DNA from: Candidatus Aminicenantota bacterium
GTDB lineage: Bacteria > Acidobacteriota > Aminicenantia > UBA2199
Reading direction: 5' to 3'
NCBI GenBank assembly: GCA_026393835.1
Contig: JAPKZK010000051.1
Span: 1-64,000, forward strand
DNA length: 64,000 bases
A program made the position numbers and the translations under genes. The notes under the pieces were generated by a model. That model was not told the DNA's origin. It worked only from the letters and a program-made list of their open reading frames with translations, and searched no databases. Below are positions 1-64,000 of the stretch, piece by piece. Within the stretch, counting starts at the first letter, position 1, and each line of letters opens with the position of its first letter.

Positions 1-446
1 TATGGTTTAAAGCCAATAGGAATGAGGGTTTTGTTGAGTTTTCCACAAAATCCCCATCCTTAGCTTTCTATTTCTTTAGTGAAATAAAATTAAAAAGCTT
101 AGCTTTCTTAATTTTCTGTCTTGACAAAGGGGTCCACTTTACCCCTTAATATTCCCACCAACCATTGTTGACAAAACCTGCTAAACCAGCCAAAAGAATC
201 CGCTGAAAGTGGAAGCGTGAAACACCATTTGGATTTTTTGAAACACCAGTGCTAGTAAGAATTTCACTGAATCACTGCTTCTGATTTTCGGAACCAGAGT
301 GATAGCCTGGAATTTTTTTTTATATCATAATATTGGCGTATAACAACCTTGCGCAAGGGGGTGTTAATATGGTAAGTGGAACGTAGGTTTCGAAGGCTTT
401 ACCTGGGAAAAGCCTTTTTTAAAGAATATAGGAAAGGAGGAAAACA
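1..446. other. leader/intergenic stretch without a recognisable gene
   Basis: I see no convincing gene. A TTGACA hexamer lies at 121-126, followed by a 7-bp hairpin (AAGGGGT/ACCCCTT, 127-147), but no well-spaced -10 box accompanies it. The only clear structure is the terminator-like hairpin near the end, listed next. The region probably contains the promoter and 5' leader of the small-peptide gene at 447. Confidence 0.4.
393..420 (+). terminator. terminator-like hairpin in the leader of the peptide gene (possible attenuator)
   Basis: An 8-bp perfect stem (AAGGCTTT at 393-400, AAAGCCTT at 409-416) with an 8-base loop runs into a T tract (TTTTT to 420). It ends about 26 bases before the ATG at 447 and just upstream of its ribosome binding site. 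It either terminates an unseen upstream transcript or attenuates the peptide operon. Confidence 0.5.
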
Positions 447-656
447 ATGAGTCACTTAAAAAATGAAACCGTAAACAAATGCTTTTCCCTATTAAGGGAA
501 TACGTCGAGGGAACATCGCAGGACAGCCGCAAGGAAATGGCCATCCTGGCGCTGAACAAACTGCAAACCATTACGGCGGGTTCAGGCGTCAGCAATTCCC
601 TGCTGTATGAAGACCCGATAAATTGTAACGGCAGACCCACGGCTAAAGCCAGTTAA
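447..656 (+). CDS. small protein preceding a radical SAM/SPASM enzyme (candidate RiPP precursor)
   Basis: A 69-residue protein with a strong ribosome binding site (AAAGGAGG, 6 bases before the ATG). The first ~43 residues look helical and leader-like. The last ~25 are Gly/Ser/Asn-rich with one Cys in the segment DPINCNGRPTAKAS; the other Cys is at residue 12. It is the only ORF before a radical SAM/SPASM gene 115 bases downstream, the usual layout of a ribosomally made peptide and its maturase. I do not recognise a named precursor family, so the modified residue is unknown. Alternative: an accessory protein of the enzyme rather than its substrate. Confidence 0.55.
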   Translation: MSHLKNETVNKCFSLLREYVEGTSQDSRKEMAILALNKLQTITAGSGVSNSLLYEDPINCNGRPTAKAS

Positions 657-676
657 AGAGTTAAAACCTCGGCAAA

Positions 677-754
677 AATAGCCACAGAGGACACTGAGGA
701 CACTGAGTTAATAATTAATTTCTCTCTGTGACCTCGGTGCTCTCTGTGGCTATT
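677..754. repeat. imperfect inverted repeat, CACAGAG/ACTGAG type
   Basis: Arms at 677-699 and 732-754 match over 23 bases with three mismatches and start with AATAGCCACAGAG. The left arm continues as a short tandem of GGACACTGA words. It forms a long hairpin between the small-peptide gene and the radical SAM gene and belongs to the same style of word-repeat hairpins found elsewhere in this window. Confidence 0.7.
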
Positions 755-771
755 AAATTAAGGAGCATAAA

Positions 772-1848
772 ATGTTAATTTCCAACTTAACCTTTGTCGT
801 AACCGAACAGTGCAACTTTAATTGCACCTACTGCCCCCAAACTAAAAACAAACAAACCCTCCCCCTCAACCTCATCGAAACCGCCGTGAATTTCTTCTAT
901 CCCTTTCTAAAAAGAGATAAAAAAATCCATGTGGGCTTTTACGGCGGCGAGCCGCTCCTGGCTTTCGAACAAATCCGGCGCACCGCCTTACACTTATTGG
1001 GAAAAAACCAAACGGGTCATAAAGAAATGGAATTCTCCCTGACCACCAACGGCAGCCTCTTGACAGACGAGATGCTGGAATTCTTTAACCGCTGCCGGTT
1101 CAGCTTGACATTGAGCTTTGACGGTCTGGCCCAGGAAATGGGCCGGGAAAAAGGCAGCCTTGAGAAAACCCTCCGGGTCATGAAACGCATCCGGGAACAC
1201 CCGGGTATAAACTTTGAAATCAACAGCGTGTTTTCACCGCTAACGGTTCCCCTGCTGGCGGATTCCCTACGCTTTATAATCGAACAAGGCGGGCCGGAGA
1301 TTACTTTCACTCTTTCTGCCCTGGAATACTGGAACCCACAAGCCATGGAAACTTTGAAAAAAGAATTACAGCGGCTGACGGATTTCCTGGCAATATATTA
1401 TAAAGAGAATGGGAAAATACCGGTAAAGAATTTCCAGGCCCAGGCGGCCGACGTTAATCGGGGGGTGTTCCGCTGCAGCGCCGGGAATGAGCAAATGTCC
1501 CTGGCCCCGGACGGGAAAGTCTGGGGTTGTTTTCTTTTCCATGATTATTTTAAAACCAGGCAAGACGATCCCCAGTATTGGGATTATTGTTTCGGGGATT
1601 TAGGGGATTTTATTGAGAATTATGGGAGCCGGTATGTGGAGAAATTAGTTAATTATTGCCAGTTGCAGCAGGATTTGTTCCAGGTGGAAGGGGAATTTTG
1701 TTTTTTATGTAAAGAGCTGCCGGGTTGTATGGTATGCCCGGTATATGCCGCATATTCGACCGGGGCCCTGGGCAAGATTTCCTGCCGCCATTGCGCTTTA
1801 ATGAGAACTCAATCCCGGGCCTTTTCTTTTTTTAAGGAAAGAGAGTAA
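772..1848 (+). CDS. radical SAM/SPASM domain protein (putative peptide maturase)
   Basis: A 358-residue radical SAM enzyme. The 4Fe-4S/SAM motif CxxxCxxC is at C14, C18 and C21 in EQCNFNCTYC. A GGEP-type motif (YGGEPLL) follows near residue 58. The C-terminal third carries a SPASM-like set of cysteines (235, 253, 310, 313, 319, 322, 338, 341) expected to bind auxiliary Fe-S clusters. Proteins of this architecture modify peptides (thioether, C-C or C-O crosslinks) or act as anaerobic sulfatase maturases. The adjacent 69-residue ORF and the absence of a sulfatase favour peptide maturation. Start chosen from the ribosome binding site AAGGAG 6 bases upstream. Product and substrate specificity are not readable from sequence. 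Confidence 0.85.
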   Translation: MLISNLTFVVTEQCNFNCTYCPQTKNKQTLPLNLIETAVNFFYPFLKRDKKIHVGFYGGEPLLAFEQIRRTALHLLGKNQTGHKEMEFSLTTNGSLLTDEMLEFFNRCRFSLTLSFDGLAQEMGREKGSLEKTLRVMKRIREHPGINFEINSVFSPLTVPLLADSLRFIIEQGGPEITFTLSALEYWNPQAMETLKKELQRLTDFLAIYYKENGKIPVKNFQAQAADVNRGVFRCSAGNEQMSLAPDGKVWGCFLFHDYFKTRQDDPQYWDYCFGDLGDFIENYGSRYVEKLVNYCQLQQDLFQVEGEFCFLCKELPGCMVCPVYAAYSTGALGKISCRHCALMRTQSRAFSFFKERE

Positions 1849-1891
1849 GGGGGTAAGAAGGTGAGAAGGTGAGAGGGTAAGAAGGTGAGAA
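1841..1891. repeat. GGTRAGAAGGTGAGAA short tandem array
   Basis: About five degenerate copies of an 8-base word (GTAAGAAG/GTGAGAAG) begin over the stop codon of the radical SAM gene. The same word recurs on one strand or the other near 2435, 6797, 22093, 41460, 55715 and 55972, always between genes. Confidence 0.7.
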
Positions 1892-1964
1892 AAAAGAAGG
1901 GCCTTTGGTTTTCTTTTTTTTGAGATTGTGGTAATATTAAAAACTTGACCACAAAGGAGGTTGC

Positions 1965-2369
1965 ATGAATTCAGATCAAGAGCAAAGAAAGAAACCGATT
2001 CAGCATTTTAGAGATCTGGAGGTTTATAAGAGAGCATTTTCGGCAGCAATGGAAATCTTCAACTTAACCCGTGATTTCCCCAAAGAAGAGAAATATTCTC
2101 TTGTAGACCAAATAAGAAGGTCTTCGCGATCGGTATGTGCAAATCTTGGGGAATGTTGGAGAAAACGAAGATATATTGCAGTTTTTAAAAACAAAATAAC
2201 AGATGCGATGCAAGAGGCATCGGAAACTCAGACCTGGCTTGAATTCTCTTATGCCTGTAAATATTTGGATAAACCTCTATTTGATCGATTGGATAATGAA
2301 TATGAGCAATTAATTTCAATGCTCAATTCAATGGAAAAGAATGCCGCAAAGTTTTGCTATTCATTGTAA
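1965..2369 (+). CDS. four-helix bundle protein (23S rRNA intervening-sequence protein family)
   Basis: A 134-residue protein with the family signature: FRDLEVYKRAF near the start, then QIRRSSRSVCANLGECWRKR and a helical tail ending EYEQLISMLNSM. Members form antiparallel four-helix bundles that oligomerise. They were first noticed inside 23S rRNA intervening sequences but are common as stand-alone genes in environmental bacteria, with no settled function. Ribosome binding site AAAGGAGG lies 5 bases before the ATG. It stands alone between two repeat-filled gaps, with no rRNA nearby. Confidence 0.88.
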   Translation: MNSDQEQRKKPIQHFRDLEVYKRAFSAAMEIFNLTRDFPKEEKYSLVDQIRRSSRSVCANLGECWRKRRYIAVFKNKITDAMQEASETQTWLEFSYACKYLDKPLFDRLDNEYEQLISMLNSMEKNAAKFCYSL

Positions 2370-2434
2370 AAGAGTAAGACAAAAAGCGTGCCTGAAAGGC
2401 ACTTTAATAAAAAGGCACGAAGTGCCGCAACTTT

Positions 2435-2471
2435 ATCTTACCTTCTTACCCTCTTACCTTCTTACCTTCTA
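2435..2471. repeat. TTACCTTC tandem array
   Basis: Four to five copies of the 8-base word (complement of the word at 1841) lie just upstream of the next promoter. A small GGCAC-GAA-GTGCC hairpin precedes it near 2414-2426. Confidence 0.65.
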
Positions 2472-2486
2472 TTTCCCCCCCGGCTA

Positions 2487-2515
2487 TTGATTTCATAAAA
2501 CAAATAAGTTAACAT
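2487..2515 (+). promoter_or_regulatory. sigma70-type promoter, predicted leaderless start
   Basis: TTGATT (2487-2492), 17-base spacer, TAACAT (2510-2515). The -10 box ends 7 bases before the ATG at 2523 and no Shine-Dalgarno sequence is present, so transcription should begin at or next to the start codon. Confidence 0.5.
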
Positions 2516-2522
2516 TAAGACA

Positions 2523-5500
2523 ATGACAAACGGCTTCATTATACGTCTTATTTGTTTATTATTATGGGCGACAGCAAGTTTAACGGCGCTGGACCCCGCT
2601 AAACAAATCACGCAATACAGCGCGCAAAAATGGGACATGGAAGCCGGTCTGCCCGGGAATACAGTTTACGCTGTCCAACAAACCCCGGACGGCTATATCT
2701 GGCTCGGAACCCAGGACGGCCTCGTGCGCTTCGACGGCATCGCTTTTCTGTGGTACTCCCGGGATAAATTCCCACAGGTAAAAATCAGTGAAGCCCGCGC
2801 ACTCTACGTCGATGGAAATGGGACCTTATGGATCGGCGCCTCCTTTGAAGGCCTCATCGCTTACAAAGAAGACCAATTTACCACCTACTCATCCGCGGAT
2901 CATAAATGCCTTTCTAAGATAAGCGCCATCTCAGAAGACCGCAAAGGAAACCTCTGGATCGGTAGCTTTTCCGAGGGACTCGCCCGTATGAACAATGGAA
3001 AATTCGACGCTTATACAACCGCCAACGGTTTACCCGACAATAAAGTAAGAGCGATTTATAAAGACAGCATAGGGAACCTATGGATCACCACCGAAGCCGG
3101 GATCGTAAAAATGTCCGAACCGGGGATTTTTCAAACCGTAGTCAAGCATAGTGATTTCCCTGAAGTAATGACAGCCTGTCTTTATAAAGAGGACTCAAAG
3201 GAACTCTGGTTCGGAACCGGGGATTATCTCCACCGGGAGAAAAACGGCAGGCGCGAGGTATATAGAGAAGGCGAGGGCATCCCCCACGCCATGATTATTT
3301 GTCTTTATGAAGACAAAGATAAGAACCTCTGGATCGGAACGGACGGCGGGGGCCTGGCCCGGTTAAATAAAGAGGGCGTGTCCAGTCTAAAACCCGGCGT
3401 CGATATACTGGCTTCCGGTTTTGTTTATGCCATTTACGAAGACCGGGAAGGCAGTCTCTGGGTGGGGACCCTGGACGGCGGCCTATATCGTTTCCGGGAT
3501 AGTAAATTCACCACTTTTACCAGCCGGGAAGGCCTGGTTCACGACGATATTCAATGCGTCTATGAAGACCGGGCCGGTAATATCTGGATCGCCGCCAAAG
3601 GGGGTTTAAACCGCTTAAAAAACGGGAAAATCAACGCGGTATTCACAAAAAAACAAGGACTTTTAAGCGATTCCGTAACTTCTGTTTTCGAAGACCCGGC
3701 CGGGGACCTCTGGATCGGAACCTGGGGCAGCTTGAACCGCTTCCGGGACGGAAAACTCATTGCTTTTACTAAAAAGGACGGGTTATCCAGTAACAATATC
3801 AATTGTATCCAGGGAGATAGACAGGGCAATACCTGGATCGGAACCGAAAAAGGCCTGAACCGGTACAACTCCACTGACGGGACCTTTACAGTTTTCACCA
3901 CGGCCCAGGGACCCGGCGATAACATCATTGAATTTACTTATGAGGACAGCAAGGGAAAACTGTGGATCGGCGCTTTTACGGGCCTCTATTGCCTGGAAAA
4001 GGAGATAATCTCCGCGTATCCCCTGGACGCCGGCATGGGAGAAAAAACTTTCTGCTGCGCTCATGAAGACCCTGAAGGCGTATTATGGTTTGGAACAGAC
4101 TCCGGTCTTATCCGCATCAAGGAAAACGAAAAACCTTATATTTATACCAACCGGGACGGCCTCAACGGAAATTATATTTATTCTCTAGTTGAGGATAACA
4201 ATGGAAATCTATGGCTGGGGGGGCGAAATGGCATATCCCGGGTAAAAAGACAAGAATTAGAGGACCTGGCCGCCGGGAAAATCTCCAGGTTACATCCCAC
4301 CTGGTTCAATGAGAAAAACGGTATGAAATCCCGCTGGTGTAAAGGAACTGCCATTAAAACGCGGGACAATAGGTTGTGGTTCTGCACCACCGCCGGGATA
4401 ACCACCGTCGATCTCAATCATACGAAAACCAATCCCCTCGCTCCTCCGGTCATTATCGAAAAGTTCACAGCGGATGATAAATCGCTCGATCTGTACGGCG
4501 CAGCAAAGGGGAAAAAAAAGTTGGTCCTGGGGCCGGGAATAGGAAGATTGGAATTTCACTATACCGCGGCCAGTTTCATCGATCCCCAGGAGCTCACGTT
4601 TAAGATACAATTAGCGGGGTATGACCGCGATTGGATCGACATGGGGCATATTCGCAATACCACTTATACCAGCCTGTCGCCGGGCGACTATACCTTTAAG
4701 GTCATCGCCGCCAATTCCGACGGTGTTGAGAGCAAGGATGGCGCGGCTATCTCTTTTAATATAAAGCCCTCTTTTCATCAAACCACCTGGTTTCGCCTGG
4801 CGACGGGACTCCTTATTCTCCTGGCAATATATTTTTCCTATCGTTTAAAAATCAGACGGCTCAAGGCCCGGCAGGAAGAGTTGAGCCGCCTGGTGGCGCT
4901 GCGCACCCATGATTTGCAGCAGAGGAACCTTGAACTGGAAAAAGCACGGCAGAACCTCGAAAAATCCAGGGACCTCATCGAAACGAAAAACCTGCAATTG
5001 GAAGCCCAGACCGTACAGTTAAAAGACCAATCGGAAAAACTAAAAGAGATGGACCGGGTGAAAACCCGATTTTTTACCAACATCTCCCATGAGTTCCGCA
5101 CGCCTTTGACTTTAATCATGGGGCCACTGGAGCAAATGCTCTCCGCCAGCCTCGAACCAAAAGAAAAAAAGAACCTGAACCTGATGCTGCGCAATTCACA
5201 GCGTTTATTGGGATTAATCAACCAGTTGTTGGAGCTTTCCAAATTGGAGAGCGGTAAAATGAAACTCCAGGCCGGCCGGCGAAATATAATTCCCCTTTTA
5301 AAAGGAATTACCGCGAACTTTGAGCCGTTGGCCGATGCGCGGGAAATAGACCTGGCTTTTCACGCCGAAGAGGACGATATCACTTTATACGTGGACGCCG
5401 GGAAATTAGAGGAAGTGGTGGCCAACCTGTTGATAAACGCTTTCAAATTCACCCCGGCCGGCGGAAAAATTACAGTAACTGTAGAACAAAAGCTTTTGCA

Positions 5501-6704
5501 GGGGGGGGCAGGGGGGGGCGGTATTCTCGAAAAGAGCCCCCCCCAAAGTCAAGATTATGTGGAAATATCCGTAAGCGATACCGGCCCCGGTATACCCCGG
5601 GAGCAATTGGTTCATATCTTCGACCGCTTTTATCAATCCGAAAGCGCCTATGAAAACCATAAGAAGGGAACCGGCATCGGGTTGGCATTGGTTAAAGAGC
5701 TGGTGCAGTTACATTATGGCAAAATCGATGTATACAGTCATGAAGGCAAAGGTACGGAGTTTATAATTTCTTTGCCGCTGGGGGATGGCCATTTGCGGGC
5801 CGATGAAATAGTCGAAGCCGGGGGCCTTGCCGTTCCTGGCGGAGGTAAGCGGGTCCCGGTGGTGGATGAAACCGTCGAAGAGTTCGGCGTTGAAATCGCC
5901 GCGGTGGAAAGCGATGCGCTGTCGCCGGACCGGGATATAATCCTGGTGGTGGAAGACAGTGCGGATGTTCGCGGGTATATCCGGGGGGAGTTGGAGCCCA
6001 ATTACGCCGTTATCGAAGCAGCGGATGGGCCGGCGGGTATTGCCAAAGCCCTGGAAATCATTCCCGATTTGATCATCAGCGATATCATGATGCCCGGTTG
6101 TGATGGCTATGAGTTATGTCAAAGGTTAAAAAAGGACATCAAGACCAGTCATATCCCCATTATCTTATTGACGGCGAAAGCATCGGAGGAGTGTATTGTG
6201 CAAGGGTTGGAGATTGGGGCCGATGATTATATAACCAAACCTTTCAGCGTCAAAATATTAGCGGCGCGGATCAGGAACCTGATCGATTTGCGGCGGCAGA
6301 TGCAGTTAAATATAGACCGGGAGATGACGCTGCGGCCGGTGGAAATATCCGTGTCCGGGTTGGATAAAGAGTTTCTAAAAAAATTGAAAGAAGTGATCAA
6401 CAAAAATATAGCCGACCCCGATTTTAATGTCGAGGAGTTAGCCCGGAAGTTATACATGGATCGCTCCACCGTCTACCGGAAGGTAATGGCGTTAACCGGG
6501 GAAGCGCCCACGGAATTTATCAGGACGTGCCGATTGAAGCGGGCGGCGGAGCTATTGAAAGGAAATTTCGGAACCGTGTTGGAGGTGGCGTTGGAGGTGG
6601 GATTTTCCAGCGCCAATTATTTTACAAAGTGTTTTAAGGAAAAGTTTCACTGTTTACCGTCAACCTACCAGGCCCCGCGGCGCGGGGAGACTATGTTGGA
6701 ATGA
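2523..6704 (+). CDS. hybrid two-component system protein (propeller sensor, histidine kinase, receiver, AraC HTH)
   Basis: A 1393-residue one-protein signalling system. Order: signal peptide (1-22); about 14 two-component-regulator propeller repeats with WIGT/WIGA ends (~35-640), predicted to form two periplasmic beta-propellers; a Y_Y_Y domain (~680-750); a membrane helix (~757-777); coiled coil; HisKA with H856 in ISHEFRTP; HATPase; receiver with phospho-acceptor D1187 in ISDIMMPG; and an AraC-type HTH (~1290-1390). In Bacteroidetes such proteins sense polysaccharide breakdown products and activate nearby operons; here no glycan-use genes are adjacent. Oddity: the ATPase domain is interrupted at 5501-5544 by an in-frame G8/G8/C8 segment. 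The gene ends within a 7-nt AATGATG repeat. Confidence 0.92.
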   Translation: MTNGFIIRLICLLLWATASLTALDPAKQITQYSAQKWDMEAGLPGNTVYAVQQTPDGYIWLGTQDGLVRFDGIAFLWYSRDKFPQVKISEARALYVDGNGTLWIGASFEGLIAYKEDQFTTYSSADHKCLSKISAISEDRKGNLWIGSFSEGLARMNNGKFDAYTTANGLPDNKVRAIYKDSIGNLWITTEAGIVKMSEPGIFQTVVKHSDFPEVMTACLYKEDSKELWFGTGDYLHREKNGRREVYREGEGIPHAMIICLYEDKDKNLWIGTDGGGLARLNKEGVSSLKPGVDILASGFVYAIYEDREGSLWVGTLDGGLYRFRDSKFTTFTSREGLVHDDIQCVYEDRAGNIWIAAKGGLNRLKNGKINAVFTKKQGLLSDSVTSVFEDPAGDLWIGTWGSLNRFRDGKLIAFTKKDGLSSNNINCIQGDRQGNTWIGTEKGLNRYNSTDGTFTVFTTAQGPGDNIIEFTYEDSKGKLWIGAFTGLYCLEKEIISAYPLDAGMGEKTFCCAHEDPEGVLWFGTDSGLIRIKENEKPYIYTNRDGLNGNYIYSLVEDNNGNLWLGGRNGISRVKRQELEDLAAGKISRLHPTWFNEKNGMKSRWCKGTAIKTRDNRLWFCTTAGITTVDLNHTKTNPLAPPVIIEKFTADDKSLDLYGAAKGKKKLVLGPGIGRLEFHYTAASFIDPQELTFKIQLAGYDRDWIDMGHIRNTTYTSLSPGDYTFKVIAANSDGVESKDGAAISFNIKPSFHQTTWFRLATGLLILLAIYFSYRLKIRRLKARQEELSRLVALRTHDLQQRNLELEKARQNLEKSRDLIETKNLQLEAQTVQLKDQSEKLKEMDRVKTRFFTNISHEFRTPLTLIMGPLEQMLSASLEPKEKKNLNLMLRNSQRLLGLINQLLELSKLESGKMKLQAGRRNIIPLLKGITANFEPLADAREIDLAFHAEEDDITLYVDAGKLEEVVANLLINAFKFTPAGGKITVTVEQKLLQGGAGGGGILEKSPPQSQDYVEISVSDTGPGIPREQLVHIFDRFYQSESAYENHKKGTGIGLALVKELVQLHYGKIDVYSHEGKGTEFIISLPLGDGHLRADEIVEAGGLAVPGGGKRVPVVDETVEEFGVEIAAVESDALSPDRDIILVVEDSADVRGYIRGELEPNYAVIEAADGPAGIAKALEIIPDLIISDIMMPGCDGYELCQRLKKDIKTSHIPIILLTAKASEECIVQGLEIGADDYITKPFSVKILAARIRNLIDLRRQMQLNIDREMTLRPVEISVSGLDKEFLKKLKEVINKNIADPDFNVEELARKLYMDRSTVYRKVMALTGEAPTEFIRTCRLKRAAELLKGNFGTVLEVALEVGFSSANYFTKCFKEKFHCLPSTYQAPRRGETMLE
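5501..5544. repeat. G8-CA-G8 ... C8 homopolymer tracts inside a coding region
   Basis: Two runs of eight G (5501-5508, 5511-5518) and one run of eight C (5537-5544) sit inside the HATPase domain of the hybrid sensor. They encode a Gly/Pro-rich loop (QGGAGGGG ... SPPQSQ). The outer G and C runs can pair. They are obvious slippage sites and the G runs could form a quadruplex. Confidence 0.75.
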
Positions 6705-6727
6705 TGAATGATGAATGATGAATGATG
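6700..6727. repeat. AATGATG x4 tandem repeat
   Basis: Four perfect 7-base units; the first contains the stop codon of the hybrid sensor. It is followed by GGAAGAGC words (6738-6760). Confidence 0.8.
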
Positions 6728-6796
6728 AAGAAAAAAAGGAAGAGCGGAAGAGCGGAAGCGAGGATGAAAAGCAACCTGCCTTTCTTTCTTTTTTTT

Positions 6797-6856
6797 CTCA
6801 CCTTCTTACCTTCTCACCTTCTTACCTTCTTACCCTCTTACCTTCTTTTCCCTCTC
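6797..6856. repeat. CTTACCTTC tandem array
   Basis: Seven or so degenerate copies of the 8-base pyrimidine word found at 2435. They are placed between the two propeller-sensor genes, just upstream of the second gene's promoter. Confidence 0.7.
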
Positions 6857-6895
6857 GGTTATTTTCAAGAGAGCAAAAAAAATTTCAAACCCCTC

Positions 6896-6924
6896 TTTAC
6901 ATTTCTTTGTTTTATGACTACTAT
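6896..6924 (+). promoter_or_regulatory. sigma70-type promoter, predicted leaderless start
   Basis: TTTACA (6896-6901), 17-base spacer, TACTAT (6919-6924); six bases then the ATG at 6931. No Shine-Dalgarno sequence. Confidence 0.5.
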
Positions 6925-6930
6925 TATTAG

Positions 6931-9900
6931 ATGAAAAAAAGATACCGCTTCCATGTGATGGTTTTTTTAATCGTCCTATTCGCGTCGGGAAAAAGTTTAT
7001 TATGGCCGCTGGACCCGGCAAAGGAAATCCACCAATATAACTACGAAGTATTTTCCACCGATGACGGTCTGCCCCAGAGTTCGGTGCTTTCCATTATCCA
7101 GACCTCCGACGGGTACCTATGGGGGGCCACCTACGAAGGCGTGGCCCGTTTCGACGGCGTCCAATTCCAGGTGCTGGACCGCTCCAACACGCCGGAATTG
7201 GAGAGCAACCGTATCAAAACGTTGTTCGAAGACAACCGGGGGAATTTATGGATCGGGACCTCCGAAGGTCTCTTGCGCTGCACCGGGGGGAAATTCAAAA
7301 AATTTACCACCAAAGAGGGCCTCTCCAATGATTTTGTATTAGCCATTGTCCAGGACAAAAAGGGCAGCCTCTGGGTAGGCACCACCGATGGTCTCAACCG
7401 CCTCACGGACGACACTTTTACTGCTTATACCCAAAAAGAAGGTTTATCCCATCAATATATTTCAGCCCTGGAAACGGATGATGAAGGAAACCTCTGGATC
7501 GGGACTTCCGGCGGCGGCTTAAATGTCCTCCGGGTCGCTGACGGGAAAATTAAACACTGCGCCGCGGAAATGGGCCTATCCGGCGGCGAAGATATCCGCG
7601 TCCTGTGCAAGAATAAAGAAGGGGGCCTCTGGATCGGGACCAGCGGGCAGGGATTGATTTTCCTGCAAGACGGCAAAGCCAGGTTCTATTCGGAAAAAGA
7701 CGGACTATCCGGCAATGATATCCGCGCCCTTTTCCAGGATACCCACGGCATCCTCTGGATTGGCACTAACGGCCAGGGTCTGAACCGTCTAAAGGAAGGC
7801 GTCTTTTCCTCTTCCTCCTACGAAGAAGGGTTCCTGGATCGCCCCATCCGCGCCATAATGGAAGACCGGGAAGGAAGCCTCTGGGTCGGCACCCGGGACG
7901 GCCTGTCCCAATTGAAAGACGGCAAATTTATCATTTATAATAAACGAAACGGCCTCCCGGTGGACGGCATAAGAACGGTATATGAAGACCGCCTGAAAAA
8001 TACCTGGATCGGAACCGTTACCGGCGGACTGGTAAAATTCACCGACAACCGCTTCAAAACGTTCGGTTTGAAAGAAGGTTTAACCAGCGAACATATCTGG
8101 ACCATCGCGGAAAGCAGCGACGGGTCCATCTGGATCGGGACCTACGGCGACGGGTTGCACCGGGTAAAGAACGATAAAGTAATAAAGACCTATACCACCC
8201 GCGAAGGCCTGGCTAATAATATCGTAAGGGCCGTATGCGCAGACCGCAAGGATAACATCTGGGTCGGCACCAACGGCGGCGGCGTGGATGTTATCGATTT
8301 TAAAACCGGCAAAATGACCAATTACAATTCCAAAAACGGCCTGTCCGATGATTTTGTTTATGCCGTCAGCGAAGACCGGGACGGCGACATCTGGATCGGT
8401 ACATACCGCGGAACCATCGATCGCTTTGATAAAGAGACAGGCAAATTTACCACTTACGGCGAAAAAGAAGGCTTGTCCGGCCATGCCATATGGAACATAT
8501 ATCCCGATAAAGAAGGAACCGCCTGGATCGGGACCGACGGCGGCGGCCTTTTGCGTTTAAAGAATAATACCTTTACCCGTTTTAGCATAGAGAACGGTCT
8601 GTACAGCGACCTGGCGTTCCAGGTGCTGGAAGACCTCAGCGGCAACCTGTGGATGAATTGCAACCGCGGCATCTACGGCGCCCGGAAAAAAGACCTGGAA
8701 GATTTCGCTGACGGGAAAATAAATAAAATTTCCTGTTTCTCTTACGGCAGGACCGAAGGCATAAAAAGCACCGAGTGCAGCGGCCCGGCCCAACCCGCCG
8801 GGTTGTGCACCGAGGAAGGAAAACTCTGGTTCCCCACTATCCGCGGCGTGGTGGTAATCGACCCCGGGCATATCAAGTCCAACACCGTCGAACCGCCGGT
8901 GGCCATCGAAGAAATGCTGGCGGACGGTCAAAACATTTATTCATATCCCGGCGTCTCCGAAGCAGGCATAAAACTGGCGCCGGGGACCCAGCGTATCGAA
9001 TTTAAATATACCGGTTTGAGTTTTATCGCACCCGAGCGCGTACGGTTTAAATATAAACTGGAAGGATTCGACGAAAAATGGATGGACGGGGGGGGCCGCC
9101 GGAACGTTTCCTATACCAACATCGCGCCCGGCGATTACACCTTCCGCGTCGCCGCCTGTAACAACGACGGCGTATGGAGCAGCGCCGGCGCCGATCTGTC
9201 TTTTGCGCTAAAACCGTTTTTCTGGCAGACCTGGTGGTTCCGGCTCCTGTTTGTCACGGCATTCGCTTTTTTTTCATATTGGTTCATCGCCTTTGTCAAA
9301 ACGCACCTCAAACTGATTGCCTTCTGGAAAAAGAAAAAGTATATCGGCCCCTATGAAATCGACGAGCAAATCGGCGGCGGCGGTATGGGCATCGTGTACC
9401 GCGTGCACAGTCTAATCGACGGCAATAAAATTTTTGCCATGAAGGTGCTGAAAGATGAGTATTTAATGGATGAGATCCAGCAGAAGCGTTTTAAAAATGA
9501 GTCGCTGTTGGTGGACCGGCTCGATCACCCCAATATTGTCAAAGTACACGAAAGGGGCGAAGACAAAGGACAACTTTACATCCTAATGGAACTGCTGGAG
9601 GGGCAGACCCTGGGAGATAGAATCCGGGAGAGCCGCTACCCGGATATTGCCCGGTGCATTTACATTATGACGCAGGTGGCGGATGTGCTGGCCCACCTGG
9701 CCAGGGAAAATATTATCCACCGGGATTTGAAACCGGAAAATATTATGCTCATTCAAAAAGGGAATGACCCTGATTATGTGAAGTTATTGGATTTTGGGAT
9801 CGCCAGGGGGCAGACTTTTTCCCATTTAACCGAGACCGGCCATGTGTTGGGCACACTGCCATACATGCCGCCCGAAGTGGTGGCCGACGGCGTGTTTTCG

Positions 9901-10209
9901 CCGGCAGTGGACATCTATTCCCTGGGCGTTATCTGCTATAAATTATTGACGCGCATGCTGCCGTTTAGAGGAGAGAAGCCCATTGAGACCATGCGGCAGA
10001 TACTGGATTACATCCCACCCCAGCCCCGTCAATTGAATCCCGGCATTCCCCCGGAATTGAATGAATTGGTTTTAAAGATGATGAGTAAGGACCCGCTGCT
10101 GCGTCCTTCCGCCCAGCAGACGCTGGAAGGATTTATGAATATCCCCCCTTTTCGGGTCCATGACGATAATCTGCATGAAAAAAATGAAACAATTAAGTAC
10201 AATATTTGA
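6931..10209 (+). CDS. propeller-sensor transmembrane Ser/Thr protein kinase
   Basis: 1092 residues. Order: N-terminal signal/anchor (1-25); two-component-regulator propeller repeats (~35-650) closely like those of the preceding gene; a Y_Y_Y domain (~690-750); a membrane helix (~765-788); then a complete Hanks-type kinase domain (~803-1065). Visible kinase motifs: Gly loop IGGGGMG, K838 in FAMKVLK, HRDLKPEN with D932, DFGIA with D954, and GTLPYMPPEV. The histidine kinase and receiver of the sister gene are thus replaced by a Ser/Thr kinase behind the same sensor, predicted to phosphorylate cytoplasmic proteins on an extracytoplasmic signal. Substrate unknown. The next gene, purine nucleoside phosphorylase, starts 21 bases downstream and may be cotranscribed. 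Confidence 0.92.
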   Translation: MKKRYRFHVMVFLIVLFASGKSLLWPLDPAKEIHQYNYEVFSTDDGLPQSSVLSIIQTSDGYLWGATYEGVARFDGVQFQVLDRSNTPELESNRIKTLFEDNRGNLWIGTSEGLLRCTGGKFKKFTTKEGLSNDFVLAIVQDKKGSLWVGTTDGLNRLTDDTFTAYTQKEGLSHQYISALETDDEGNLWIGTSGGGLNVLRVADGKIKHCAAEMGLSGGEDIRVLCKNKEGGLWIGTSGQGLIFLQDGKARFYSEKDGLSGNDIRALFQDTHGILWIGTNGQGLNRLKEGVFSSSSYEEGFLDRPIRAIMEDREGSLWVGTRDGLSQLKDGKFIIYNKRNGLPVDGIRTVYEDRLKNTWIGTVTGGLVKFTDNRFKTFGLKEGLTSEHIWTIAESSDGSIWIGTYGDGLHRVKNDKVIKTYTTREGLANNIVRAVCADRKDNIWVGTNGGGVDVIDFKTGKMTNYNSKNGLSDDFVYAVSEDRDGDIWIGTYRGTIDRFDKETGKFTTYGEKEGLSGHAIWNIYPDKEGTAWIGTDGGGLLRLKNNTFTRFSIENGLYSDLAFQVLEDLSGNLWMNCNRGIYGARKKDLEDFADGKINKISCFSYGRTEGIKSTECSGPAQPAGLCTEEGKLWFPTIRGVVVIDPGHIKSNTVEPPVAIEEMLADGQNIYSYPGVSEAGIKLAPGTQRIEFKYTGLSFIAPERVRFKYKLEGFDEKWMDGGGRRNVSYTNIAPGDYTFRVAACNNDGVWSSAGADLSFALKPFFWQTWWFRLLFVTAFAFFSYWFIAFVKTHLKLIAFWKKKKYIGPYEIDEQIGGGGMGIVYRVHSLIDGNKIFAMKVLKDEYLMDEIQQKRFKNESLLVDRLDHPNIVKVHERGEDKGQLYILMELLEGQTLGDRIRESRYPDIARCIYIMTQVADVLAHLARENIIHRDLKPENIMLIQKGNDPDYVKLLDFGIARGQTFSHLTETGHVLGTLPYMPPEVVADGVFSPAVDIYSLGVICYKLLTRMLPFRGEKPIETMRQILDYIPPQPRQLNPGIPPELNELVLKMMSKDPLLRPSAQQTLEGFMNIPPFRVHDDNLHEKNETIKYNI

Positions 10210-10229
10210 GCGCAGCCAAGGAGTTCTAA

Positions 10230-11054
10230 ATGACTATTTGCCTTTATGATCAAATCGAAGAAGCAGTTGCTTTTATAAAAAGCCGGGCCCCCCTGGCGCC
10301 GGAAGTCGGCGTTGTCCTGGGTTCCGGGTTAGGAGAGTTTGCCGAATCCGTGACCGAGAAAATCATAATCCCTTATGAAACGATTCCCCATTTTAAAAAG
10401 GTCAGCGTTGCCGGTCATGCCGGGCGCCTGGTCATCGGGAAGATTAAAGATAAACCCACTGCCGTCATGCAGGGTCGATACCATTATTATGAGGGCCATG
10501 ACATCGCTGAGGTGGTGTTTCCCGTCCGGGTGCTGTGCCGCCTGGGTATCAAGAAGTTGTTATTAACCAATGCCGCCGGGGGTATCAATACCATGTTGGT
10601 CCCCGGGGACTTAATGATAATCCGCGATCACATCAATATGATGGGTCTCAATCCCTTGTGGGGCGAAAATGACGATCGCCTGGGGCCCCGTTTCCCCGAC
10701 ATGAGCCGGGTCTATGATGCGAATATGGTTGAAATCATTGCCCAGGCCATGCAGACCATGGGCATGGGAGTAAAGAAAGGCGTATATCTTGCTTTAAGCG
10801 GACCTTCCTATGAGACCCCGGCCGAAATCCGGATGCTTGCCGCGATGGGTGCGGATGCCGTGGGCATGTCTACCGTACCCGAAGCCATTGTTGCGCGGCA
10901 TATGGGGGCAGCGGTGGCCGGGATTTCTTGCGTCAGTAACCTGGCGGCGGGGATTTCCAAAACACCGTTATGTCATAAGGAAGTCACCGAGACCGCCAAC
11001 CGTGTGAAAGACCTTTTCATCAACCTTCTCTCCGCGGTTATTCCCAAATTCTAA
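10230..11054 (+). CDS. punA: purine-nucleoside phosphorylase
   Basis: A 274-residue cytoplasmic enzyme that cleaves inosine/guanosine with phosphate to the base and ribose 1-phosphate (purine salvage). Family signatures: VVLGSGLGEFAE (phosphate-binding region), AGHAGRLVIG, MQGRYHYYEGH, LLTNAAGGI, and the base/ribose-binding stretch GPSYETPAEIRMLAAMGADAVGMST. Length and motifs fit the trimeric, mammalian-like class I enzymes. Ribosome binding site AAGGAG 6 bases before the ATG. It follows the kinase gene by 21 bases, so it may share its transcript. Confidence 0.95.
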   Translation: MTICLYDQIEEAVAFIKSRAPLAPEVGVVLGSGLGEFAESVTEKIIIPYETIPHFKKVSVAGHAGRLVIGKIKDKPTAVMQGRYHYYEGHDIAEVVFPVRVLCRLGIKKLLLTNAAGGINTMLVPGDLMIIRDHINMMGLNPLWGENDDRLGPRFPDMSRVYDANMVEIIAQAMQTMGMGVKKGVYLALSGPSYETPAEIRMLAAMGADAVGMSTVPEAIVARHMGAAVAGISCVSNLAAGISKTPLCHKEVTETANRVKDLFINLLSAVIPKF

Positions 11055-11068
11055 GAATCGATCTGCTG

Positions 11069-11160
11069 TAAAAATTGCCACGAAGGCACAAAGGCACAAA
11101 GGTTCACCAAGAGGTTTATTATAAAAAAATTCTTGGTGTCTTGGTGGCAGAAGTTTTTAT
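11069..11160. repeat. dispersed hairpin element, copy 1 (TTTATTATAAAAAT core)
   Basis: Arms built from CACGAAGGCACAAAGG-type words on the left and CTTGGTGTCTTGGTGG on the right enclose a conserved core TTTATTATAAAAAA. Near-identical organisation recurs at 11484-11580 and 31482-31577. It lies immediately 3' of the purine nucleoside phosphorylase gene. Confidence 0.75.
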
Positions 11161-11296
11161 GGTCTCCGGGCGCTGGTGGAAGGATCGATGGTATCGAGCG
11201 ACAGATGAAAGGTCCCCAATAATAGGGAAGGGAATACTTTGATTTTGTTTCGGGACTTGTCCACGGTTATCAAGGGGACTGGGGATGCGCCCTCGA

Positions 11297-11448
11297 TCAG
11301 GCAAAGTTAATCTCAACTTTCCGATTTAAAGCTTTCGCAATTCGAAAAAGAAAATCAACACTGGGATTGTATTTACCACTTTCAAGTCGTGAAATTGCCG
11401 ACTGCTGTGTTCCCATTTTTCTCATTAAAAATTGAGCAACCCGCGAAA
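11297..11448 (-). pseudogene. 3' remnant of an XRE-family HTH regulator (HigA-like antitoxin)
   Basis: The minus-strand reading keeps the second half of a Cro/CI-type helix-turn-helix: VAQFLMRKMG, then QQSAISRLESGKYNPS and FRIAKALNRKVEINFA to a stop. The N-terminal half is missing; upstream of residue VAQFL the frame runs into CGCGAAAG repeat words and the hairpin element at 11484. The same truncated end, cut to about 11 codons, recurs at 22159. No toxin partner is visible. The surviving helix is intact, so this was a real gene broken by repeat-associated rearrangement. Confidence 0.65.
11411..11448. repeat. 38-bp direct repeat, left copy (R1)
   Basis: Bases 11411-11448 are identical, in the same orientation, to 22159-22196. 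The repeat covers the broken edge of the XRE remnant and the first CGCGAAA word. Confidence 0.9.
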
Positions 11449-11483
11449 GACGCGAAAGAGAAAAAAATCTTGCGCGCTGTGAA

Positions 11484-11580
11484 AATAGCCACGAAGGCGC
11501 AAAGGCACAAAGGTTCACCATGGGGTTTATTATAAAAATTCTTGGCGACCTGGCGTCTTAGTGGCAGAAGTTTTCATGGT
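11484..11580. repeat. dispersed hairpin element, copy 2 (TTTATTATAAAAAT core)
   Basis: The same arm words and core as the element at 11069, including the trailing AGAAGTTTTCATGGTCTC, which copy 1 has as AGAAGTTTTTATGGTCTC. The two copies flank the XRE remnant. Confidence 0.75.
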
Positions 11581-11610
11581 CTCTGGGCGACGGTGAGCCG
11601 TTCTGACGAA

Positions 11611-11672
11611 CTGCCGGATAATTGTTTACGTTTTCGGGATTCCTTTCCAGGTTTTCGCTTACATGGATTGGA
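11611..11672. repeat. ~62-bp direct repeat, left copy (R2)
   Basis: Starts CTGCCGGATAATTG and ends ACATGGATTGGA; it matches 21120-21180 in the same orientation with only a few differences. The two copies bracket the ATPase/kinase operon and the Roc-COR gene. The stretch 11673-11890 holds no recognisable gene. Confidence 0.8.
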
Positions 11673-11892
11673 TTAGGCCCGGAACAATCCGAACATCGGG
11701 TCGCCGGCCTCAAACCAAGACGTTTGCCCCCTGGGTCCCGGGAGGAAGTCGTATTCCCAGTATTACCGGGTTTACGCATTTGTGCAGAGAGTAGCGGATG
11801 CTGGTAAACCGGCATTCCTAACAAGAAGAAAGCGATTAACTGCTTGGATTCTTTTTGCCCCGAATATTTTTTGAAATTCATGGGAATAATCC

Positions 11893-11921
11893 TTGACTTT
11901 TTCGATTGATATTCTTATAAT
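11893..11921 (+). promoter_or_regulatory. strong sigma70-type promoter of the ATPase-ATPase-kinase operon
   Basis: TTGACT (11893-11898), exactly 17 bases, consensus TATAAT (11916-11921). The predicted start is near 11928, leaving about 145 bases of leader before the first large gene at 12075. Confidence 0.7.
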
Positions 11922-11974
11922 AAAATCTAAATGTAATTAAGTAACGTATTTTTTTTATGTAGGTAGGGAACAAG

Positions 11975-12091
11975 ATGCGAGGTAGTAAGTTGATAACTAG
12001 AGATGAGTTATTGGAATTTCCGATTGGAAGGATTTTGCCGCAAAAAAAACAAAATGATTTAGGAGTCTTAAAAGATGGATTCAGAGAATAA
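11975..12091 (+). CDS. possible 38-residue leader peptide overlapping the first ATPase gene
   Basis: An ATG-started frame of 38 codons (MRGSKLITRDELLEF ...) lies between the promoter and the first ATPase gene and ends 17 bases inside it, in another frame. A weak AGGGAA stands upstream of its ATG. It could be a leader peptide that couples translation to the large gene, or chance. I do not recognise it. Confidence 0.25.
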   Translation: MRGSKLITRDELLEFPIGRILPQKKQNDLGVLKDGFRE

Positions 12092-14915
12092 GCCTTTTGA
12101 AAAGATACCCAACCCTTATAATCCATATGGCGTTAAATCCGGCCATTCCTATTACAATAAAGGGATTGTCGAAAAAATAAAAAATTTGTTCGAATCGACT
12201 CCCCCTCACAAGATCATTTTTATCCAGGGGAAAGAAGGATCAGGAAAATCCAGCACGTTATTGCAGTTTAAAAAAGACCCCTTACTCCTCGGAGACTGCT
12301 ATAATCCAATTTACATCGATTTACATCATCTTCTGTCCGAGAAAAGATACAATCATTTATTCAACCTTATCGAAATGTTAAAAGATTCATTGGATAAATA
12401 CCGGTTTCCTCTCTTTGTTAGACAATTGGACACCATAAAAGAGAATACAACCATTAAGGATGTCGCCAACTTTTTTAAAACCCTGGAATCTCAAATAGCT
12501 GAAAAGACAATCATCTTACTGATATTCGATGACCTGGATCGATTATTTAAAGTCGAGAATATCGGAGAATATTTTTCGATTATCGGTTTTGTAAAACGGC
12601 TGTCTGAAAAACCGCAATACCGTATATTACTAAGCCGAAGCGGAGAAATTCCAAAGCACATCAAGTTAACCCCTTTGGGAGAATCGCTGCAGGATATAAT
12701 CGGGATCAAGATGGATATTGTGAATAATGGGGAATTCACCAAACTTATTACAGAACCGGTAAAAGGGAAGGTAACGTATTTACCCTCAGCACTTAATGAA
12801 ATTATGCGAATTACCGGGGGAAACCTGTATTGTCAGCAACTAATTTGTTATTACATCATCCTGCACCTCAACAACCAGGAAAAAGAAACCTGCGATAAAG
12901 AGGATGTGGCTGCCGCTGTTAATTTAACGGTCAAGGATAAACGTGATGATTTTGAACATTTCTGGAAAAATATTCCATATGATGAAAAATTGGTGCTCAG
13001 CGCCTTGCTGGATGGGGATGTAATTTCGGTAACGGGAAGCCATTATCTTATAAATCAAGACTCCCTGCTGGAGGATATCTTTGAACCCCAAATCCTGAAT
13101 GATATTATAACCCGGTTGAGCGACAATGATTTTATCAATAAACCGATTCACAATAGGTGTTTCAATGCATTTCCTTTTAAAATTCCTTTATTCGCTTTTT
13201 GGATTATAGAAAAATATCCCTTTTTAACGGTGGTGGTGGAAAATATCGAACCTATCGCCAGGGAGAGAGATTTTAATACCCTGGGAAAAATTATTGAAAA
13301 AATTCCAGGAGATATTTTCCCACCCAATTTCCAAAGTACTTTGCATTGTATCCGGCAATGGTTTGGTATCCGGAGTTTACTGGACAGGAAAAGACGACTT
13401 GACGGAGAGAAAATCGGAAATTTAGCCAGGTTGATCAGTCAAATCTTCGGACTTCCGATAAAAGAAGATTCGAACAAAGGAAGCAATAATTTTATTGTAA
13501 ATTGCGAGGGCTTACATATCGGTAATATAAAAGAAGCCGTTTTTTTATTCCAAGATCGATTAGATATATCCACAAACGATATAAAGCATTTTGCTGATAT
13601 TATAGACAATAAGGATTCGATAATTAAACCGAGCATTTTTTTTTGTTTCGAACGAAGCGAAAAATTAAAGGAATTGGAAGAGAAATCCTATCTAAATATG
13701 ATCAGGGTCGAAGGTAACGATTTGAAAAATATTCTTTTTTCAGATCGGCCGAGCCAACTATTTAAAGAATTTTCACTCCAACGGCTTTCAGTCAACCAGA
13801 TTTCCCCTTATCAAACCGAAGGGCCTACTGTTGCTAATTTTTATGGAAGACACAACGAGATACAGAGAATTATCAATTCGCCAATAAATAGTTTTTGCAT
13901 CATCGGAGCCCGCCGCATCGGGAAATCTTCTCTAGCGCAACGCATCCAGTCTCTATTGGATGAGCGTGGAGCCGACTGTATTTACCTGGATCTCGAGTAC
14001 CCCAAAAACCCGGATTACGACAAATTCCTCAAAGTTCTCGAGTTGGGGTTCGAACAATGTTTTAAGCAGCGGTTTCATTTTAACAGCAGCCTGGACCAAT
14101 TTGTATTTGTGGTTAAACAATTGAGTTCTACCAAAAAACGAATAGTAATCATCCTGGACGAAATCGATGAGTTACTGGCCTTCGATAGAGGGCATAATTA
14201 TCAACTAATGCATGCATTTCGGAAGTTGTATCATGAACGCTGCTGCCAGATCATTCTCTCCGGTTTTGAGGAACTGTACAATGCAAAACGGGACATGAAA
14301 TCACCCCTATTCAACTTCGGGGAAATAAAACAATTGGGACCGCTGGAGAGAAATGATGCGCTGAATTTAATCACGGAACCCATGGCAAACATGGGTATCG
14401 CATATAATGAACCTGCAGATAGAAACCTCATACTGGCTTATACGGCATCACATCCGAACTTGATCCAATTCTTTTGTAAGAAATTGGTGGAAAAGATAGC
14501 AGAAAAACCCGATCAAAAACGCATTATCTATAAAGATGATATCCTGAAGGTATTCAACTCCCAATATGAGAATTTTATAATTAATGATTTTTATATGATC
14601 TTCGATGACCCGGATAATTTAATGAAACTTTTCTCCTTTCTGTGCGCGGTGAATTGCGACAGCGAAAACTACTTCTCAATGGGAAAAATGAATACGCAGT
14701 TAATATCCCTGGGAATTGACCTTAATGAAGGAGTTATTAATAGTACTTTCCAGAAATTGAAACTTCGTTTTATTTTTAAAGAGAATGAGACCGGGAAATA
14801 TACGTTTGCGCTTTCCCATTTCCCGGCCAGTCTTAAAAAAATGCATGACCCTGCTTTGCAAAGAAGTCTAATTGAGAGAATTAAAAATAATATAACTGAT
14901 GGAGAGCAATTATGA
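12075..14915 (+). CDS. tandem P-loop ATPase (STAND/archaeal-type AAA), first gene of the operon
   Basis: 946 residues with two separate ATPase modules. Module 1: Walker A GKEGSGKSS (52-60) and Walker B IILLIFDDLDRL (D152). Module 2: Walker A GARRIGKSS (611-619) and Walker B IVIILDEIDEL (D695, E696), followed by a helical and winged-helix-like tail. The ~300 residues between them are alpha/beta and unrecognised. Both modules resemble signal-transducing ATPases with numerous domains (nSTAND/AAA_35-like) used as oligomerising switches in conflict and signalling systems. Start set by AGGAG 8-9 bases upstream. It overlaps the next gene by ATGA (14912-14915), so the two are translationally coupled. 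No obvious effector domain inside. Confidence 0.8.
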   Translation: MDSENKPFEKIPNPYNPYGVKSGHSYYNKGIVEKIKNLFESTPPHKIIFIQGKEGSGKSSTLLQFKKDPLLLGDCYNPIYIDLHHLLSEKRYNHLFNLIEMLKDSLDKYRFPLFVRQLDTIKENTTIKDVANFFKTLESQIAEKTIILLIFDDLDRLFKVENIGEYFSIIGFVKRLSEKPQYRILLSRSGEIPKHIKLTPLGESLQDIIGIKMDIVNNGEFTKLITEPVKGKVTYLPSALNEIMRITGGNLYCQQLICYYIILHLNNQEKETCDKEDVAAAVNLTVKDKRDDFEHFWKNIPYDEKLVLSALLDGDVISVTGSHYLINQDSLLEDIFEPQILNDIITRLSDNDFINKPIHNRCFNAFPFKIPLFAFWIIEKYPFLTVVVENIEPIARERDFNTLGKIIEKIPGDIFPPNFQSTLHCIRQWFGIRSLLDRKRRLDGEKIGNLARLISQIFGLPIKEDSNKGSNNFIVNCEGLHIGNIKEAVFLFQDRLDISTNDIKHFADIIDNKDSIIKPSIFFCFERSEKLKELEEKSYLNMIRVEGNDLKNILFSDRPSQLFKEFSLQRLSVNQISPYQTEGPTVANFYGRHNEIQRIINSPINSFCIIGARRIGKSSLAQRIQSLLDERGADCIYLDLEYPKNPDYDKFLKVLELGFEQCFKQRFHFNSSLDQFVFVVKQLSSTKKRIVIILDEIDELLAFDRGHNYQLMHAFRKLYHERCCQIILSGFEELYNAKRDMKSPLFNFGEIKQLGPLERNDALNLITEPMANMGIAYNEPADRNLILAYTASHPNLIQFFCKKLVEKIAEKPDQKRIIYKDDILKVFNSQYENFIINDFYMIFDDPDNLMKLFSFLCAVNCDSENYFSMGKMNTQLISLGIDLNEGVINSTFQKLKLRFIFKENETGKYTFALSHFPASLKKMHDPALQRSLIERIKNNITDGEQL

Positions 14916-16684
14916 ATGATATCCGGAACCCTTACAAATTTAAAGGACCTCTCGATCCTGGAGAAGATGATCTGGTGTGTATAAAAAGAGGCCGGGCAGT
15001 AAAAAAAATTGTTTCAGGCATAATGAAAGGGGACTACTACGCCGTTATAGGCCCCCGCCAGATAGGGAAAACTACGTTTTTACACCAGGTAAAAAACGAA
15101 GAACCTTATACCCATTTCATTTTTATCGATTTCGAGTCCTCGGTTGTCACTAATGAAAATTTGTACCAGGTCATTATCCGTGAAATCCAGGAGCAAGGAC
15201 CTTTCGAGAATATTGCAAAATATTGGGATGAAACAGTGGGAATATACGGCCAGGAACTCGCTTTTCTTAATTTTTTAGAAAAGTTCCAATTCCCCAGCAC
15301 CAACAAAAAAATAATATTCCTGTTCGATGAGATTGAGAAAATTCCTTCTATTAACAACTTTTTACACTTGTGGAGAAAAATCTATCATGAACGGCTTGTT
15401 AAACGGCAGCTATTCAGGTATGGATTGGTCTTAGCTGGTTCCTCCAGCTTGATCGCGTTAACCCAGGGGGCCAATTCTCCATTCAATATCGCAGAGACAT
15501 ATTACATAAGCGATTTTTCAAACGAAGAATCATTGGCACTAATCGACGGCCCCCTTGCGAAAATGGGTCTCCAGGTAGAAACAGAAGCAAAAGATTTTTT
15601 ATTAGCCAAAGTTTCCGGTCATCCCCAACTATTGCAGCACCTCCTTTATAAATTAGTAGAGAGGGCACTGGAAGCTGAGAAAAAAATAAAGAAACAATTC
15701 GTCGCTGATACAATACAGGAGTTGTTTATTGAAAGTACAGCCCTGGAAACCATGGCCCAGCATATCAAAGTCAATAATCGCCTGGAGTATTTATTGCAGG
15801 ATATACTGCTGGAAGGAAAACAAAAACCGTTTTATCCCTATAAGGAATACGCGGTAGAAGGTGCGGGGGCGATAAAAAATAATAATAGCTACTGCGTCAT
15901 ACGTAATGAAATTTACAAAGAATTTGTCGAAGGTATACTCAACGAAAATATGACTATAACTTCTTCTCCTGGAGGCAAAAAATTGCTTAAACTCCAGGAA
16001 AATATCCTGGAAGATATACCCAAACTTAAAGAATTGAATGAGCAACTTCTCCTTTTAAGCAACAATTTACCACACGGTAGATGCCTGGAAGACCTGGAAC
16101 ATTTCAAAAAATCCAGGAAACAATATATGAAGGAATTTAAAACGCTAACCGACGGCCAGCCATTGGATGAATTGGAAGAGCTTTACCTGAAAATCGATGA
16201 GTCTCTAAAAAAAATGGGTACTTTGATCGAACAAGCGGAAATCATGCTTTATCGAAAAAATGTCCTCGATTATTACCGCAAAGACAAAAATGAATCGATT
16301 GTTCAGAATTCCCTGGCGATACTCAACCTGGAAAACCTGAAAAATATCGGGAATATTATCGAAAGGCTAAACTCCAATAATATCGCTGATGAAAACATTC
16401 ATGAATTCCTGGCTATTTTTAAATTTTTAATATCGAGAGTAAAGGAAGGCGTACTTAACGTCACTCATTATGCGCTCCTTAAAGAACTTGAGAATATGAC
16501 GGAGGTTATAAAATCCATCCAAAATTACAGGATTAAATTTATGGTTTATTTACCTCTTATACCATTGATCCTGGACAATAAGAATTCATTTTCCCAGGCA
16601 GCAAATCCCGATTTCGATATACAGGCCGAATTGAAAGAACTGGAAGCGAAATGGAATAATATTTTGGAGAAAATAAAAAAATGA
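14912..16684 (+). CDS. P-loop ATPase with helical C-terminal half, second gene of the operon
   Basis: 590 residues. One ATPase module at the N-terminus: Walker A GPRQIGKTT (47-55) and Walker B IIFLFDEIEKI (D139, E140), then a sensor/winged-helix-like segment to ~330. This is the same class as module 2 of the upstream protein and of AAA_35-type nSTAND proteins. The remaining ~250 residues look all-helical (Leu/Lys/Glu-rich, coiled-coil-like stretches) with no catalytic motif that I recognise. It is coupled by 4-base ATGA overlaps to both neighbours, which argues that the three proteins are made in fixed proportion and work as a complex. Confidence 0.8.
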   Translation: MNDIRNPYKFKGPLDPGEDDLVCIKRGRAVKKIVSGIMKGDYYAVIGPRQIGKTTFLHQVKNEEPYTHFIFIDFESSVVTNENLYQVIIREIQEQGPFENIAKYWDETVGIYGQELAFLNFLEKFQFPSTNKKIIFLFDEIEKIPSINNFLHLWRKIYHERLVKRQLFRYGLVLAGSSSLIALTQGANSPFNIAETYYISDFSNEESLALIDGPLAKMGLQVETEAKDFLLAKVSGHPQLLQHLLYKLVERALEAEKKIKKQFVADTIQELFIESTALETMAQHIKVNNRLEYLLQDILLEGKQKPFYPYKEYAVEGAGAIKNNNSYCVIRNEIYKEFVEGILNENMTITSSPGGKKLLKLQENILEDIPKLKELNEQLLLLSNNLPHGRCLEDLEHFKKSRKQYMKEFKTLTDGQPLDELEELYLKIDESLKKMGTLIEQAEIMLYRKNVLDYYRKDKNESIVQNSLAILNLENLKNIGNIIERLNSNNIADENIHEFLAIFKFLISRVKEGVLNVTHYALLKELENMTEVIKSIQNYRIKFMVYLPLIPLILDNKNSFSQAANPDFDIQAELKELEAKWNNILEKIKK

Positions 16685-18315
16685 ATAGCAATGATTATAA
16701 CGAAAGAGCCAGGGTGGCGCAATTAATAGGTAATATACCGGAAGCGGCGGATTGCTATTACAACGCAGGAAAATTGGAAAAAGCCGCTGAATTATTCGAA
16801 TGGATTAACCGGTACGAAAGAGCAGCGGAATGCTATTTTAAAGTCGAAAATTACATTGCCGCCGCCCACAACTATGTAAAAGCAAACCAAAAAGAAAAAG
16901 CCGCTAAAATGTTCGAATTGGAGAGAGCATTCGAGAAAGCCGCGGATATCAGGTTCGAGTTAAAACAATACAATGAAGCAGGAGAATTATATGAACGCGC
17001 CAAAAACTTTTTTAAAGCAGGGAAGGCCTTTGCATTTACAGACAAGTACTCAACAGCATTATCATACCTGGAAAAAGTTTCCAAAACAGATAAAAATTTT
17101 TGGGAAGCCAATTTAATTAGGGCTGAGATATATTCAAGAATACTGAAACCTAATTCCGTCCTGGAAAAAATTTTACCGATATGTGAACATGAAAAAATCG
17201 ATCGAGCGAATGTAGGATTATTCCTTATCATCGGGCAGACATACGAAAAAGTGAATCGGATTAAGGATGCGCTGTCTTTTTATCGAAAAATTTTTGTTTT
17301 TGATCCAAAACACCCTAACATCCAAAAAAAAATAAGCGATTTAGAGGAATTGAAGGAGGTGTTTACTGAAATCCAGAATGAAGAGCGCTATCAAAAAAAA
17401 CACAAAGTGGGCATGGGTGCAATGGGTGTCGTTTACCTGGCAGACGATTTAAAATTAAAAAGAGAAATAGCGCTTAAAATTTTATCTACAGAGGCCTTTA
17501 TTGATGGGAGCGATATTGAGAGATTTTTCTCAGAAGCTGAAAAAATTGCCAAGCTGAATCATCCGAATATCGTGCATGTTTATGATACAGGGAAAATAGC
17601 GGGGGAATATTTTATAGCAATGGAGTTTATCAACGGTCAAAATTTATTAAACATTCTTAATACTTTCCAGCCGATGCCAATTCTGACGATTCTTATCATT
17701 GCGTGCAAATTATTTTCCGCGCTTCATCATTCTCACCAGAAAGACATAATCCACCGGGATATCAAACCCAACAATATCATCATCACGTATGATAATGAGT
17801 TAAAAGTGATAGACTTCGGTATCGCCGTGCTTAAAGATGATCTAATAAAAAGAAAAAAAAATGTAATACTGGGAACCCCGCTGTACATGTCCCCCGAACA
17901 AATCGAAGCGAAGACAACCGACCACAGCACAGATATCTATTCCGCCGGAGTTACTTTATTTCACTTGCTAACCAATCAACCCCCCTTCAGCGGTTCCTTC
18001 TTAGAAATAATGGACCAACATCTAAATAAACAAATCCCTCCCATTAAGGACTTAAGACCGGACACTCCCGGAAAGCTTATTAAAATTATCGAAAAATGTA
18101 TGGCAAAAAAAACAGGAGATAGGTATCGGAGCGCCCTTGACGTGATAAAGGAGATCGACCAGATTCGGTATCCTGATGGAAAGTCTACTCGTCCCACGAA
18201 AGATACCCTAAACATTTTCGATGAAATAAATATGGAAACATTCCGATTAAAAGAGCAAACCTCTGAAGTTAATACTAACAAATTTGATGTCACAGACTCG
18301 AATGATTGTAAATAA
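16681..18315 (+). CDS. TPR-like repeat Ser/Thr protein kinase, third gene of the operon
   Basis: 544 residues. Residues 1-~230 are short helical repeats of TPR/SEL1 style (AAELFEWINRYERAAECYF and similar). A full Hanks-type kinase domain follows (~235-500): Gly loop GMGAMG, K266 in ALKIL, HRDIKPNN with D360, DFGIAV with D378, and GTPLYMSPEQI. There is no membrane segment, so it is a soluble kinase with an N-terminal protein-interaction scaffold. Its start codon overlaps the stop of the second ATPase gene (ATGA, 16681-16684). In context it is the likely output or regulator of the two ATPases. Confidence 0.88.
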   Translation: MNSNDYNERARVAQLIGNIPEAADCYYNAGKLEKAAELFEWINRYERAAECYFKVENYIAAAHNYVKANQKEKAAKMFELERAFEKAADIRFELKQYNEAGELYERAKNFFKAGKAFAFTDKYSTALSYLEKVSKTDKNFWEANLIRAEIYSRILKPNSVLEKILPICEHEKIDRANVGLFLIIGQTYEKVNRIKDALSFYRKIFVFDPKHPNIQKKISDLEELKEVFTEIQNEERYQKKHKVGMGAMGVVYLADDLKLKREIALKILSTEAFIDGSDIERFFSEAEKIAKLNHPNIVHVYDTGKIAGEYFIAMEFINGQNLLNILNTFQPMPILTILIIACKLFSALHHSHQKDIIHRDIKPNNIIITYDNELKVIDFGIAVLKDDLIKRKKNVILGTPLYMSPEQIEAKTTDHSTDIYSAGVTLFHLLTNQPPFSGSFLEIMDQHLNKQIPPIKDLRPDTPGKLIKIIEKCMAKKTGDRYRSALDVIKEIDQIRYPDGKSTRPTKDTLNIFDEINMETFRLKEQTSEVNTNKFDVTDSNDCK

Positions 18316-18357
18316 AAAAAGGATGTATGTTTATCTATGAAAAAATCAATCTCGATC

Positions 18358-21011
18358 TCAATGCTTCATATTGATAAATAGGTGATAAACCTCTGTTATT
18401 TTTTTTTCTCTCAGGTGCCTGGTCCGGGCCAGTTTTATATCGGTCAAAGGAAGTTCTTTTTCCTGTACTTCCTCAGACAACCTGTACTTAAAATCAATAT
18501 TGGGGATATGATTTAAATATTTTTTCCATAAACCGGAAAAATCATTGGCTTCGGCGTAGACAACGATAAAATTCCTTTCCAGGCCGCTGGGGTCATAGCC
18601 GAAGAGTTTTTTGAGGTGACTGTTAATGTTGTTGCTGTTAAAGGTTTCCAGGTTAAAAGCCTCCAACATGGCTTCGGGTCCCCCTTCTGAATTTTCAATC
18701 TTGATATCTATCCTTCCCGGGGATTTACCCGTTGCAGAACTACCCCACCGGGCCTGATCTTTTGCATTAAAGCCATAGATGGAAAGGAGAAGCGCAATAA
18801 AACCATTCCGACTGTCTTCATCCGGCTTCATGGTCCTGGATATTCCCTGCAATTGTGTGGCTATAGTGATTAAGGTTTTTAAAAGGTCTTTCCTGGGGAT
18901 ATCCCATTCAAATCCTTTTATTAACTTTTCGATGCTGACTTCTTCTGCGCTAATCTGGCACTCAATAGTAGATTTTCCTTTGGAAGTAAACATTTTCAAA
19001 ACGTCATATTTATGAAGATAGGGTTTCTCAACATCCAGGCATTTGCTGCAGGTACAGGGAATCATTTCATGATAGTTTTCATCTTTGTGAAGATTCAACG
19101 TTTTATGGATATACTCGAATTCATTTCTGATAATGGCCAACAGTTCGCTTTTGGAGGAACCGGTAACAGATATCTTCATCTTCCGGTTCAACCGCTCGCT
19201 CACCACCAGGGCATTGGAATCTTCAAATTTCATTTCAACGCCGTTCTTCCAAAAATGATCATCTCTAATCAAATAATAAATCCTGGAAATAAATCGGCTG
19301 ACAATGCCCTTCGGCATAAAATCATAATGATATTCAAATTGTAGACTGTTATCCTTTTGATATTTTCCAAATATAATCGCCAGCCTGTCGACCGGCAAGA
19401 GTTCGGGGATTATATGGTTCTCTGTCTCCAGAATATTAAAACAAAGTTCGAATTTTTCCATTAACCGGATCAATTGGGCGTGTTTTTCCCTTGGATATTT
19501 CTCTAAATCCCAATAGGACTTCAAATCGTCAAATACAAACCTGCCTTTGTTTTCCTGTATTCCCCCGGCGTCGATCAGAGTATAAAACGCCTTTGTTGCC
19601 CATTCAGGGTCGAGGATTACCGTATTTTCCAGTAATAGATCATGCCGGTAATAAAGGATAACGCCCAGGTCATGCAAATAACCGCTGAGGAACTCGGCCC
19701 GTGCTTCATTCAGACCATAGGTTTTACATATCTCAATATAGTCGGTTCTTGAAATATATTTTTTTTGTTTTGCCATTTCACGTAAATCGTTCTTTATTTG
19801 CAACCAGACTTTGGGAAGCCTGTCATGGAGGTGATTCATGGCGCTCAAAGTTTTCCTGATTTGTTCGGTCAACTCCGGTATGCCTTTACCGGAAACGCAG
19901 CTTACTTGTTGAAAACTTATAATATTCTTATATTTTGCTTCAATATCTGCCTCGTCCAGACGCTTTAACCGGACATCCGATTTATTCATTACTACGATCA
20001 CCGGGCTGTTGTCGCTCAAAAGCCGGATGATATCGAACCAGTAATCAAAACCCTGGGCTTCCTCATCTTTCCGGGGTTCCCAGACAAATAGGTAAAGGGA
20101 GCGTTTGGTCAGGAAGAACTGATGGGTAGCGTGGTATATCTCCTGACCGCCAAAATCCCAGAAAGAAATTTTTACATTTTCCGGTTTGTCTGCTTCAAAT
20201 CGGCATTGTATCTCCCAAGGTACAATATTGATCCCGTGGGTGAGTTCTTCTTTCCCGATTTCCACTTTGAAATTGTTATCTTTCAATTTTTTCATTAACG
20301 TTGTCTTGCCTACTTCGCCATTTCCCACGATGAGTAATTTGGATTCCAGGAGTCGGACAGATTCTTTTTCGATTTCTTTAAAGTAATTAAGAAAAGCTTC
20401 CTTTCCCTGTTTCACGATTTCTATGGGCGGTGATTCCAGGGGGTTGCCGGCAAAAAAAATACCAAAACGAAAGTCATACTCCCATTTGATATTCATTTCC
20501 ATTTGAGTCAATTCTACAGGGAGTTGAGAAATGCGGTTGTTCATCAAATCCAAGATTTTTAAATTTTTTAAGCCTTTCAGCACTAAAACATCCGTAATCT
20601 GATTGGAATTCAAATCCAGGTAAATTAAATTCTTTAATGCTTGTAGATGGGAATAATATGTTATTTGATTGGACCTTAAATCCAGGTAAGTTAAATTCTT
20701 CAATGTTTGTAAACCGGAAATGTCTGTGAGTTGATTGGACCTTAAATCCAGGTAAGTTAAATTCGTTGATTCCTTAAGAGCGCAAATATCCTTGAGTAGA
20801 TTGGAGCCAAATATAAGCGAGTTAAATTTTTTAATTCTTGAAGAATACTAATATCAAAGAGTTTGAGGTCGCTCAAATTTAAACCGATGACGTTTTTATT
20901 TTTATCTACAGTATATGAATGGCTTCGCCAAAGACTATCGATATGTCTTGATATCAATTCCCTACCAATTTGGCGTTCCAGTTTCTTAATAATCTCTAAA
21001 TCCTTCGACAT
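18358..21011 (-). CDS. LRR-Roc-COR GTPase with PD-(D/E)XK-like C-terminus, interrupted by a single-base frameshift
   Basis: Read as one gene of ~884 residues. It starts at 21011 (AAGGAG 6 bases upstream, MSKDLEIIKKLERQIG) and the frame breaks near 20820, just after an A6 run. Restoring one base makes leucine-rich repeats continue without interruption (LKNLxxLxLxSNQI units) into the frame ending at 18358. Then come Roc GTPase motifs (GNGEVGKTT, DFGGQEIYH, NKSD), a COR domain, a CTCSKC zinc-like patch, and a tail with E..R, GRIDI and EAFNLE, resembling a PD-(D/E)XK nuclease fold with Lys replaced by Phe. Bacterial Roc-COR proteins are GTP-switched dimers. The break may be a real pseudogenising mutation or an assembly error. 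It is convergent with the kinase operon, 43 bases apart. Confidence 0.8.
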
Positions 21012-21119
21012 GTCATGCTCCTTTTTCCATCATACCATAAAAAAAAAAGAAAAGGAATGGCGAGGGAAAAAATCTTGCCGTTCCCATTTAATTACCATTC
21101 CACGGGTAACCTACCGGGG

Positions 21120-21180
21120 CTGCCGGATAATTGTTCACGTTTTCGGGATTCCTCTCAGGTTCTCGCTTACATGGATCGGA
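21120..21180. repeat. ~61-bp direct repeat, right copy (R2)
   Basis: Partner of 11611-11672, in the same orientation, starting CTGCCGGATAATTG and ending ACATGGATCGGA. It lies directly upstream of the Roc-COR gene. The following 21181-21408 contains no intact gene. Confidence 0.8.
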
Positions 21181-21408
21181 AGATAGGGGAAACTCGGGAA
21201 GCGCCGATTAAAATCGGCATGAGGTAGAGTAGAGGATGAAAGTTCCTTACAAAAGGGCTTGACTCTTGTTTTGATGCCGTGGTAAACTTGTATTCCCGGT
21301 GAATCCGTTGATAATAAGAAAAATGAAAATCTGCGTTGGCAGTGTAAATAGGGCTAAGGCCAAGCCCAAGCGGCGGAGGCATGTAAATTATGAAAAAGAA
21401 TAAACAGG

Positions 21409-21612
21409 TTATTCCACAAAACACCTGAAAAACACCTTTGACAGTGGAGAATTGCAGGAAGATTCAGTTAGTTCCATTTTGGAAATAACTGCCGATGACG
21501 TAAATTTCGGGGACAGGCGGATTTCTGCCTTTTTAAAGATGGTATAACTATTTATAATGTGTTTAAAATCCAGGATTGTTTTCTCAAGATTTTCAAAATA
21601 ATCATCTATCAT
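21409..21612 (-). pseudogene. truncated TumE-like (DUF6516-type) toxin
   Basis: 67 codons beginning MIDDYFENLEKTILDF ... SYTIFKKAEIR, which resembles the N-terminus of TumE/DUF6516 toxins (usually ~110-130 residues). After KMELTES the reading becomes unrelated and stops early. The expected C-terminal half, with the conserved Tyr/His-rich strand, is not found intact in any frame downstream. Its start overlaps the stop of the antitoxin-like gene (21609-21612), as in toxin-antitoxin operons. Probably inactive. Confidence 0.45.
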
Positions 21613-21917
21613 TTCAATTCAAGCAATTTCTTTTTGTTTTCCAACTGCATTTCATAAATTCCGGACCAGAGCATAAAATCTTCCTCGTCCCCCAATTCAC
21701 CGTTTGTGAATCGTTTATAAAAATCTTCGCTTGAGAGGTGGTGCCTTTGCTCGAATTCTTTTAAATCGATCTCGATATTGTGAATCCCATTTTTCAATTC
21801 ATCGCTCCGGTTCTTGATAATGTCCTGGAAAAATACCTCTTTATCGGCATATTGGTCCAGGATTCGTTTCATTTTTTGCTCTGTTTCAGGCTGCAATGCG
21901 AAATCAAGGTTCAACAT
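21609..21917 (-). CDS. probable antitoxin partner of the TumE-like fragment
   Basis: A 102-residue acidic, helical protein (MLNLDFALQPETEQKMKRIL ... FEQRHHLSSEDFYKRF ... GDEEDFMLWSGIYEMQLENKK). The pattern of a long helix, an FxxxF..GELGDEEDFMLW segment and a terminal helix is that of antitoxin-like partners encoded before DUF6516/TumE toxins. It has a strong ribosome binding site (GGAGGT) and its own promoter at 21953-21981, and overlaps the toxin fragment by 4 bases. It looks intact although the toxin is broken. Confidence 0.55.
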   Translation of the reverse strand: MLNLDFALQPETEQKMKRILDQYADKEVFFQDIIKNRSDELKNGIHNIEIDLKEFEQRHHLSSEDFYKRFTNGELGDEEDFMLWSGIYEMQLENKKKLLELK

Positions 21918-21952
21918 GTTTTACCTCCTATACCTGGGAGTTTCCCGGATAA

Positions 21953-21981
21953 AATATAGTCTATTCTTCATAAAATGTCAA
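21953..21981 (-). promoter_or_regulatory. promoter of the antitoxin-like gene
   Basis: On the minus strand: TTGACA (21981-21976), 17 bases, TATATT (21958-21953). The consensus -35 and ideal spacing lie 36 bases before the start codon at 21917. Confidence 0.65.
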
Positions 21982-22362
21982 CTTCTGGACCTTTGAATTT
22001 GGGATTTGTTTCGAATTTCATGCTTCGTGCTTTCTTTTACTTCGCGTCCCTTCGCGTTCTTCGCGGCGATCTTTTTTGTTTTCATGTTTTTTCTCACCTT
22101 CCTACCCTCTTACCTTCTCAACTTCGTCTTTATCGTCAGGGGGAAATAAATTGGCCTATCCCATTTTTCTCATTAAAAATTGAGCAACCCGCGAAACCCG
22201 CGAAATACGCGAAAAAAGAAATGCCGCCACAGGCACACGACGGACACGGACAAAATTTTCATGGCCTACGGGTGAGGGCGCGTCCTCATGCGCTCATAAA
22301 AACTGCCATTGACATTCCTATCAGGTTCCGCTAAAATCCTTCTTTGTTAATCAGGAGGATTA
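21982..22362. repeat. intergenic repeat mosaic with right copy of R1
   Basis: No gene seen. In order: CGCG-TTCTTCGCGG words (22031-22070), a CTTACCTTC array (22093-22125), the exact 38-bp R1 repeat at 22159-22196 (twin of 11411-11448, an XRE-gene fragment of about 11 codons), CGCGAAA words, and a CATGGCCTACGGGTGAGGGCG tract resembling the end of the 11484 element. Confidence 0.7.
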
Positions 22363-22923
22363 ATGGGCGATTTGAATATGCACTATGTGTCAACCCTTGA
22401 TGAGGCCGGGGAACTGGTTGAAAAACACGATAAGTACTGGGTCAGCAACTGCGGCTGCCGGGAACCGAAAGGTGAATGCAAACAATCCAGGATGGACGTC
22501 TGCCTTTATTTTATCGACTATATGCCCCCCACCGGCTCAGGTTTTCACGAAGTAGATAGGGTATTTGTCGATGGCATCTTCGCGGAAGCCATCGATAAGC
22601 ACCTGGTTCCCAGGCCATTCCGGGATATCGATCAACAAACGAAAAAGATACTGCCGGAAACCACCGGCGTCTGTTTCTGCTGCAACTGCTGCTGCGGATA
22701 CTTAACTTCTCCCGGGGCAAAAGATAGCTGCGACAAAGGTAAATTTATTGAAAATACCGACCTGGATTCCTGTTCAAACTGCGGGGCATGCGTCGAAGTA
22801 TGTTACTTCGGCGCGCGGAAAATGGAAGACAATACCCTGGTTGTTATAAAAGAAGACTGTTTTGGGTGTGGGGTTTGTGTGGAGGTTTGCCCTACATCTT
22901 GCATAGAAATGAAACGAAGGTAA
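22363..22923 (+). CDS. cysteine-rich 4Fe-4S ferredoxin-domain protein
   Basis: A 186-residue protein. The C-terminus has two ferredoxin-type cluster motifs (CSNCGACVEVC and CFGCGVCVEVCPTSC). The N-terminal part has an unusual C30-x-C32-x6-C39-x7-C47 set in SNCGCREPKGECK, and the middle carries CFCCNCCCGY. It has no signal peptide and no membrane span, so it is a soluble electron carrier or redox enzyme subunit. Similar proteins are found in anaerobes with no defined partner. Strong ribosome binding site (AGGAGG, 5 bases before the ATG). No redox partner gene is adjacent. Confidence 0.85.
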   Translation: MGDLNMHYVSTLDEAGELVEKHDKYWVSNCGCREPKGECKQSRMDVCLYFIDYMPPTGSGFHEVDRVFVDGIFAEAIDKHLVPRPFRDIDQQTKKILPETTGVCFCCNCCCGYLTSPGAKDSCDKGKFIENTDLDSCSNCGACVEVCYFGARKMEDNTLVVIKEDCFGCGVCVEVCPTSCIEMKRR

Positions 22924-22952
22924 CGATTAGATACTTTCAATAAGAGGAGTGA

Positions 22953-23081
22953 TTAGGGGACACTCAGAAAGCGCCCCAGGATGCAGGCGTCTGACGGGAT
23001 ATGTTTCGGCCGTTTGGTCCGTTTGTCATCAATGGCGCTTATTTCCGCCATCTTCTTATTTAAATTTTCTCTATTAGACAT
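22953..23081 (-). CDS. small ORF, 42 residues, possible truncated gene
   Basis: MSNRENLNKKMAEISAIDDK ... with an AAGGAG ribosome binding site 7 bases before the ATG and a TTGACA/TAAATT promoter (spacer 18) further up. Basic residues cluster in the middle (KRTKRPKH). I do not recognise it. The presence of both signals suggests a real gene or the 5' end of one whose remainder was lost. It is convergent with the Fe-S gene. Confidence 0.4.
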   Translation of the reverse strand: MSNRENLNKKMAEISAIDDKRTKRPKHIPSDACILGRFLSVP

Positions 23082-23123
23082 TGCTCAACTCCTTTTTTTA
23101 GTTTCTTTTCAATGGGCGCCAGG

Positions 23124-23153
23124 AATTTATTACTAAAATGCCCGGCATGTCAA
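23124..23153 (-). promoter_or_regulatory. possible promoter of the 42-residue ORF
   Basis: Minus strand TTGACA (23153-23148), 18-base spacer, TAAATT (23129-23124). Confidence 0.4.
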
Positions 23154-23197
23154 TAGTTTTCCGGGAAAAACCTTAATTTCACCCCATTTTTCATCTG

Positions 23198-23344
23198 GAA
23201 AATGACATTCCCACCAATGAAAACGATCTTCCCACCATTGAAAATAATGTTCCCACCATGTAAAATGATCTGCCCATCAATGAAAACGATCTTCCCACTA
23301 TTGAAAATGATCTTCCCACCGCTGAAAATGACATTCCCACCGCG
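23198..23344. repeat. 21-nt tandem repeat array A, seven units
   Basis: Seven contiguous degenerate 21-base units of the form GAAAAYGATCTTCCCACC plus three variable bases, phase 23198. Because 21 is a multiple of three, frames stay open; the minus strand reads as heptapeptides of the type VGRSFSx. There are no spacers, so it is not CRISPR. A second 21-nt array with a different sequence is at 41992-42306. Confidence 0.85.
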
Positions 23345-23434
23345 TAGGGATGGTGAAAAAGGCCGTAAGAATGCCCTGATTGGAGAGAAAGTTGTGGATT
23401 TTTCATGACATTTTCCCCTGGTTTTAGGTTAAAT

Positions 23435-23451
23435 CCGAAGCACGCCTTCGG
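23435..23451 (-). terminator. small hairpin after the DUF4143 pseudogene
   Basis: CCGAAG (23435-23440) and CTTCGG (23446-23451) form a 6-bp stem with a 5-base loop, 28 bases past the stop codon at 23479 in the direction of that gene. There is no clear T run, so the call is weak. Confidence 0.25.
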
Positions 23452-23478
23452 TGTTCTAATATAACCGGGAATTGGTGG

Positions 23479-24622
23479 TTATTGACGAATCAGGGCCAGG
23501 AACAAATGCACCGGGATATCGATGACGTTATTTTCTCGTTGCGTCAGCGAATCGTAAGACAAAAGTATACCGCCACCTGCTTTTTTAAGACCTTTAACAT
23601 CTTCATTATTCACCCTCGATTGATATTTTACTTCCATATAGACCGGTTTGGATTCCACCGGCGACAGGATGAAATCGATCTCATAAGAATTCCGCCAGAA
23701 GAACAGGGCGCCCGGTATTGCCATGAGGTGTCCCCCGACGATATTTTCCACCAACTTGCTTTTGAAAATAGTATCTTGCATCTTCTGGGCGATCCAGCCG
23801 AAAGGATCGGAAATACCATTTATCCAGGCATGCAGTACGTGATAAAAAAAAGGGTCCCGGAAATAAATTTTTTTCCGTTTCTTGAACGCGGGCAGATCGG
23901 AACCCAGGGTTTTCGGCTGCAGGATGGAACGTAAAACGTAAAATCCTTCCAGGGCTTCCAGGTAGTCGGCAATGGTATTATGCGACCCCACATCGGTCAT
24001 CTGGGTGATAAGATGGGCATCCAGCGGTTCGAATCTTTTTGAGATCACGGCGGCGATAATCTCCCGGAAATAACGTTCACTTTTGCCGATTTTCATTGTG
24101 TCGCCCAATACGGATTGAAGATAAGTAAAATAAGGTTCAGGAGAAATCGAATGACCGTCATTCCTGAGGTATTCATTGGTACTGAGGGGAAGCCCACCGG
24201 TCATTAAATATCCTTCGAAGGCTTGTTTAATCTCCGGGTCGTAATAAGTAAGCTGTTGGGCCTTTTCATATAACGATTCAAAAGACATAAGCCCGGGAAC
24301 CCAGGCGTCGGGAAGTTTCACGTCGGGAAAGAGATTCTCGATATAATGGCGAAAAAGAAGCGGCAGCATCTCCAGGTCGTTTTCCTGCGGATTATGTCCT
24401 CTTCTCCCTGGGAGACGTTCGCTGCCGTGTTTCAAGTCGAGAGCATAGGAGCCGGGGGCCTTTCATCACAATTACCCGGTCTTTTTCCAGGGGGATACGG
24501 TTTTTGATGGGATGAAACAGGATTTTCGGCGCGGTTTTCAAGCGCTCCAGGGAAGGATCGTGGAAAAAATTCTCCACTCGATCCCAATGTGGGTTTTGAA
24601 ATCGTAGCGTATCTATTTTCAT
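23479..24622 (-). pseudogene. broken DUF4143 ATP-binding protein (AAA_14 + DUF4143)
   Basis: Start at 24622 (MKIDTLRFQNPHWDRV). The N-terminus reads to VIVMKGPR, the beginning of a Walker A loop, then loses sense. The C-terminal two-thirds continue in another frame (from ~24400 to 23479) with typical DUF4143 features: FEGYLMTGGLPLS, SKRFEPLDAHLI..TDVGSHNTIADYLEALEGFYVL, IYFRDPFFYHVLHAW, VENIVGGHL, and EIDFIL..YMEVKYQ. A deletion has removed the rest of Walker A and Walker B and shifted the frame. Intact homologues are ~380-400 residues. Its promoter survives. Confidence 0.75.
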
Positions 24623-24628
24623 ATGTTC

Positions 24629-24657
24629 ATTTTAAGCAAAATTTGATTTATTGTCAA
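24629..24657 (-). promoter_or_regulatory. promoter of the DUF4143 pseudogene, predicted leaderless
   Basis: Minus strand TTGACA (24657-24652), 17 bases, TAAAAT (24634-24629), then 6 bases and the ATG at 24622. Confidence 0.55.
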
Positions 24658-24717
24658 TGCACTGACATAAAATGCCCATTTTGTGTCAGTCAACTGACCG
24701 CCAAACTGCGCTCTTCT

Positions 24718-25863
24718 TCATTCCTGTACCTGCCATTTTTCCAGGATATACAATTCGTTGTCATCTTTATCGATTTCCTTGCTCACCAGGTATAAATGTC
24801 CGTTGCTGTATGCCGTCACTCGAGGAAGTACAAATAACGTCAAATCGAAAATACGATCAAAGCAGGGGATTTTTATTTTTCCCAGCATTTCAAGGTTGTA
24901 GTTGAAGTAATCGGCTTCAACCATCCCATTACATTGACGGCTGTACCCATAACGTCTGATCACGGCAAACCCTTTACCGAGGGGTATCATCCAGGATGTT
25001 GGCAAGACGTAGTCCGTAAATACAAATTTCACAGGAGATCGTTGATACTCGCCATAATGCTCTTTAATCCATTGTTCGCGTTTTGAATCGAGTACCGGTA
25101 CTATCTCTACATTCACACGTACGGAATGAATAAGGGTCCCATCCAGGTGAAAGCGATACAAAATATATTCTTTCATATCTAATATGTATACATTCTCTTC
25201 CCTGGCAAAATAATCAAATTGGTGATAATGGCCGGCGTAGCTAATCTTTTGACCATTTTTTGTTTCTACTTTAAGTCCCATGGGAAATTTATGCAATAAT
25301 TTTTTATCCAGGCCAGGAAATGTTACCGCCACTATTTCAGCGCCAGCCATATGTCTTAATTTATCAGAGACCATATTATAAATCCCGGCGATGAAATTTT
25401 TCCCATCTGCGCATAAAAGAGGCGATTGGTAGACTTGCTTTGTTGTTAAAAACCGCTCAAACTCCAGGTTTTTATTAAACACGTTTATTCTTTGTTGGAT
25501 GTTATCAAAAGCATAAAAAGTATCGCCACTTTTACTGAAAAAAGTGCCGCCCCCCAGATCTCCCGGCCCTTGCCCCCAGGGGAACTTTTTCTCGAAAACC
25601 AACTGTAAATGATTATCGAATTTTTTAACTGAGGTCTCTTTCTTATTGAGCGAATAACCGTAAACATAAAATTCATCGTCGGTTGCAAGGATAAATGGAT
25701 ATAATAAATCTGGAAGATCGATGCTGGATACTTTCTGAAAAAGGACATCCACAGGGACTGTTTTTTCTTCCCGGACGTCCGGCTTGATTTCGGATTTCTC
25801 ACCCGTTTTACAACAAATCAAGAAACTGAATAATATTAGAAGCAGCAGCGTATTTTTTCTCAT
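24718..25863 (-). CDS. 6-bladed beta-propeller lipoprotein-like protein
   Basis: 381 residues. The N-terminus is a signal sequence ending in a Cys pair (LLLILFSFLICCKTG), so a lipoprotein is likely although the lipobox is imperfect. The body consists of propeller-like strands (DDEFYVYGYS, DTFYAFDNIQQRINVFN, NVYILDMKEYILYRFHLDG, NGHLYLVSK), as in 6-bladed propeller (DUF5128/NHL-like) proteins frequent in Bacteroidetes and Aminicenantes. Function unknown; probably envelope-anchored ligand or substrate binding. Its ATG overlaps the stop of the upstream Rpn gene by 4 bases (25860-25863), so the pair is cotranscribed, perhaps fortuitously. Confidence 0.7.
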   Translation of the reverse strand: MRKNTLLLLILFSFLICCKTGEKSEIKPDVREEKTVPVDVLFQKVSSIDLPDLLYPFILATDDEFYVYGYSLNKKETSVKKFDNHLQLVFEKKFPWGQGPGDLGGGTFFSKSGDTFYAFDNIQQRINVFNKNLEFERFLTTKQVYQSPLLCADGKNFIAGIYNMVSDKLRHMAGAEIVAVTFPGLDKKLLHKFPMGLKVETKNGQKISYAGHYHQFDYFAREENVYILDMKEYILYRFHLDGTLIHSVRVNVEIVPVLDSKREQWIKEHYGEYQRSPVKFVFTDYVLPTSWMIPLGKGFAVIRRYGYSRQCNGMVEADYFNYNLEMLGKIKIPCFDRIFDLTLFVLPRVTAYSNGHLYLVSKEIDKDDNELYILEKWQVQE

Positions 25864-26768
25864 AAGTTCTCTATCTCTTTTTTTGACAGTCCGGTTGATT
25901 TTATAATTAGATCGACAGCGACGCCATTTTGTTTCAATGCCACGGCAACCTGGAGAAGACCTTCTTTCACTCCTTCTTCTCTACCTTCCGCGAGTCCTTC
26001 TTCCCTGGCTTTTCTTTTTCCGTATTCCGATTCGAAGCGAATCGTATCCGCCGCACTGGCTTCATCTCTCAACTGATCCAGGAAATGCCGGTAAGCGGGT
26101 AATTCCTCTTCCGGGAGATTGATCTCTTTCAACTTCTCCCGCGCTTCCGCCAGTCCTTTGGCTTTAAACTCGTCCTTTATATCGCTGTTTTTTAAAAAGT
26201 ATACCCATTCGTCAAGGCTGTCTTTGGCGATATCATCGAAGTCATTGACCTTAATAATATAGTGCTCCGGGTAAATCGCGGTTACTGTTTGCCTCTTGAA
26301 CAACTCTTTTTGGGTTTCGGATAATTCAAGCGTATCGTTTCTATGGATACCTTTGAAATAGGTTCCTCCGTAATACACATAATCCTGGCCCTGGCCCAGA
26401 TCGAAGTATATTACACTGACAGTAATGACTTTTTTCACATATTTGTAGGGCTCGCCTACCCGGATATGTTCTGTAACGACTTTGGAAGTGTTGTAGAGGA
26501 TTTTATAAAAATAGTCCAATTCTCGTGTATTCTGTATTTCCACGATGATTAATTGGTCTTTGGAGTCTTTCACCAGCATATCGACCCGGTTGGTTTTGTC
26601 GTTGGCGGATTCCTTATTCCCCTCGCTTTCCAGTATATCTATGATTTTAATATCTTCTTTGATCAGTTCGCTGAGGAACCCTTCCAGGATGCCGAAATTT
26701 GCTTTGCTCCTGAGCATCTTCTTGACTGCCCAGTCGAAACGGATGTGTTTTTGTCTTGTTATCACCAT
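25860..26768 (-). CDS. Rpn family recombination-promoting nuclease (PD-(D/E)XK transposase-like)
   Basis: 302 residues. The PD-(D/E)XK core is visible as NRVDMLVKD (D63) and LIIVEIQN (E77, Q79), preceded by the FDWAVKKML opening of the family. The C-terminus is a helical tail (AREEGLAEGREEGVKEGLLQ) and a final small HTH-like piece (STGLSKKEIENL). Family members (RpnA-E of E. coli) are DNA endonucleases implicated in RecA-independent recombination and, more recently, defence. A second member lies at 54741. No transposon ends are visible around either copy. Confidence 0.85.
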   Translation of the reverse strand: MVITRQKHIRFDWAVKKMLRSKANFGILEGFLSELIKEDIKIIDILESEGNKESANDKTNRVDMLVKDSKDQLIIVEIQNTRELDYFYKILYNTSKVVTEHIRVGEPYKYVKKVITVSVIYFDLGQGQDYVYYGGTYFKGIHRNDTLELSETQKELFKRQTVTAIYPEHYIIKVNDFDDIAKDSLDEWVYFLKNSDIKDEFKAKGLAEAREKLKEINLPEEELPAYRHFLDQLRDEASAADTIRFESEYGKRKAREEGLAEGREEGVKEGLLQVAVALKQNGVAVDLIIKSTGLSKKEIENL

Positions 26769-26777
26769 GATGAGCTA

Positions 26778-26806
26778 ATTGTACAAAAAAAAATGTTTTT
26801 TTTCAA
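26778..26806 (-). promoter_or_regulatory. promoter of the Rpn/lipoprotein pair
   Basis: Minus strand TTGAAA (26806-26801), 17 bases, TACAAT (26783-26778), then 9 bases to the ATG at 26768. The expected leader is only 2-3 bases. Confidence 0.5.
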
Positions 26807-26871
26807 TACCCATTCCGTAGTTTGTTAAAATAACTATACGATCAAATTATTCCTTTACCGGCCGACGGCTA

Positions 26872-26900
26872 TTGCTATTCACCAGGAAATAGTATACAAT
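26872..26900 (+). promoter_or_regulatory. promoter of the DEAD-box helicase gene, predicted leaderless
   Basis: TTGCTA (26872-26877), 17 bases, TACAAT (26895-26900), then 6 bases and the ATG at 26907; no Shine-Dalgarno sequence. Confidence 0.5.
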
Positions 26901-26906
26901 ATCTCC

Positions 26907-28796
26907 ATGCAAGTACAAATAGATGAAACCGATAACGGTTCATCTCGTTCTTTGGGGGATAATCCGATTACCTTTGAAGAATTAGGGATAGAACCGATGA
27001 TTATGAAAGCAATTTCCGAATTAGGGTTTACCACTCCGACGCCTATTCAAAAGGAAGCAATGCCCCTTTTATTCGGAAATAAAAATGATTTGATCGGCCT
27101 GGCCCAGACAGGCACAGGGAAAACCGCGGCTTACGGGGTCCCCTTAATTCAATATGTGTCGGGCCGGTCGACCGCCACCAGCGTCTTGATCCTAAGTCCC
27201 ACGCGGGAACTTTGCGTCCAGATTACCGGCGACTTAAAGAGCTTCGCCAAATATAAGAAAGATATCCGGGTAGTGGCTATTTACGGTGGCGCCAGTTTGG
27301 AGAACCAGTTTAAAGAACTGAAAAGGGGCGCGCAAATTATCGTGGCTACCCCGGGACGTATGCTGGATATGATTAACCGCCGCAAAGCGGATATTTCCCA
27401 GATCGAAACCCTGGTGCTGGACGAAGCGGATGAGATGCTGAATATGGGATTTAAAGAGGAACTGGACAGCATCCTTGAGACGACGCCCGCCGCCAAACGC
27501 ACACTCCTGTTTTCCGCCACCATGTCGCGGGACGTGGAACGTATTGCCCTAAAGTTTATGCATGACCCCATCGAAATTACCGTGGGCAGGAAAAACGAAG
27601 GCGCGGAAAATGTTTCCCATGTCTTTTACCTGGTGCATGCCAAAGACCGCTACCTGGCGCTAAAACGGATCGTCGATTATAATCCCAACATCTACTCGAT
27701 TATTTTCTGTCGCACCCGGCTCGAGACCCAGGAAGTCGCGGACCAATTGATGAGCGACGGCTATAATGCCGACGCGCTTCACGGGGACCTTTCCCAGGCG
27801 CAGCGGGATACGGTAATGCAGAAATTCAGGCTGCGCAACCTGCAAATGTTGATAGCTACGGATGTGGCCGCCCGGGGCCTGGATGTGGAAGGACTTACCC
27901 ATATTATCAATTACAACCTGCCGGATGACCTGGAACATTATACGCACCGCAGCGGCAGAACGGGTAGGGCCGGGAAATACGGCGTCTCTATCGCCATTAT
28001 TAATCTTAAAGAAAAATACTTGATTAAGAGTATTGAAAAAATGATCGGCAAAAAGTTCAAACAAGAACGGGTGCCCAATGGCAAGGAAATTTGTGAAAAA
28101 CAACTTTTCAACCTCATCGACCGCATGGAGAACGTCGATGTTTACAATGAAGAGATCGAAAGTTTCTTGCCTACCATTTACAAAAAGCTTGAATGGCTGG
28201 ACAGGGAGGAATTGATCAAGCGTTTTGTTTCCCGGGAGTTCAATCATTTCCTGGATTATTATAAAAACACAAAAGATATTAATGTGACTGAATGGGCGGA
28301 TGAAAAAAGGGGACGCGATAAAATTCGCGGAAAGGAGCGCGCGGGCGGCATGGGCGGTATGGGCGGCATGAGCGGCGGGCGCATGGGCAACATGGATGAC
28401 ATGGGCGACATGTGCCGTTTTTTCATTAACCTGGGGCGTAAAAACGAATTGACGCCGCAGTTGTTAATCGGCCTGGTTAACGATATTTCCCGGAGGTTCA
28501 GCATCCGCATCGGGAAAATCGATATTATGAATTCGTTTTCTTTTTTCGAAGCCGACGCCAACTACAAGGATGAAATCCTGGAAGCGTTTAATAAGAAATC
28601 GTTTAAGGGACAAAAAATAGTTACCGGCGAAGCGGAGCCGCATAACGGTCCCGGTAAAAAAAACAAAGAGAAAGACTTCAAAAAAAAAGACTTCAATAAA
28701 AAAGATTTCAAAAAGAAAGACTTCAAAAAGAAAGACCCCAAAAAGAAAAAAAAGGAAAACCCCGCCAATCAAAAGCGAGATAAATGGAAGGGATAG
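26907..28796 (+). CDS. deaD: DEAD-box ATP-dependent RNA helicase
   Basis: 629 residues. All helicase motifs are present: Q motif (PTPIQ), AQTGTGKT (Walker A), PTRELC, TPGRMLD, DEADEML (Walker B), SAT, HGDLSQAQRD, ATDVAARGLDV and HRSGRTGRAG. A DbpA-like RNA-binding domain follows (~510-585, FFINLGRKNELTP to KSFKGQKI). The gene then adds a Met/Gly-rich insert (GGMGGMGGMSGGRMGNM) before that domain and a very basic tail of KKDFK repeats. Such proteins remodel rRNA during ribosome assembly and cold adaptation. The deaD/csdA assignment rests on architecture; dbpA or cshA-type is the alternative. Confidence 0.92.
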   Translation: MQVQIDETDNGSSRSLGDNPITFEELGIEPMIMKAISELGFTTPTPIQKEAMPLLFGNKNDLIGLAQTGTGKTAAYGVPLIQYVSGRSTATSVLILSPTRELCVQITGDLKSFAKYKKDIRVVAIYGGASLENQFKELKRGAQIIVATPGRMLDMINRRKADISQIETLVLDEADEMLNMGFKEELDSILETTPAAKRTLLFSATMSRDVERIALKFMHDPIEITVGRKNEGAENVSHVFYLVHAKDRYLALKRIVDYNPNIYSIIFCRTRLETQEVADQLMSDGYNADALHGDLSQAQRDTVMQKFRLRNLQMLIATDVAARGLDVEGLTHIINYNLPDDLEHYTHRSGRTGRAGKYGVSIAIINLKEKYLIKSIEKMIGKKFKQERVPNGKEICEKQLFNLIDRMENVDVYNEEIESFLPTIYKKLEWLDREELIKRFVSREFNHFLDYYKNTKDINVTEWADEKRGRDKIRGKERAGGMGGMGGMSGGRMGNMDDMGDMCRFFINLGRKNELTPQLLIGLVNDISRRFSIRIGKIDIMNSFSFFEADANYKDEILEAFNKKSFKGQKIVTGEAEPHNGPGKKNKEKDFKKKDFNKKDFKKKDFKKKDPKKKKKENPANQKRDKWKG

Positions 28797-28855
28797 GAAA
28801 AGGATTGAAAAATTATCCGGAATCTGTTATCCTACAATATTAGAAGGTGTGAATA

Positions 28856-30226
28856 ATGAAAATAAAAATATTAAATTTCGGTCCCATTAAAAAATTTGAG
28901 TTTGATCTGTCCAAAGATTTGATTATGATTTATGGCAAAAACAATGTCGGTAAATCGTATTCCATGTCCGTGGTTTACCTGCTGTTGAAAAATTTATCTA
29001 ATATCGACCACTTTCGTTTATCGGAGATTACCCGGATCACGGTGGAAAAAAACGAAAAGATCGTAAAAGCTCAACTTAGCGAAGAGAAAGAGTGCAATTT
29101 AACGAAAACGGTCAATAATATCATAAAAGACATTTTGAATGAAGCCATTGGCGAAAACCTGGACAATTCATTCAAAAATACCTTTGGAGAACCGGTTCGC
29201 CTGAAAAACTTCAAATCGAAAGAACCGCCGGTTATCCGCATCACGATCTCAGACTACACGATTCATCTCAGTATAGGAGGACAAATAAAGGTCAACGAAT
29301 TTTCGCTGAATAAAGAAGTCACCGGGAAATATTCAGAGGACCCCAACGAATGGGGAGCGAGTGCTAAACAAGGTATATTCGAACTGAATTTTCCCACATC
29401 CGATGGTTCTCTTGAAACACTTCTTTCATCCATCGGTGATAGAATCAGGAAAATGATCGAAGAAATCGGGGCTCTCTATTTTTTCCCGGCTGGACGTACC
29501 GGTTTGGAAATCGGTCTCCAATCGCTTTTCCCCATATTCGCGGAGCTATCGAAAAAGAGGTCCCGCATCACTGAGAGGATCGATTTACCGATCATGGCCG
29601 AACCTATTGCCGATTATATCCTGCAATTATCTGAAATCGATAGCCATCTCGCCGGGCAAAATAAATTTCTCGATATCGCCGCACTTATCGAAAAAAATAT
29701 ACTGAAAGGGGAGGTGGGCTTCGATCCACGCAAGAAACGATTAACTTACAGACCTATCGATTCCGAATTAAACCTGGATATGAGTTTTGTCTCGTCCATG
29801 GTTTCCGAACTGTCACCCATCGTGGGCTTTTTAAAATATATTTTAGGAAGGAATTCGCGAGATATCGATATCAAACCGGTCATTTTTATCGAAGAACCGG
29901 AAGCGCATCTTCACCCGGAAGCCCAGGTGCAACTGGTGGATATTTTTGTAAAGCTGGCAGAAGCCGGAGTCAAATTGATCATCACATCTCACAGTAACTC
30001 TATGTTCAACAAACTCACCAATATGGTACTTGGGAAAACCCTCGCTGTAAAAAAGTATGCACCGATAATTTTGAAAGATACCGGCGCGGGAAGCGGCAGC
30101 ATCGGTAAGTTGATGGAAATCGATGATTTAGGAGTTGAAGACGAGAATTTCATGGACACCGCCGATGCGCTCTATGAAGAACGAGAGAATATTATCGAAA
30201 CCCTTTACACCGACCCCAATGATTGA
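28856..30226 (+). CDS. AAA/OLD-like ABC-type ATPase (putative defence ATPase)
   Basis: 456 residues. The N-terminus is KIKILNFGPIKKFEFDL followed by Walker A GKNNVGKS (27-34). The C-terminal half has the ABC/SMC-like signature and Walker B VIFIEEPEAHLHPEAQ, then the H-loop IITSHSNSM. There is no TOPRIM domain, so it is an AAA_15/AAA_21-type ATPase rather than a full OLD nuclease. These ATPases pair with separate nucleases in defence systems (PARIS, Septu, retron-like modules). Here the next ORF overlaps its end by 8 bases and looks like a small PD-(D/E)XK protein. The ribosome binding site is modest (GAAGGTG). Confidence 0.82.
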   Translation: MKIKILNFGPIKKFEFDLSKDLIMIYGKNNVGKSYSMSVVYLLLKNLSNIDHFRLSEITRITVEKNEKIVKAQLSEEKECNLTKTVNNIIKDILNEAIGENLDNSFKNTFGEPVRLKNFKSKEPPVIRITISDYTIHLSIGGQIKVNEFSLNKEVTGKYSEDPNEWGASAKQGIFELNFPTSDGSLETLLSSIGDRIRKMIEEIGALYFFPAGRTGLEIGLQSLFPIFAELSKKRSRITERIDLPIMAEPIADYILQLSEIDSHLAGQNKFLDIAALIEKNILKGEVGFDPRKKRLTYRPIDSELNLDMSFVSSMVSELSPIVGFLKYILGRNSRDIDIKPVIFIEEPEAHLHPEAQVQLVDIFVKLAEAGVKLIITSHSNSMFNKLTNMVLGKTLAVKKYAPIILKDTGAGSGSIGKLMEIDDLGVEDENFMDTADALYEERENIIETLYTDPND

Positions 30227-30569
30227 CGAAATCAAAAAAATAAAAGCATTAACCCCTTTCATCACAGACAAATGTGAAGAGAATCAAATCTGCGTAAGTA
30301 TGGATAATAGTATCCTCAATACGAATTATGCGGTTATAAAAGTAGACCAACACTATAATTCCTTGAGATTGAAAAAAACTCCTCCTTCGGTGGATTGCCT
30401 CATAACTATAAAATGCAGGGACAATGATTACATTATTTACCTGGTGGAATTAAAAAACATAAAATCACCGGCAGGTTTTAAAGTAGATAATATATATAAT
30501 AAATTCAAAACTACCATTGTGGATTTCATGGGAAATCGTTTGAATTCCAGGGGAAGTTGTATGTGTTAA
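30219..30569 (+). CDS. small PD-(D/E)XK nuclease-like partner of the ATPase
   Basis: 116 residues from the ATG at 30219 (MIDEIKKIKALTPF), overlapping the ATPase stop by 8 bases. The core PSVDCLITIKC ... IIYLVELKNIKSP fits a D...ExK nuclease site (Asp in VDCLI, E and K in VELKN). The C-terminus is doubtful: after TIVDFMGNR the frame ends quickly, while the +1-shifted frame continues about 18 more sensible codons (FEFQGKLYVLKHKLPNPMI). A frameshift near 30537 may therefore have shortened it. Its role as the nuclease of a two-gene defence module is inference from gene order. Confidence 0.6.
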   Translation: MIDEIKKIKALTPFITDKCEENQICVSMDNSILNTNYAVIKVDQHYNSLRLKKTPPSVDCLITIKCRDNDYIIYLVELKNIKSPAGFKVDNIYNKFKTTIVDFMGNRLNSRGSCMC

Positions 30570-30728
30570 AGCACAAACTTCCTAACCCCATGATTAAAAA
30601 TTGTTAGACGTATCGAAGAAAAGGGAGAGGGAGTAGACTGTCCGGCATTTGTGACATTATGAAGAGTTATTATTGGCAAATAACATGCTCATATATACGA
30701 AATAACTAAAAAAAATAGGAGGTTTATT

Positions 30729-31472
30729 ATGAAAGTTAGTTTCAAAAATGTGAGCAAGGTTATTGTCGTTGTGTTTGTGTGTGCATTGTCTTGCCTGCTG
30801 CTGGACGCAGAGGACCATAAATTGGAACTTAAGCTGAATGCCGGGGCGGCCTATTGCAGCATCGGCCAGTTTAATGATTTCATGGACGGGCGCGGTTGGA
30901 ACGTAAGCGGCGAAGGCTGGAATCATGCCCATTGGGGCATGGACGCCTCAGCCGAAATGGTATACCGGTTGAGTAAAAACCATGGGATTTCCGTAGGAAC
31001 AGGTTTCTTGTGGATCAACCGATGGACCGGGGATGGTATATATATGCGCGCCGATCTTGTTTTGTCCGGATATAAAACACGCATCCAGGCAGTCCCGCTT
31101 ACGTTAAATTTTCACTACACGATCCCCCTGGGACAGAAGCTTCGTCTCAATACGAGCGCCGGCCCGGGGTTGTACTTCGGCCGGTTTTCGCTAAAATCCG
31201 ATGCAATCTGGCCTGACGGCCCTCATAAAATGGTAAAGAAAACCCACGGCGCGGCATTAGGCGGACAGGCGGCAATGGGATTGGAAATGGACCTGGGCCG
31301 TCACCTGGCTTTGATTGTGGAAATGAATGGCCGCCTGGTACGTTTCACTACCATGATGGGAAAAATCGATGTCTGGAAAGACGGCGAAAAAATCGGGCAG
31401 GAAAAAAACATGGCTTATAACCTCGACCTGTCCGGGGTGGGACTACGCCTGGGTATGAAACTCTATCTATAA
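30729..31472 (+). CDS. outer-membrane beta-barrel-like protein
   Basis: 247 residues with a clear signal peptide (MKVSFKNVSKVIVVVFVCAL ... A-E at ~28). The mature part is rich in alternating aromatic/hydrophobic strands (LELKLNAGAAYCSIGQF, VGTGFLWINRW, VPLTLNFHYTIPLGQKLRLN, GLEMDLGRHLALIVEMNGR) and ends in a terminal strand GVGLRLGMKLYL, typical of small outer-membrane porin-like barrels. Strong ribosome binding site (AGGAGG). Function unknown; it stands alone, followed by a dispersed hairpin repeat. Confidence 0.7.
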   Translation: MKVSFKNVSKVIVVVFVCALSCLLLDAEDHKLELKLNAGAAYCSIGQFNDFMDGRGWNVSGEGWNHAHWGMDASAEMVYRLSKNHGISVGTGFLWINRWTGDGIYMRADLVLSGYKTRIQAVPLTLNFHYTIPLGQKLRLNTSAGPGLYFGRFSLKSDAIWPDGPHKMVKKTHGAALGGQAAMGLEMDLGRHLALIVEMNGRLVRFTTMMGKIDVWKDGEKIGQEKNMAYNLDLSGVGLRLGMKLYL

Positions 31473-31481
31473 TCGAAATAG

Positions 31482-31577
31482 GCCACCAAGAGACGGCGCA
31501 CGAAGGCACGAAGGTACACCAAGAAATTTATTATAAAAATCCTTGGCGCCTTGGTGTGCCGTCTCTTGGTGGCAACG
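31482..31577. repeat. dispersed hairpin element, copy 3 (TTTATTATAAAAAT core)
   Basis: A near-perfect 25-bp inverted repeat (arms start GCCACCAAGAGACGGC, two mismatches) flanks CACCAAGAAATTTATTATAAA and the CTTGGCGCCTTGG words. It is placed between the barrel protein and the convergent symporter gene, where it can act as a bidirectional terminator. It shares its core with copies at 11069 and 11484. Confidence 0.8.
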
Positions 31578-31583
31578 TTTTTA

Positions 31584-32915
31584 TTATTTCCTATCAAAGA
31601 TATAACCGATACCAAATCCCAATAAGGAAAGGCCCAGGCCGTAAGGCAAGGAATCGGGCCACTGCGGCAGCGGCAGCGATAAACCATAGGCATTGATAAA
31701 TACCACGATGGAAAATCCGCCGCCCAGTAACAAACTCAACAATGCCGCCAACGGCCGTTTCTTTTTAAAGAACAGCATGTACATGCCGGGTATAAACAAC
31801 CCCTCGGCCATGATCTCCGAAGCCAGGCCCAGGGTTTTAATAATAGAGTCAAATCGTAACGCCACCAGCGCCGCCAGCGCCCCGCAAATGAACGTGGCAA
31901 TCCTGGCGTAAAGAACCGTCCGGTTCTTGTGCTTGATGTAAATGACGTCCTTTACCAGGGTTAACGCCCCCACATTCATGGCTGTGGCCGCCGTTGACAT
32001 GATGGCCGCGGCAATACCCAGGAAAACCAATACTCCCCCACCCACGGGCAGCCAGTTTTTGATAACCACGCCCAACACATCCGCGCTATTTTCCGTCGCC
32101 GGGAAATTCCTTGAATATACCCCCGCCCGGATAACCAAATAATAAAAAAAAGCAAGCGCGGCGACAGACATCAGCAGCCCCCACCTGGAAGCTTTCGCCG
32201 ACCGGGCCGAGGCGATCTTTTGCCAGATGATGGGGGAAATCACCCAGGCCAGGGTAAAGGAAACTGTCATTAAAAGGTTATGCTCACTGTCGGCAAAAAA
32301 ATTAAAATCCGCCGGCTTAAACGCAGACGGGGAATTTTTAAAAAATACCGCGAGGTAAACCAATGAAACAGTGATTATCAAAAATTGCAGCGCATCTGTA
32401 AACACGATGGAGAGATACCCCCCCAGGTAAGAATAAAAAATCACTATTGCAGCGCCGATGATAACGGTTATCCCGTACCCGGTCCCCAGGAAGTTCCCTG
32501 CAAAAGTCCCCCAGGCCACCAGTTGCGAAGCCGCCAATACCACCATATAAAAGAAAATCAAAAAAGAGGCAAAACCGGACACCACTTTCCCATAATATTT
32601 TTCCAGCAGCACGGGCAGGGATACGAAACGGGTTTCCCTGACTTTCTTGTTGATAATAACAAAGATAATAATGGTGGTCAGGGTAGGAATGCACAGCAGC
32701 CATAACGCATTAACCCCGGTTTTATAAGCGGCGTTGGCCGTGGCAATAACGGATGCGGCCCCGAACCAGGACGCCGTTACCGTAAAAAAGATCAAGAAAC
32801 TGCCCATTTTCCGTTCGCCGTAAAAATAAGCGTCAAAGTCCGGGTTCTTTCGCGATACAACGATCCCGATGACCACCAGCAGCGCAAAATAGATAAATAG
32901 TCCTGTTAGATACAT
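31584..32915 (-). CDS. sodium:solute symporter family (SSS) transporter
   Basis: 443 residues, about 12-13 hydrophobic membrane helices throughout. The N-terminal GERKMGSFLIFFTVTASWFGA segment and GYLSIVFTDALQF are typical of the SSS (SLC5-like) family, which couples Na+ entry to uptake of sugars, amino acids, organic acids or vitamins. Substrate cannot be told. Its start overlaps the end of ligA by 10 bases (32906-32915), so it is transcribed from the ligA promoter. It is convergent with the barrel gene across a hairpin repeat. Confidence 0.88.
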   Translation of the reverse strand: MYLTGLFIYFALLVVIGIVVSRKNPDFDAYFYGERKMGSFLIFFTVTASWFGAASVIATANAAYKTGVNALWLLCIPTLTTIIIFVIINKKVRETRFVSLPVLLEKYYGKVVSGFASFLIFFYMVVLAASQLVAWGTFAGNFLGTGYGITVIIGAAIVIFYSYLGGYLSIVFTDALQFLIITVSLVYLAVFFKNSPSAFKPADFNFFADSEHNLLMTVSFTLAWVISPIIWQKIASARSAKASRWGLLMSVAALAFFYYLVIRAGVYSRNFPATENSADVLGVVIKNWLPVGGGVLVFLGIAAAIMSTAATAMNVGALTLVKDVIYIKHKNRTVLYARIATFICGALAALVALRFDSIIKTLGLASEIMAEGLFIPGMYMLFFKKKRPLAALLSLLLGGGFSIVVFINAYGLSLPLPQWPDSLPYGLGLSLLGFGIGYIFDRK

Positions 32916-34957
32916 GTTTCTTTCAGCATTTCCAAAAAATGCGGTTCATCGATAATAGCGATATTCAATTGTTGGGCCTTCTGCAACTTGGAACCCGGGG
33001 CGGAACCCACCAGCAGGTGGGTCGTGCCGGAAGAAACCGCGCCGGTCACTTTCCCGCCCCGCCTCTCGATTTCCTCCGCCGCCTTAGACCGCGGCTGGAA
33101 ATTATCAAAGGAACCGGTAATCACCCACACCTGTCCGTTGAAAGGCATATCACCCGCCTCCCGCATTGCCGGCATTTCCTCTGCGAAATTCAAACCCACC
33201 TTTTTCAATTCTTCGATAACCGCCAGGCGCTGGGGATCGGTAAAGTGCTTGATCAGCAAATTGGCCGTGATTTCGCCAAAGCCCCCGATGCGGGAAAACT
33301 CTTCCACATTCCCCCTGGCAGCCGCTGCGATTATTTTATCGATGGAATTGAAACCGTTCTTTATCAAGTCGGCGGCGGCAGAGGCGCCCAGGCCGTCGAA
33401 GCCCAATGCCGTAAGCACTTTTCGGAAAGGCTTCTTCTTCGAATTTTCCACGCTGGTTTTGATGTTATTAACTTTCTTTTCTTTGAATCCCTCTTCCTTT
33501 AATAATTCATCATAATTAAAAGAATATAAATCCGGGATGGTTTTGATAAATCCTTTTTCGAACATAAACACAATGGTCTTTTCTCCCAGGGTATCGATAT
33601 CCATCTGGTCTTTGGAAGCAAAATAAATAATGGCGCGTGCGAGCCGTTCCGGGCATGCCCGGTTCTTACAGAAATGATGGCCCCCGTCTTTTTCCAGTAT
33701 GGACTTGCAAAAGGGGCATTCCCGGGGGAACTTAAATATGGTGGGGTTTTCAGGGTCTTTTTCCAGCACTTCTTCCACGGCGGGAATAATATCCCCCCGT
33801 TTCGAGATACCGACCGAATCCCCAATGCCCAATTCCAGCATTTCAATATATTCCTGGTTGTGGAGTGTGGCCCTGGAGACCGTGCTGCCGGCGATTTTTA
33901 CCGGTTCCAGGAGGGCCACCGGGGTGACCCGGCCGTTACGGCCCACCTGGACCTGGATTTCTTTTACGCGCGTTTGGGCCGTGGGCGCCTCGAATTTAAA
34001 GGCCAGGGCCCAGCGCGGGTGATGCGCCGTATAACCCAGCGCGTCCCGCACATCCAGTTCATTGATTTTTATCACCAGGCCGTCGATCTCATAGTCCAGG
34101 TTATCCCGCTGCTCCATCCGGCGTTTTACATAGCCCGGCAGCTCGCTGATGGCGCCGCTGAAGATTTCCGGGAGCTTTTCGTTGACGCGCGACCGCATGC
34201 CGCTGTCATCGGAAAAAAAACCCACGTTTTTATTTATGGTGAAACCATTCTCTTTTAATTTGGCGAGAATCATGATATGGTCATTGGTAAAGGGCGGGGT
34301 AAAGTACCCCTCGTAAGTGAAGATCTTAAGGGGAACTTTCGCCGCGATAGAGGATTTGAGATTTCGTAAGGAGCCGGCGGCCAGGTTGCGGGGGTTGGCG
34401 AATTTGTTTTCAAAGGCCGCGTTAAAAGTAACAAATTCCGACTTATTAAAGAAAATTTCGCCCCTGATGGCGAAATCAGCCGTTTCCCCGGTAACCAGGG
34501 GGATTTGTTTAATCGTGCGGGCGTTTTCCGTGACGTCGTTTCCCACCAGGCCGTTTCCCCGGGTCAGGGCCGTATCCAGTTTCCCGGCTTTATAGTATAG
34601 GACGATGGAAGCGCCGTCGATTTTTTCTTCCACCACGAAGCTGAGAGTTTTATCGGAATTGGCAATAGTTTTGGCGAGCCATTTTTCCAGGCCTGCGATG
34701 GTATATTCTTTCTCCAGGCTTAAAACAGGGATGGAGTGTTCTTTTTCGGGGAAGGTGTTGTCCAGGTCGGAGCCCACCCGTTTGGTGGGGGAATTGTCGG
34801 AGGCGTACTCAGGGTATTTTTTCTCCAGTTCCGCCAGTTCATCGAACAGCCGGTCATATTCCTTATCGGGAATCTCCGGCGCCGTCTTGACATAATAAAG
34901 GTACTGATGTTTAAGTAATTCCGCGGTCAGATTTTCGATTTTTTCTTTAATATCCAT
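32906..34957 (-). CDS. ligA: NAD+-dependent DNA ligase
   Basis: 683 residues, normal for LigA. It seals nicks in replication and repair using NAD+. Features in order: Ia domain with the NAD-binding HQYLYYV; adenylation lysine K112 in EEKIDGAS; GEIFF and NPRNLAAGSLR; the OB-fold; a four-Cys zinc finger in CPFCKS...HFCKNRACPER (~410-430); helix-hairpin-helix repeats; and a BRCT domain (~600-683, GQVWVITGSF ... GTTHLLVG). Preceded by a near-consensus promoter giving a leaderless start. Followed by the symporter with a 10-base overlap. Confidence 0.97.
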   Translation of the reverse strand: MDIKEKIENLTAELLKHQYLYYVKTAPEIPDKEYDRLFDELAELEKKYPEYASDNSPTKRVGSDLDNTFPEKEHSIPVLSLEKEYTIAGLEKWLAKTIANSDKTLSFVVEEKIDGASIVLYYKAGKLDTALTRGNGLVGNDVTENARTIKQIPLVTGETADFAIRGEIFFNKSEFVTFNAAFENKFANPRNLAAGSLRNLKSSIAAKVPLKIFTYEGYFTPPFTNDHIMILAKLKENGFTINKNVGFFSDDSGMRSRVNEKLPEIFSGAISELPGYVKRRMEQRDNLDYEIDGLVIKINELDVRDALGYTAHHPRWALAFKFEAPTAQTRVKEIQVQVGRNGRVTPVALLEPVKIAGSTVSRATLHNQEYIEMLELGIGDSVGISKRGDIIPAVEEVLEKDPENPTIFKFPRECPFCKSILEKDGGHHFCKNRACPERLARAIIYFASKDQMDIDTLGEKTIVFMFEKGFIKTIPDLYSFNYDELLKEEGFKEKKVNNIKTSVENSKKKPFRKVLTALGFDGLGASAAADLIKNGFNSIDKIIAAAARGNVEEFSRIGGFGEITANLLIKHFTDPQRLAVIEELKKVGLNFAEEMPAMREAGDMPFNGQVWVITGSFDNFQPRSKAAEEIERRGGKVTGAVSSGTTHLLVGSAPGSKLQKAQQLNIAIIDEPHFLEMLKETCI

Positions 34958-34963
34958 GGGGTA

Positions 34964-34992
34964 ATTATAAATAAGATTCTCGGCCGGGTCAA
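34964..34992 (-). promoter_or_regulatory. ligA promoter, predicted leaderless
   Basis: Minus strand TTGACC (34992-34987), 17 bases, TATAAT (34969-34964), then 6 bases and the ATG at 34957. There is no ribosome binding site. It is divergent from the promoter at 35021, only 28 bases away. Confidence 0.65.
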
Positions 34993-35020
34993 TAGAAGAG
35001 AAAAAAATGGGGCTTACCGG

Positions 35021-35049
35021 TTGAATTTTTCTTTAGAAAAGTGTAAGAT
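35021..35049 (+). promoter_or_regulatory. promoter of the dCMP deaminase operon, predicted leaderless
   Basis: TTGAAT (35021-35026), 17 bases, TAAGAT (35044-35049), then 6 bases and the ATG at 35056; no Shine-Dalgarno sequence. Confidence 0.55.
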
Positions 35050-35055
35050 ATCAAA

Positions 35056-35571
35056 ATGACAGTAAGACCGGAAAAAGATCAATATTACCTGGACATCGCC
35101 AGGGTGGTGGCCACGCGCTCCACCTGCCTGAAAGTACTAATCGGCGCAATTATCGTAAATGAAGACCAGATCATTGCCACCGGTTATGTGGGCGCCCCGC
35201 GCAAAACCAAAAGCTCCCTTGAACACGGCTTCTGTCTGAGAAAAAAACTGAATATCCCCTCAGGCCAACAATACGAACTGTGCCGCTCGGTTCACGCGGA
35301 GCAAAACGCTGTCATCAACGCCGCGCGGGCCGGGGTCAGTTTGTTGGGCGGGAATATGTATATCTACGGCGAAACCAAAGATTCGGGAAAAGTTATAAAC
35401 GCATTTCCCTGTTTCATCTGCAAAAAAATGATCATAAACGCCGGGTTAAACAGGATTATTGTTTCGATAAAAGATACCCAACAAGGCTATATGATCTTTA
35501 CCGTGGATGAATGGATCAAGCAGTGGCAGGAGATCGATATTATCGATGATAGGTATAAATATGGACAATAA
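35056..35571 (+). CDS. deoxycytidylate (dCMP) deaminase-like zinc enzyme
   Basis: 171 residues of the cytidine/deoxycytidylate deaminase family. The zinc-site motifs are H80-A-E82 (HAEQNAV) and PCFIC with C119 and C122. The longer loop with GFCLRKKLNIPSGQQYELCRSVHAE is the arrangement of dCMP deaminases and ComE operon protein 2, which convert dCMP to dUMP for dTTP synthesis. It heads a run with a P-loop kinase and coaD. Free-cytidine deaminases are shorter and lack this loop, so dCMP is the more likely substrate. Confidence 0.85.
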   Translation: MTVRPEKDQYYLDIARVVATRSTCLKVLIGAIIVNEDQIIATGYVGAPRKTKSSLEHGFCLRKKLNIPSGQQYELCRSVHAEQNAVINAARAGVSLLGGNMYIYGETKDSGKVINAFPCFICKKMIINAGLNRIIVSIKDTQQGYMIFTVDEWIKQWQEIDIIDDRYKYGQ

Positions 35572-36154
35572 CATGAATACTAAAGTTTTTATCGGGTTAA
35601 CCGGCCGAATGGGTTCGGGCAAAGGAGAAGTGGTTAAAATCCTGGAAAAAATGGGTTTTAAATACATCTCTCTTTCGGATATTGTGCGGGAAGAAATCGC
35701 CAAACGTATACCGGGGGGTCGCCATGTATCGCGGGCCGACACCCAGGATATTGGCAACCGCCTGCGAAAAGAAGGCGGCCCGGGCGTCCTGGGAAAACGG
35801 GTCCGTCAGAAAATCGAATCCCTGGATGTTGAAAGATGGGTCATCGACGGCATCCGAAACCCCGCGGAAGTCATGGAATTACAAAAATTAGAAGGTTTCT
35901 ACCTGTTGGGTCTCGACGCCAGCCTCTCACTCATCCTGGAACGAATCAAAAGCAGGAAGCGAGGCACCGACGTTGAAGACGATGATGTATTACTGGAGCA
36001 CCTGCAACGCGAATGGGGCGAAGGTGAACCGGAAGGCGGCCAACAGGTTGGAAAATGTATGACCATGGCGGACTATACTATTGAAAACAATAGCTCCCTG
36101 GATGATTTAAAAATCGATGTCTTAAAAATTTTAGCCGGTTTAAATATTTTCTAA
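35561..36154 (+). CDS. P-loop nucleotide/dephospho-CoA-kinase-like protein (AAA_18/UPF0200-like)
   Basis: 197 residues from the ATG at 35561 (MDNNMNTKVFIGLTG); an alternative ATG is at 35573. The P loop GLTGRMGSGKGEV is followed by GFKYISLSDIVREE, a DGIRNPAEV motif, and a LID-like IKSRKRGTD. This is the fold of adenylate/dephospho-CoA-type kinases, close to archaeal UPF0200 proteins. It overlaps the dCMP deaminase gene by 11 bases and precedes coaD by 28 bases, so either a deoxynucleotide kinase or a non-orthologous dephospho-CoA kinase is plausible. The sequence alone does not decide between them. Confidence 0.7.
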   Translation: MDNNMNTKVFIGLTGRMGSGKGEVVKILEKMGFKYISLSDIVREEIAKRIPGGRHVSRADTQDIGNRLRKEGGPGVLGKRVRQKIESLDVERWVIDGIRNPAEVMELQKLEGFYLLGLDASLSLILERIKSRKRGTDVEDDDVLLEHLQREWGEGEPEGGQQVGKCMTMADYTIENNSSLDDLKIDVLKILAGLNIF

Positions 36155-36182
36155 CTATTAAAATTCTAAATTGGAGTAATTA

Positions 36183-36668
36183 ATGAGAGAAAGAATCGCA
36201 GTATACCCGGGGTCTTACGACCCCCTGACCAATGGTCATATCGATATTATCGAACGGGGTTTCAAGCTTTTCGATAAGGTCATTGTCGCTATTTTAAAGA
36301 ACCCTTCCAAACAATCTCTCTTCTCTATCGAGGAGCGGATGGATATTTTAAGGGAGACGTTTAAAGAGTGTAAAGAAATCGAAGTGGACTGTTTTGAAGG
36401 ATTGCTGGTGAACTACCTGAGAAAGAAAAACGCCACCACGGTGGTGCGTGGTTTACGGGCCATATCGGATTTTGAGATCGAGTTCCAGATGGCGCTGATG
36501 AACCGTCGTATCGAACCGGAATGTGAAACTATTTTCCTGGTGCCTTCGGTTCATTATTCATTTGTCAGTTCGCGACTGGTTAAAGAGATCTACCAACTGG
36601 GTGGGGAAATCAAAAACATGATCCCCCCGGTGGTAGACCGAAAACTAAAAGAAAAATTCAAGCGATAA
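36183..36668 (+). CDS. coaD: pantetheine-phosphate adenylyltransferase
   Basis: 161 residues, the usual length. It transfers AMP from ATP to 4'-phosphopantetheine to make dephospho-CoA, the penultimate CoA step. Nucleotidyl-transferase signature YPGSYDPLTNGHIDII at the start; then VVRGLRAISDFEIEFQMALMNR and a C-terminal SSRLVKEIYQLGG, all diagnostic for CoaD. Ribosome binding site GGAG. Last gene of the deaminase-kinase-coaD run; its end overlaps the convergent gltX by 11 bases. Confidence 0.96.
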   Translation: MRERIAVYPGSYDPLTNGHIDIIERGFKLFDKVIVAILKNPSKQSLFSIEERMDILRETFKECKEIEVDCFEGLLVNYLRKKNATTVVRGLRAISDFEIEFQMALMNRRIEPECETIFLVPSVHYSFVSSRLVKEIYQLGGEIKNMIPPVVDRKLKEKFKR

Positions 36669-38136
36669 AAACCTTTAACCGCGAGGCCATATTATAGACA
36701 GCGGGCTTGATATCCAGGGTCGAACCGGTTTCGATAATGGGGATAAAATCGTTCAACTCGATGCCCGATTCTTTGCCGGTAAGGGCAAGGCGGATGGGGT
36801 GGTAAAGGGCTTTGCCTTTGATTCCCTCTTGCTGCTGAATTTTTTTAATGATCTCGGCCACCTTTGAAAAATCCACGGGCGAAGGAACCCCGGCGATTTC
36901 AGCAGACATGATGCCAATCACTTTCCGCGCCTCTTCGGAATCGGCGATACTGCTTACAATAGCCGGGTCGTAATCCAAAGAAGTAAACTGTTTAAACCCA
37001 TCGGCAATTTCAGAGAGCAGGTGGTGGTAAGCGGACAACACCCGGGCGGTTTTTCCAATCCATGGGATAATCCCGGGATCGTCGGTAAATTCGAAACCTG
37101 CCCGCTGTAGGAAAGGGGTCATCCTTGTTCCCAGTTCTTTGTCATCCAGCAGGCGGAGATGTTCGCGGTTCATCCATTTGAGTTTTTGGTAATCGAAAAT
37201 CGCGGCGGATTTGGATACTTTTTTAATGTTGAAATCTTTAATCAGTTCATCCCTGGTAAAAAGAACTTTGTCGCCGCCTGCCGGCGACCAGCCCAGCAGC
37301 GCCAGGTAGTTTAACAATGCTTCGGGCAGGTAGCCTTCTTCGCGGAATTGGATCAGTGACGTAGAACCGTGGCGTTTGGAGAGTTTGGTATTATCCGAGC
37401 CCATTACCATGGAGAGGTGGGCAAATTTAGGCAAGTCGAATCCCAGGGCTTTGTAGAGCAGCACCTGGCGGGCGGTATTGGAGAGGTGGTCTTCACCCCG
37501 TATCACCATGTTTATTTTCATCAGGTAATCATCGATAACCACGGAAAAATTATAAGCCGGTATCCCACTGGACCTGAGAATAATGGGATCGCTGATCAAG
37601 TTGGAGTCGAAAGTGACTTTTTCCCGAACCAGGTCATAGAAAGTAATCTCGGTATTTTCAGGCACTTTGAAACGGATGGCGGCGGGTTCGCCATTTTGGA
37701 CCCTTTTTTGGGCTTCCGCGGCGGACAGTTTTCGGCATTTTCCCGAGTATTCTTGTTGCAGGCCCTGTTCCTGGGCGTTTTCTTTGGCTTTATTCAATTC
37801 ATCCGGCGTGCAGAAACAGTAATAAGCGTGGCCGGCATCGATCAGTTGTTGACCGTAATTGCGATAAGTTTCCGTGCGTTCCGATTGGCGGTAGGGGCCG
37901 AATTCGCCGCCCTTGTCCGGGCCTTCCTGCCAATCGATGCCCAGCCATTTAAGGTCTTTGATCAGGTTCTCTTCGTATTCCCGTTTGGACCGTTCCACGT
38001 CGGTATCTTCGATGCGCAGGACCAGGGCGCCCCCGGTTTTTTCCGCATGTAGGAAGTTGAACAAAGCCGTTCGGGCGTTTCCCACGTGAACGTAGCCGGT
38101 AGGAGACGGCGCAAAGCGTAATCGATTTGTATTCAT
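36658..38136 (-). CDS. gltX: glutamyl-tRNA synthetase
   Basis: 492 residues from the ATG at 38136, chosen because GGAGG lies 5 bases upstream; an extra 52 codons upstream would cross an intergenic hairpin and have no homology-like content. Class I signature RFAPSPTGYVHVGNARTAL (HIGH equivalent HVGN) and KLSKRHGS (KMSKS equivalent). The catalytic part carries RSKREYEENLIKDLKWLGIDW, and the C-terminal anticodon-binding half is helical. It charges tRNA-Glu, possibly also tRNA-Gln in a lineage using the transamidation route; that cannot be read from here. Confidence 0.96.
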   Translation of the reverse strand: MNTNRLRFAPSPTGYVHVGNARTALFNFLHAEKTGGALVLRIEDTDVERSKREYEENLIKDLKWLGIDWQEGPDKGGEFGPYRQSERTETYRNYGQQLIDAGHAYYCFCTPDELNKAKENAQEQGLQQEYSGKCRKLSAAEAQKRVQNGEPAAIRFKVPENTEITFYDLVREKVTFDSNLISDPIILRSSGIPAYNFSVVIDDYLMKINMVIRGEDHLSNTARQVLLYKALGFDLPKFAHLSMVMGSDNTKLSKRHGSTSLIQFREEGYLPEALLNYLALLGWSPAGGDKVLFTRDELIKDFNIKKVSKSAAIFDYQKLKWMNREHLRLLDDKELGTRMTPFLQRAGFEFTDDPGIIPWIGKTARVLSAYHHLLSEIADGFKQFTSLDYDPAIVSSIADSEEARKVIGIMSAEIAGVPSPVDFSKVAEIIKKIQQQEGIKGKALYHPIRLALTGKESGIELNDFIPIIETGSTLDIKPAVYNMASRLKVFIA

Positions 38137-38250
38137 CATAACCTCCGCGTGTAAAGTGTAGATGTAGGTTAGGATTATACGATATATATGACTAAAGGTA
38201 AAGGGGAAAAAGGGGGTCGCAAGAACTTTTAATAGAAGCTTTAGGAAGTC

Positions 38251-38290
38251 AAGAAACCCTTTCTCGAAAGGGTTTCTTGCCGCCGGAGGC
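38251..38290. repeat. hairpin plus GCCGCCGGAGGC element, copy 1
   Basis: A perfect 12-bp stem (AAGAAACCCTTT 38251-38262, AAAGGGTTTCTT 38267-38278) with a 4-base loop is immediately followed by GCCGCCGGAGGC (38279-38290). The same 12-base tail follows a different hairpin at 58555-58587. It lies between divergent genes, so it is more a repeat than a terminator. Confidence 0.7.
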
Positions 38291-38305
38291 ATTATGTGCT
38301 ATTAT
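38277..38305 (+). promoter_or_regulatory. promoter of the decarboxylase gene
   Basis: TTGCCG (38277-38282), 17 bases, TATTAT (38300-38305), 29 bases before the ATG at 38335, with GGAGG in the leader. The -35 box overlaps the hairpin element. Confidence 0.45.
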
Positions 38306-38334
38306 TACCATTACTCATTACCCAGGAGGTAAAT

Positions 38335-39774
38335 ATGGACCTTGAAAACTTCAGGCGGCACGCCCATGAAATGGTCGATTGGATGGTCGATTACTTTAAG
38401 AACATTGAAAATTTCCCGGTAAAATCCCAGGCTAAACCCGGGGATATAAAACGCCAACTACCGCTTTCCCCACCGGAACAAGGTGAACCATTTGAAACCA
38501 TCATGAAAGATTTCAATGAGATCATCATGCCCGGCATTACCCACTGGCAGCACCCGTCATTTTTCGCTTATTTCAACGCCAATAACAGCTACCCCTCGGT
38601 GTTGGGGGAAATGCTGACCGCGGCCCTGGGCGCGCAGTGCATGAGCTGGCAAACATCCCCGGCCGCTGCCGAACTGGAAGAACGTGTGATGCAGTGGACC
38701 GGCCAACTTATCGGCCTGCCCGATGATTTCACCGGCGTTATCCAGGATACCGCTTCCACCGCCACATTGTGTTCCATCCTTACCGCCAGGGAAAAGTTCA
38801 CGGATTACGAAATCAATCGCAAAGGATTTTCCTGCGATCGGAAATATACTCTTTATTGTTCCGGGGAAGCCCATTCGTCCGTTGAGAAAGCCGCCAAGAT
38901 TGCCGGGTTCGGTTCTGAAAATTTACGTAAAATAGAAGTGGATAGCCAATATGCCATGGACCCCCGGGCATTGGAACAAGCGATCCGGGAAGACATCCGG
39001 CAGGGCAACCGGCCGCTGGCAGTCATTGCCGCCGTGGGCACCACCGGTTCCATTGCCATCGATCCGCTGCGCCGGATCGGCGAAATATGCAAGAAGTATA
39101 ACCTCTGGCTCCATGTAGACGCCGCTTATGCAGGTACGGGTCTGCTGCTGCCCGAAAACCGCCGGCTCATCGACGGCATCGAACTGGCGGACACATTCGT
39201 ATTTAATCCCCATAAATGGATGTTTACCAATTTCGATTGTTCCGCGTATTTTGTGAAAGATAAAGAAGCCCTGATCCGGACCTTTGAAATTTTACCCGAA
39301 TACCTGAAAACAAAGGAAGGCGACCGGGTCAATAATTATAGGGATTGGGGCATCCAACTGGGAAGACGGTTCCGGGCGTTGAAGTTGTGGTTTGTCATCA
39401 GGACCTTTGGCGTCGAGGGACTCAGGGAAAGAGTTAGGAATCATATCCAATGGGCAAAGGAATTGGCCGTCGCCATAGAAGCAGCCCCCGATTTTGAGCT
39501 GTTGGCGCCGCTGCATCTTGGCACGGTATGTTTCAGGTATAAGCCCGTTCATATCTCCGACCCGGAGGTTTTAAATAAACTCAACATGGAATTACTGGAA
39601 ACCCTTAATGCCGCGGGAAAAGTATATCTCACCCACACCAAATTGAGGGGGGCGGCGACGCTGCGGTTGGTGGTAGGGCAGACTTACCAGGAGAAGAGGC
39701 ATATTGAAAAAGGTTGGGAATTGATCCAACAGACTGCCCGGGAAAACCGTGATGGGGCATGCCTTGCCTATTAA
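38335..39774 (+). CDS. PLP-dependent aromatic-L-amino-acid decarboxylase (group II)
   Basis: 479 residues from the ATG at 38335 (GGAGG 6 bases upstream, MDLENFRRHAHEMVDWM). Group II decarboxylase marks: HPSFFAYFNANNSYPS, SPAAAELEERVMQWT, the PLP pocket (HVDAAYAGTGLLLPE) and the PLP lysine K294 in NPHKWMFTNFDCSAYFV. The protein is of the tryptophan/DOPA/tyrosine decarboxylase type, making arylalkylamines and CO2; the exact substrate is not decidable. It has its own promoter, and the promoter of the next gene lies inside its 3' end. Confidence 0.92.
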   Translation: MDLENFRRHAHEMVDWMVDYFKNIENFPVKSQAKPGDIKRQLPLSPPEQGEPFETIMKDFNEIIMPGITHWQHPSFFAYFNANNSYPSVLGEMLTAALGAQCMSWQTSPAAAELEERVMQWTGQLIGLPDDFTGVIQDTASTATLCSILTAREKFTDYEINRKGFSCDRKYTLYCSGEAHSSVEKAAKIAGFGSENLRKIEVDSQYAMDPRALEQAIREDIRQGNRPLAVIAAVGTTGSIAIDPLRRIGEICKKYNLWLHVDAAYAGTGLLLPENRRLIDGIELADTFVFNPHKWMFTNFDCSAYFVKDKEALIRTFEILPEYLKTKEGDRVNNYRDWGIQLGRRFRALKLWFVIRTFGVEGLRERVRNHIQWAKELAVAIEAAPDFELLAPLHLGTVCFRYKPVHISDPEVLNKLNMELLETLNAAGKVYLTHTKLRGAATLRLVVGQTYQEKRHIEKGWELIQQTARENRDGACLAY

Positions 39775-39792
39775 ATAAAGATAGGGTATAAT
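39764..39792 (+). promoter_or_regulatory. promoter of the AAA/nuclease gene
   Basis: TTGCCT (39764-39769), 17 bases, consensus TATAAT (39787-39792). The -35 box overlaps the last codons of the decarboxylase. Confidence 0.55.
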
Positions 39793-39830
39793 GAGACTGG
39801 TGAAAATGAAAAATGGAGGTAGCCAAAACC

Positions 39831-41414
39831 ATGAAAACAAGCAGGAATGGGGAAGAAGAAACAGTTCCGCGCAGGACTACCCTGCCCATCGGCATCCAGG
39901 ATTTTGCGAAGCTGGTGCAAAAAAATTGTATCTATGTCGATAAAACCCAGTATGTCCATAACCTGCTGCAAGGGGGGGGAATCTATTTTTTATCCCGTCC
40001 CCGGCGTTTTGGGAAATCCCTGCTCATTTCGATCTTGAAAGAAATTTTCAGCGGTAATAAAGAACTTTTCAAGGGCTGCTGGATATATGACCATATGGAA
40101 AGGTGGGGAAAATATCCGGTCATCCATCTCGATTTTTTGGGCGTGGATTTTAAAAGTTTCGGACTTGAGAAAGCCCTCATGAAAAAACTTGATTCGATCG
40201 CAAAACAACATGGAGTTGAAGCTGAGGGAGAATCCTGCAAAGAGAAATTCGGCAACCTGATTCAAAATCTATCCGCGAAAGAAGACAAGCGGGTTGTTGT
40301 ACTGATCGATGAATACGATAAACCCATTATCGATTATTTCGAAACTGAAAACATGAAAATCGCCGAAGAAAATCGCAAGAAACTGAAAAACTTCTATGCC
40401 GAACTGAAAAGTCGGGATGAAAATATCGAGTTTCTTTTTATCACCGGGGTTTCGCGGTTTACAAAGGTTTCGATCTTCAGCGATCTGAACAATCTGGATG
40501 ATATCACCCTGGACCCAAATTATGCGATGATGTTCGGTTATACCCGCCGGGAGCTTGAAGATTATTTCGCTTTCCATATCGATAAATGGATACAGGAGAA
40601 AAACATCACTAAGAGCGAATTAATGGAACGTTTCAAAGAAGAATACGACGGCTATTCCTGGGATGGCAAGAATTTTGTTTATAATCCTGATTCCATGCAT
40701 AAGTCTTTTAAAGAGCAGTCCTTCGCGAATCATTGGTTCTCGACGGGAACGCCGACGTTCCTGGTGAAGGCGCTGCTAGATAAAGGCATCGATATTGCCG
40801 ATTTTGAGAACCTGAGGGTAAAAAAGGAATTTTTTAATGAATACGATATCAATGATATCAATCTCCTGCTGTTCCAGACCGGTTACCTGACCGTCAAGGA
40901 GTCCGATGAAACCGGGTATCGACTTTATTACCCCAATAAAGAGGTACAATCGTCCTTGCTCCATTTATTATTGAAAAAATACAGCAGGAAAAATCAATTG
41001 CGGGTTGAAGAGATTACCCCCAAAATCAAAACCGCCCTCTCCGGGGGAAATATCGATTCCTTTGTAGAAATTGTCAGGACTCTATTGGCTGATATACCCT
41101 ATAATCTATCACTATCCAAATATGAAGCCTTTTACCATTCGATAATCTTTATTGCCGTAAAGCTATCCGGTCTTGATGTAGCCGTAGAACGTGAGACCAA
41201 TCGTGGCCGGATCGATATGTTGGTCAGGACCGAGCGGTATATCTATATAATAGAGTTCAAAATGGGGAGCGCCGATGAGGCGTTGGCGCAAATCCAGGAG
41301 AAAAAATATTATGAGCCTTTCCTGTCCGAAGGAAAAGAAATTCTTATGGTAGGAATCGGTTTTAACCGGGAAGATAGGAATATTGTCCAGTTCAAGTGTG
41401 TAAAGTTTGAATAA
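39831..41414 (+). CDS. AAA-ATPase-like/PD-(D/E)XK fusion protein (pfam09820 + pfam08011 type)
   Basis: 527 residues from the ATG at 39831 (GGAGGT 10 bases upstream; an in-frame ATG at 39813 is possible). N-terminal ATPase domain: LPIGIQDFAKLVQKNCIYVDKT, degenerate Walker A RPRRFGKSLL, Walker B VVVLIDEYDKPI, and FITGVSRFTKVSIFSDLNNLDDIT. The C-terminal nuclease-like domain has NRGRIDMLVRTERYIYIIEFKMG (D...ExK). This is a very widespread family in Bacteroidetes, spirochaetes and related anaerobes, often in many copies, with unknown role; mobile or conflict functions are suspected. It stands alone with its own promoter. Confidence 0.88.
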   Translation: MKTSRNGEEETVPRRTTLPIGIQDFAKLVQKNCIYVDKTQYVHNLLQGGGIYFLSRPRRFGKSLLISILKEIFSGNKELFKGCWIYDHMERWGKYPVIHLDFLGVDFKSFGLEKALMKKLDSIAKQHGVEAEGESCKEKFGNLIQNLSAKEDKRVVVLIDEYDKPIIDYFETENMKIAEENRKKLKNFYAELKSRDENIEFLFITGVSRFTKVSIFSDLNNLDDITLDPNYAMMFGYTRRELEDYFAFHIDKWIQEKNITKSELMERFKEEYDGYSWDGKNFVYNPDSMHKSFKEQSFANHWFSTGTPTFLVKALLDKGIDIADFENLRVKKEFFNEYDINDINLLLFQTGYLTVKESDETGYRLYYPNKEVQSSLLHLLLKKYSRKNQLRVEEITPKIKTALSGGNIDSFVEIVRTLLADIPYNLSLSKYEAFYHSIIFIAVKLSGLDVAVERETNRGRIDMLVRTERYIYIIEFKMGSADEALAQIQEKKYYEPFLSEGKEILMVGIGFNREDRNIVQFKCVKFE

Positions 41415-41716
41415 GGGGTCATGAGGTGAGTGGTGAGTGGTAGAGTGGTGAGGGGTAAAAGATGGAAGGTGAGAAGCTGAGAGAGTAAGAAGGTAAGCAA
41501 AAACAGGGAATCGAGGGAAAGCGAAGGAGCGGGAAAAACACTCCGGGATTTAAATGAAGGGTCATCTTAATTTTGATTTCTTCAGCGATTTTTCATCACT
41601 TGTTCATCATTTTGTACATTGTATCTTTATAGACGCGGCAAAATGCAGAAAAATGTAAGATGTCGCGCCACATCCTGCGCAAGATTCAAAAAAGTATATT
41701 ATTTTTGTTTTTCTCC
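41415..41716. other. gap with GGTGAGTGGT and GTAAGAAGG word repeats
   Basis: No gene found. GTGAGTGGT-type words (41420-41460) and a GTAAGAAGG array (41460-41497) follow the AAA/nuclease stop codon. The remainder is AT-rich unique DNA. Confidence 0.5.
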
Positions 41717-41745
41717 TTGACTTTGCGGCGAAGATATAGTATTCC
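41717..41745 (+). promoter_or_regulatory. weak promoter of the repeat ORF, predicted leaderless
   Basis: TTGACT (41717-41722), 17 bases, TATTCC (41740-41745), then 6 bases and the ATG at 41752. The -10 is poor, but the spacing matches the other leaderless starts in this window. Confidence 0.3.
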
Positions 41746-41751
41746 TATACC

Positions 41752-42357
41752 ATGAATAATAAAAAAATACATATAGCAATAGGGTTGCAAAAAACAGGAC
41801 AAATATATCTATCGAGTGTACTATATTTCGCCAACTGTGACATAAATGGCGGTGTTGTGGTTTTTTCTGACCAATTTCGCGGAGCAAAAAGACAGACACG
41901 GTGGGTTCATAATGGTCCGGGAATCCGTGAAAATGCGGCCCCTATTGACAATAGATATGCAAAGAAGCAATATCACAGGGCATTTAAGGCAAATGCCGCG
42001 GCGCCTGTGTCAGATTACACGGCAGTCGTGCATGATCGCACGGCGCTCGTGCAAGATAACACGGAGCCCGTGCATGATCGCACGGCAGTCGTGCAAGATA
42101 ACTTTGGTCTCGTGCATGATCGCACGGCGCCCGTGCAAGATAACACGGGGCCCGTGCATGATCGCACGGCAGTCGTGCAAGATAACTTTGGTCTCGTGCA
42201 TGATCGCACGGCGCCCGTGCAAGATAACTTTGGTCTCGTGCATGATTGCACGGCGTCAGTGCAAAATATCACGGCGTCTGTGTCGGATGACGCGGGCTTT
42301 GTGACAAGAATTTTAATCCCCATGCGCTATTGCAAAAGTAAGGTTAAAAATATATAA
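41752..42357 (+). CDS. heptapeptide-repeat ORF of unknown function
   Basis: 201 codons. The first ~80 residues are non-repetitive (MNNKKIHIAIGLQKTGQIYL ...). Residues ~81-185 are about 15 tandem seven-residue units alternating HDRTAxV and QDNxxxV, encoded by the 21-nt array at 41992-42306. No Shine-Dalgarno sequence; a promoter-like signal sits exactly 6 bases from the ATG. Because the array has period 21, other frames are open too, so coding is uncertain. The following gene starts 16 bases later with a good ribosome binding site. No homologous family recognised. Confidence 0.4.
   Translation: MNNKKIHIAIGLQKTGQIYLSSVLYFANCDINGGVVVFSDQFRGAKRQTRWVHNGPGIRENAAPIDNRYAKKQYHRAFKANAAAPVSDYTAVVHDRTALVQDNTEPVHDRTAVVQDNFGLVHDRTAPVQDNTGPVHDRTAVVQDNFGLVHDRTAPVQDNFGLVHDCTASVQNITASVSDDAGFVTRILIPMRYCKSKVKNI
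41992..42306. repeat. 21-nt tandem repeat array B, ~15 units in a 42-nt alternating pattern
   Basis: Units alternate between GATCGCACGGCxxxCGTGCA and GATAACxxxGGxxxCGTGCA (each plus one base). Most units contain a short palindrome GCACGG..CCGTGC, so each 21-mer can fold. Some units are exact copies (for example 42076-42117 and 42160-42201), indicating recent expansion in 42-nt steps. No spacers, hence not CRISPR. Confidence 0.88.
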
Positions 42358-42373
42358 AATGAAAAGGAGGAAA

Positions 42374-42778
42374 ATGGAAAACAACAATCCATTAAATGAA
42401 CAAAAATTACAAAATGAAGGAATGCAACAAGTCATTCCGGGGGAAGAGCAACCCCCAAAAAGTCACTTAAGCCGGAGTTTCAATGAAAGACTGGGTGAAG
42501 CCGACCTACTGGCCGTAGCAATGCAAGCGAACCAGGATGCATTGACGCCGGGAGGCGGAGGAGCGGATTTTGTAAGTAAACTCCAGGGAGTTTTGATCGA
42601 AATCAAGGCTATAAACCAGGAACAGGAAAGGTTCAAAGCGTCTCTAAAAACCTCAACGGAAAAATTCCTGTTAAAGTCAAAAGAAATGGCTCAATTGGTG
42701 CGCAAAGGTCGCAGCATCGTGAAGAATGAATTACCGCAGGTACGATGGGTAGAGTTCGGTATTAAAGCCACCCGGTAA
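42374..42778 (+). CDS. hypothetical protein, 134 residues
   Basis: Starts at the ATG at 42374, because AAAGGAGG lies 4 bases upstream (an ATG at 42359 precedes that site). N-terminal half polar and Gln/Asn/Pro-rich, with a GGGGA stretch at ~60. C-terminal half a helical, Lys/Glu-rich segment (LIEIKAINQEQERFKASLKTSTEKFLLKSKEMAQLVRKGRS) ending WVEFGIKATR. I do not recognise a family. It follows the heptapeptide-repeat ORF by 16 bases and may be cotranscribed with it. Confidence 0.65.
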   Translation: MENNNPLNEQKLQNEGMQQVIPGEEQPPKSHLSRSFNERLGEADLLAVAMQANQDALTPGGGGADFVSKLQGVLIEIKAINQEQERFKASLKTSTEKFLLKSKEMAQLVRKGRSIVKNELPQVRWVEFGIKATR

Positions 42779-42869
42779 TCCTGTCAAGTCCGATAAGGGT
42801 TACGATTTATGAAGCCGGGGTTTGCGGAGTCGCGCACTCACATAAAGCGGCAACGCAGGCCCCGGTTTC

Positions 42870-43410
42870 TTTTTTAAAGCCACGGACGAACACGGACAGA
42901 CACTGAGAGAGAAAACTAAATCCGAAATCCGAAATTCGAAATTCGAAACAATTCCAAATGACCAAAATCCAAATAACCGAAACTATAAACCAGAAGCAGG
43001 ATAAAAGGAAGCGAGGAAGCGAGGAAGCGAGGAAGAGCGGAAGAGAGGAACAGCGGAAGAGCGGAAGAGCGGAAGAGCGGCGAAAAACAAAAGAGAACAA
43101 AAACAAGGAAGGGAGACGGTTTGCTTTTGTTTGGAATTTTAAAAATTTGGATTTTGATATTGTTTGTACACGCGATTTCGTGCTTCATGAGGCGTGCTTC
43201 GGATTTATTTTTTTTACCTTCGCGTCTCTTCGCGTTCTTCGCGGCTAATTGTTTTCGTGGGCTTGATTTTGGCCACCAAGGCGCCAGGACACCAAGGCAC
43301 CAAGAATTTTTTACCAATGCTTCTTTCTTCTCTTCTTCTCTTCCTCGCTTCTATCTTTTCCCCTTTGTGCCTTCGCACATGCGTGCCTTTGTGGCAACGT
43401 AATTCGGGCG
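42870..43410. repeat. intergenic mosaic of short word repeats
   Basis: No gene. In order: CACGGACGAACACGGAC words (~42882), TCCGAAATTCGAAA words (~42922), GGAAGCGAGGAAGAGCGGAAG arrays (43008-43085), CTTCGCGTTCTTCGCGGC words (43205-43250), then a GGCCACCAAGGCGCCAGG stretch (43270-43310) that is the complement of the words at 54540 and 55795. Confidence 0.7.
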
Positions 43411-43500
43411 TTTTTGGGGCCAGTCAAAATTTTTTTCCCCGTACTCAAGAGTTTCAAAAGTTGAAAAAGTAGAAATTTACTTGAAATTTTCTTGAAATTG

Positions 43501-43540
43501 CCGTGCCGCCACCGCCGCCACCGCCGCCACCGCCGCCTGG
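43501..43540. repeat. CCGCCGCCA microsatellite
   Basis: Three to four 9-base CCGCCACCG units in a row. One frame would encode poly-proline (after a stop at 43481) and terminate at once after GGEGD; no gene is attached. Confidence 0.75.
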
Positions 43541-43882
43541 AGGAGAGGGGGATTAGCGATTTAAAAGATCTTTAAATCGCCTTTAATTGCCTTTTAATTG
43601 TGATTTTAATCAGGTTTAAAGGGAGCAGTTGGCAGGGAAAGGGCAGGCACGAGGTAAGGTCGAAGGGCGCACACTGCCTATTTACCACCCCTCCATTTTA
43701 CCAGTCCTGGATGCCAGCCAATGAAATAGTTTCACCATTTCCCATTCCGGCCTGTATTTTGTCCTGGCAGTGGAAGGCAACCTACGGTATATCCTATCCG
43801 AAAGGTTATGAAATTTGCGTGGCATTATAACCCGTGGAAAAACCGCCGGGGAAAATGAAAAATTTTTTTCTCCAAATTATGA
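43541..43882. other. gap with a 10-bp palindrome; no gene
   Basis: GCGATTTAAA (43556-43565) and TTTAAATCGC (43571-43580) form an inverted repeat around AGATC. The 76-codon ORF at 43600-43830 has no ribosome binding site and no recognisable features. The stretch ends with the promoter of the next operon. Confidence 0.4.
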
Positions 43883-43911
43883 TTGATTTTCATTTTTATT
43901 TTTGATATAAA
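43883..43911 (+). promoter_or_regulatory. promoter of the PIN/Roc-COR operon
   Basis: TTGATT (43883-43888), 17 bases, TATAAA (43906-43911), about 120 bases before the first gene at 44039. It is the only well-spaced pair found in front of the operon. Confidence 0.5.
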
Positions 43912-44038
43912 TGAGTTGGATCAAATGTAGAAGGTAAAAAGTGAAACGAAGAAATTTTGTGATTGTGAAAACCAGTTGGAGAGCGAAAATTAGGCCCTAT
44001 TTTCCTGAACTGGATTCTAGTAAAAAAGGAGTACAATA

Positions 44039-45100
44039 ATGAAAAGGGAAACAATTCTTGTTGTCGACGATAATGACGATCACCGAAATGCCATCCAATA
44101 CCTACTAAAAAAACAGGGTTATCCTGTTATCCCTGCATCAGATGGTACAATCGGTTTAAAAGAGCTAGAAGAGCATGATGATATACGGGTACTTATCGTT
44201 GATTTAGCCATGTTGGACATTTCTGGGGTCGATCTATTGGAAAGAGTAAAAAATCGAAGGCATCCACTCAGGCGGATTGTTCTTACTGCTTATGATGACG
44301 AACTTCCCTTTGAAAAGGCAGAAGAGTTAAAAGTATTTTCTTATTTAACTAAGCCTATCTCAAAACATTCATTACTTTTCACAGTGAAAGCAGCTTTTAA
44401 TGATCTTTATCTTGAGGAGGTCAAAAAATGGGAGGAGCTGGGCCAAACAGCAGTTGATTTTGTAAAACTCTTAGGAGAAAAAGTAGGAATCATTCCTGGC
44501 TCTATTCGATCCTTAACCGAGGAATTGGGAGTCATCCCCGATAATATACAGTCCAAATTCCAACAGATAGATGATATTGTTGAAAGAATTATTAAATTAA
44601 AAGGGGCGTTATTAGGATCTTTTGAAAAAACAGAACTAGAAAAAGTCAATGTAACTGAGATCATCGATTTATCAATTGATCTAATCCCAATACCGGATGA
44701 CATAATCGTAATAAAAAAATACTTCCCTGGAGAACTACTGGTAGAAAGTAATTCAATTGATTTACAAAAAGTTATAGAAGCGATTATTCTTAATGCGCTC
44801 GATGCGATGCAAGAATCGGAAAAAAAAGAATTGACATTTTCGACTTCTAAGAAAGATAATGATACCGTCCAAATTGCAATTAAAGATACGGGATGCGGAA
44901 TACCAGAAGAAAATAAAGACAAAATCTTTCGTCCCTTTTATACTACTAAAAATGGAGACTATTTTGGAGTAGGACTTTTTTGCGCGAAAAATAGTCTGGC
45001 CAAATTCGGGGGGGCAATAATGTTTCAAAGTAGTAAGGAAGAAGGTACATCCTTTTTAATACATTTACCATTATCACAAAGCAGAGGTGGTTGGTCATGA
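44039..45100 (+). CDS. receiver-HATPase signalling protein, first gene of the PIN/Roc-COR operon
   Basis: 353 residues. The receiver domain (1-~125) has the acidic pocket DD at 10-11, phospho-acceptor D55 in VLIVDLAML and K105 in SYLTKPIS. A ~60-residue helical linker follows, then a histidine-kinase ATPase domain (~205-345) with N box ILNALDAM, G1 DTGCGIPEE and G2 GVGLFCAK. No H-box histidine (HExxNP-like) is present in the linker, where EELGQTAVDFVKLLG occupies the expected place. It may thus bind ATP without autophosphorylating, or partner another histidine. Good ribosome binding site (AAGGAG). The stop overlaps a 27-codon ORF by ATGA. Likely the sensor or timer of the operon. Confidence 0.85.
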   Translation: MKRETILVVDDNDDHRNAIQYLLKKQGYPVIPASDGTIGLKELEEHDDIRVLIVDLAMLDISGVDLLERVKNRRHPLRRIVLTAYDDELPFEKAEELKVFSYLTKPISKHSLLFTVKAAFNDLYLEEVKKWEELGQTAVDFVKLLGEKVGIIPGSIRSLTEELGVIPDNIQSKFQQIDDIVERIIKLKGALLGSFEKTELEKVNVTEIIDLSIDLIPIPDDIIVIKKYFPGELLVESNSIDLQKVIEAIILNALDAMQESEKKELTFSTSKKDNDTVQIAIKDTGCGIPEENKDKIFRPFYTTKNGDYFGVGLFCAKNSLAKFGGAIMFQSSKEEGTSFLIHLPLSQSRGGWS

Positions 45101-45180
45101 AAATAGCTGGCAAATACTTTGATTTCGGTATGATGGAAAAAAGTAATTTTAACATAATGATTTTGGCGGCATCAATATGA
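45097..45180 (+). CDS. 27-residue micro-ORF bridging two genes by ATGA overlaps
   Basis: ATG at 45097 lies in the stop of the receiver-HATPase gene (ATGA 45097-45100). The frame reads MKIAGKYFDFGMMEKSNFNI ... and stops at 45180, where its TGA overlaps the start of the next gene (ATGA 45177-45180). Reinitiating ribosomes would pass from gene to gene without a gap. It may encode a micropeptide with a hydrophobic end (IMILAASI) or serve only as a translational relay. I do not recognise it. Confidence 0.5.
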   Translation: MKIAGKYFDFGMMEKSNFNIMILAASI

Positions 45181-47531
45181 TTAAAAAACAGGATATCAAG
45201 CATAAACGATTAAAAAAAATAGTGGATGACTATAATGAAATACATAGCTGGCTTGAAAAACACAAGGAACGTCTAGAGATTTTAAAAAAAGACTACCAGT
45301 TGTTAACCATTGACCCACCTTATAAAATCCACTTTGCTGTCGACTTTCATGAGATATACCGGCTTGTTTTTCCTTTAGGAGCTGAAAGTGAGCTAAAAAA
45401 AATAAAAGACTCTGAAAAAGATGATTGGATACATCACAAAGTAGTCAGCCAAACAGGGAGAATTTGTCTTTTTTATGGAATGGAGACATCGCTGGTTCCG
45501 GTTTTATTGCCTCCTTATAGAGATGAGCTGGAGGATTTTTTATTCTGGTTAAAGTCCGAATACAAAAAAGCCGTAGAACAATATAGGATTATAATGGAGT
45601 TAAAGGAATCAATCAAAACAGCCTTGCATGATGAAGGAATTGAATTTAAAAGTCAAGATCTGCATTTTGAATTATTGGATGAGAACTATGCAAAGATTAT
45701 AGACTTTATTAAAAAGTACTTTTTCCAAATAAGTTTTTTGTTGATGGGGGGATACACTGATGGATTTTCTATTTTAAAATCCCTTTTTACAGACAATAGA
45801 ATTGATATGGTATCCAATAGATGGAGTGAGTATTTGGGATTTATAAATGATGAAATCAAAAAAATTCCGAATGCCTGGTTTGAGTTCATTAGTAAATTTC
45901 GAAAAAGAAAAACTGACTCTAATGAGAGGGAAAGGAATATCGAAAGAGCTAATTCGAGAGATATATTGGCTCTTCACCTTATAAAAGTTTTAAATAAGAA
46001 ATTTAAAGAGGAAAATAAAAAGGAAATTGTTTTACTGGTATCAGATGCAGAAATATTTAAATCCTTACTAAACCATACGCTTGACGACGATATAAAAAAC
46101 AGCTCAATAGGTGGGGTAATTAAAACGTTAACAGGGGAGGAAACCACGATTTGTAGAACGACGGATATATTTCATACATATTTATTGGTCAAAAAAGAAA
46201 GAGAAGAATTAAGAGAACGATATAAACAAAAAAATAGTGCCAACGCCTATACAGTGGTCAATAGCGTTATACTAAAGAATGTTGAGGATGATTTACGTAA
46301 AATGAAGTTAATCGAAGAATTCAATAGGGAGATTGACATAGTCATCGATTTTTGCAATAAAAGGGAGCATACTTGTCAGAATCAAGATAAATGCATAAAA
46401 GAAGATTACTGTGCCAAAACCGAAGAGGTTATTAAAAAATTTCAGGAAGACAGAAAAAGCCTCGAATCCCTTGAATTGGCGGATAAATTTGGCATTTTTA
46501 CTAAAATCTATAAACGTTACGAAGAAATTTCCAGAATGGATGAAGTAGTAAAGCAAATCTTAAAGCTCCTTCAAGAAGATAAAGATGTTTCAGAGATTAT
46601 CAACAAGAAACTTGAAGATATCCGTATCCAAATCAACCTGGGATTTGAAAAATTAACTGAAAGTTCAATTATACAAAAGCCTGAACCTGATGTACTCCGT
46701 ATCCCCAGGGGAAATTCCTTTAGAATTAGAACCTATGGAAAAGAAGTCGATGAAGTAATTCGTAAAATTCAAAGGAGTATCCGCCTAAATGATCAAAAGC
46801 TCTTCTCACAATACTTTGCAGATCTCAAAAGCAAAAAAAAGGAACTGGATAAGTCAAAATCATTAAAATATTTGTCTTCATCTTTGGTTGCAGCCGCATA
46901 TGAGAATTATGACCTTGCCCTTTATTTCCTTGAGACAGGATTAATTTTTGAGGCCACTAATATGCCATTGCACAGGGAATTTAAGTACCTTGAAGCAATA
47001 ATTTACTCAAATAAGAAAAAATATGAAAAGGCGCTTGCCTTGTGCAAAGACCTTTTGAAGAATTTTCAAGATGATTATCGATTTCCATATTTTTGCGGCT
47101 ACATTATCTTAACGGGAAAAGACGAAAATACGCTTGATGGATGTTCATATGACGATGCCGTCGGATATTGCCGGGAAGCCCTATCTTTATTAAAAAAGGC
47201 CGGCGACAAAGATGAGGACCTGAACCTCTATATTCTCAATAATCTAATTTACGGACTTGCAAAAATCGGTTCATTACAATCAATTGAAGAAGCTGAGCAG
47301 TATATCACTAACTTGGAAGGATGCTCCAGTGCTGAAGATGATTGGGGATTTCAAATCTGTCATACTATTGGCTATGTTTATTTAAGAAAAGCTGAATTCC
47401 TGAAGAGAAATAATGAAGATTATTCAAAAATAATAGACAAAGCAATCTATTATTTTATAATTGCTGATCATAAAGCATATGGGGAAAATATGATCATAAA
47501 TAATGACTTAAAAAAGGCAAGAGAACTATGA
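45177..47531 (+). CDS. PIN-like nuclease domain protein with TPR-like C-terminus
   Basis: 784 residues. The first ~510 residues match the N-terminal part of the operon's last protein (49620) along their whole length. Within it I see a PIN-like arrangement of acidic residues: FAVDFHEIYRLVFPL, then SRDILALHLIKVLNKKF, VLLVSDAEIFKSLL and CRTTDIFHTYLLVK. A four-Cys patch (CNKREHTCQNQDKCIKEDYC) may bind metal. Residues ~560-784 are TPR-like helical repeats (YDLALYFLETGL, KYEKALALCKDLL). Predicted RNase-type effector joined to a protein-interaction scaffold. The PIN assignment is from motif pattern only. Coupled by ATGA on both sides. Confidence 0.65.
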   Translation: MIKKQDIKHKRLKKIVDDYNEIHSWLEKHKERLEILKKDYQLLTIDPPYKIHFAVDFHEIYRLVFPLGAESELKKIKDSEKDDWIHHKVVSQTGRICLFYGMETSLVPVLLPPYRDELEDFLFWLKSEYKKAVEQYRIIMELKESIKTALHDEGIEFKSQDLHFELLDENYAKIIDFIKKYFFQISFLLMGGYTDGFSILKSLFTDNRIDMVSNRWSEYLGFINDEIKKIPNAWFEFISKFRKRKTDSNERERNIERANSRDILALHLIKVLNKKFKEENKKEIVLLVSDAEIFKSLLNHTLDDDIKNSSIGGVIKTLTGEETTICRTTDIFHTYLLVKKEREELRERYKQKNSANAYTVVNSVILKNVEDDLRKMKLIEEFNREIDIVIDFCNKREHTCQNQDKCIKEDYCAKTEEVIKKFQEDRKSLESLELADKFGIFTKIYKRYEEISRMDEVVKQILKLLQEDKDVSEIINKKLEDIRIQINLGFEKLTESSIIQKPEPDVLRIPRGNSFRIRTYGKEVDEVIRKIQRSIRLNDQKLFSQYFADLKSKKKELDKSKSLKYLSSSLVAAAYENYDLALYFLETGLIFEATNMPLHREFKYLEAIIYSNKKKYEKALALCKDLLKNFQDDYRFPYFCGYIILTGKDENTLDGCSYDDAVGYCREALSLLKKAGDKDEDLNLYILNNLIYGLAKIGSLQSIEEAEQYITNLEGCSSAEDDWGFQICHTIGYVYLRKAEFLKRNNEDYSKIIDKAIYYFIIADHKAYGENMIINNDLKKAREL

Positions 47532-47692
47532 CTGATTTAAAGATTATTAAACGATTTGTCAGAAAAAGAGAGAAAAAACTAAAGCCGCTGAAAATTAGAT
47601 GTGTTTTTAAAATGGTATCAAAGGACTTAACTCATGTATATATAGACAGTAATAAAATCACTGATATTTCAGTAATCGAGGCTTCGGAGTAG
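47528..47692 (+). CDS. 54-residue small ORF in the PIN/Roc-COR operon
   Basis: ATG overlaps the stop of the PIN/TPR gene (ATGA 47528-47531); the frame runs 54 codons to the TAG at 47690-47692, 3 bases before the next ATG. The N-terminus is strongly basic (KIIKRFVRKREKKLKPLK), followed by beta-like HVYIDSNKITDISVI, which recalls a single leucine-rich-repeat strand. Possible roles: small antitoxin, adaptor or nucleic-acid-binding peptide. Not recognised, but position and coupling suggest it is translated. Confidence 0.55.
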   Translation: MTDLKIIKRFVRKREKKLKPLKIRCVFKMVSKDLTHVYIDSNKITDISVIEASE

Positions 47693-47695
47693 TTT

Positions 47696-48637
47696 ATGGA
47701 AAAAAATATATTAAAAAAAATTGACGACGAAATAAGCCGACAATATCCAACGACTGGCAGGTGGATAGAAGCAATGAAATGTACTCCAATGAACAACATG
47801 GTCCGTCATAGTTTTATCAGGGAATATGTTTTTAAAAATTTCGATATTTCCGAATTTTGCATAAAATTTGAGGAATTCCTGGTTGCTAATAACAGTCTAA
47901 TCAATGATCAGCCTTTAAAGCTTTACCAGGAATTTATTATAAGAAAGATTGTAGAAGACAAGAAACTCTTAAATGGAAAACCTATTGAGAAAGACAAATT
48001 ACCTGAGAAAGTTTGTATTTATTTAAGCGCTTATAAATTTTACAAATCAATAATTAGCGAGGGGGAGGAAGCGCGGGATCCAGGAGAAAGGAGAAACCTG
48101 AAAAAAAAGAGGATTTTCAGACTCATGATTGAAAATAAATTAACTCCCGATGATATGTCTAACTGGAAAGGTGTGCTAGGAGGAGCGAGTGGTGTAATAT
48201 GGTTTACTAAATATGATTCTATCCCCCCGGAATTCAGCGGATGTTCAGATGACCCAGTGGCTGCAAAAAAAATTCGGGACCTATTGGGATTGGCTCATAT
48301 GTTTAATGACGGATTAATTGAAGTACAAATACCTAAAAAAGTAATAGAAAATGGGTCAAGAATACCCACAATTTGTGAAGCTGTCGGATATCCCTATTTC
48401 AAGCCAGCTAAAAGAATAGATGGTTTTGGACAAGAGATTGATCTTGATAAGAAATGTCCCGGTCTCCCGATAGCTGTACATCCCAAAATCATATGGGGGG
48501 AAAATTTTAAAATCCGTTATGTGGGTGATTTACCTGAAGAAATAACAGAATTCAGCGATTTAGAATGGCGAGAGGTTTTATCTAAATCAGAAATTGATTT
48601 GATAGCTTTTATAAAGGGATTAAAGGATGAAGCTTGA
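47696..48637 (+). CDS. uncharacterised operon protein, 313 residues
   Basis: Starts 3 bases after the small ORF. The N-terminal ~150 residues are helical (NILKKIDDEISRQYPTTGRW ... SFIREYVFKNFDISEFCIKFEEFL). The C-terminal half carries WKGVLGGASGVIWFTKY, a DDPVAAKKIRDLLGL helix and beta-rich segments (IPTICEAVGYPYFKPAK). I recognise no family. There is no signal peptide, membrane span or nucleotide-binding loop. Strict coupling to its neighbours suggests a structural or regulatory subunit of the same machinery. A short TTGA overlap joins it to the next gene. Confidence 0.7.
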   Translation: MEKNILKKIDDEISRQYPTTGRWIEAMKCTPMNNMVRHSFIREYVFKNFDISEFCIKFEEFLVANNSLINDQPLKLYQEFIIRKIVEDKKLLNGKPIEKDKLPEKVCIYLSAYKFYKSIISEGEEARDPGERRNLKKKRIFRLMIENKLTPDDMSNWKGVLGGASGVIWFTKYDSIPPEFSGCSDDPVAAKKIRDLLGLAHMFNDGLIEVQIPKKVIENGSRIPTICEAVGYPYFKPAKRIDGFGQEIDLDKKCPGLPIAVHPKIIWGENFKIRYVGDLPEEITEFSDLEWREVLSKSEIDLIAFIKGLKDEA

Positions 48638-49602
48638 AAAAAAAAATAGAAGATGCAATTGATAAAGTCAGCAGATTGGGGACTAATCCGGATGAATTCA
48701 AAATCTGGCTGAAATCATTTTTAATAACGAAAATCGGCGATCCGCTCCCCGGTTACTCTCTTACCGAATATCCGCATGAATATTTATACAGGATATATGA
48801 ATCGACGAAAAATGTTATATTTCAGGAGAGACTCCGTTGTGCTGTAAAAGAGCTTTTTAAAGACTGGAATATCAATGCCAGAAAGACGGATAGCATCGAA
48901 TATTACTCAAGTCTACTTAACCTGATCGCTGAGTTACCGGTATCCGAGATGTATCCGGATCTGATTGAAATTGCTTTGACCGGGTTTTATTGCGGGACTG
49001 AATCGGAAAATGAGAAATTGGATGTTCAGACCTTAATTTTGCAGGTTATTGCCGGTTTTCCACCCCCAGGAATGAAAAAGTTGAAAGATCGGCTTATGGA
49101 TTTAGCAGAAAAATATATCCTTGACATGAGGTATACTCCGCTATGCTTCAGGATAGCGTGGCAAATTCGATACGAAAATGCGATACAATATATAAGGCCC
49201 CTTTTGGAATGTTCGCAAATTAGACAGTTTGATATATATGGAACAATCGAACGCTTTATATTGGGGTGTAGGGTAGGAAAATTCAAGAACTTGTTAATGC
49301 CGATGCTGCTGGAACTTCAGTCCGACGATATGCGGAAATACTTTTTAGAAATACTATTCAAATTAGGGGTAGAAATTCATGTCCCTAATTTCCCTCCTGA
49401 CCCCAAGTACCTTCTTTTAGAATGGGACATTTATGATCAACTAATATCAACAGAGAAAGTTCTTTGTGAAAATCAAGACATAATGACTTTAATTGAAAAA
49501 TTAGGCACTCGCAGTATTGATGTACAAGAGGATGATAATAAGTTTATGGTATTTTTAAGTATGACTTTTGGCACAATTACCAAAAGTGCATTACTGGAGT
49601 AA
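48634..49602 (+). CDS. helical-repeat protein, TTG start
   Basis: 322 residues beginning with TTG at 48634, which overlaps the previous stop (TTGA). An ATG start would lose the well-formed N-terminal helix KKKIEDAIDKVSRLG. The protein is almost all alpha-helical with HEAT/ARM-like spacing (LLNLIAELPVSEMYPDLIEI, LILQVIAGFPPPGMKKLKDR, IQYIRPLLECSQIRQF, NLLMPMLLELQSDDM), implying a scaffold or adaptor. No catalytic residues recognised. It ends 17 bases before the ATG of the large GTPase gene. Confidence 0.7.
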   Translation: MKKKIEDAIDKVSRLGTNPDEFKIWLKSFLITKIGDPLPGYSLTEYPHEYLYRIYESTKNVIFQERLRCAVKELFKDWNINARKTDSIEYYSSLLNLIAELPVSEMYPDLIEIALTGFYCGTESENEKLDVQTLILQVIAGFPPPGMKKLKDRLMDLAEKYILDMRYTPLCFRIAWQIRYENAIQYIRPLLECSQIRQFDIYGTIERFILGCRVGKFKNLLMPMLLELQSDDMRKYFLEILFKLGVEIHVPNFPPDPKYLLLEWDIYDQLISTEKVLCENQDIMTLIEKLGTRSIDVQEDDNKFMVFLSMTFGTITKSALLE

Positions 49603-49619
49603 TTTTGAAAAGAGAAAAC

Positions 49620-52600
49620 ATGACAAAAGCACAATATATCAAGCATGAACGATTAAAACAAATAGTTGGTGATTATAATGAAATACAAAGTTGGCTTGAA
49701 AAGCACAGGAAACGGTTAAAAATTTTAAAGAAAGACCATGAGTTGTTAAACAATGACCCCCCTTATAAAATAAATTATGCTGTTGACTTTCATGAGATAT
49801 ATCGGCTTGTTTACCCATTAGGAAATGAAAAAGAGCTAAAAAAAATCAAAAAGTCTGAAAAAGGCGACTGGATTCACCAAAAAATTGTAAGCCAAACAGG
49901 AAGAATTTGTCTTTTTTATGGACATGTATTACCTCCGATATTATTACCTCCTTACAGGGATGAATTGCAAGATTTTTTATTCTGGCTGACGACGGAATTT
50001 AAAAAAGCTGTCCAACAGTACCACCACCTGATTTCGGAGAAAAAGAAATCGATCCAAAAGGCTTTGCAAGAAGAGGGGGCAGATGAGAGTTATGAAAAAT
50101 TTAGTAAGTTCATTGAAAATAATTTTTTTCAACTAAGCATTTTAGTGATGGGAGGATATATTGAAGGATTTTCTATTTTAAAATCCCTTTTCTCTGAAAA
50201 TAGAATCGAATTGGTATCTGATAGATGGCATGAGTATTCAGAATTCATAAAGAATGGAATAGAGGAAGTACCGGATACCTGGTTTGGAATTATTGAAAAA
50301 CATCGAAAAGAAAATCAAGGCGATATTGAATATAACGAAAGTGATATAAAAAGAGAAAATTCAAGAGATCTTTTGGCACTTAATCTTGTAAAAGCATTAA
50401 ACAAAAAATTTAAAGAAGAAAATAAAAAGGAAATTGTTTTACTGGTATCGGATGCTGTGATATTTAATTCTCTATTAAATTCCACGATTGACGACGATAT
50501 AAGAAATAAAACAATAAGTGGAGTTATTCAGACGACAACGGGGGAACAAATCACACTTTGTAGGACAACGGACATATTTCACACATATTTGCTAATCAAA
50601 AAAGAGAGAGAAGAGCTAAAAGGTCAATATAAAAAAAAATTTAGTTCTAACCCGAAAATTCAGAGCAATAGAGTTATACTCAAAAACATTGAAGATGATT
50701 TACGTAAGATAAAGTTACTTGAAGAATTCGATAGGGATATTAATCAGGTCATGGAGTTTTGCAATAAGAATGAGCGTGACTGCCTGAATCTTGAAAATTG
50801 CCCCATGAAAGATTTTTGCCTCCAGGTTGAAAAAATTATTACAGATTTTCAGAAAGACAGGGAGAGCCTGGAATCGCTTGCACCCGCAGAGGAATTTGAT
50901 ATTTATTCTAAAATATACAAGAATTACCAACAGGCTTTCTGGTTCGACGAAGGAATAAAGCAAATTATGAATCTCCTACATAAAGATGAAAAAGTCTGCG
51001 AGGAAATAAACGAAAAACTCCAGAAAATACTGGAAGATAACCCCCTCAGAATACCCCCACGGGAAATTGTTAGGAAAGGAATAAGTGCTATAGGTAGCTA
51101 TTTCAATCAGATGGAAGAACATGGTCCTGACCGCCTTTATGAAGCCAGGCTTTTACTGGTGGGTGAGCCCTATGCTGGCAAAACAACTCTTCTAAAAAAG
51201 ATTCTAGATCCTAATTATAAAGTACCCTGTGATGAGGAGGAACCCACATTGGGCATTGAAATAAACTCTCAATGGAAGTTTGATTATAAATATGATAAGA
51301 GTATCATTTTCAAGGTTAACATATGGGACTTTGGTGGCCAACCCATCCAGTACATGCTGCATCAATATTTTTTAACTTCCCGTTCGTTTTACATATTGGT
51401 TTCCGATGATCGTGAGCAGAGAACCCGTTTCGACTACTGGTTCGATATAATAAAGATTTTGGGTGAAAAAAGCCCCGTATTAGTGGTTTTAAACGAAAAG
51501 AAACATCAATCTATCTCTAATTTTGATTATGACAAATACAAAAAAAGGTATTCCCTTTATTATGAAATGGAGAAACGGGATGTAGACTTTTCTAAAAATG
51601 ATGGTCGATTTGAAGCATTGAAAAATAAAATAGAAGAAATGCTCTCCGGTCTCCAACATATCGGCGATGAACTTCCCTGGCAGTGGGTTACTATCCGCAA
51701 GGAATTGGAAAGTATTAAAGAAGAAAGCCAGATCAGCATCAGTCGCTATATTGAAATATGCAAAGAAAAAGGGCTAAAAAAGGAACAGGATATGCTAATC
51801 CTATGCGGTTACCTTAATGCACTTGGTGTAATAATGTATTACAAGGGTGATGGAAGCCTTGAAGATACTATATTTCTTAATCCAAATTGGATTGTAGATG
51901 CCCTGTATACGGTTATTTCTGATAAGACAATTAAGTTGAAAAAAGGCAGGCTTAATAAAAATTTCTTATTTAGCTTATGGCAGGCAAAGGGCTACAACTA
52001 TGGCGAATGCTGTAAGTTGTTGAATCTTATGCTAAAAGATAACTTTGAGATTTGTTTCAAGCTTTCTGGAGCCAAGGATGAAAATGAAGAGTATATAGTG
52101 CCAATGCTGCTTCCGGATGTAGCACCTTATTATAATATTTCTTTTGAAACCGACACACTGAAGTTTCGCTTCCAATATTCTTTTATGCCAGAGGGTCTGA
52201 TCTCCCGCTTGATTGTACGGCTGCACGAAGATATTGAGAATCAGGCGGGCCAGGATTTGATATGGAAAAGGGGTTTTTTCCTTAATAGAAATGGCACCAA
52301 GGCAAGGGTGGCCGAAGATCTTTCAGAAAAGGGACTGAAAGTCATAGATATCAAAATATCTGGAGATGCGGGATATCGACGGGATTTACTCTTGATGATA
52401 AGGAACGAAGTTCGTAAGATTCATAAAAAATCTTTCGAGGATATAGATGTTGAGGAAATGGTTCCTTGCATCTGTACTGACTGTCGAACGGCTAAAAATC
52501 CCAATTATTTTGAATACTCGGTACTACAATTATTTTTAAGAACCGGGAAAAAATGCATTCCATGTTTTAAGAGCACAAAAGATGTGGACATATGGAAACT

Positions 52601-53117
52601 GATCGAAGAAGTAGGTCCCATGGAGGAATTCAAAGAATGTTATCAAATGAAGAAATTGGGAAAAGATATCGATTTGGAGCAAACAACAGTCCAACAGATC
52701 AAAGATTTAGAAGATAGAATTAAAATAACCCGTGAGCAATTAGAAACAGAAGAAAATAAAAAAGCAGAGTGCAATAAAATGGCAGCACGAAAAGCCAATC
52801 GCAGCAGTTGGTGGATTTTCTTATTTGATGTCATGCTAGTGGCAGTATGGGGCGGGTTGGTCTTAGTATTTGGATGGAGTAAGATGGAAGAATGGGCAAC
52901 CCATGTAGGATTAGTTGGAGTTGTGGTCAATGCACTCTACTTTGCCATTTTTAGGAGAAAGTTGAATTCCGAAGAAATCAAAACTAAGAGATTTGAAAAT
53001 GAAAAAGATAGGTTGTACCATTTATATGGAGTTAACCTGAATACAATTAATCGCTTAGAAAAGGAATTAAATGAGGCTGAATCCCAAAAGAAGAATTTTC
53101 TCTCTTCTTCACGTTGA
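49620..53117 (+). CDS. PIN-like/Roc-COR GTPase membrane protein
   Basis: 1165 residues from the ATG at 49620; the paralogue at 45177 begins at the aligned Met, and an upstream TTG (49605) is the alternative. Residues 1-~490 are the same PIN-like module as in 45177-47531 (YAVDFHEIYRLVYPL ... NSRDLLALNLVKAL ... LLVSDAVIFNSLL ... TTDIFHTYLL). Then a Roc GTPase: G1 GEPYAGKTT (515-523) and G3 WDFGGQPIQYM; the G4 motif is degenerate (VVLNEKK instead of NKxD). A COR domain and a CICTDC ... CIPC zinc-like patch follow, then a coiled coil, two membrane helices (WWIFLFDVMLVAVWGGLVLV and VGVVVNALYFAIF) and a final coiled coil. Typical bacterial Roco proteins have leucine-rich repeats where this has the PIN-like module. 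Likely a membrane-attached, GTP-gated nuclease. Confidence 0.78.
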   Translation: MTKAQYIKHERLKQIVGDYNEIQSWLEKHRKRLKILKKDHELLNNDPPYKINYAVDFHEIYRLVYPLGNEKELKKIKKSEKGDWIHQKIVSQTGRICLFYGHVLPPILLPPYRDELQDFLFWLTTEFKKAVQQYHHLISEKKKSIQKALQEEGADESYEKFSKFIENNFFQLSILVMGGYIEGFSILKSLFSENRIELVSDRWHEYSEFIKNGIEEVPDTWFGIIEKHRKENQGDIEYNESDIKRENSRDLLALNLVKALNKKFKEENKKEIVLLVSDAVIFNSLLNSTIDDDIRNKTISGVIQTTTGEQITLCRTTDIFHTYLLIKKEREELKGQYKKKFSSNPKIQSNRVILKNIEDDLRKIKLLEEFDRDINQVMEFCNKNERDCLNLENCPMKDFCLQVEKIITDFQKDRESLESLAPAEEFDIYSKIYKNYQQAFWFDEGIKQIMNLLHKDEKVCEEINEKLQKILEDNPLRIPPREIVRKGISAIGSYFNQMEEHGPDRLYEARLLLVGEPYAGKTTLLKKILDPNYKVPCDEEEPTLGIEINSQWKFDYKYDKSIIFKVNIWDFGGQPIQYMLHQYFLTSRSFYILVSDDREQRTRFDYWFDIIKILGEKSPVLVVLNEKKHQSISNFDYDKYKKRYSLYYEMEKRDVDFSKNDGRFEALKNKIEEMLSGLQHIGDELPWQWVTIRKELESIKEESQISISRYIEICKEKGLKKEQDMLILCGYLNALGVIMYYKGDGSLEDTIFLNPNWIVDALYTVISDKTIKLKKGRLNKNFLFSLWQAKGYNYGECCKLLNLMLKDNFEICFKLSGAKDENEEYIVPMLLPDVAPYYNISFETDTLKFRFQYSFMPEGLISRLIVRLHEDIENQAGQDLIWKRGFFLNRNGTKARVAEDLSEKGLKVIDIKISGDAGYRRDLLLMIRNEVRKIHKKSFEDIDVEEMVPCICTDCRTAKNPNYFEYSVLQLFLRTGKKCIPCFKSTKDVDIWKLIEEVGPMEEFKECYQMKKLGKDIDLEQTTVQQIKDLEDRIKITREQLETEENKKAECNKMAARKANRSSWWIFLFDVMLVAVWGGLVLVFGWSKMEEWATHVGLVGVVVNALYFAIFRRKLNSEEIKTKRFENEKDRLYHLYGVNLNTINRLEKELNEAESQKKNFLSSSR

Positions 53118-53379
53118 TTGAGACTTTGAAGGTTAAGGCCACCGATAAAAAAAAACTTTTATTTTGCATACCCCTGGGAGTTCTTCTGAGGCCAATGGGA
53201 TATAAGATTGCATTGCTTTGTGCGACAAACGTATCAAATTAATTGTCGGCATATAAATATTATTTCTATAAATCCAAGATTAGCGAATCAAATCGTAGGG
53301 AAAATCTTTTTTCATTTTAGCCCGATAACCTTATACAATTTTAAGAAAAAAAAGTCAAGCGTGAGAGCGTGGCAATATA

Positions 53380-53553
53380 GTGCTCGCCCGTTAAGAAAAA
53401 CAATTAGCCGCGAAGAACGCGAAGACACACGAAGAAAAAGCAGCCCACGAATTTCACGAATTTGTACGAATTAAAAACACTCGTCCACAGATTACACTGA
53501 TTTACACAGATTTTTATTTTCCGTAGGGGCGCGCCCCCGTGCTCGCCCGTTAA
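53380..53553. repeat. repeat module flanked by 15-bp direct repeats
   Basis: GTGCTCGCCCGTTAA occurs at 53380-53394 and 53539-53553. Between them, in order: TTAGCCGCGAAGAACGCGAAG words, CCCACGAATTTCACGAATTT words, and CAGATTACACTGATTTACAC words. The same three word families in the same order appear at 54336-54455. The rest of 53118-53590 holds no gene. Confidence 0.75.
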
Positions 53554-53590
53554 TTGATAAGGGCTCCTGGTCCTACCGCCGGTAAATCTC

Positions 53591-53827
53591 TTATACTTCA
53601 ATTGGCAGCAGTTCCCGAACGTGCAGCACCTGCCTGCCGCTAAGTGAGCGAATATCCTCTCGATTGAGAGTAAGAAGAGCAATGGTTTTACCATCAAAAT
53701 CAACAAATTCCACTTCAAAGGCATCTCCATCTTCATAGCAATGTACCACAGCCCCTAAGTCGCCATCTTTCAGATCATGCTCATCAATGTCATGAGTAAG
53801 TGCAACTGTCTCTAATTCATGTATCAT
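53591..53827 (-). CDS. DUF4926 domain protein
   Basis: 78 residues: MIHELETVALTHDIDEHDLKD then GAVVHCYEDGDAFEVEFVDFDGKTIALLTL, the signature of DUF4926, a small beta-rich (KOW/SH3-like) family. It follows the DUF6883 gene in the same direction, 22 bases downstream, with a GGAGG ribosome binding site. DUF4926 genes commonly accompany DUF6883-type partners in paired, toxin-antitoxin-like operons; here it would be the immunity/antitoxin member. No direct functional evidence. Confidence 0.8.
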   Translation of the reverse strand: MIHELETVALTHDIDEHDLKDGDLGAVVHCYEDGDAFEVEFVDFDGKTIALLTLNREDIRSLSGRQVLHVRELLPIEV

Positions 53828-53849
53828 TTTGAACCTCCAACTAATTTAC

Positions 53850-54182
53850 TCACAGCGGGTATGCTGTCACAAAGCGAGGACAATCTTGACCGGCATCGAT
53901 AATCCAGACCGTCCTCACTTTTACGAGGATACCCACCGGTGTTTCAAGTGTGCCTTCGATAATGTACTTCACCCCATGCGGGGATGATATAATATCCCTG
54001 ACATCTTCGGAGCGAGCAATATTCAGAAACTGCTGTGCCAATACGTCCTTATTTGTTTCTTCAAAACCATAGGCACGAAAAAATCTAGCCTTCCACTTCC
54101 CTATTGGATGGATATTCGATAGAAGATAATTGTGAACTTTTGATGAGTGGATATAGGCTTTGTTTCGATTGGGAAGCTTCAT
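53850..54182 (-). CDS. DUF6883 domain protein
   Basis: 110 residues. It begins LPNRNKAYIHSSKVHNYLLSNIHPIGKWKARFFRAYGFE, the DUF6883 pattern (LPN..AYI..SK...YLLS..HPIG..KA.FF...GF), and ends in a beta hairpin (VKVRTVWIIDAGQD). Domain family known from stand-alone operons and as a C-terminal piece of some polymorphic toxins. Paired with DUF4926 immediately downstream. The ribosome binding site AAGGAG is rather far (11 bases), so expression may be low. Confidence 0.75.
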   Translation of the reverse strand: MKLPNRNKAYIHSSKVHNYLLSNIHPIGKWKARFFRAYGFEETNKDVLAQQFLNIARSEDVRDIISSPHGVKYIIEGTLETPVGILVKVRTVWIIDAGQDCPRFVTAYPL

Positions 54183-54335
54183 CCCCGTTTAACTCCTTCA
54201 TTTGAAAATGCAAATACTATTTTCTTCGTGGTTTCCATTTTTTTCCTCAGCTAAAAATATATTACTATTTTGGTAATTTGTCAACCTACTTAACGAGTCC
54301 CTCCTTTCAATTTGTGCTGGTCTTCAGATCCAAAC

Positions 54336-54580
54336 AAAAACAATTAGCCGCGAAGAGCGCGAAGACACACGAAGAAAAAACAGCCCACGAATTGCACGAA
54401 TTTGCACGAAAAACAAAGGTCCACTGATTACACTGATTTACACAGATTTTTCTTTGCTCTTCCGCTTTCCCCTGACTCCCGAATCCTGACCCCTGACCCC
54501 TGTTTTTTTTCTTCATCATTCATCATTCATCAATTAGTGAACCTTGGTGTCTTGGCGCCTTGGTGGCCAAAATTATGCCC
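54336..54580. repeat. intergenic mosaic, second copy of the 53380 module
   Basis: TTAGCCGCGAAGAGCGCGAAG, CCCACGAATTGCACGAATTT and CACTGATTACACTGATTTAC word groups in the same order as 53396-53520. They are followed by CATCATTCATCATTCATC words (54515-54535) and the CCTTGGTGTCTTGGCGCC/GGTGGCC group (54542-54572). The remainder to 54740 is leader of the Rpn gene; no gene seen. Confidence 0.75.
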
Positions 54581-54740
54581 ACGAATTCCACGAATTCCCA
54601 CGGGAAAACATGGTCACCAGGAAAAAGAGCAAAAAACAAAAACCTATTGAATATTCAGATGTTTTAGGCTATATTATAAGTATGAGAAATACAGAATTAT
54701 CCCCTGTCTTAATCGATGCCGTCAAAACCGGGAGGCCGCT

Positions 54741-55592
54741 GTGAAAACTAAATATATCAACCCCTACACTGACTTCGGCTTTAAAAAACTCTTCGGCGAA
54801 GAAGCCAGCAAAGATTTGTTGATCGATTTCCTAAACCAATTACTGCCGGCCGAACATACCATCATTAACGTTACCTTTAGAAACCCGGAACAACTGGGCG
54901 CTGTCGCCGCGGAACGAAAAGCGATCTTCGATATCCACTGCGAAAACGAAAAAGGCGACCAATTTATCGTGGAAATGCAAAAAGCTAAAATCAAATTCTT
55001 TAAAGACCGGGCTGTGTTTTATACGACCTTCCCAATCCGGGAACAGGCGGAAAAAGGTGATTGGGATTTTAAATTGAAGCCGGTTTATTGCGTGGCCTTG
55101 CTGGACTTCGAATTCGACGACCACCGGGTACAAAAAAACCACCTTACCCATGTTCAATTGAAAGATCAATACTGCCAGACCTTCTTCGATAAACTGACGT
55201 ATATCTTTATCGAAATGCCGCGTTTCACAAAGGAAGAAGGACAACTGGAAAACCATTTCGACAAATGGTTGTATTTTTTAAAACACCTGGAGAGTATCGA
55301 GTTGATACCGGATATTCTAAACGAGCAGGTATTTTTAAAAGGATTCGAGATAGCCCGGATCGCCAATTTTGACGAGAACGAATTGACCGAATACGAAGAT
55401 AGTTTAAAGACTTACCGCGATCTGAAAGGCGTCATCGATACCTCTTTTGAAGAGGGAGAAAAAGTAGGCTATGATAAAGGAAAAGATGAAAAGGCCAGGC
55501 AGATAGCAAAAGTCATGAAAAATGAAGGCGAACCGCTAGAAAAAATTGCCAGCTTTACCGGTCTTTCTCGAGAAGAGATCGATAAGTTATAA
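54741..55592 (+). CDS. Rpn family recombination-promoting nuclease, GTG start
   Basis: 283 residues starting with GTG at 54741 (GGGAGG upstream). Opening INPYTDFGFKKLFGEEASKDLLIDFLNQLL and nuclease core KAIFDIHCENEKGDQFIVEMQKAK (D64, E78, Q80) are diagnostic of the PD-(D/E)XK Rpn/transposase-like family. The C-terminus has the usual YDKGKDEKARQIAKVMKNEG tail and a GLSREEIDKL ending, much like the copy at 25860. A 66-codon frame ends on its start (GTGA) but looks like read-through of repeat DNA. Surrounded on both sides by repeat mosaics. Confidence 0.87.
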   Translation: MKTKYINPYTDFGFKKLFGEEASKDLLIDFLNQLLPAEHTIINVTFRNPEQLGAVAAERKAIFDIHCENEKGDQFIVEMQKAKIKFFKDRAVFYTTFPIREQAEKGDWDFKLKPVYCVALLDFEFDDHRVQKNHLTHVQLKDQYCQTFFDKLTYIFIEMPRFTKEEGQLENHFDKWLYFLKHLESIELIPDILNEQVFLKGFEIARIANFDENELTEYEDSLKTYRDLKGVIDTSFEEGEKVGYDKGKDEKARQIAKVMKNEGEPLEKIASFTGLSREEIDKL

Positions 55593-55619
55593 AAATTCGC
55601 CTGTTTATTAGCCCGCATC

Positions 55620-56015
55620 TTCGGCTGCCAAAAACAAGCCCACGAATTGCACGAATTTGCACGAAAAAAGATGAGCCACGGACTTGCACGGACAATCACG
55701 GACAGAAAAGCAGAAGTTAAGAGGTTAAGAGGGTGAGAGGGTGAGAGGGATTTTTATCATCGTTCATCATTCATCGTTCACCAATTAGTGAACCTTGGTG
55801 TCTTGGCGCCTTGGTGGCCAAAATCAAGCCCACGAAAACAATTAGCCGCGAAGAACGCGAAGACCCGCGAAGAAAAGTAGGCCCGCGAAACACGCGAAAC
55901 ACACAAAAAGAAAAAACACTCGTCCACGTAGTGGCGATTACACGTTACGGCGATTAACACAGATTTATTTCTTACCTTCTTACCTACTTAACTTCTTACC
56001 TTCTTAACTTCTATC
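55620..56015. repeat. intergenic mosaic of short word repeats, third copy
   Basis: CCCACGAATTGCACGAATTT (55638), AAGAGGGTGAGAGGG words (55715-55750), ATCATTCATCGTTCATC (55760), the CCTTGGTGTCTTGGCGCC/GGTGGCC group (55793-55823), TTAGCCGCGAAGAACGCGAAG (55840), CCGCGAAACACGCGAAAC, and a TTACCTTCTTACC array (55972-56012). No gene in 55593-56123. Confidence 0.75.
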
Positions 56016-56123
56016 TTTTCGTCATCATTCTATATATAAAGCCCCCGTGTCTGCCCCCAAGGTTGCTCGTTGCACTTTGCGATTAAATATGGTATAAAAG
56101 CGGGATAGTGGAGGTAATTCAAA

Positions 56124-56339
56124 ATTATACATAATAATCAAGAGTATTTAGCAGCACTTGAAAGGATAGCCTATTTTCAAAAACAAGCCGCATGTATCCG
56201 GGAAATAGAAGTCAATTCTGAAAACGACCATCTGTCCGCTTCCGGATATCTGGCTGAATTTGACCGGAAGAACCTTGAAATCCGCGAAAACCTTTGGTCG
56301 CTTCCCGATCAACTGGAAAATAGTCGGAAATCCGCTTAG
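56124..56339 (+). CDS. possible small protein with an ATT start
   Basis: An open frame of 71 codons with protein-like content (NNQEYLAALERIAYFQKQA ... HLSASGYLAEFDRKNLEIRE) and no ATG, GTG or TTG at its head. A perfect GGAGG (56110-56114) stands 9 bases before ATT at 56124 and 12 before ATA at 56127, so a rare initiation codon is likely. The sequence is acidic and helical, antitoxin-like. It may be an antitoxin remnant whose ATG was lost; the partner is not seen. Confidence 0.45.
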   Translation: MIHNNQEYLAALERIAYFQKQAACIREIEVNSENDHLSASGYLAEFDRKNLEIRENLWSLPDQLENSRKSA

Positions 56340-56406
56340 GCGGGAAATGTGAACAAACAAATTTTATACCCTTAAAAAATCCGGCGGATTTTGGTATTTT
56401 GTATTT

Positions 56407-56435
56407 TTGATTTTAATCCGAATATGTGCTATAAT
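56407..56435 (+). promoter_or_regulatory. promoter of the 56452 ORF
   Basis: TTGATT (56407-56412), 17 bases, consensus TATAAT (56430-56435). Confidence 0.6.
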
Positions 56436-56451
56436 TTTTTCTTGAATCTGG

Positions 56452-56874
56452 TTGGAAAAAATATTTGAGATGCAACATTGTATCAGGATCGGTAAAATGA
56501 AAGGTAGGACATTTAAAACTTTAACGAAGGGCGCCGCCAGGCTGCTTGATTATCAAGGAAGCCTGAGTAAAGCAGGCCGGGATGCGACTACCTCTTCGGT
56601 GGAAAAATCAGCATTAACTTTAAAAAAAAACAATAATGGCGTGATGAGAAATATGGCGGAAGCCATGCCCGGAATAATCAGGAAGATGGCTCATAAAAGG
56701 TCTACCGGAGGTCAATTTTTAGTGACGGTCAGGTCAAAAGATACCGGCTTTGTTAGCCAGTTTAAGATTTCAGTCAAACATGGAAAAACTTTTGATGTGA
56801 CTGCCGATTCAATCAAAGTTAGAGACAGAAAAAAGATATTAGAGGATATTATCAGAAAAATCGAAACAAGATAA
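56452..56874 (+). CDS. hypothetical basic protein
   Basis: Up to 140 residues if TTG at 56452 is used; ATGs at 56470 and 56497 are alternatives, and none has a good ribosome binding site. A consensus promoter ends 16 bases before the TTG. The protein is basic (GRTFKTLTKGAARLLDYQGS; IIRKMAHKRS) and ends in a beta-strand plus helix unit (QFLVTVRSKDTGFVSQFKISV ... VRDRKKILEDIIRKIETR). I recognise no family. It precedes the lipid-kinase gene by 29 bases and may share its transcript. Confidence 0.6.
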   Translation: MEKIFEMQHCIRIGKMKGRTFKTLTKGAARLLDYQGSLSKAGRDATTSSVEKSALTLKKNNNGVMRNMAEAMPGIIRKMAHKRSTGGQFLVTVRSKDTGFVSQFKISVKHGKTFDVTADSIKVRDRKKILEDIIRKIETR

Positions 56875-56903
56875 CTCCAAACAAGCTGAGGCTGAATCAT
56901 AGC

Positions 56904-57830
56904 ATGAGCCAAACAATACAAAATGACAGCAAAACGTTCCTGGTGCTGAATCCGGCGGCAGGCAAAGGAAAAGGTAAGAAAAATTTCCAGGCTATCCACG
57001 ATCGCTTGAAAGAAAAATTCCCCCACCTGACCACACGGGTCTCGGAATACCCGGGCCACCTAACGGAAATCGGCAAAGAAGCCGCCGCTGAAGGCTGCCA
57101 ACGCATCATCTCCATCGGCGGCGACGGCACCCCCTTCGAACTGATCAACGGCCTCTATGCCAACGGAAAACCTCCACAAAAAATCCAACTGTCCATGATC
57201 CCGGCCGGCACCGGCAACTCGTTTCTAAGAGATTTCGGCGATATTTCCCAGCAGCGGTGGATCGACGCCGCGCTGAATGGAAACACCCGGCCCGTTGATT
57301 TGATCGAATTTCAATATGTAAAAGACGGCAAAGAAATCAAAAAATACTTTATCAATATCATGGGCGTCGGCCTGATCGCCGATATATTGAAACTTACCAA
57401 TGAACGTCTAAAATTCCTGGGCGCCTTCGGCTACAGCATTGCGGTTCTGATCCGGCTGTTTAAGGGCATGAACAACCGCATGAATATCACCGTAGACGGT
57501 CAACCTTTTGAAATTAAAAACAGCGCCCTGGTGATCTCTAATTCGAAATTCACCGGCGGCCAGATGAAAATCGCCCCCATGGCCGATTCCGGCGACGGGA
57601 AAGTGGATATGGTGGTGTTCCACCAGGTCAACCGCCGCGAAATTATCGATATTTTTAGCAAAGTCTTTAAAGGAACCCACGTCCTCCACCCGAAAGTAAA
57701 GGTGTACAGCGGCTCCGAATTTGAAATCCGGGCCGAACCTACCCAACTCCTCATGGCCGACGGCGAACTGCTGGGCGAAACCCCCATGAAATTGAAAGTC
57801 CTGCCCAATGAGTTGTCGATTCTTGTATAA
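56904..57830 (+). CDS. diacylglycerol kinase family lipid kinase
   Basis: 308 residues of the DAGK catalytic family (DgkB/YegS-like). N-terminal FLVLNPAAGKGKGKK; nucleotide-binding GGDGTPFELING; PAGTGNSFLRDFG; and the C-terminal sandwich domain with MADGELLGETP. It phosphorylates a lipid such as diacylglycerol, or acts on sphingoid bases or lipid precursors; substrate not readable. The start is set by the first Met before QTIQNDSKTFLVLNP; the ribosome binding site is weak. The stop codon lies in a 14-bp tandem duplication. Confidence 0.9.
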   Translation: MSQTIQNDSKTFLVLNPAAGKGKGKKNFQAIHDRLKEKFPHLTTRVSEYPGHLTEIGKEAAAEGCQRIISIGGDGTPFELINGLYANGKPPQKIQLSMIPAGTGNSFLRDFGDISQQRWIDAALNGNTRPVDLIEFQYVKDGKEIKKYFINIMGVGLIADILKLTNERLKFLGAFGYSIAVLIRLFKGMNNRMNITVDGQPFEIKNSALVISNSKFTGGQMKIAPMADSGDGKVDMVVFHQVNRREIIDIFSKVFKGTHVLHPKVKVYSGSEFEIRAEPTQLLMADGELLGETPMKLKVLPNELSILV

Positions 57831-57846
57831 CGATTCTTGTATAACG
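57819..57846. repeat. 14-bp tandem duplication over a stop codon
   Basis: ATTCTTGTATAACG repeated perfectly twice (57819-57832, 57833-57846); the first copy contains the TAA of the lipid-kinase gene. Confidence 0.85.
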
Positions 57847-57882
57847 ATAAAGCGGAACACGGATAAAAATAATTTTTCCCTC

Positions 57883-57911
57883 TTGACGAAATTTTCTTTT
57901 TAAATCATAAT
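57883..57911 (+). promoter_or_regulatory. bactofilin promoter
   Basis: TTGACG (57883-57888), 17 bases, CATAAT (57906-57911), 66 bases before the ATG at 57978. Confidence 0.6.
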
Positions 57912-57977
57912 ATACCTTTATTGCCTTAATTTAATGTTCAATGACATGGACAAAAATTTAGCAAAGGAGAAACCAGG

Positions 57978-58544
57978 ATGGTTTTTGGTTCCAGTAAAAA
58001 AAACGATAAGAAGATGAAGGATTTCACGGGCTATCAATATGAAGGGGCGCCGGCAGCGGAGGAAGATACTTCAACCTCATTCATCGGTAAAAAAATGAAA
58101 ATCGAGGGTGAAATTTTTTCCGAAGACGACCTTATTATCGAAGGCCAGGTAAAGGGTACGATCGAAGCGAATAAAACGTTAACCATCGGACGGGATGGGG
58201 ACGTTATCGCGGATATTCATGCCTGCGTGGTGAAAATCAGCGGTAGGGTAAGGGGAAATATTACCGCCTCGGACAAAGTGTCCATTCTCGTGGAAGGTAG
58301 ATTCAACGGGAATATTAAATCCCCAAAACTGGTGGTGGCCGAAGGGGCTATTTTAATCGGGGATGTCAACAAAGAAGACGAATCTACAAAAGAAATTAAA
58401 CTAGAAACGGAAGCTAAACAAGAAACCGGGAAAAAACACCCCCCTAAACCCAATAATAAAAAGAAATCTCACACGCCGCCAGAGAAACCCGGACCCGCCG
58501 CTGAAAAAGCAGAAACCGAAGTTATCGACGCTGAAATCGAATAA
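57978..58544 (+). CDS. bactofilin (polymer-forming cytoskeletal protein)
   Basis: 188 residues. The central domain (~40-135) consists of the repeating short strands of the bactofilin beta-helix: FIGKKMKIEGEIFSEDDLII, EGQVKGTIEANKTLTIG, DVIADIHACVVKISGRVRGN, ILVEGRFNGNIKSPKLVV and EGAILIGDV. Charged, Pro/Lys-rich tails flank it. Bactofilins polymerise without nucleotide into membrane-linked filaments that organise cell shape and envelope enzymes. Strong ribosome binding site (AAAGGAG) and its own promoter. Confidence 0.93.
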   Translation: MVFGSSKKNDKKMKDFTGYQYEGAPAAEEDTSTSFIGKKMKIEGEIFSEDDLIIEGQVKGTIEANKTLTIGRDGDVIADIHACVVKISGRVRGNITASDKVSILVEGRFNGNIKSPKLVVAEGAILIGDVNKEDESTKEIKLETEAKQETGKKHPPKPNNKKKSHTPPEKPGPAAEKAETEVIDAEIE

Positions 58545-58554
58545 AAGTTTTTGC

Positions 58555-58587
58555 CCCGCTTTTTTCAAAAAGCGGGCCGCCGGAGGC
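58555..58587 (-). terminator. terminator-like hairpin plus GCCGCCGGAGGC element, copy 2
   Basis: A 10-bp stem (CCCGCTTTTT 58555-58564, AAAAAGCGGG 58567-58576) is joined to GCCGCCGGAGGC (58576-58587). It lies between the convergent bactofilin and topoisomerase genes, 3 bases from the latter's stop codon. The 12-base tail is the same as at 38279-38290. Confidence 0.55.
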
Positions 58588-58589
58588 GC

Positions 58590-61289
58590 TTATTTTTCAC
58601 TAATCGGGAAATCGAACAGGGACTTCTGGATTTCGTGGGGTTCCGTTTCTTCGCCCGGTTCGCCCGGTTCGTCCGTCGCCGCCGTCTCCACTTCTATAGG
58701 TTCTTCCTTTATAATCGGTTCCAGCAATTGGATCGACTCGATGGGCGTGGTAGATAACCGTCTTCCCCGCGCTTTACATCCTTTGACGGCAATAAACTCC
58801 GCCGCCTCCACTACCTCTTCCGCATTTTTCTTGCGGGTACTATTGTATGTGATCTTTACCCGGGGGAAATCATCCCCGGAGATTGCCACCAATCGCGACT
58901 CGGGATGGTCGCCGATAAAGGAAATCAACTTCTCCGTGGGCTCGATATTAAACCGTTTCAAGTAATAATACCCTTGCTCGCCGTCGAAATACACGGCGGA
59001 ATAAATTTTTTCCGGGTCGAATTTTTCTACTTGCAGGACGTCCGCTTCGAAATGGGTGGTGAGGTCGAACCCGTGCAGCCTGAAAGCCCCGGACCGGGTA
59101 ATGGCGGCGATTTTATCGTCTCCGGAAAATTCGCCCAGGTAAATGCCCCGCCCATCGGCGTTTAAACGGGTCACATCGGCGTCGAACCAGATGTTCCGGC
59201 CACCCAGGGTGGAGATGCCGTCCTCCTTTAATACCACTTTGGAAACGGTATGCCGGCTCAAGATATTACCCATGGAACCCCGCCCTTTAATGGCGATCTT
59301 ACTAAAATCCGTTTCAAATTGCAGTTTTCGCAGCCGGGGTTGTGGTTTAAGATTGACTCTTACGATTTCCGCCTCGCCGTTGGGATTGGCCGTGAGGTAC
59401 AACACCCGCGAATCGGAAGTACCCTTGCCCAAACTGTACTCTTTGTCCCGCGTTACACCGGTTACGGCAAAACGTTTGATCATGGCACTGCCGTTTTTCC
59501 CGTCCTGGTAGATGGCATTATATATGGTACGTTCGTCATTCTTCTTAAAAATCCCTACATGGATAATATCCGGGCCCACAAATAATTTATCCGCTACCTT
59601 GCTAACCAGGTACCGCCCGTCTTTGAGAAAGACGATGACATCATCTATATCGGAACACTCGGCCACGAACTCATCTTTCCTCAGGGACGTACCGACGAAA
59701 CCTTCCTTGCGGTTGACATAAAGTTTTTCATTGGCGGCCACCACTTTGGTGGCTTCGATGACATCGAAATTACGAACCTGGGTCTTTCGTTCCTTGCCGG
59801 CCGCATATTTCTCTTTTATTCTTTGGTAATAAGCGATGGCATACTCGATAATGTGCGCCAGGTGATATTCCATCTCCTTGATCTCGGTTTCGATGGATTT
59901 AATGTGTTCATCCGCCTTAAAAGAATCATACCGGGAAATGCGTTTGATCTTCAATTCGGTCAAACCGGCAATATCGTCGCGGGTGACTTCCCGGCGCAGC
60001 AGGCGCTTGTAAGGGTCCAATCCGTTATCGATGGTCTCGATAATGGATTCCCAGGTTTCGCATTTCTCGATACGGTTGTATATTTTATTTTCGATAAATA
60101 TTTTTTCCAGGGAGGATTTGTGCCACTCTTCTTCCAGTTCTTCGCGCCGGATTTGCAATTCCTGTTTCAGCAGGTTGACCGTGTTTTCCACGGAGATTTT
60201 CAGCATTTCGGAAATCCCCAGGAAACGGGGTTTCCCTTTCTGGATAACGCAGCAGTTGGGGGAGATGGACACTTCGCAGTCGGTAAAAGCGTAGAGGCCG
60301 TCGATGGTCTGGTCCGGGGAGGCCCCGGGCGCCAGGTGGACGAGAATTTCAACGTTCTCGGCGGTGTTATCGTCGATCTTTTTTATTTTTATTTTGCCTT
60401 TCTCAGCGGCGGCGAGAATCGTGTCGATAAGACTGGTGGTGTTTTTTCCAAAGGGGATTTCCGTGATGACCAATGTTTTTTTATCCAGCCTGGAAATCCT
60501 GGCCCGGACCCGGACTTTGCCGCCCTGCAAGCCGGCGTTGTATCTTGAGCAATCGGCCATGCCGCCGGTGGGGAAATCGGGTAACAACTCGAAAGGTTCC
60601 TCTTTCAAGTGGGCAATACAGGCGTCGATCAATTCGATAAAATTATGGGGCAGGATTTTCGAGGCCAGGCCCACGGCAATGCCTTCGGCGCCCTGGGCCA
60701 GGAGTAAGGGAAATTTGACCGGTAAATGAACGGGTTCTTTGTTCCTGCCGTCATAGGAAAGTTTCCATTCCGTGGTTTTGGGATTGAAAGCCACGTCCAG
60801 GGCAAATTTGGATAAGCGGGCCTCGATGTACCGGGGTGCGGCCGCGCCGTCGCCGGTATAGATATTGCCCCAGTTTCCCTGGGTATCGATCATCAGGTCT
60901 TTCTGGCCCATGGCCACCAGGGCGTCGCCGATGGATGCGTCGCCGTGGGGATGGTACTGCATGGTAAACCCGATGATGTTGGCTACCTTATTGTACCGGC
61001 CGTCATCCAGGCGTTTCATGGCATGCAAGATACGGCGCTGAACCGGTTTCAAGCCATCGTACACATCGGGTACGGCGCGCTCCAGGATAACATATGAGGC
61101 ATATTCCAGGAACCAGTTTTTATACATGCCCGGTAGGTTTTTTACATGGTGAAGTTCTTCCGCCGATAGATCGTCTTCGCTGGGGTCCTGGTATGGATTT
61201 TCCCCGGGAAAATCGATTATATTATTATTGTTATTGTGGTTCCCGTTATTGTTGTTATTGACGTTATTTTTATTATTATGATTACTCAT
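58590..61289 (-). CDS. parC: type II topoisomerase subunit A (topoisomerase IV/gyrase A-like)
   Basis: 899 residues. Breakage-reunion domain: [54 protein letters not shown], and the DNA-linking Tyr Y154 in [13 protein letters not shown] (usual RYTE is RYIE). Then the C-gate, a coiled coil and a C-terminal beta-pinwheel. The GyrA box (QRRGGKG) is not seen, favouring ParC, but gyrase cannot be excluded. The N-terminus carries an extra ~30 residues that are almost only Asn/His, encoded by AAT/AAC repeats. The C-terminus is acidic. Start overlaps the subunit B stop (ATGA, 61286-61289). Confidence 0.9.
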
Positions 61290-63178
61290 GCGACTTCTTT
61301 TTCCAGTACATTATGTTCTAATAGTTTTTCCAGCGTTTTATCCACCCGGTCTTCTTCCACCTTCAGGTTATCGATAATAAATCCCTGGCGTTCGGGTGTA
61401 TTTTTGCCCATGTAAAAATCAAGCATGTCCGGGACCGAGTCTTCGCGCCTCAGCACCACCGGTTCCAGCCGGATGTCCTTGCCGATGAAGCGTTTGAATT
61501 CATCCGGCGATATTTCGCCCAGGCCTTTAAAGCGGGTGATTTCGGGGTTCTTGCCGCAGGCCGTGACGGCCGCTTCTCTTTCTTCTTCAGAATAGCAATA
61601 AAACGTTTCCTTTTTATTTCTTACCCGGAAAAGCGGGGTTTGTAAGATATAGAGGTGCCGGTTCTTGATAATTTCCGGGAAGAATTTGAGGAAGAACGTC
61701 ATCATCAGCAGGCGGATATGCATACCGTCCACATCGGCGTCGGTGGAAATCACGATGTTATTGAAGCGCAGGTTTTCCAGGCCGTCTTCGATATCCAGGG
61801 CGGCCTGCAGGAGGTTGAATTCTTCGTTCTCGTAGACTACTTTTTTGTTGAGACCGTAGGTGTTTAAGGGTTTTCCTTTGAGACTGAAAACCGCCTGGGT
61901 GTTGACGTCCCTGGCTTTGGTAATGGAACCGCTGGCGGAATCGCCTTCGGTGATAAATATCGTGGATTCCAGGCGCTGTTCGTGGTTGGTGTTATAGTGG
62001 ACCCTGCAGTCGCGCAATTTTCGGTTGTGCAGGTTTGCCTTTTTGGCCCGTTCCCTGGCGATCTTCTGGACCCCGGCCATGGTTTTGCGTTCTTTTTCCG
62101 ATTCCAGGATTTTTTTCAGCAGCAGGTCGGCGGTTTCCGAGTTTTTATGCAGGTAGTTGTCCAGTTCGGTTTTGAGAAAATCCAGGATAAAGTTGCGGAC
62201 AGATATACCGTCCGGTTCCATATCCCTGGAGCCCAGTTTTGTTTTTGTCTGGGATTCGAATACGGGTTCCTCTACTTTGACGCTGATGGCCCCGATGATG
62301 GAGGCGCGGATATCGGACACATCGAAATCTTTTTTATAGAATTCCCGGATGGTTTTAACCAGTCCTTCTTTAAAGGACTGTAAGTGGGTGCCGCCCTGGG
62401 TGGTATACTGGCCGTTGACAAAGGAGTAATACTCTTCGCCGTACTGGGCGCCGTGGGTAATGGCCGCTTCGATATCATTGCCTTTCAGATGGATAATGGG
62501 ATACAACCCCGGGGCGCTCATGTTGGCTTCCAGTAAATCCAGCAGGCCGTTTTTGGAATAATATCGTTGGCCGTTAAAGATAATGTTTAAACCCGCGTTC
62601 AGGTAGACATAGTTCTGCATCTGGGTTTCGATGTATTCCGAGATGAAGTGGAAATTGCCGAACAAATCGCGGTCCGGGATAAAGACCACTTCGGTGCCGT
62701 CGGGTTCTTCGGATTTGTGCACCGGCGGGTCCTTGACCAGTTCGCCCCGGGCAAATTCCGCGGCTTTCACATTGCCTTCCCGGAAGGCGCGGATAATAAA
62801 TTCCGAGGCCAGGGCATTCACGGCTTTAATGCCGATGCCGTTCAGGCCCACGCATTTTTTAAAGACTTTTGAATCGTATTTGGCGCCGGTATTCATTTTA
62901 GAGGCCACGTCCACCAGTTTTCCCAGGGGTACGCCGCGGCCGTAGTCCCTTACCCGGACCCTTTGATCGGTGACCGTGACGTCGATTTTCTTGCCGAAGC
63001 CCATCATGTATTCGTCGATGGCGTTATCGACGACCTCTTTCATCAGGATGTAGATGCCGTCATCCCGCGAAGAGCCGTCGCCCAGCTTGCCGATGTACAT
63101 ACCCGGCCGTTTGCGGATATGTTCTTTCCATTCCAGGGTTTTTATACTGTCTTCGTCGTAAATGTAACTGTCTGTCAT
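61286..63178 (-). CDS. parE: type II topoisomerase subunit B (topoisomerase IV/gyrase B-like)
   Basis: 630 residues. GHKL ATPase: [37 protein letters not shown] and [63 protein letters not shown] and the metal-site DADVDG. The C-terminal [18 protein letters not shown] is followed by a short tail. The ~165-residue insert of proteobacterial GyrB is absent. Together with subunit A it forms the A2B2 enzyme that decatenates or supercoils DNA. Cotranscribed with subunit A by a 4-base overlap. Promoter at 63314-63342. Confidence 0.93.
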
Positions 63179-63313
63179 TTCTGTCCTTGACTGATTTTCA
63201 ATCCCTTTTTAAATTCAAGTTCTTTCATTTGACCCTTTAACGCCCTATTTTATGCGAAATCCCGGTATATTTCAAGAAGAAAATAAAAATCCTCTTTCAA
63301 TTTTCCAGGAAAA

Positions 63314-63342
63314 ATTATAGCACATTCATATTTGTTTGTCAT
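63314..63342 (-). promoter_or_regulatory. promoter of the topoisomerase operon
   Basis: Minus strand ATGACA (63342-63337), 17 bases, TATAAT (63319-63314). Leader of about 130 bases before the ATG at 63178. Confidence 0.55.
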
Positions 63343-63442
63343 TTGTTTGCATGAAGAAAATTTTTTTTTGTGAATATGAAGGAAAAAGACAGTCCACGTC
63401 AAAACCTTGCCTGGGGAAAAAGGCGCGGGAATGGTTAAGAAA

Positions 63443-64000
63443 TTAGACGGTTAGCCCGCTGCGCGCCAACAGGGGCCCGATGCCGGGCTCGGCGCCACGA
63501 AACCGCTTGTAAAGGGTCATGGGATTCGCGGACGCACCCCGCTCCAAAATATTTTTACGAAACCTTAGGGCCGTTGCCGGGTCGAAGATACCGGTCTCCT
63601 TGAAGGCCTCAAACGCATCGGCATCGAGGACTTCGGCCCAGACATAACTGTAATAGCCCGCGGAATATCCCCCGCCGAAAATATGATTGAAATATGTGCT
63701 CTTATAGCGCACCACGATCTCCGGGATCAACCCGATCCTGTCCAAGGACGCCTTTTCAAAGGCATTTACATCGATCTCCCCGGGGTCGTCCAGCGTATGC
63801 CAGTCCATGTCCAGGTAAGACGCGGCCAGGTATTCCACACTAACGAAACCGTGATTAAAGTGCCGGGTCCTTCGTATCTTATCGATCAATTCCCCGGGGA
63901 TAACCTCGCCGGTCTCATAATGCTGGGCAAACATTTTTAACACTTCGGGCTCGATAACCCAGTTCTCCATCACTTGCGACGGCAGTTCCACGAAATCCAT
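63443..64000 (-). CDS. M3 family metallopeptidase, C-terminal part (cut by window edge)
   Basis: 185 residues in frame to the window end; the gene continues beyond 64000. Diagnostic segments: DFVELPSQVMENWV (Glu after the HEXXH helix region), HFNHGFVSVEYLAASYLDMDWHTL, YKSTYFNHIFGGGYSAGYYSYVWAEVLDADAFEAF and the C-terminal FRGAEPGIGPLLARSGL. These belong to oligopeptidase A/peptidyl-dipeptidase Dcp-type zinc peptidases, which degrade short peptides. The HEXXH zinc motif lies outside the window, so activity cannot be judged. Confidence 0.93.
   Translation of the reverse strand: MDFVELPSQVMENWVIEPEVLKMFAQHYETGEVIPGELIDKIRRTRHFNHGFVSVEYLAASYLDMDWHTLDDPGEIDVNAFEKASLDRIGLIPEIVVRYKSTYFNHIFGGGYSAGYYSYVWAEVLDADAFEAFKETGIFDPATALRFRKNILERGASANPMTLYKRFRGAEPGIGPLLARSGLTV

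Follow-up and report, generated by a model that had tools for sequence, protein, structure and literature searches.

The LRR-Roc-COR gene at 18358-21011 (-) of the window (the whole stretch of 64,000 nucleotides that was analysed) ends in a nuclease-like tail, which is probably the nuclease effector of a bacterial defence Roco protein that senses through leucine-rich repeats (LRRs) and is switched by GTP. This reading, to which we assign a probability of about 0.6, is drawn from the domain order, the predicted fold of the tail, four invariant residues (E-D-E-K), and the spread of the tail over defence-associated platforms. On this explanation, the gene is a member of a bacterial LRR-Roc-COR family whose proteins continue after COR-B into a fused PD-(D/E)XK nuclease domain, the catalytic lysine of which is carried by a helix. 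Intact homologues are present in the same genus.

By its sequence, the gene product is a Roco protein, with an LRR array, a Roc domain containing a P-loop, and a COR domain after Roc. The P-loop (GNGEVGKT) and the switch (DFGGQ) of the Roc domain were read in the translation. The LRR array is split by a frame change. The features are as follows, residues of the tail being numbered along the 195-residue sequence P0002 (window 18361-18945).

20757-21011 (-): N-terminal ORF of 84 residues with an ATG start, comprising the N-cap and the first LRR, in a frame that differs from the rest of the gene
18358-20847 (-): main open frame of 829 residues plus stop, comprising the remaining LRRs, Roc, COR-A, COR-B, and the nuclease-like tail
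20757-20847 (-): overlap of 91 bases between the N-terminal ORF and the main frame
20503-20805 (-): LRRs in the main frame (Pfam; LRR_4, E 2.1e-17, and LRR_8)
19975-20340 (-): Roc GTPase domain (Pfam; PF08477, 99.1 bits for a cut-off of 27)
19396-19815 (-): COR-A (Pfam; PF16095, E 1.4e-42)
18916-19350 (-): COR-B (Pfam; PF25497, E 1.8e-32)
18361-18888 (-): PD-(D/E)XK-like tail domain, about residues 20-195 of P0002
18817-18819 (-): E43, motif I acid, at the start of helix alpha-A
18706-18708 (-): D80, motif II acid (GRIDI)
18661-18663 (-): E95, motif III acid (EAF), the K position of ExK being F97
18607-18609 (-): K113, invariant lysine of helix alpha-B (motif IV), likely the migrated catalytic lysine
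18382-18384 (-): H188, invariant histidine of the C-terminal strand pair (31/31 relatives)
49605-53117 (+): second Roc-COR protein of the window, with Roc, COR-A, COR-B, and a C-terminal MCU-like stretch (Pfam)

In the proposed mechanism, the LRR array would bind an invader-derived ligand, and the GTP cycle of Roc-COR would control the pairing or the exposure of the C-terminal nuclease tails, with a switch that could operate in either direction. The tails would then cut the DNA of the invader or that of the host, the latter leading to abortive infection. CtRoco has been reported to switch from a dimer without nucleotide to a monomer with bound GTP (PMC11052575). We infer the LRR ligand, the control by GTP, and the cleavage target, and the defence role attributed to the Roc-COR-tail protein is derived from the contexts of the tail domain.

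Conserved residues and predicted fold of the tail

The motifs that the initial annotation had read in the tail, E..R (as EDSR), GRIDI, and EAFNLE, are all present; the arginine of the first (R46) is not conserved (19/31 relatives). In an alignment of 21 sequences (A2), the sole invariant columns are E43, D80, E95, K113, Y117, Y143, and H188. All seven residues are also invariant (31/31) in a wider set of 31 sequences, which includes copies from E. coli, viral contigs, and the genus, and which combines several near-duplicates with many rows of low mutual identity. Throughout this set, the motif I acid E43 and the motif II aspartate D80 are kept. Motif III retains E95 in 31/31 sequences with F, L, or M at position 97, the site of the ExK lysine, in 31/31, and the canonical lysine is absent.

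In the structure model, K113 is carried by helix 104-117 and is likely to be the migrated catalytic lysine. PD-(D/E)XK families with a migrated motif III lysine have been described (PMC1913061, PMC1189080), including families in which the lysine has moved to the following helix (PMC1913061). Since these families count as members, a canonical (D/E)XK is not obligatory for membership of PD-(D/E)XK. The absence of the canonical lysine nonetheless raises the possibility of an inactive fold. The tail might keep the restriction-endonuclease fold in a catalytically dead form and bind nucleic acid or partner proteins; an inactivated nuclease-like domain, that of RecC, is the topic of a published paper. 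We consider this improbable, since the three acids and the helix lysine are kept in 31/31 sequences, many of low mutual identity, and since such invariance of E/D/E/K is what an active site would show if its lysine had migrated.

The AlphaFold2 model of the tail, obtained from an 8-row alignment (pLDDT 82.1), contains helix 43-56, strands 60-65, 79-84, and 90-99, helix 104-117, and strand 124-131. E43 opens helix 43-56, strands 79-84 and 90-99 carry D80 and E95, respectively, and K113 is on helix 104-117. The model of a relative displaying 23% identity has the same fold (pLDDT 81.3), the two models sharing most alignment rows. Comparison of the first model by VIA-align, which re-ranks Foldseek's own list and returned nearly all Z scores under 9, gave OkrAI (Z 9.2, 140 residues, 3.7 A), BamHI (8.7), BglII (8.7), McrBC (7.9, the chain being taken as McrC), and NucC (7.1). 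Ranks 1-23 are occupied by restriction enzymes, McrBC, NucC, or SduA, except for AF1548 (function unknown). The second model gave OkrAI (8.8), BglII (8.5), BstYI (8.0), and McrBC (7.6). McrC, NucC, and SduA are PD-(D/E)XK proteins. With Foldseek alone, neither model matched a PDB entry at E<=0.001, and the lists contain many tyrosine phosphatases and also thioredoxin reductases. In BFVD, a single match was obtained at E<=0.001 (an uncharacterised protein), and a PD-(D/E)XK nuclease appeared at 2.6e-3. Since Foldseek alone is uninformative, the case for a nuclease rests on the topology, the residue conservation, and the re-ranked alignments taken together.

Searches with the tail returned no family over the cut-off in Pfam, NCBIfam, or PHROGs. 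T4_MRH (PF24070) was rejected because its score of 17.5 bits (E 0.004) is below the cut-off of 24.4, and DUF4365 gave no match. Nothing was matched among PDB sequences, solved nucleases included. PADLOC provided weak hints only, PDC-S04 for the tail (E 0.0065) and CARF_PDDEXK for its relative ORF333 of P2-EC5 (E 0.0042). The initial proposal, in which Roc-COR is followed by a PD-(D/E)XK-like tail whose ExK is altered, is supported by the models and by the conserved residues, the lysine appearing displaced to the following helix.

Frame change in the window copy

The first LRR and the rest of the gene are read in different frames, and this frame change is the only lesion, with no stop in the remaining 829 codons. 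The break was mapped by comparison with L062, an intact open frame of 887 residues in a genome of the same genus (G401; 65% identity). The match to L062 extends through residue 69 of the N-terminal frame and resumes at residue 16 of the main frame, thus placing the frame change near 20802-20806. An A6 run is present at 20832-20827, the homology-mapped break being located about 20-30 bases 3' of it. The initial annotation, which had set the break near 20820 after the A6 run, was therefore close in position without being exact. It correctly anticipated an interruption by one base, as the window copy harbours a single frame change and no further decay in comparison to its homologues. The several additional lesions that it had associated with a plain pseudogene were sought in the gene sequence, and one lesion only was found. 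The window copy harbours either a single recent frame change in the LRR array or an assembly error.

Among the columns that are otherwise invariant in an alignment of 10 Roc-COR-tail proteins, the window copy differs at 14/196. The other nine proteins range from 1/183 to 17/199, and the intact proteins of loci L018 and L020 deviate at 14/196 and 17/199, respectively. The remaining seven rows deviate at 1 to 7 columns; for several of them, the count is lowered by the presence of near relatives in the alignment set. Comparison of the window copy with L062 gave a pN of 0.21, a pS of 0.74 (saturated), and a pN/pS of about 0.28, a ratio that reflects history and stays compatible with a recent loss. 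The column counts and the ratio indicate that the gene was under selection until recently, with no clear excess of decay.

A decaying relic devoid of product is a serious possibility, although well short of even odds. The frame change within the LRR array is in agreement with it, as are the tail fragments found in the same genome (e.g. C57:2096-2305). It is weakened by the presence of a single lesion, by a number of deviating columns comparable with those of the intact L018 and L020, and by the pN/pS ratio, which is, however, blind to recent loss. The family is intact elsewhere, whatever the fate of the window copy. The gene has somewhat less than an even chance of being intact, with the frame change due to an error of assembly or sequencing. 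The source assembly, in which the window is part of contig C95, is fragmented (8.19 Mb, 212 contigs, 91.7% complete, 6.58% contamination), an AT-rich stretch is close by, and the gene has not decayed further; the distance of 20-30 bases between the mapped break and the A6 run argues against such an error.

Programmed -1 frameshifting at an A AAA AAT heptamer, which would join both ORFs as a control of expression, appears very unlikely. Relative to the N-terminal ORF, the main frame is shifted by -1, and the slippery heptamer, located at 20832, is in phase and upstream of the break. In-phase heptamers are, however, frequent in intact relatives, with 2 to 7 in the LRR part of each of the 8 analysed, and we accordingly give little weight to this one. 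In addition, the LRR consensus persists in the N-terminal frame beyond the heptamer, and no shift is needed in the intact relatives. No Rfam RNA family was detected at 17000-23000. As the sequence stands, the full-length product of the window copy is probably not made, and a Roc-COR-nuclease could be translated via an internal start.

Distribution and genomic contexts of the tail

A search of the source genome with the tail gave 9 matches, of which 8 reach E<=1e-33. Six are carried by Roc proteins (contigs C95, C62 twice, C160, C156, and C27); the others are on a TIR-like protein (C71), free-standing (C57), and a fragment. The genome contains 24 Roc matches (22 over the cut-off), several of these paralogues differing in their C-terminal domain, as is typical of AP-GTPase systems. 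The present domain is found on 6, DUF4365 on 2, and membrane-type segments (assigned by eye) or no tail on the others inspected. DUF4365 follows Roc in contigs C52 and C210 (L034:5585-7588 (+) and L035:3791-6676 (-)), the L035 protein containing WD40 repeats instead of LRRs. The Roc protein encoded by L021:6219-8015 (+) appears by eye to have no COR-B, its COR-A running straight into the tail. Two Roc proteins of contig C65 have no tail, one of them joining COR-end sequence in frame to the last residues of the tail. These architectures indicate that the tail is a module, subject to both gain and loss.

In the operon-like row at L024:3505-7015 (+), a gene encoding a TIR and PtuA-like AAA protein and then an HNH gene precede the TIR-tail gene (L024:6005-7015 (+)). 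This row resembles Septu with an added TIR-tail effector.

Within the family, 4 of 34 genomes contain the tail, and within the class 4 of 142, all in one genus. Outside this genus the tail is rare in the phylum, with 2 positive genomes among the 396 sampled, one of which is the source genome itself. Four named loci, in assemblies of Acidobacteriota (two loci), Candidatus Aminicenantes, and Bacteroidales, encode relatives displaying 38-42% identity in the best segment; the Bacteroidales assembly (L049) has tandem Roc-COR-tail genes without LRRs. A Roc protein with the tail is encoded by a plasmid of Spirosoma linguale. The number of matches in the source genome and the relatives found in several phyla place the tail beyond chance observation.

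In Photobacterium toruni, an LRR-Roc-COR-tail gene (L094:3850-6588 (+)) is located within a type I-F CRISPR-associated transposon, flanked on one side by the transposition genes and the HTH regulator and on the other by the TniQ and Cas genes. The tail is also present on proteins of ~1,250 residues encoded by plasmids of Salmonella, Burkholderia, and Edwardsiella, the Burkholderia gene adjoining an OLD-like gene. ORF333 of P2-EC5 carries the tail domain and is located behind the AAA_15 gene ORF555 (L090:243-2913; L098:6332-9002). Matches to ORF333 were obtained in 7 of 5,426 E. coli genomes, 4 of them covering at least 80% of its length. In the two full-length matches examined, the pair belongs to a P2-like prophage, where it is flanked by the replication and portal genes (gpA-gpQ), a locus described as an antiviral hotspot by Rousset et al. 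(PMC9122126). Two of the three weaker matches were examined, and both are beside integrase or recombinase genes. ORF555 and ORF333 form a candidate two-gene antiviral system, which is not named in the available text of PMC9122126. Scans of a viral collection with profile A1 and with the L100 and L094 tails gave no relative, and the L090 and L092 tails gave one each, indicating that the tail domain is not a common gene in this collection.

The genes surrounding the Roco gene in the window form no clear defence operon. Three overlapping genes at 12075-18315 (+), convergent with the Roco gene, encode two proteins of AAA type, of which the second is AAA_35, and a protein with TPR and a Ser/Thr kinase; PADLOC gave weak MADS and PDC-S01 matches. 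Two short overlapping ORFs upstream of the Roco gene, at 21409-21917 (-), resemble a toxin-antitoxin pair by eye and match no Pfam family over the cut-off.

The initial annotation had drawn a parallel with a PIN-Roc-COR protein and counted two GTPase-nuclease pairings in the window. Neither proposal was borne out by the analysis of the second Roc-COR protein (49605-53117), since Pfam returned no PIN match at E<=1 over the full length of the protein, and its first 489 residues matched nothing at E<=5, searches that could miss a divergent PIN. The last ~150 residues of this protein have an MCU-like score (E 3.2e-9) and appear to include a membrane segment.

We see an even chance that an unnamed PD-(D/E)XK family with a migrated lysine is a warhead that bacterial immune systems have in common, carried by LRR-Roc-COR proteins, Septu-like TIR proteins, the AAA pairs of the P2 hotspot, and large plasmid proteins. 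The bacterial LRRK2 homologues bearing it would then be GTP-gated, NLR-like immune receptors that cut DNA.

Comparison with known systems

According to a review published in 2019, very little was known about the function of Roco proteins in bacteria and archaea, and all prokaryotic members identified so far consisted of LRR-RocCOR only (PMC6337361). Our literature search, in which subscription papers, bioRxiv, and supplements were poorly covered, retrieved no restriction-endonuclease-like tail on Roc-COR. The presence of a conserved nuclease-type tail suggests a direct assay, namely whether the GTP state of a bacterial LRRK2 homologue gates DNA cleavage, and the gene pair of the P2 hotspot makes the domain testable in E. 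coli. Bacterial relatives of LRRK2, a protein linked to Parkinson's disease, may be GTP-switched immune sensors when they have this tail.

CtRoco of Chlorobaculum tepidum (8r4b_A) has a homologous LRR-Roc-COR core (E 3.3e-115), followed after COR by about 150 residues of unknown structure (PMC11052575). The tail of CtRoco is not detectably the present domain, as profile A2 matches no CtRoco chain at E<=10. DUF4365 (PF14280) is, like the tail, a nuclease-type family behind Roc in the same genome; it is, however, a separate Pfam family, which the tail does not match. The group of BamHI, BglII, and OkrAI, together with McrC, resembles the tail in its predicted fold and in three acids at the positions of motifs I-III, whereas the tail has no ExK, carries its lysine on helix alpha-B, and displays no detectable sequence similarity to these enzymes. 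ORF333 of P2-EC5 shares the tail domain and all four E/D/E/K residues, but is paired with a separate AAA_15 ATPase (ORF555), in contrast to the fusion to Roc-COR in the window protein.

A close parallel in organization is provided by the prokaryotic AP-GTPase-COR proteins, which combine LRRs with at least 24 alternative C-terminal domains and have been described as counter-invader systems (Kaur et al., 2021; PMC8195603). As here, an LRR-Roc-COR core is followed by a variable C-terminal effector, with many paralogues per genome. The domains named include TIR, DRHyd, caspase, trypsin, FGS, GT4, and EADs; the available text does not name a restriction-endonuclease-like effector, although figure 6D or the source data may list one. 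Thus, Roc-COR conflict systems with swappable effectors have already been published, and the new element here is a nuclease-type effector family with a migrated lysine, nameless in the libraries searched.
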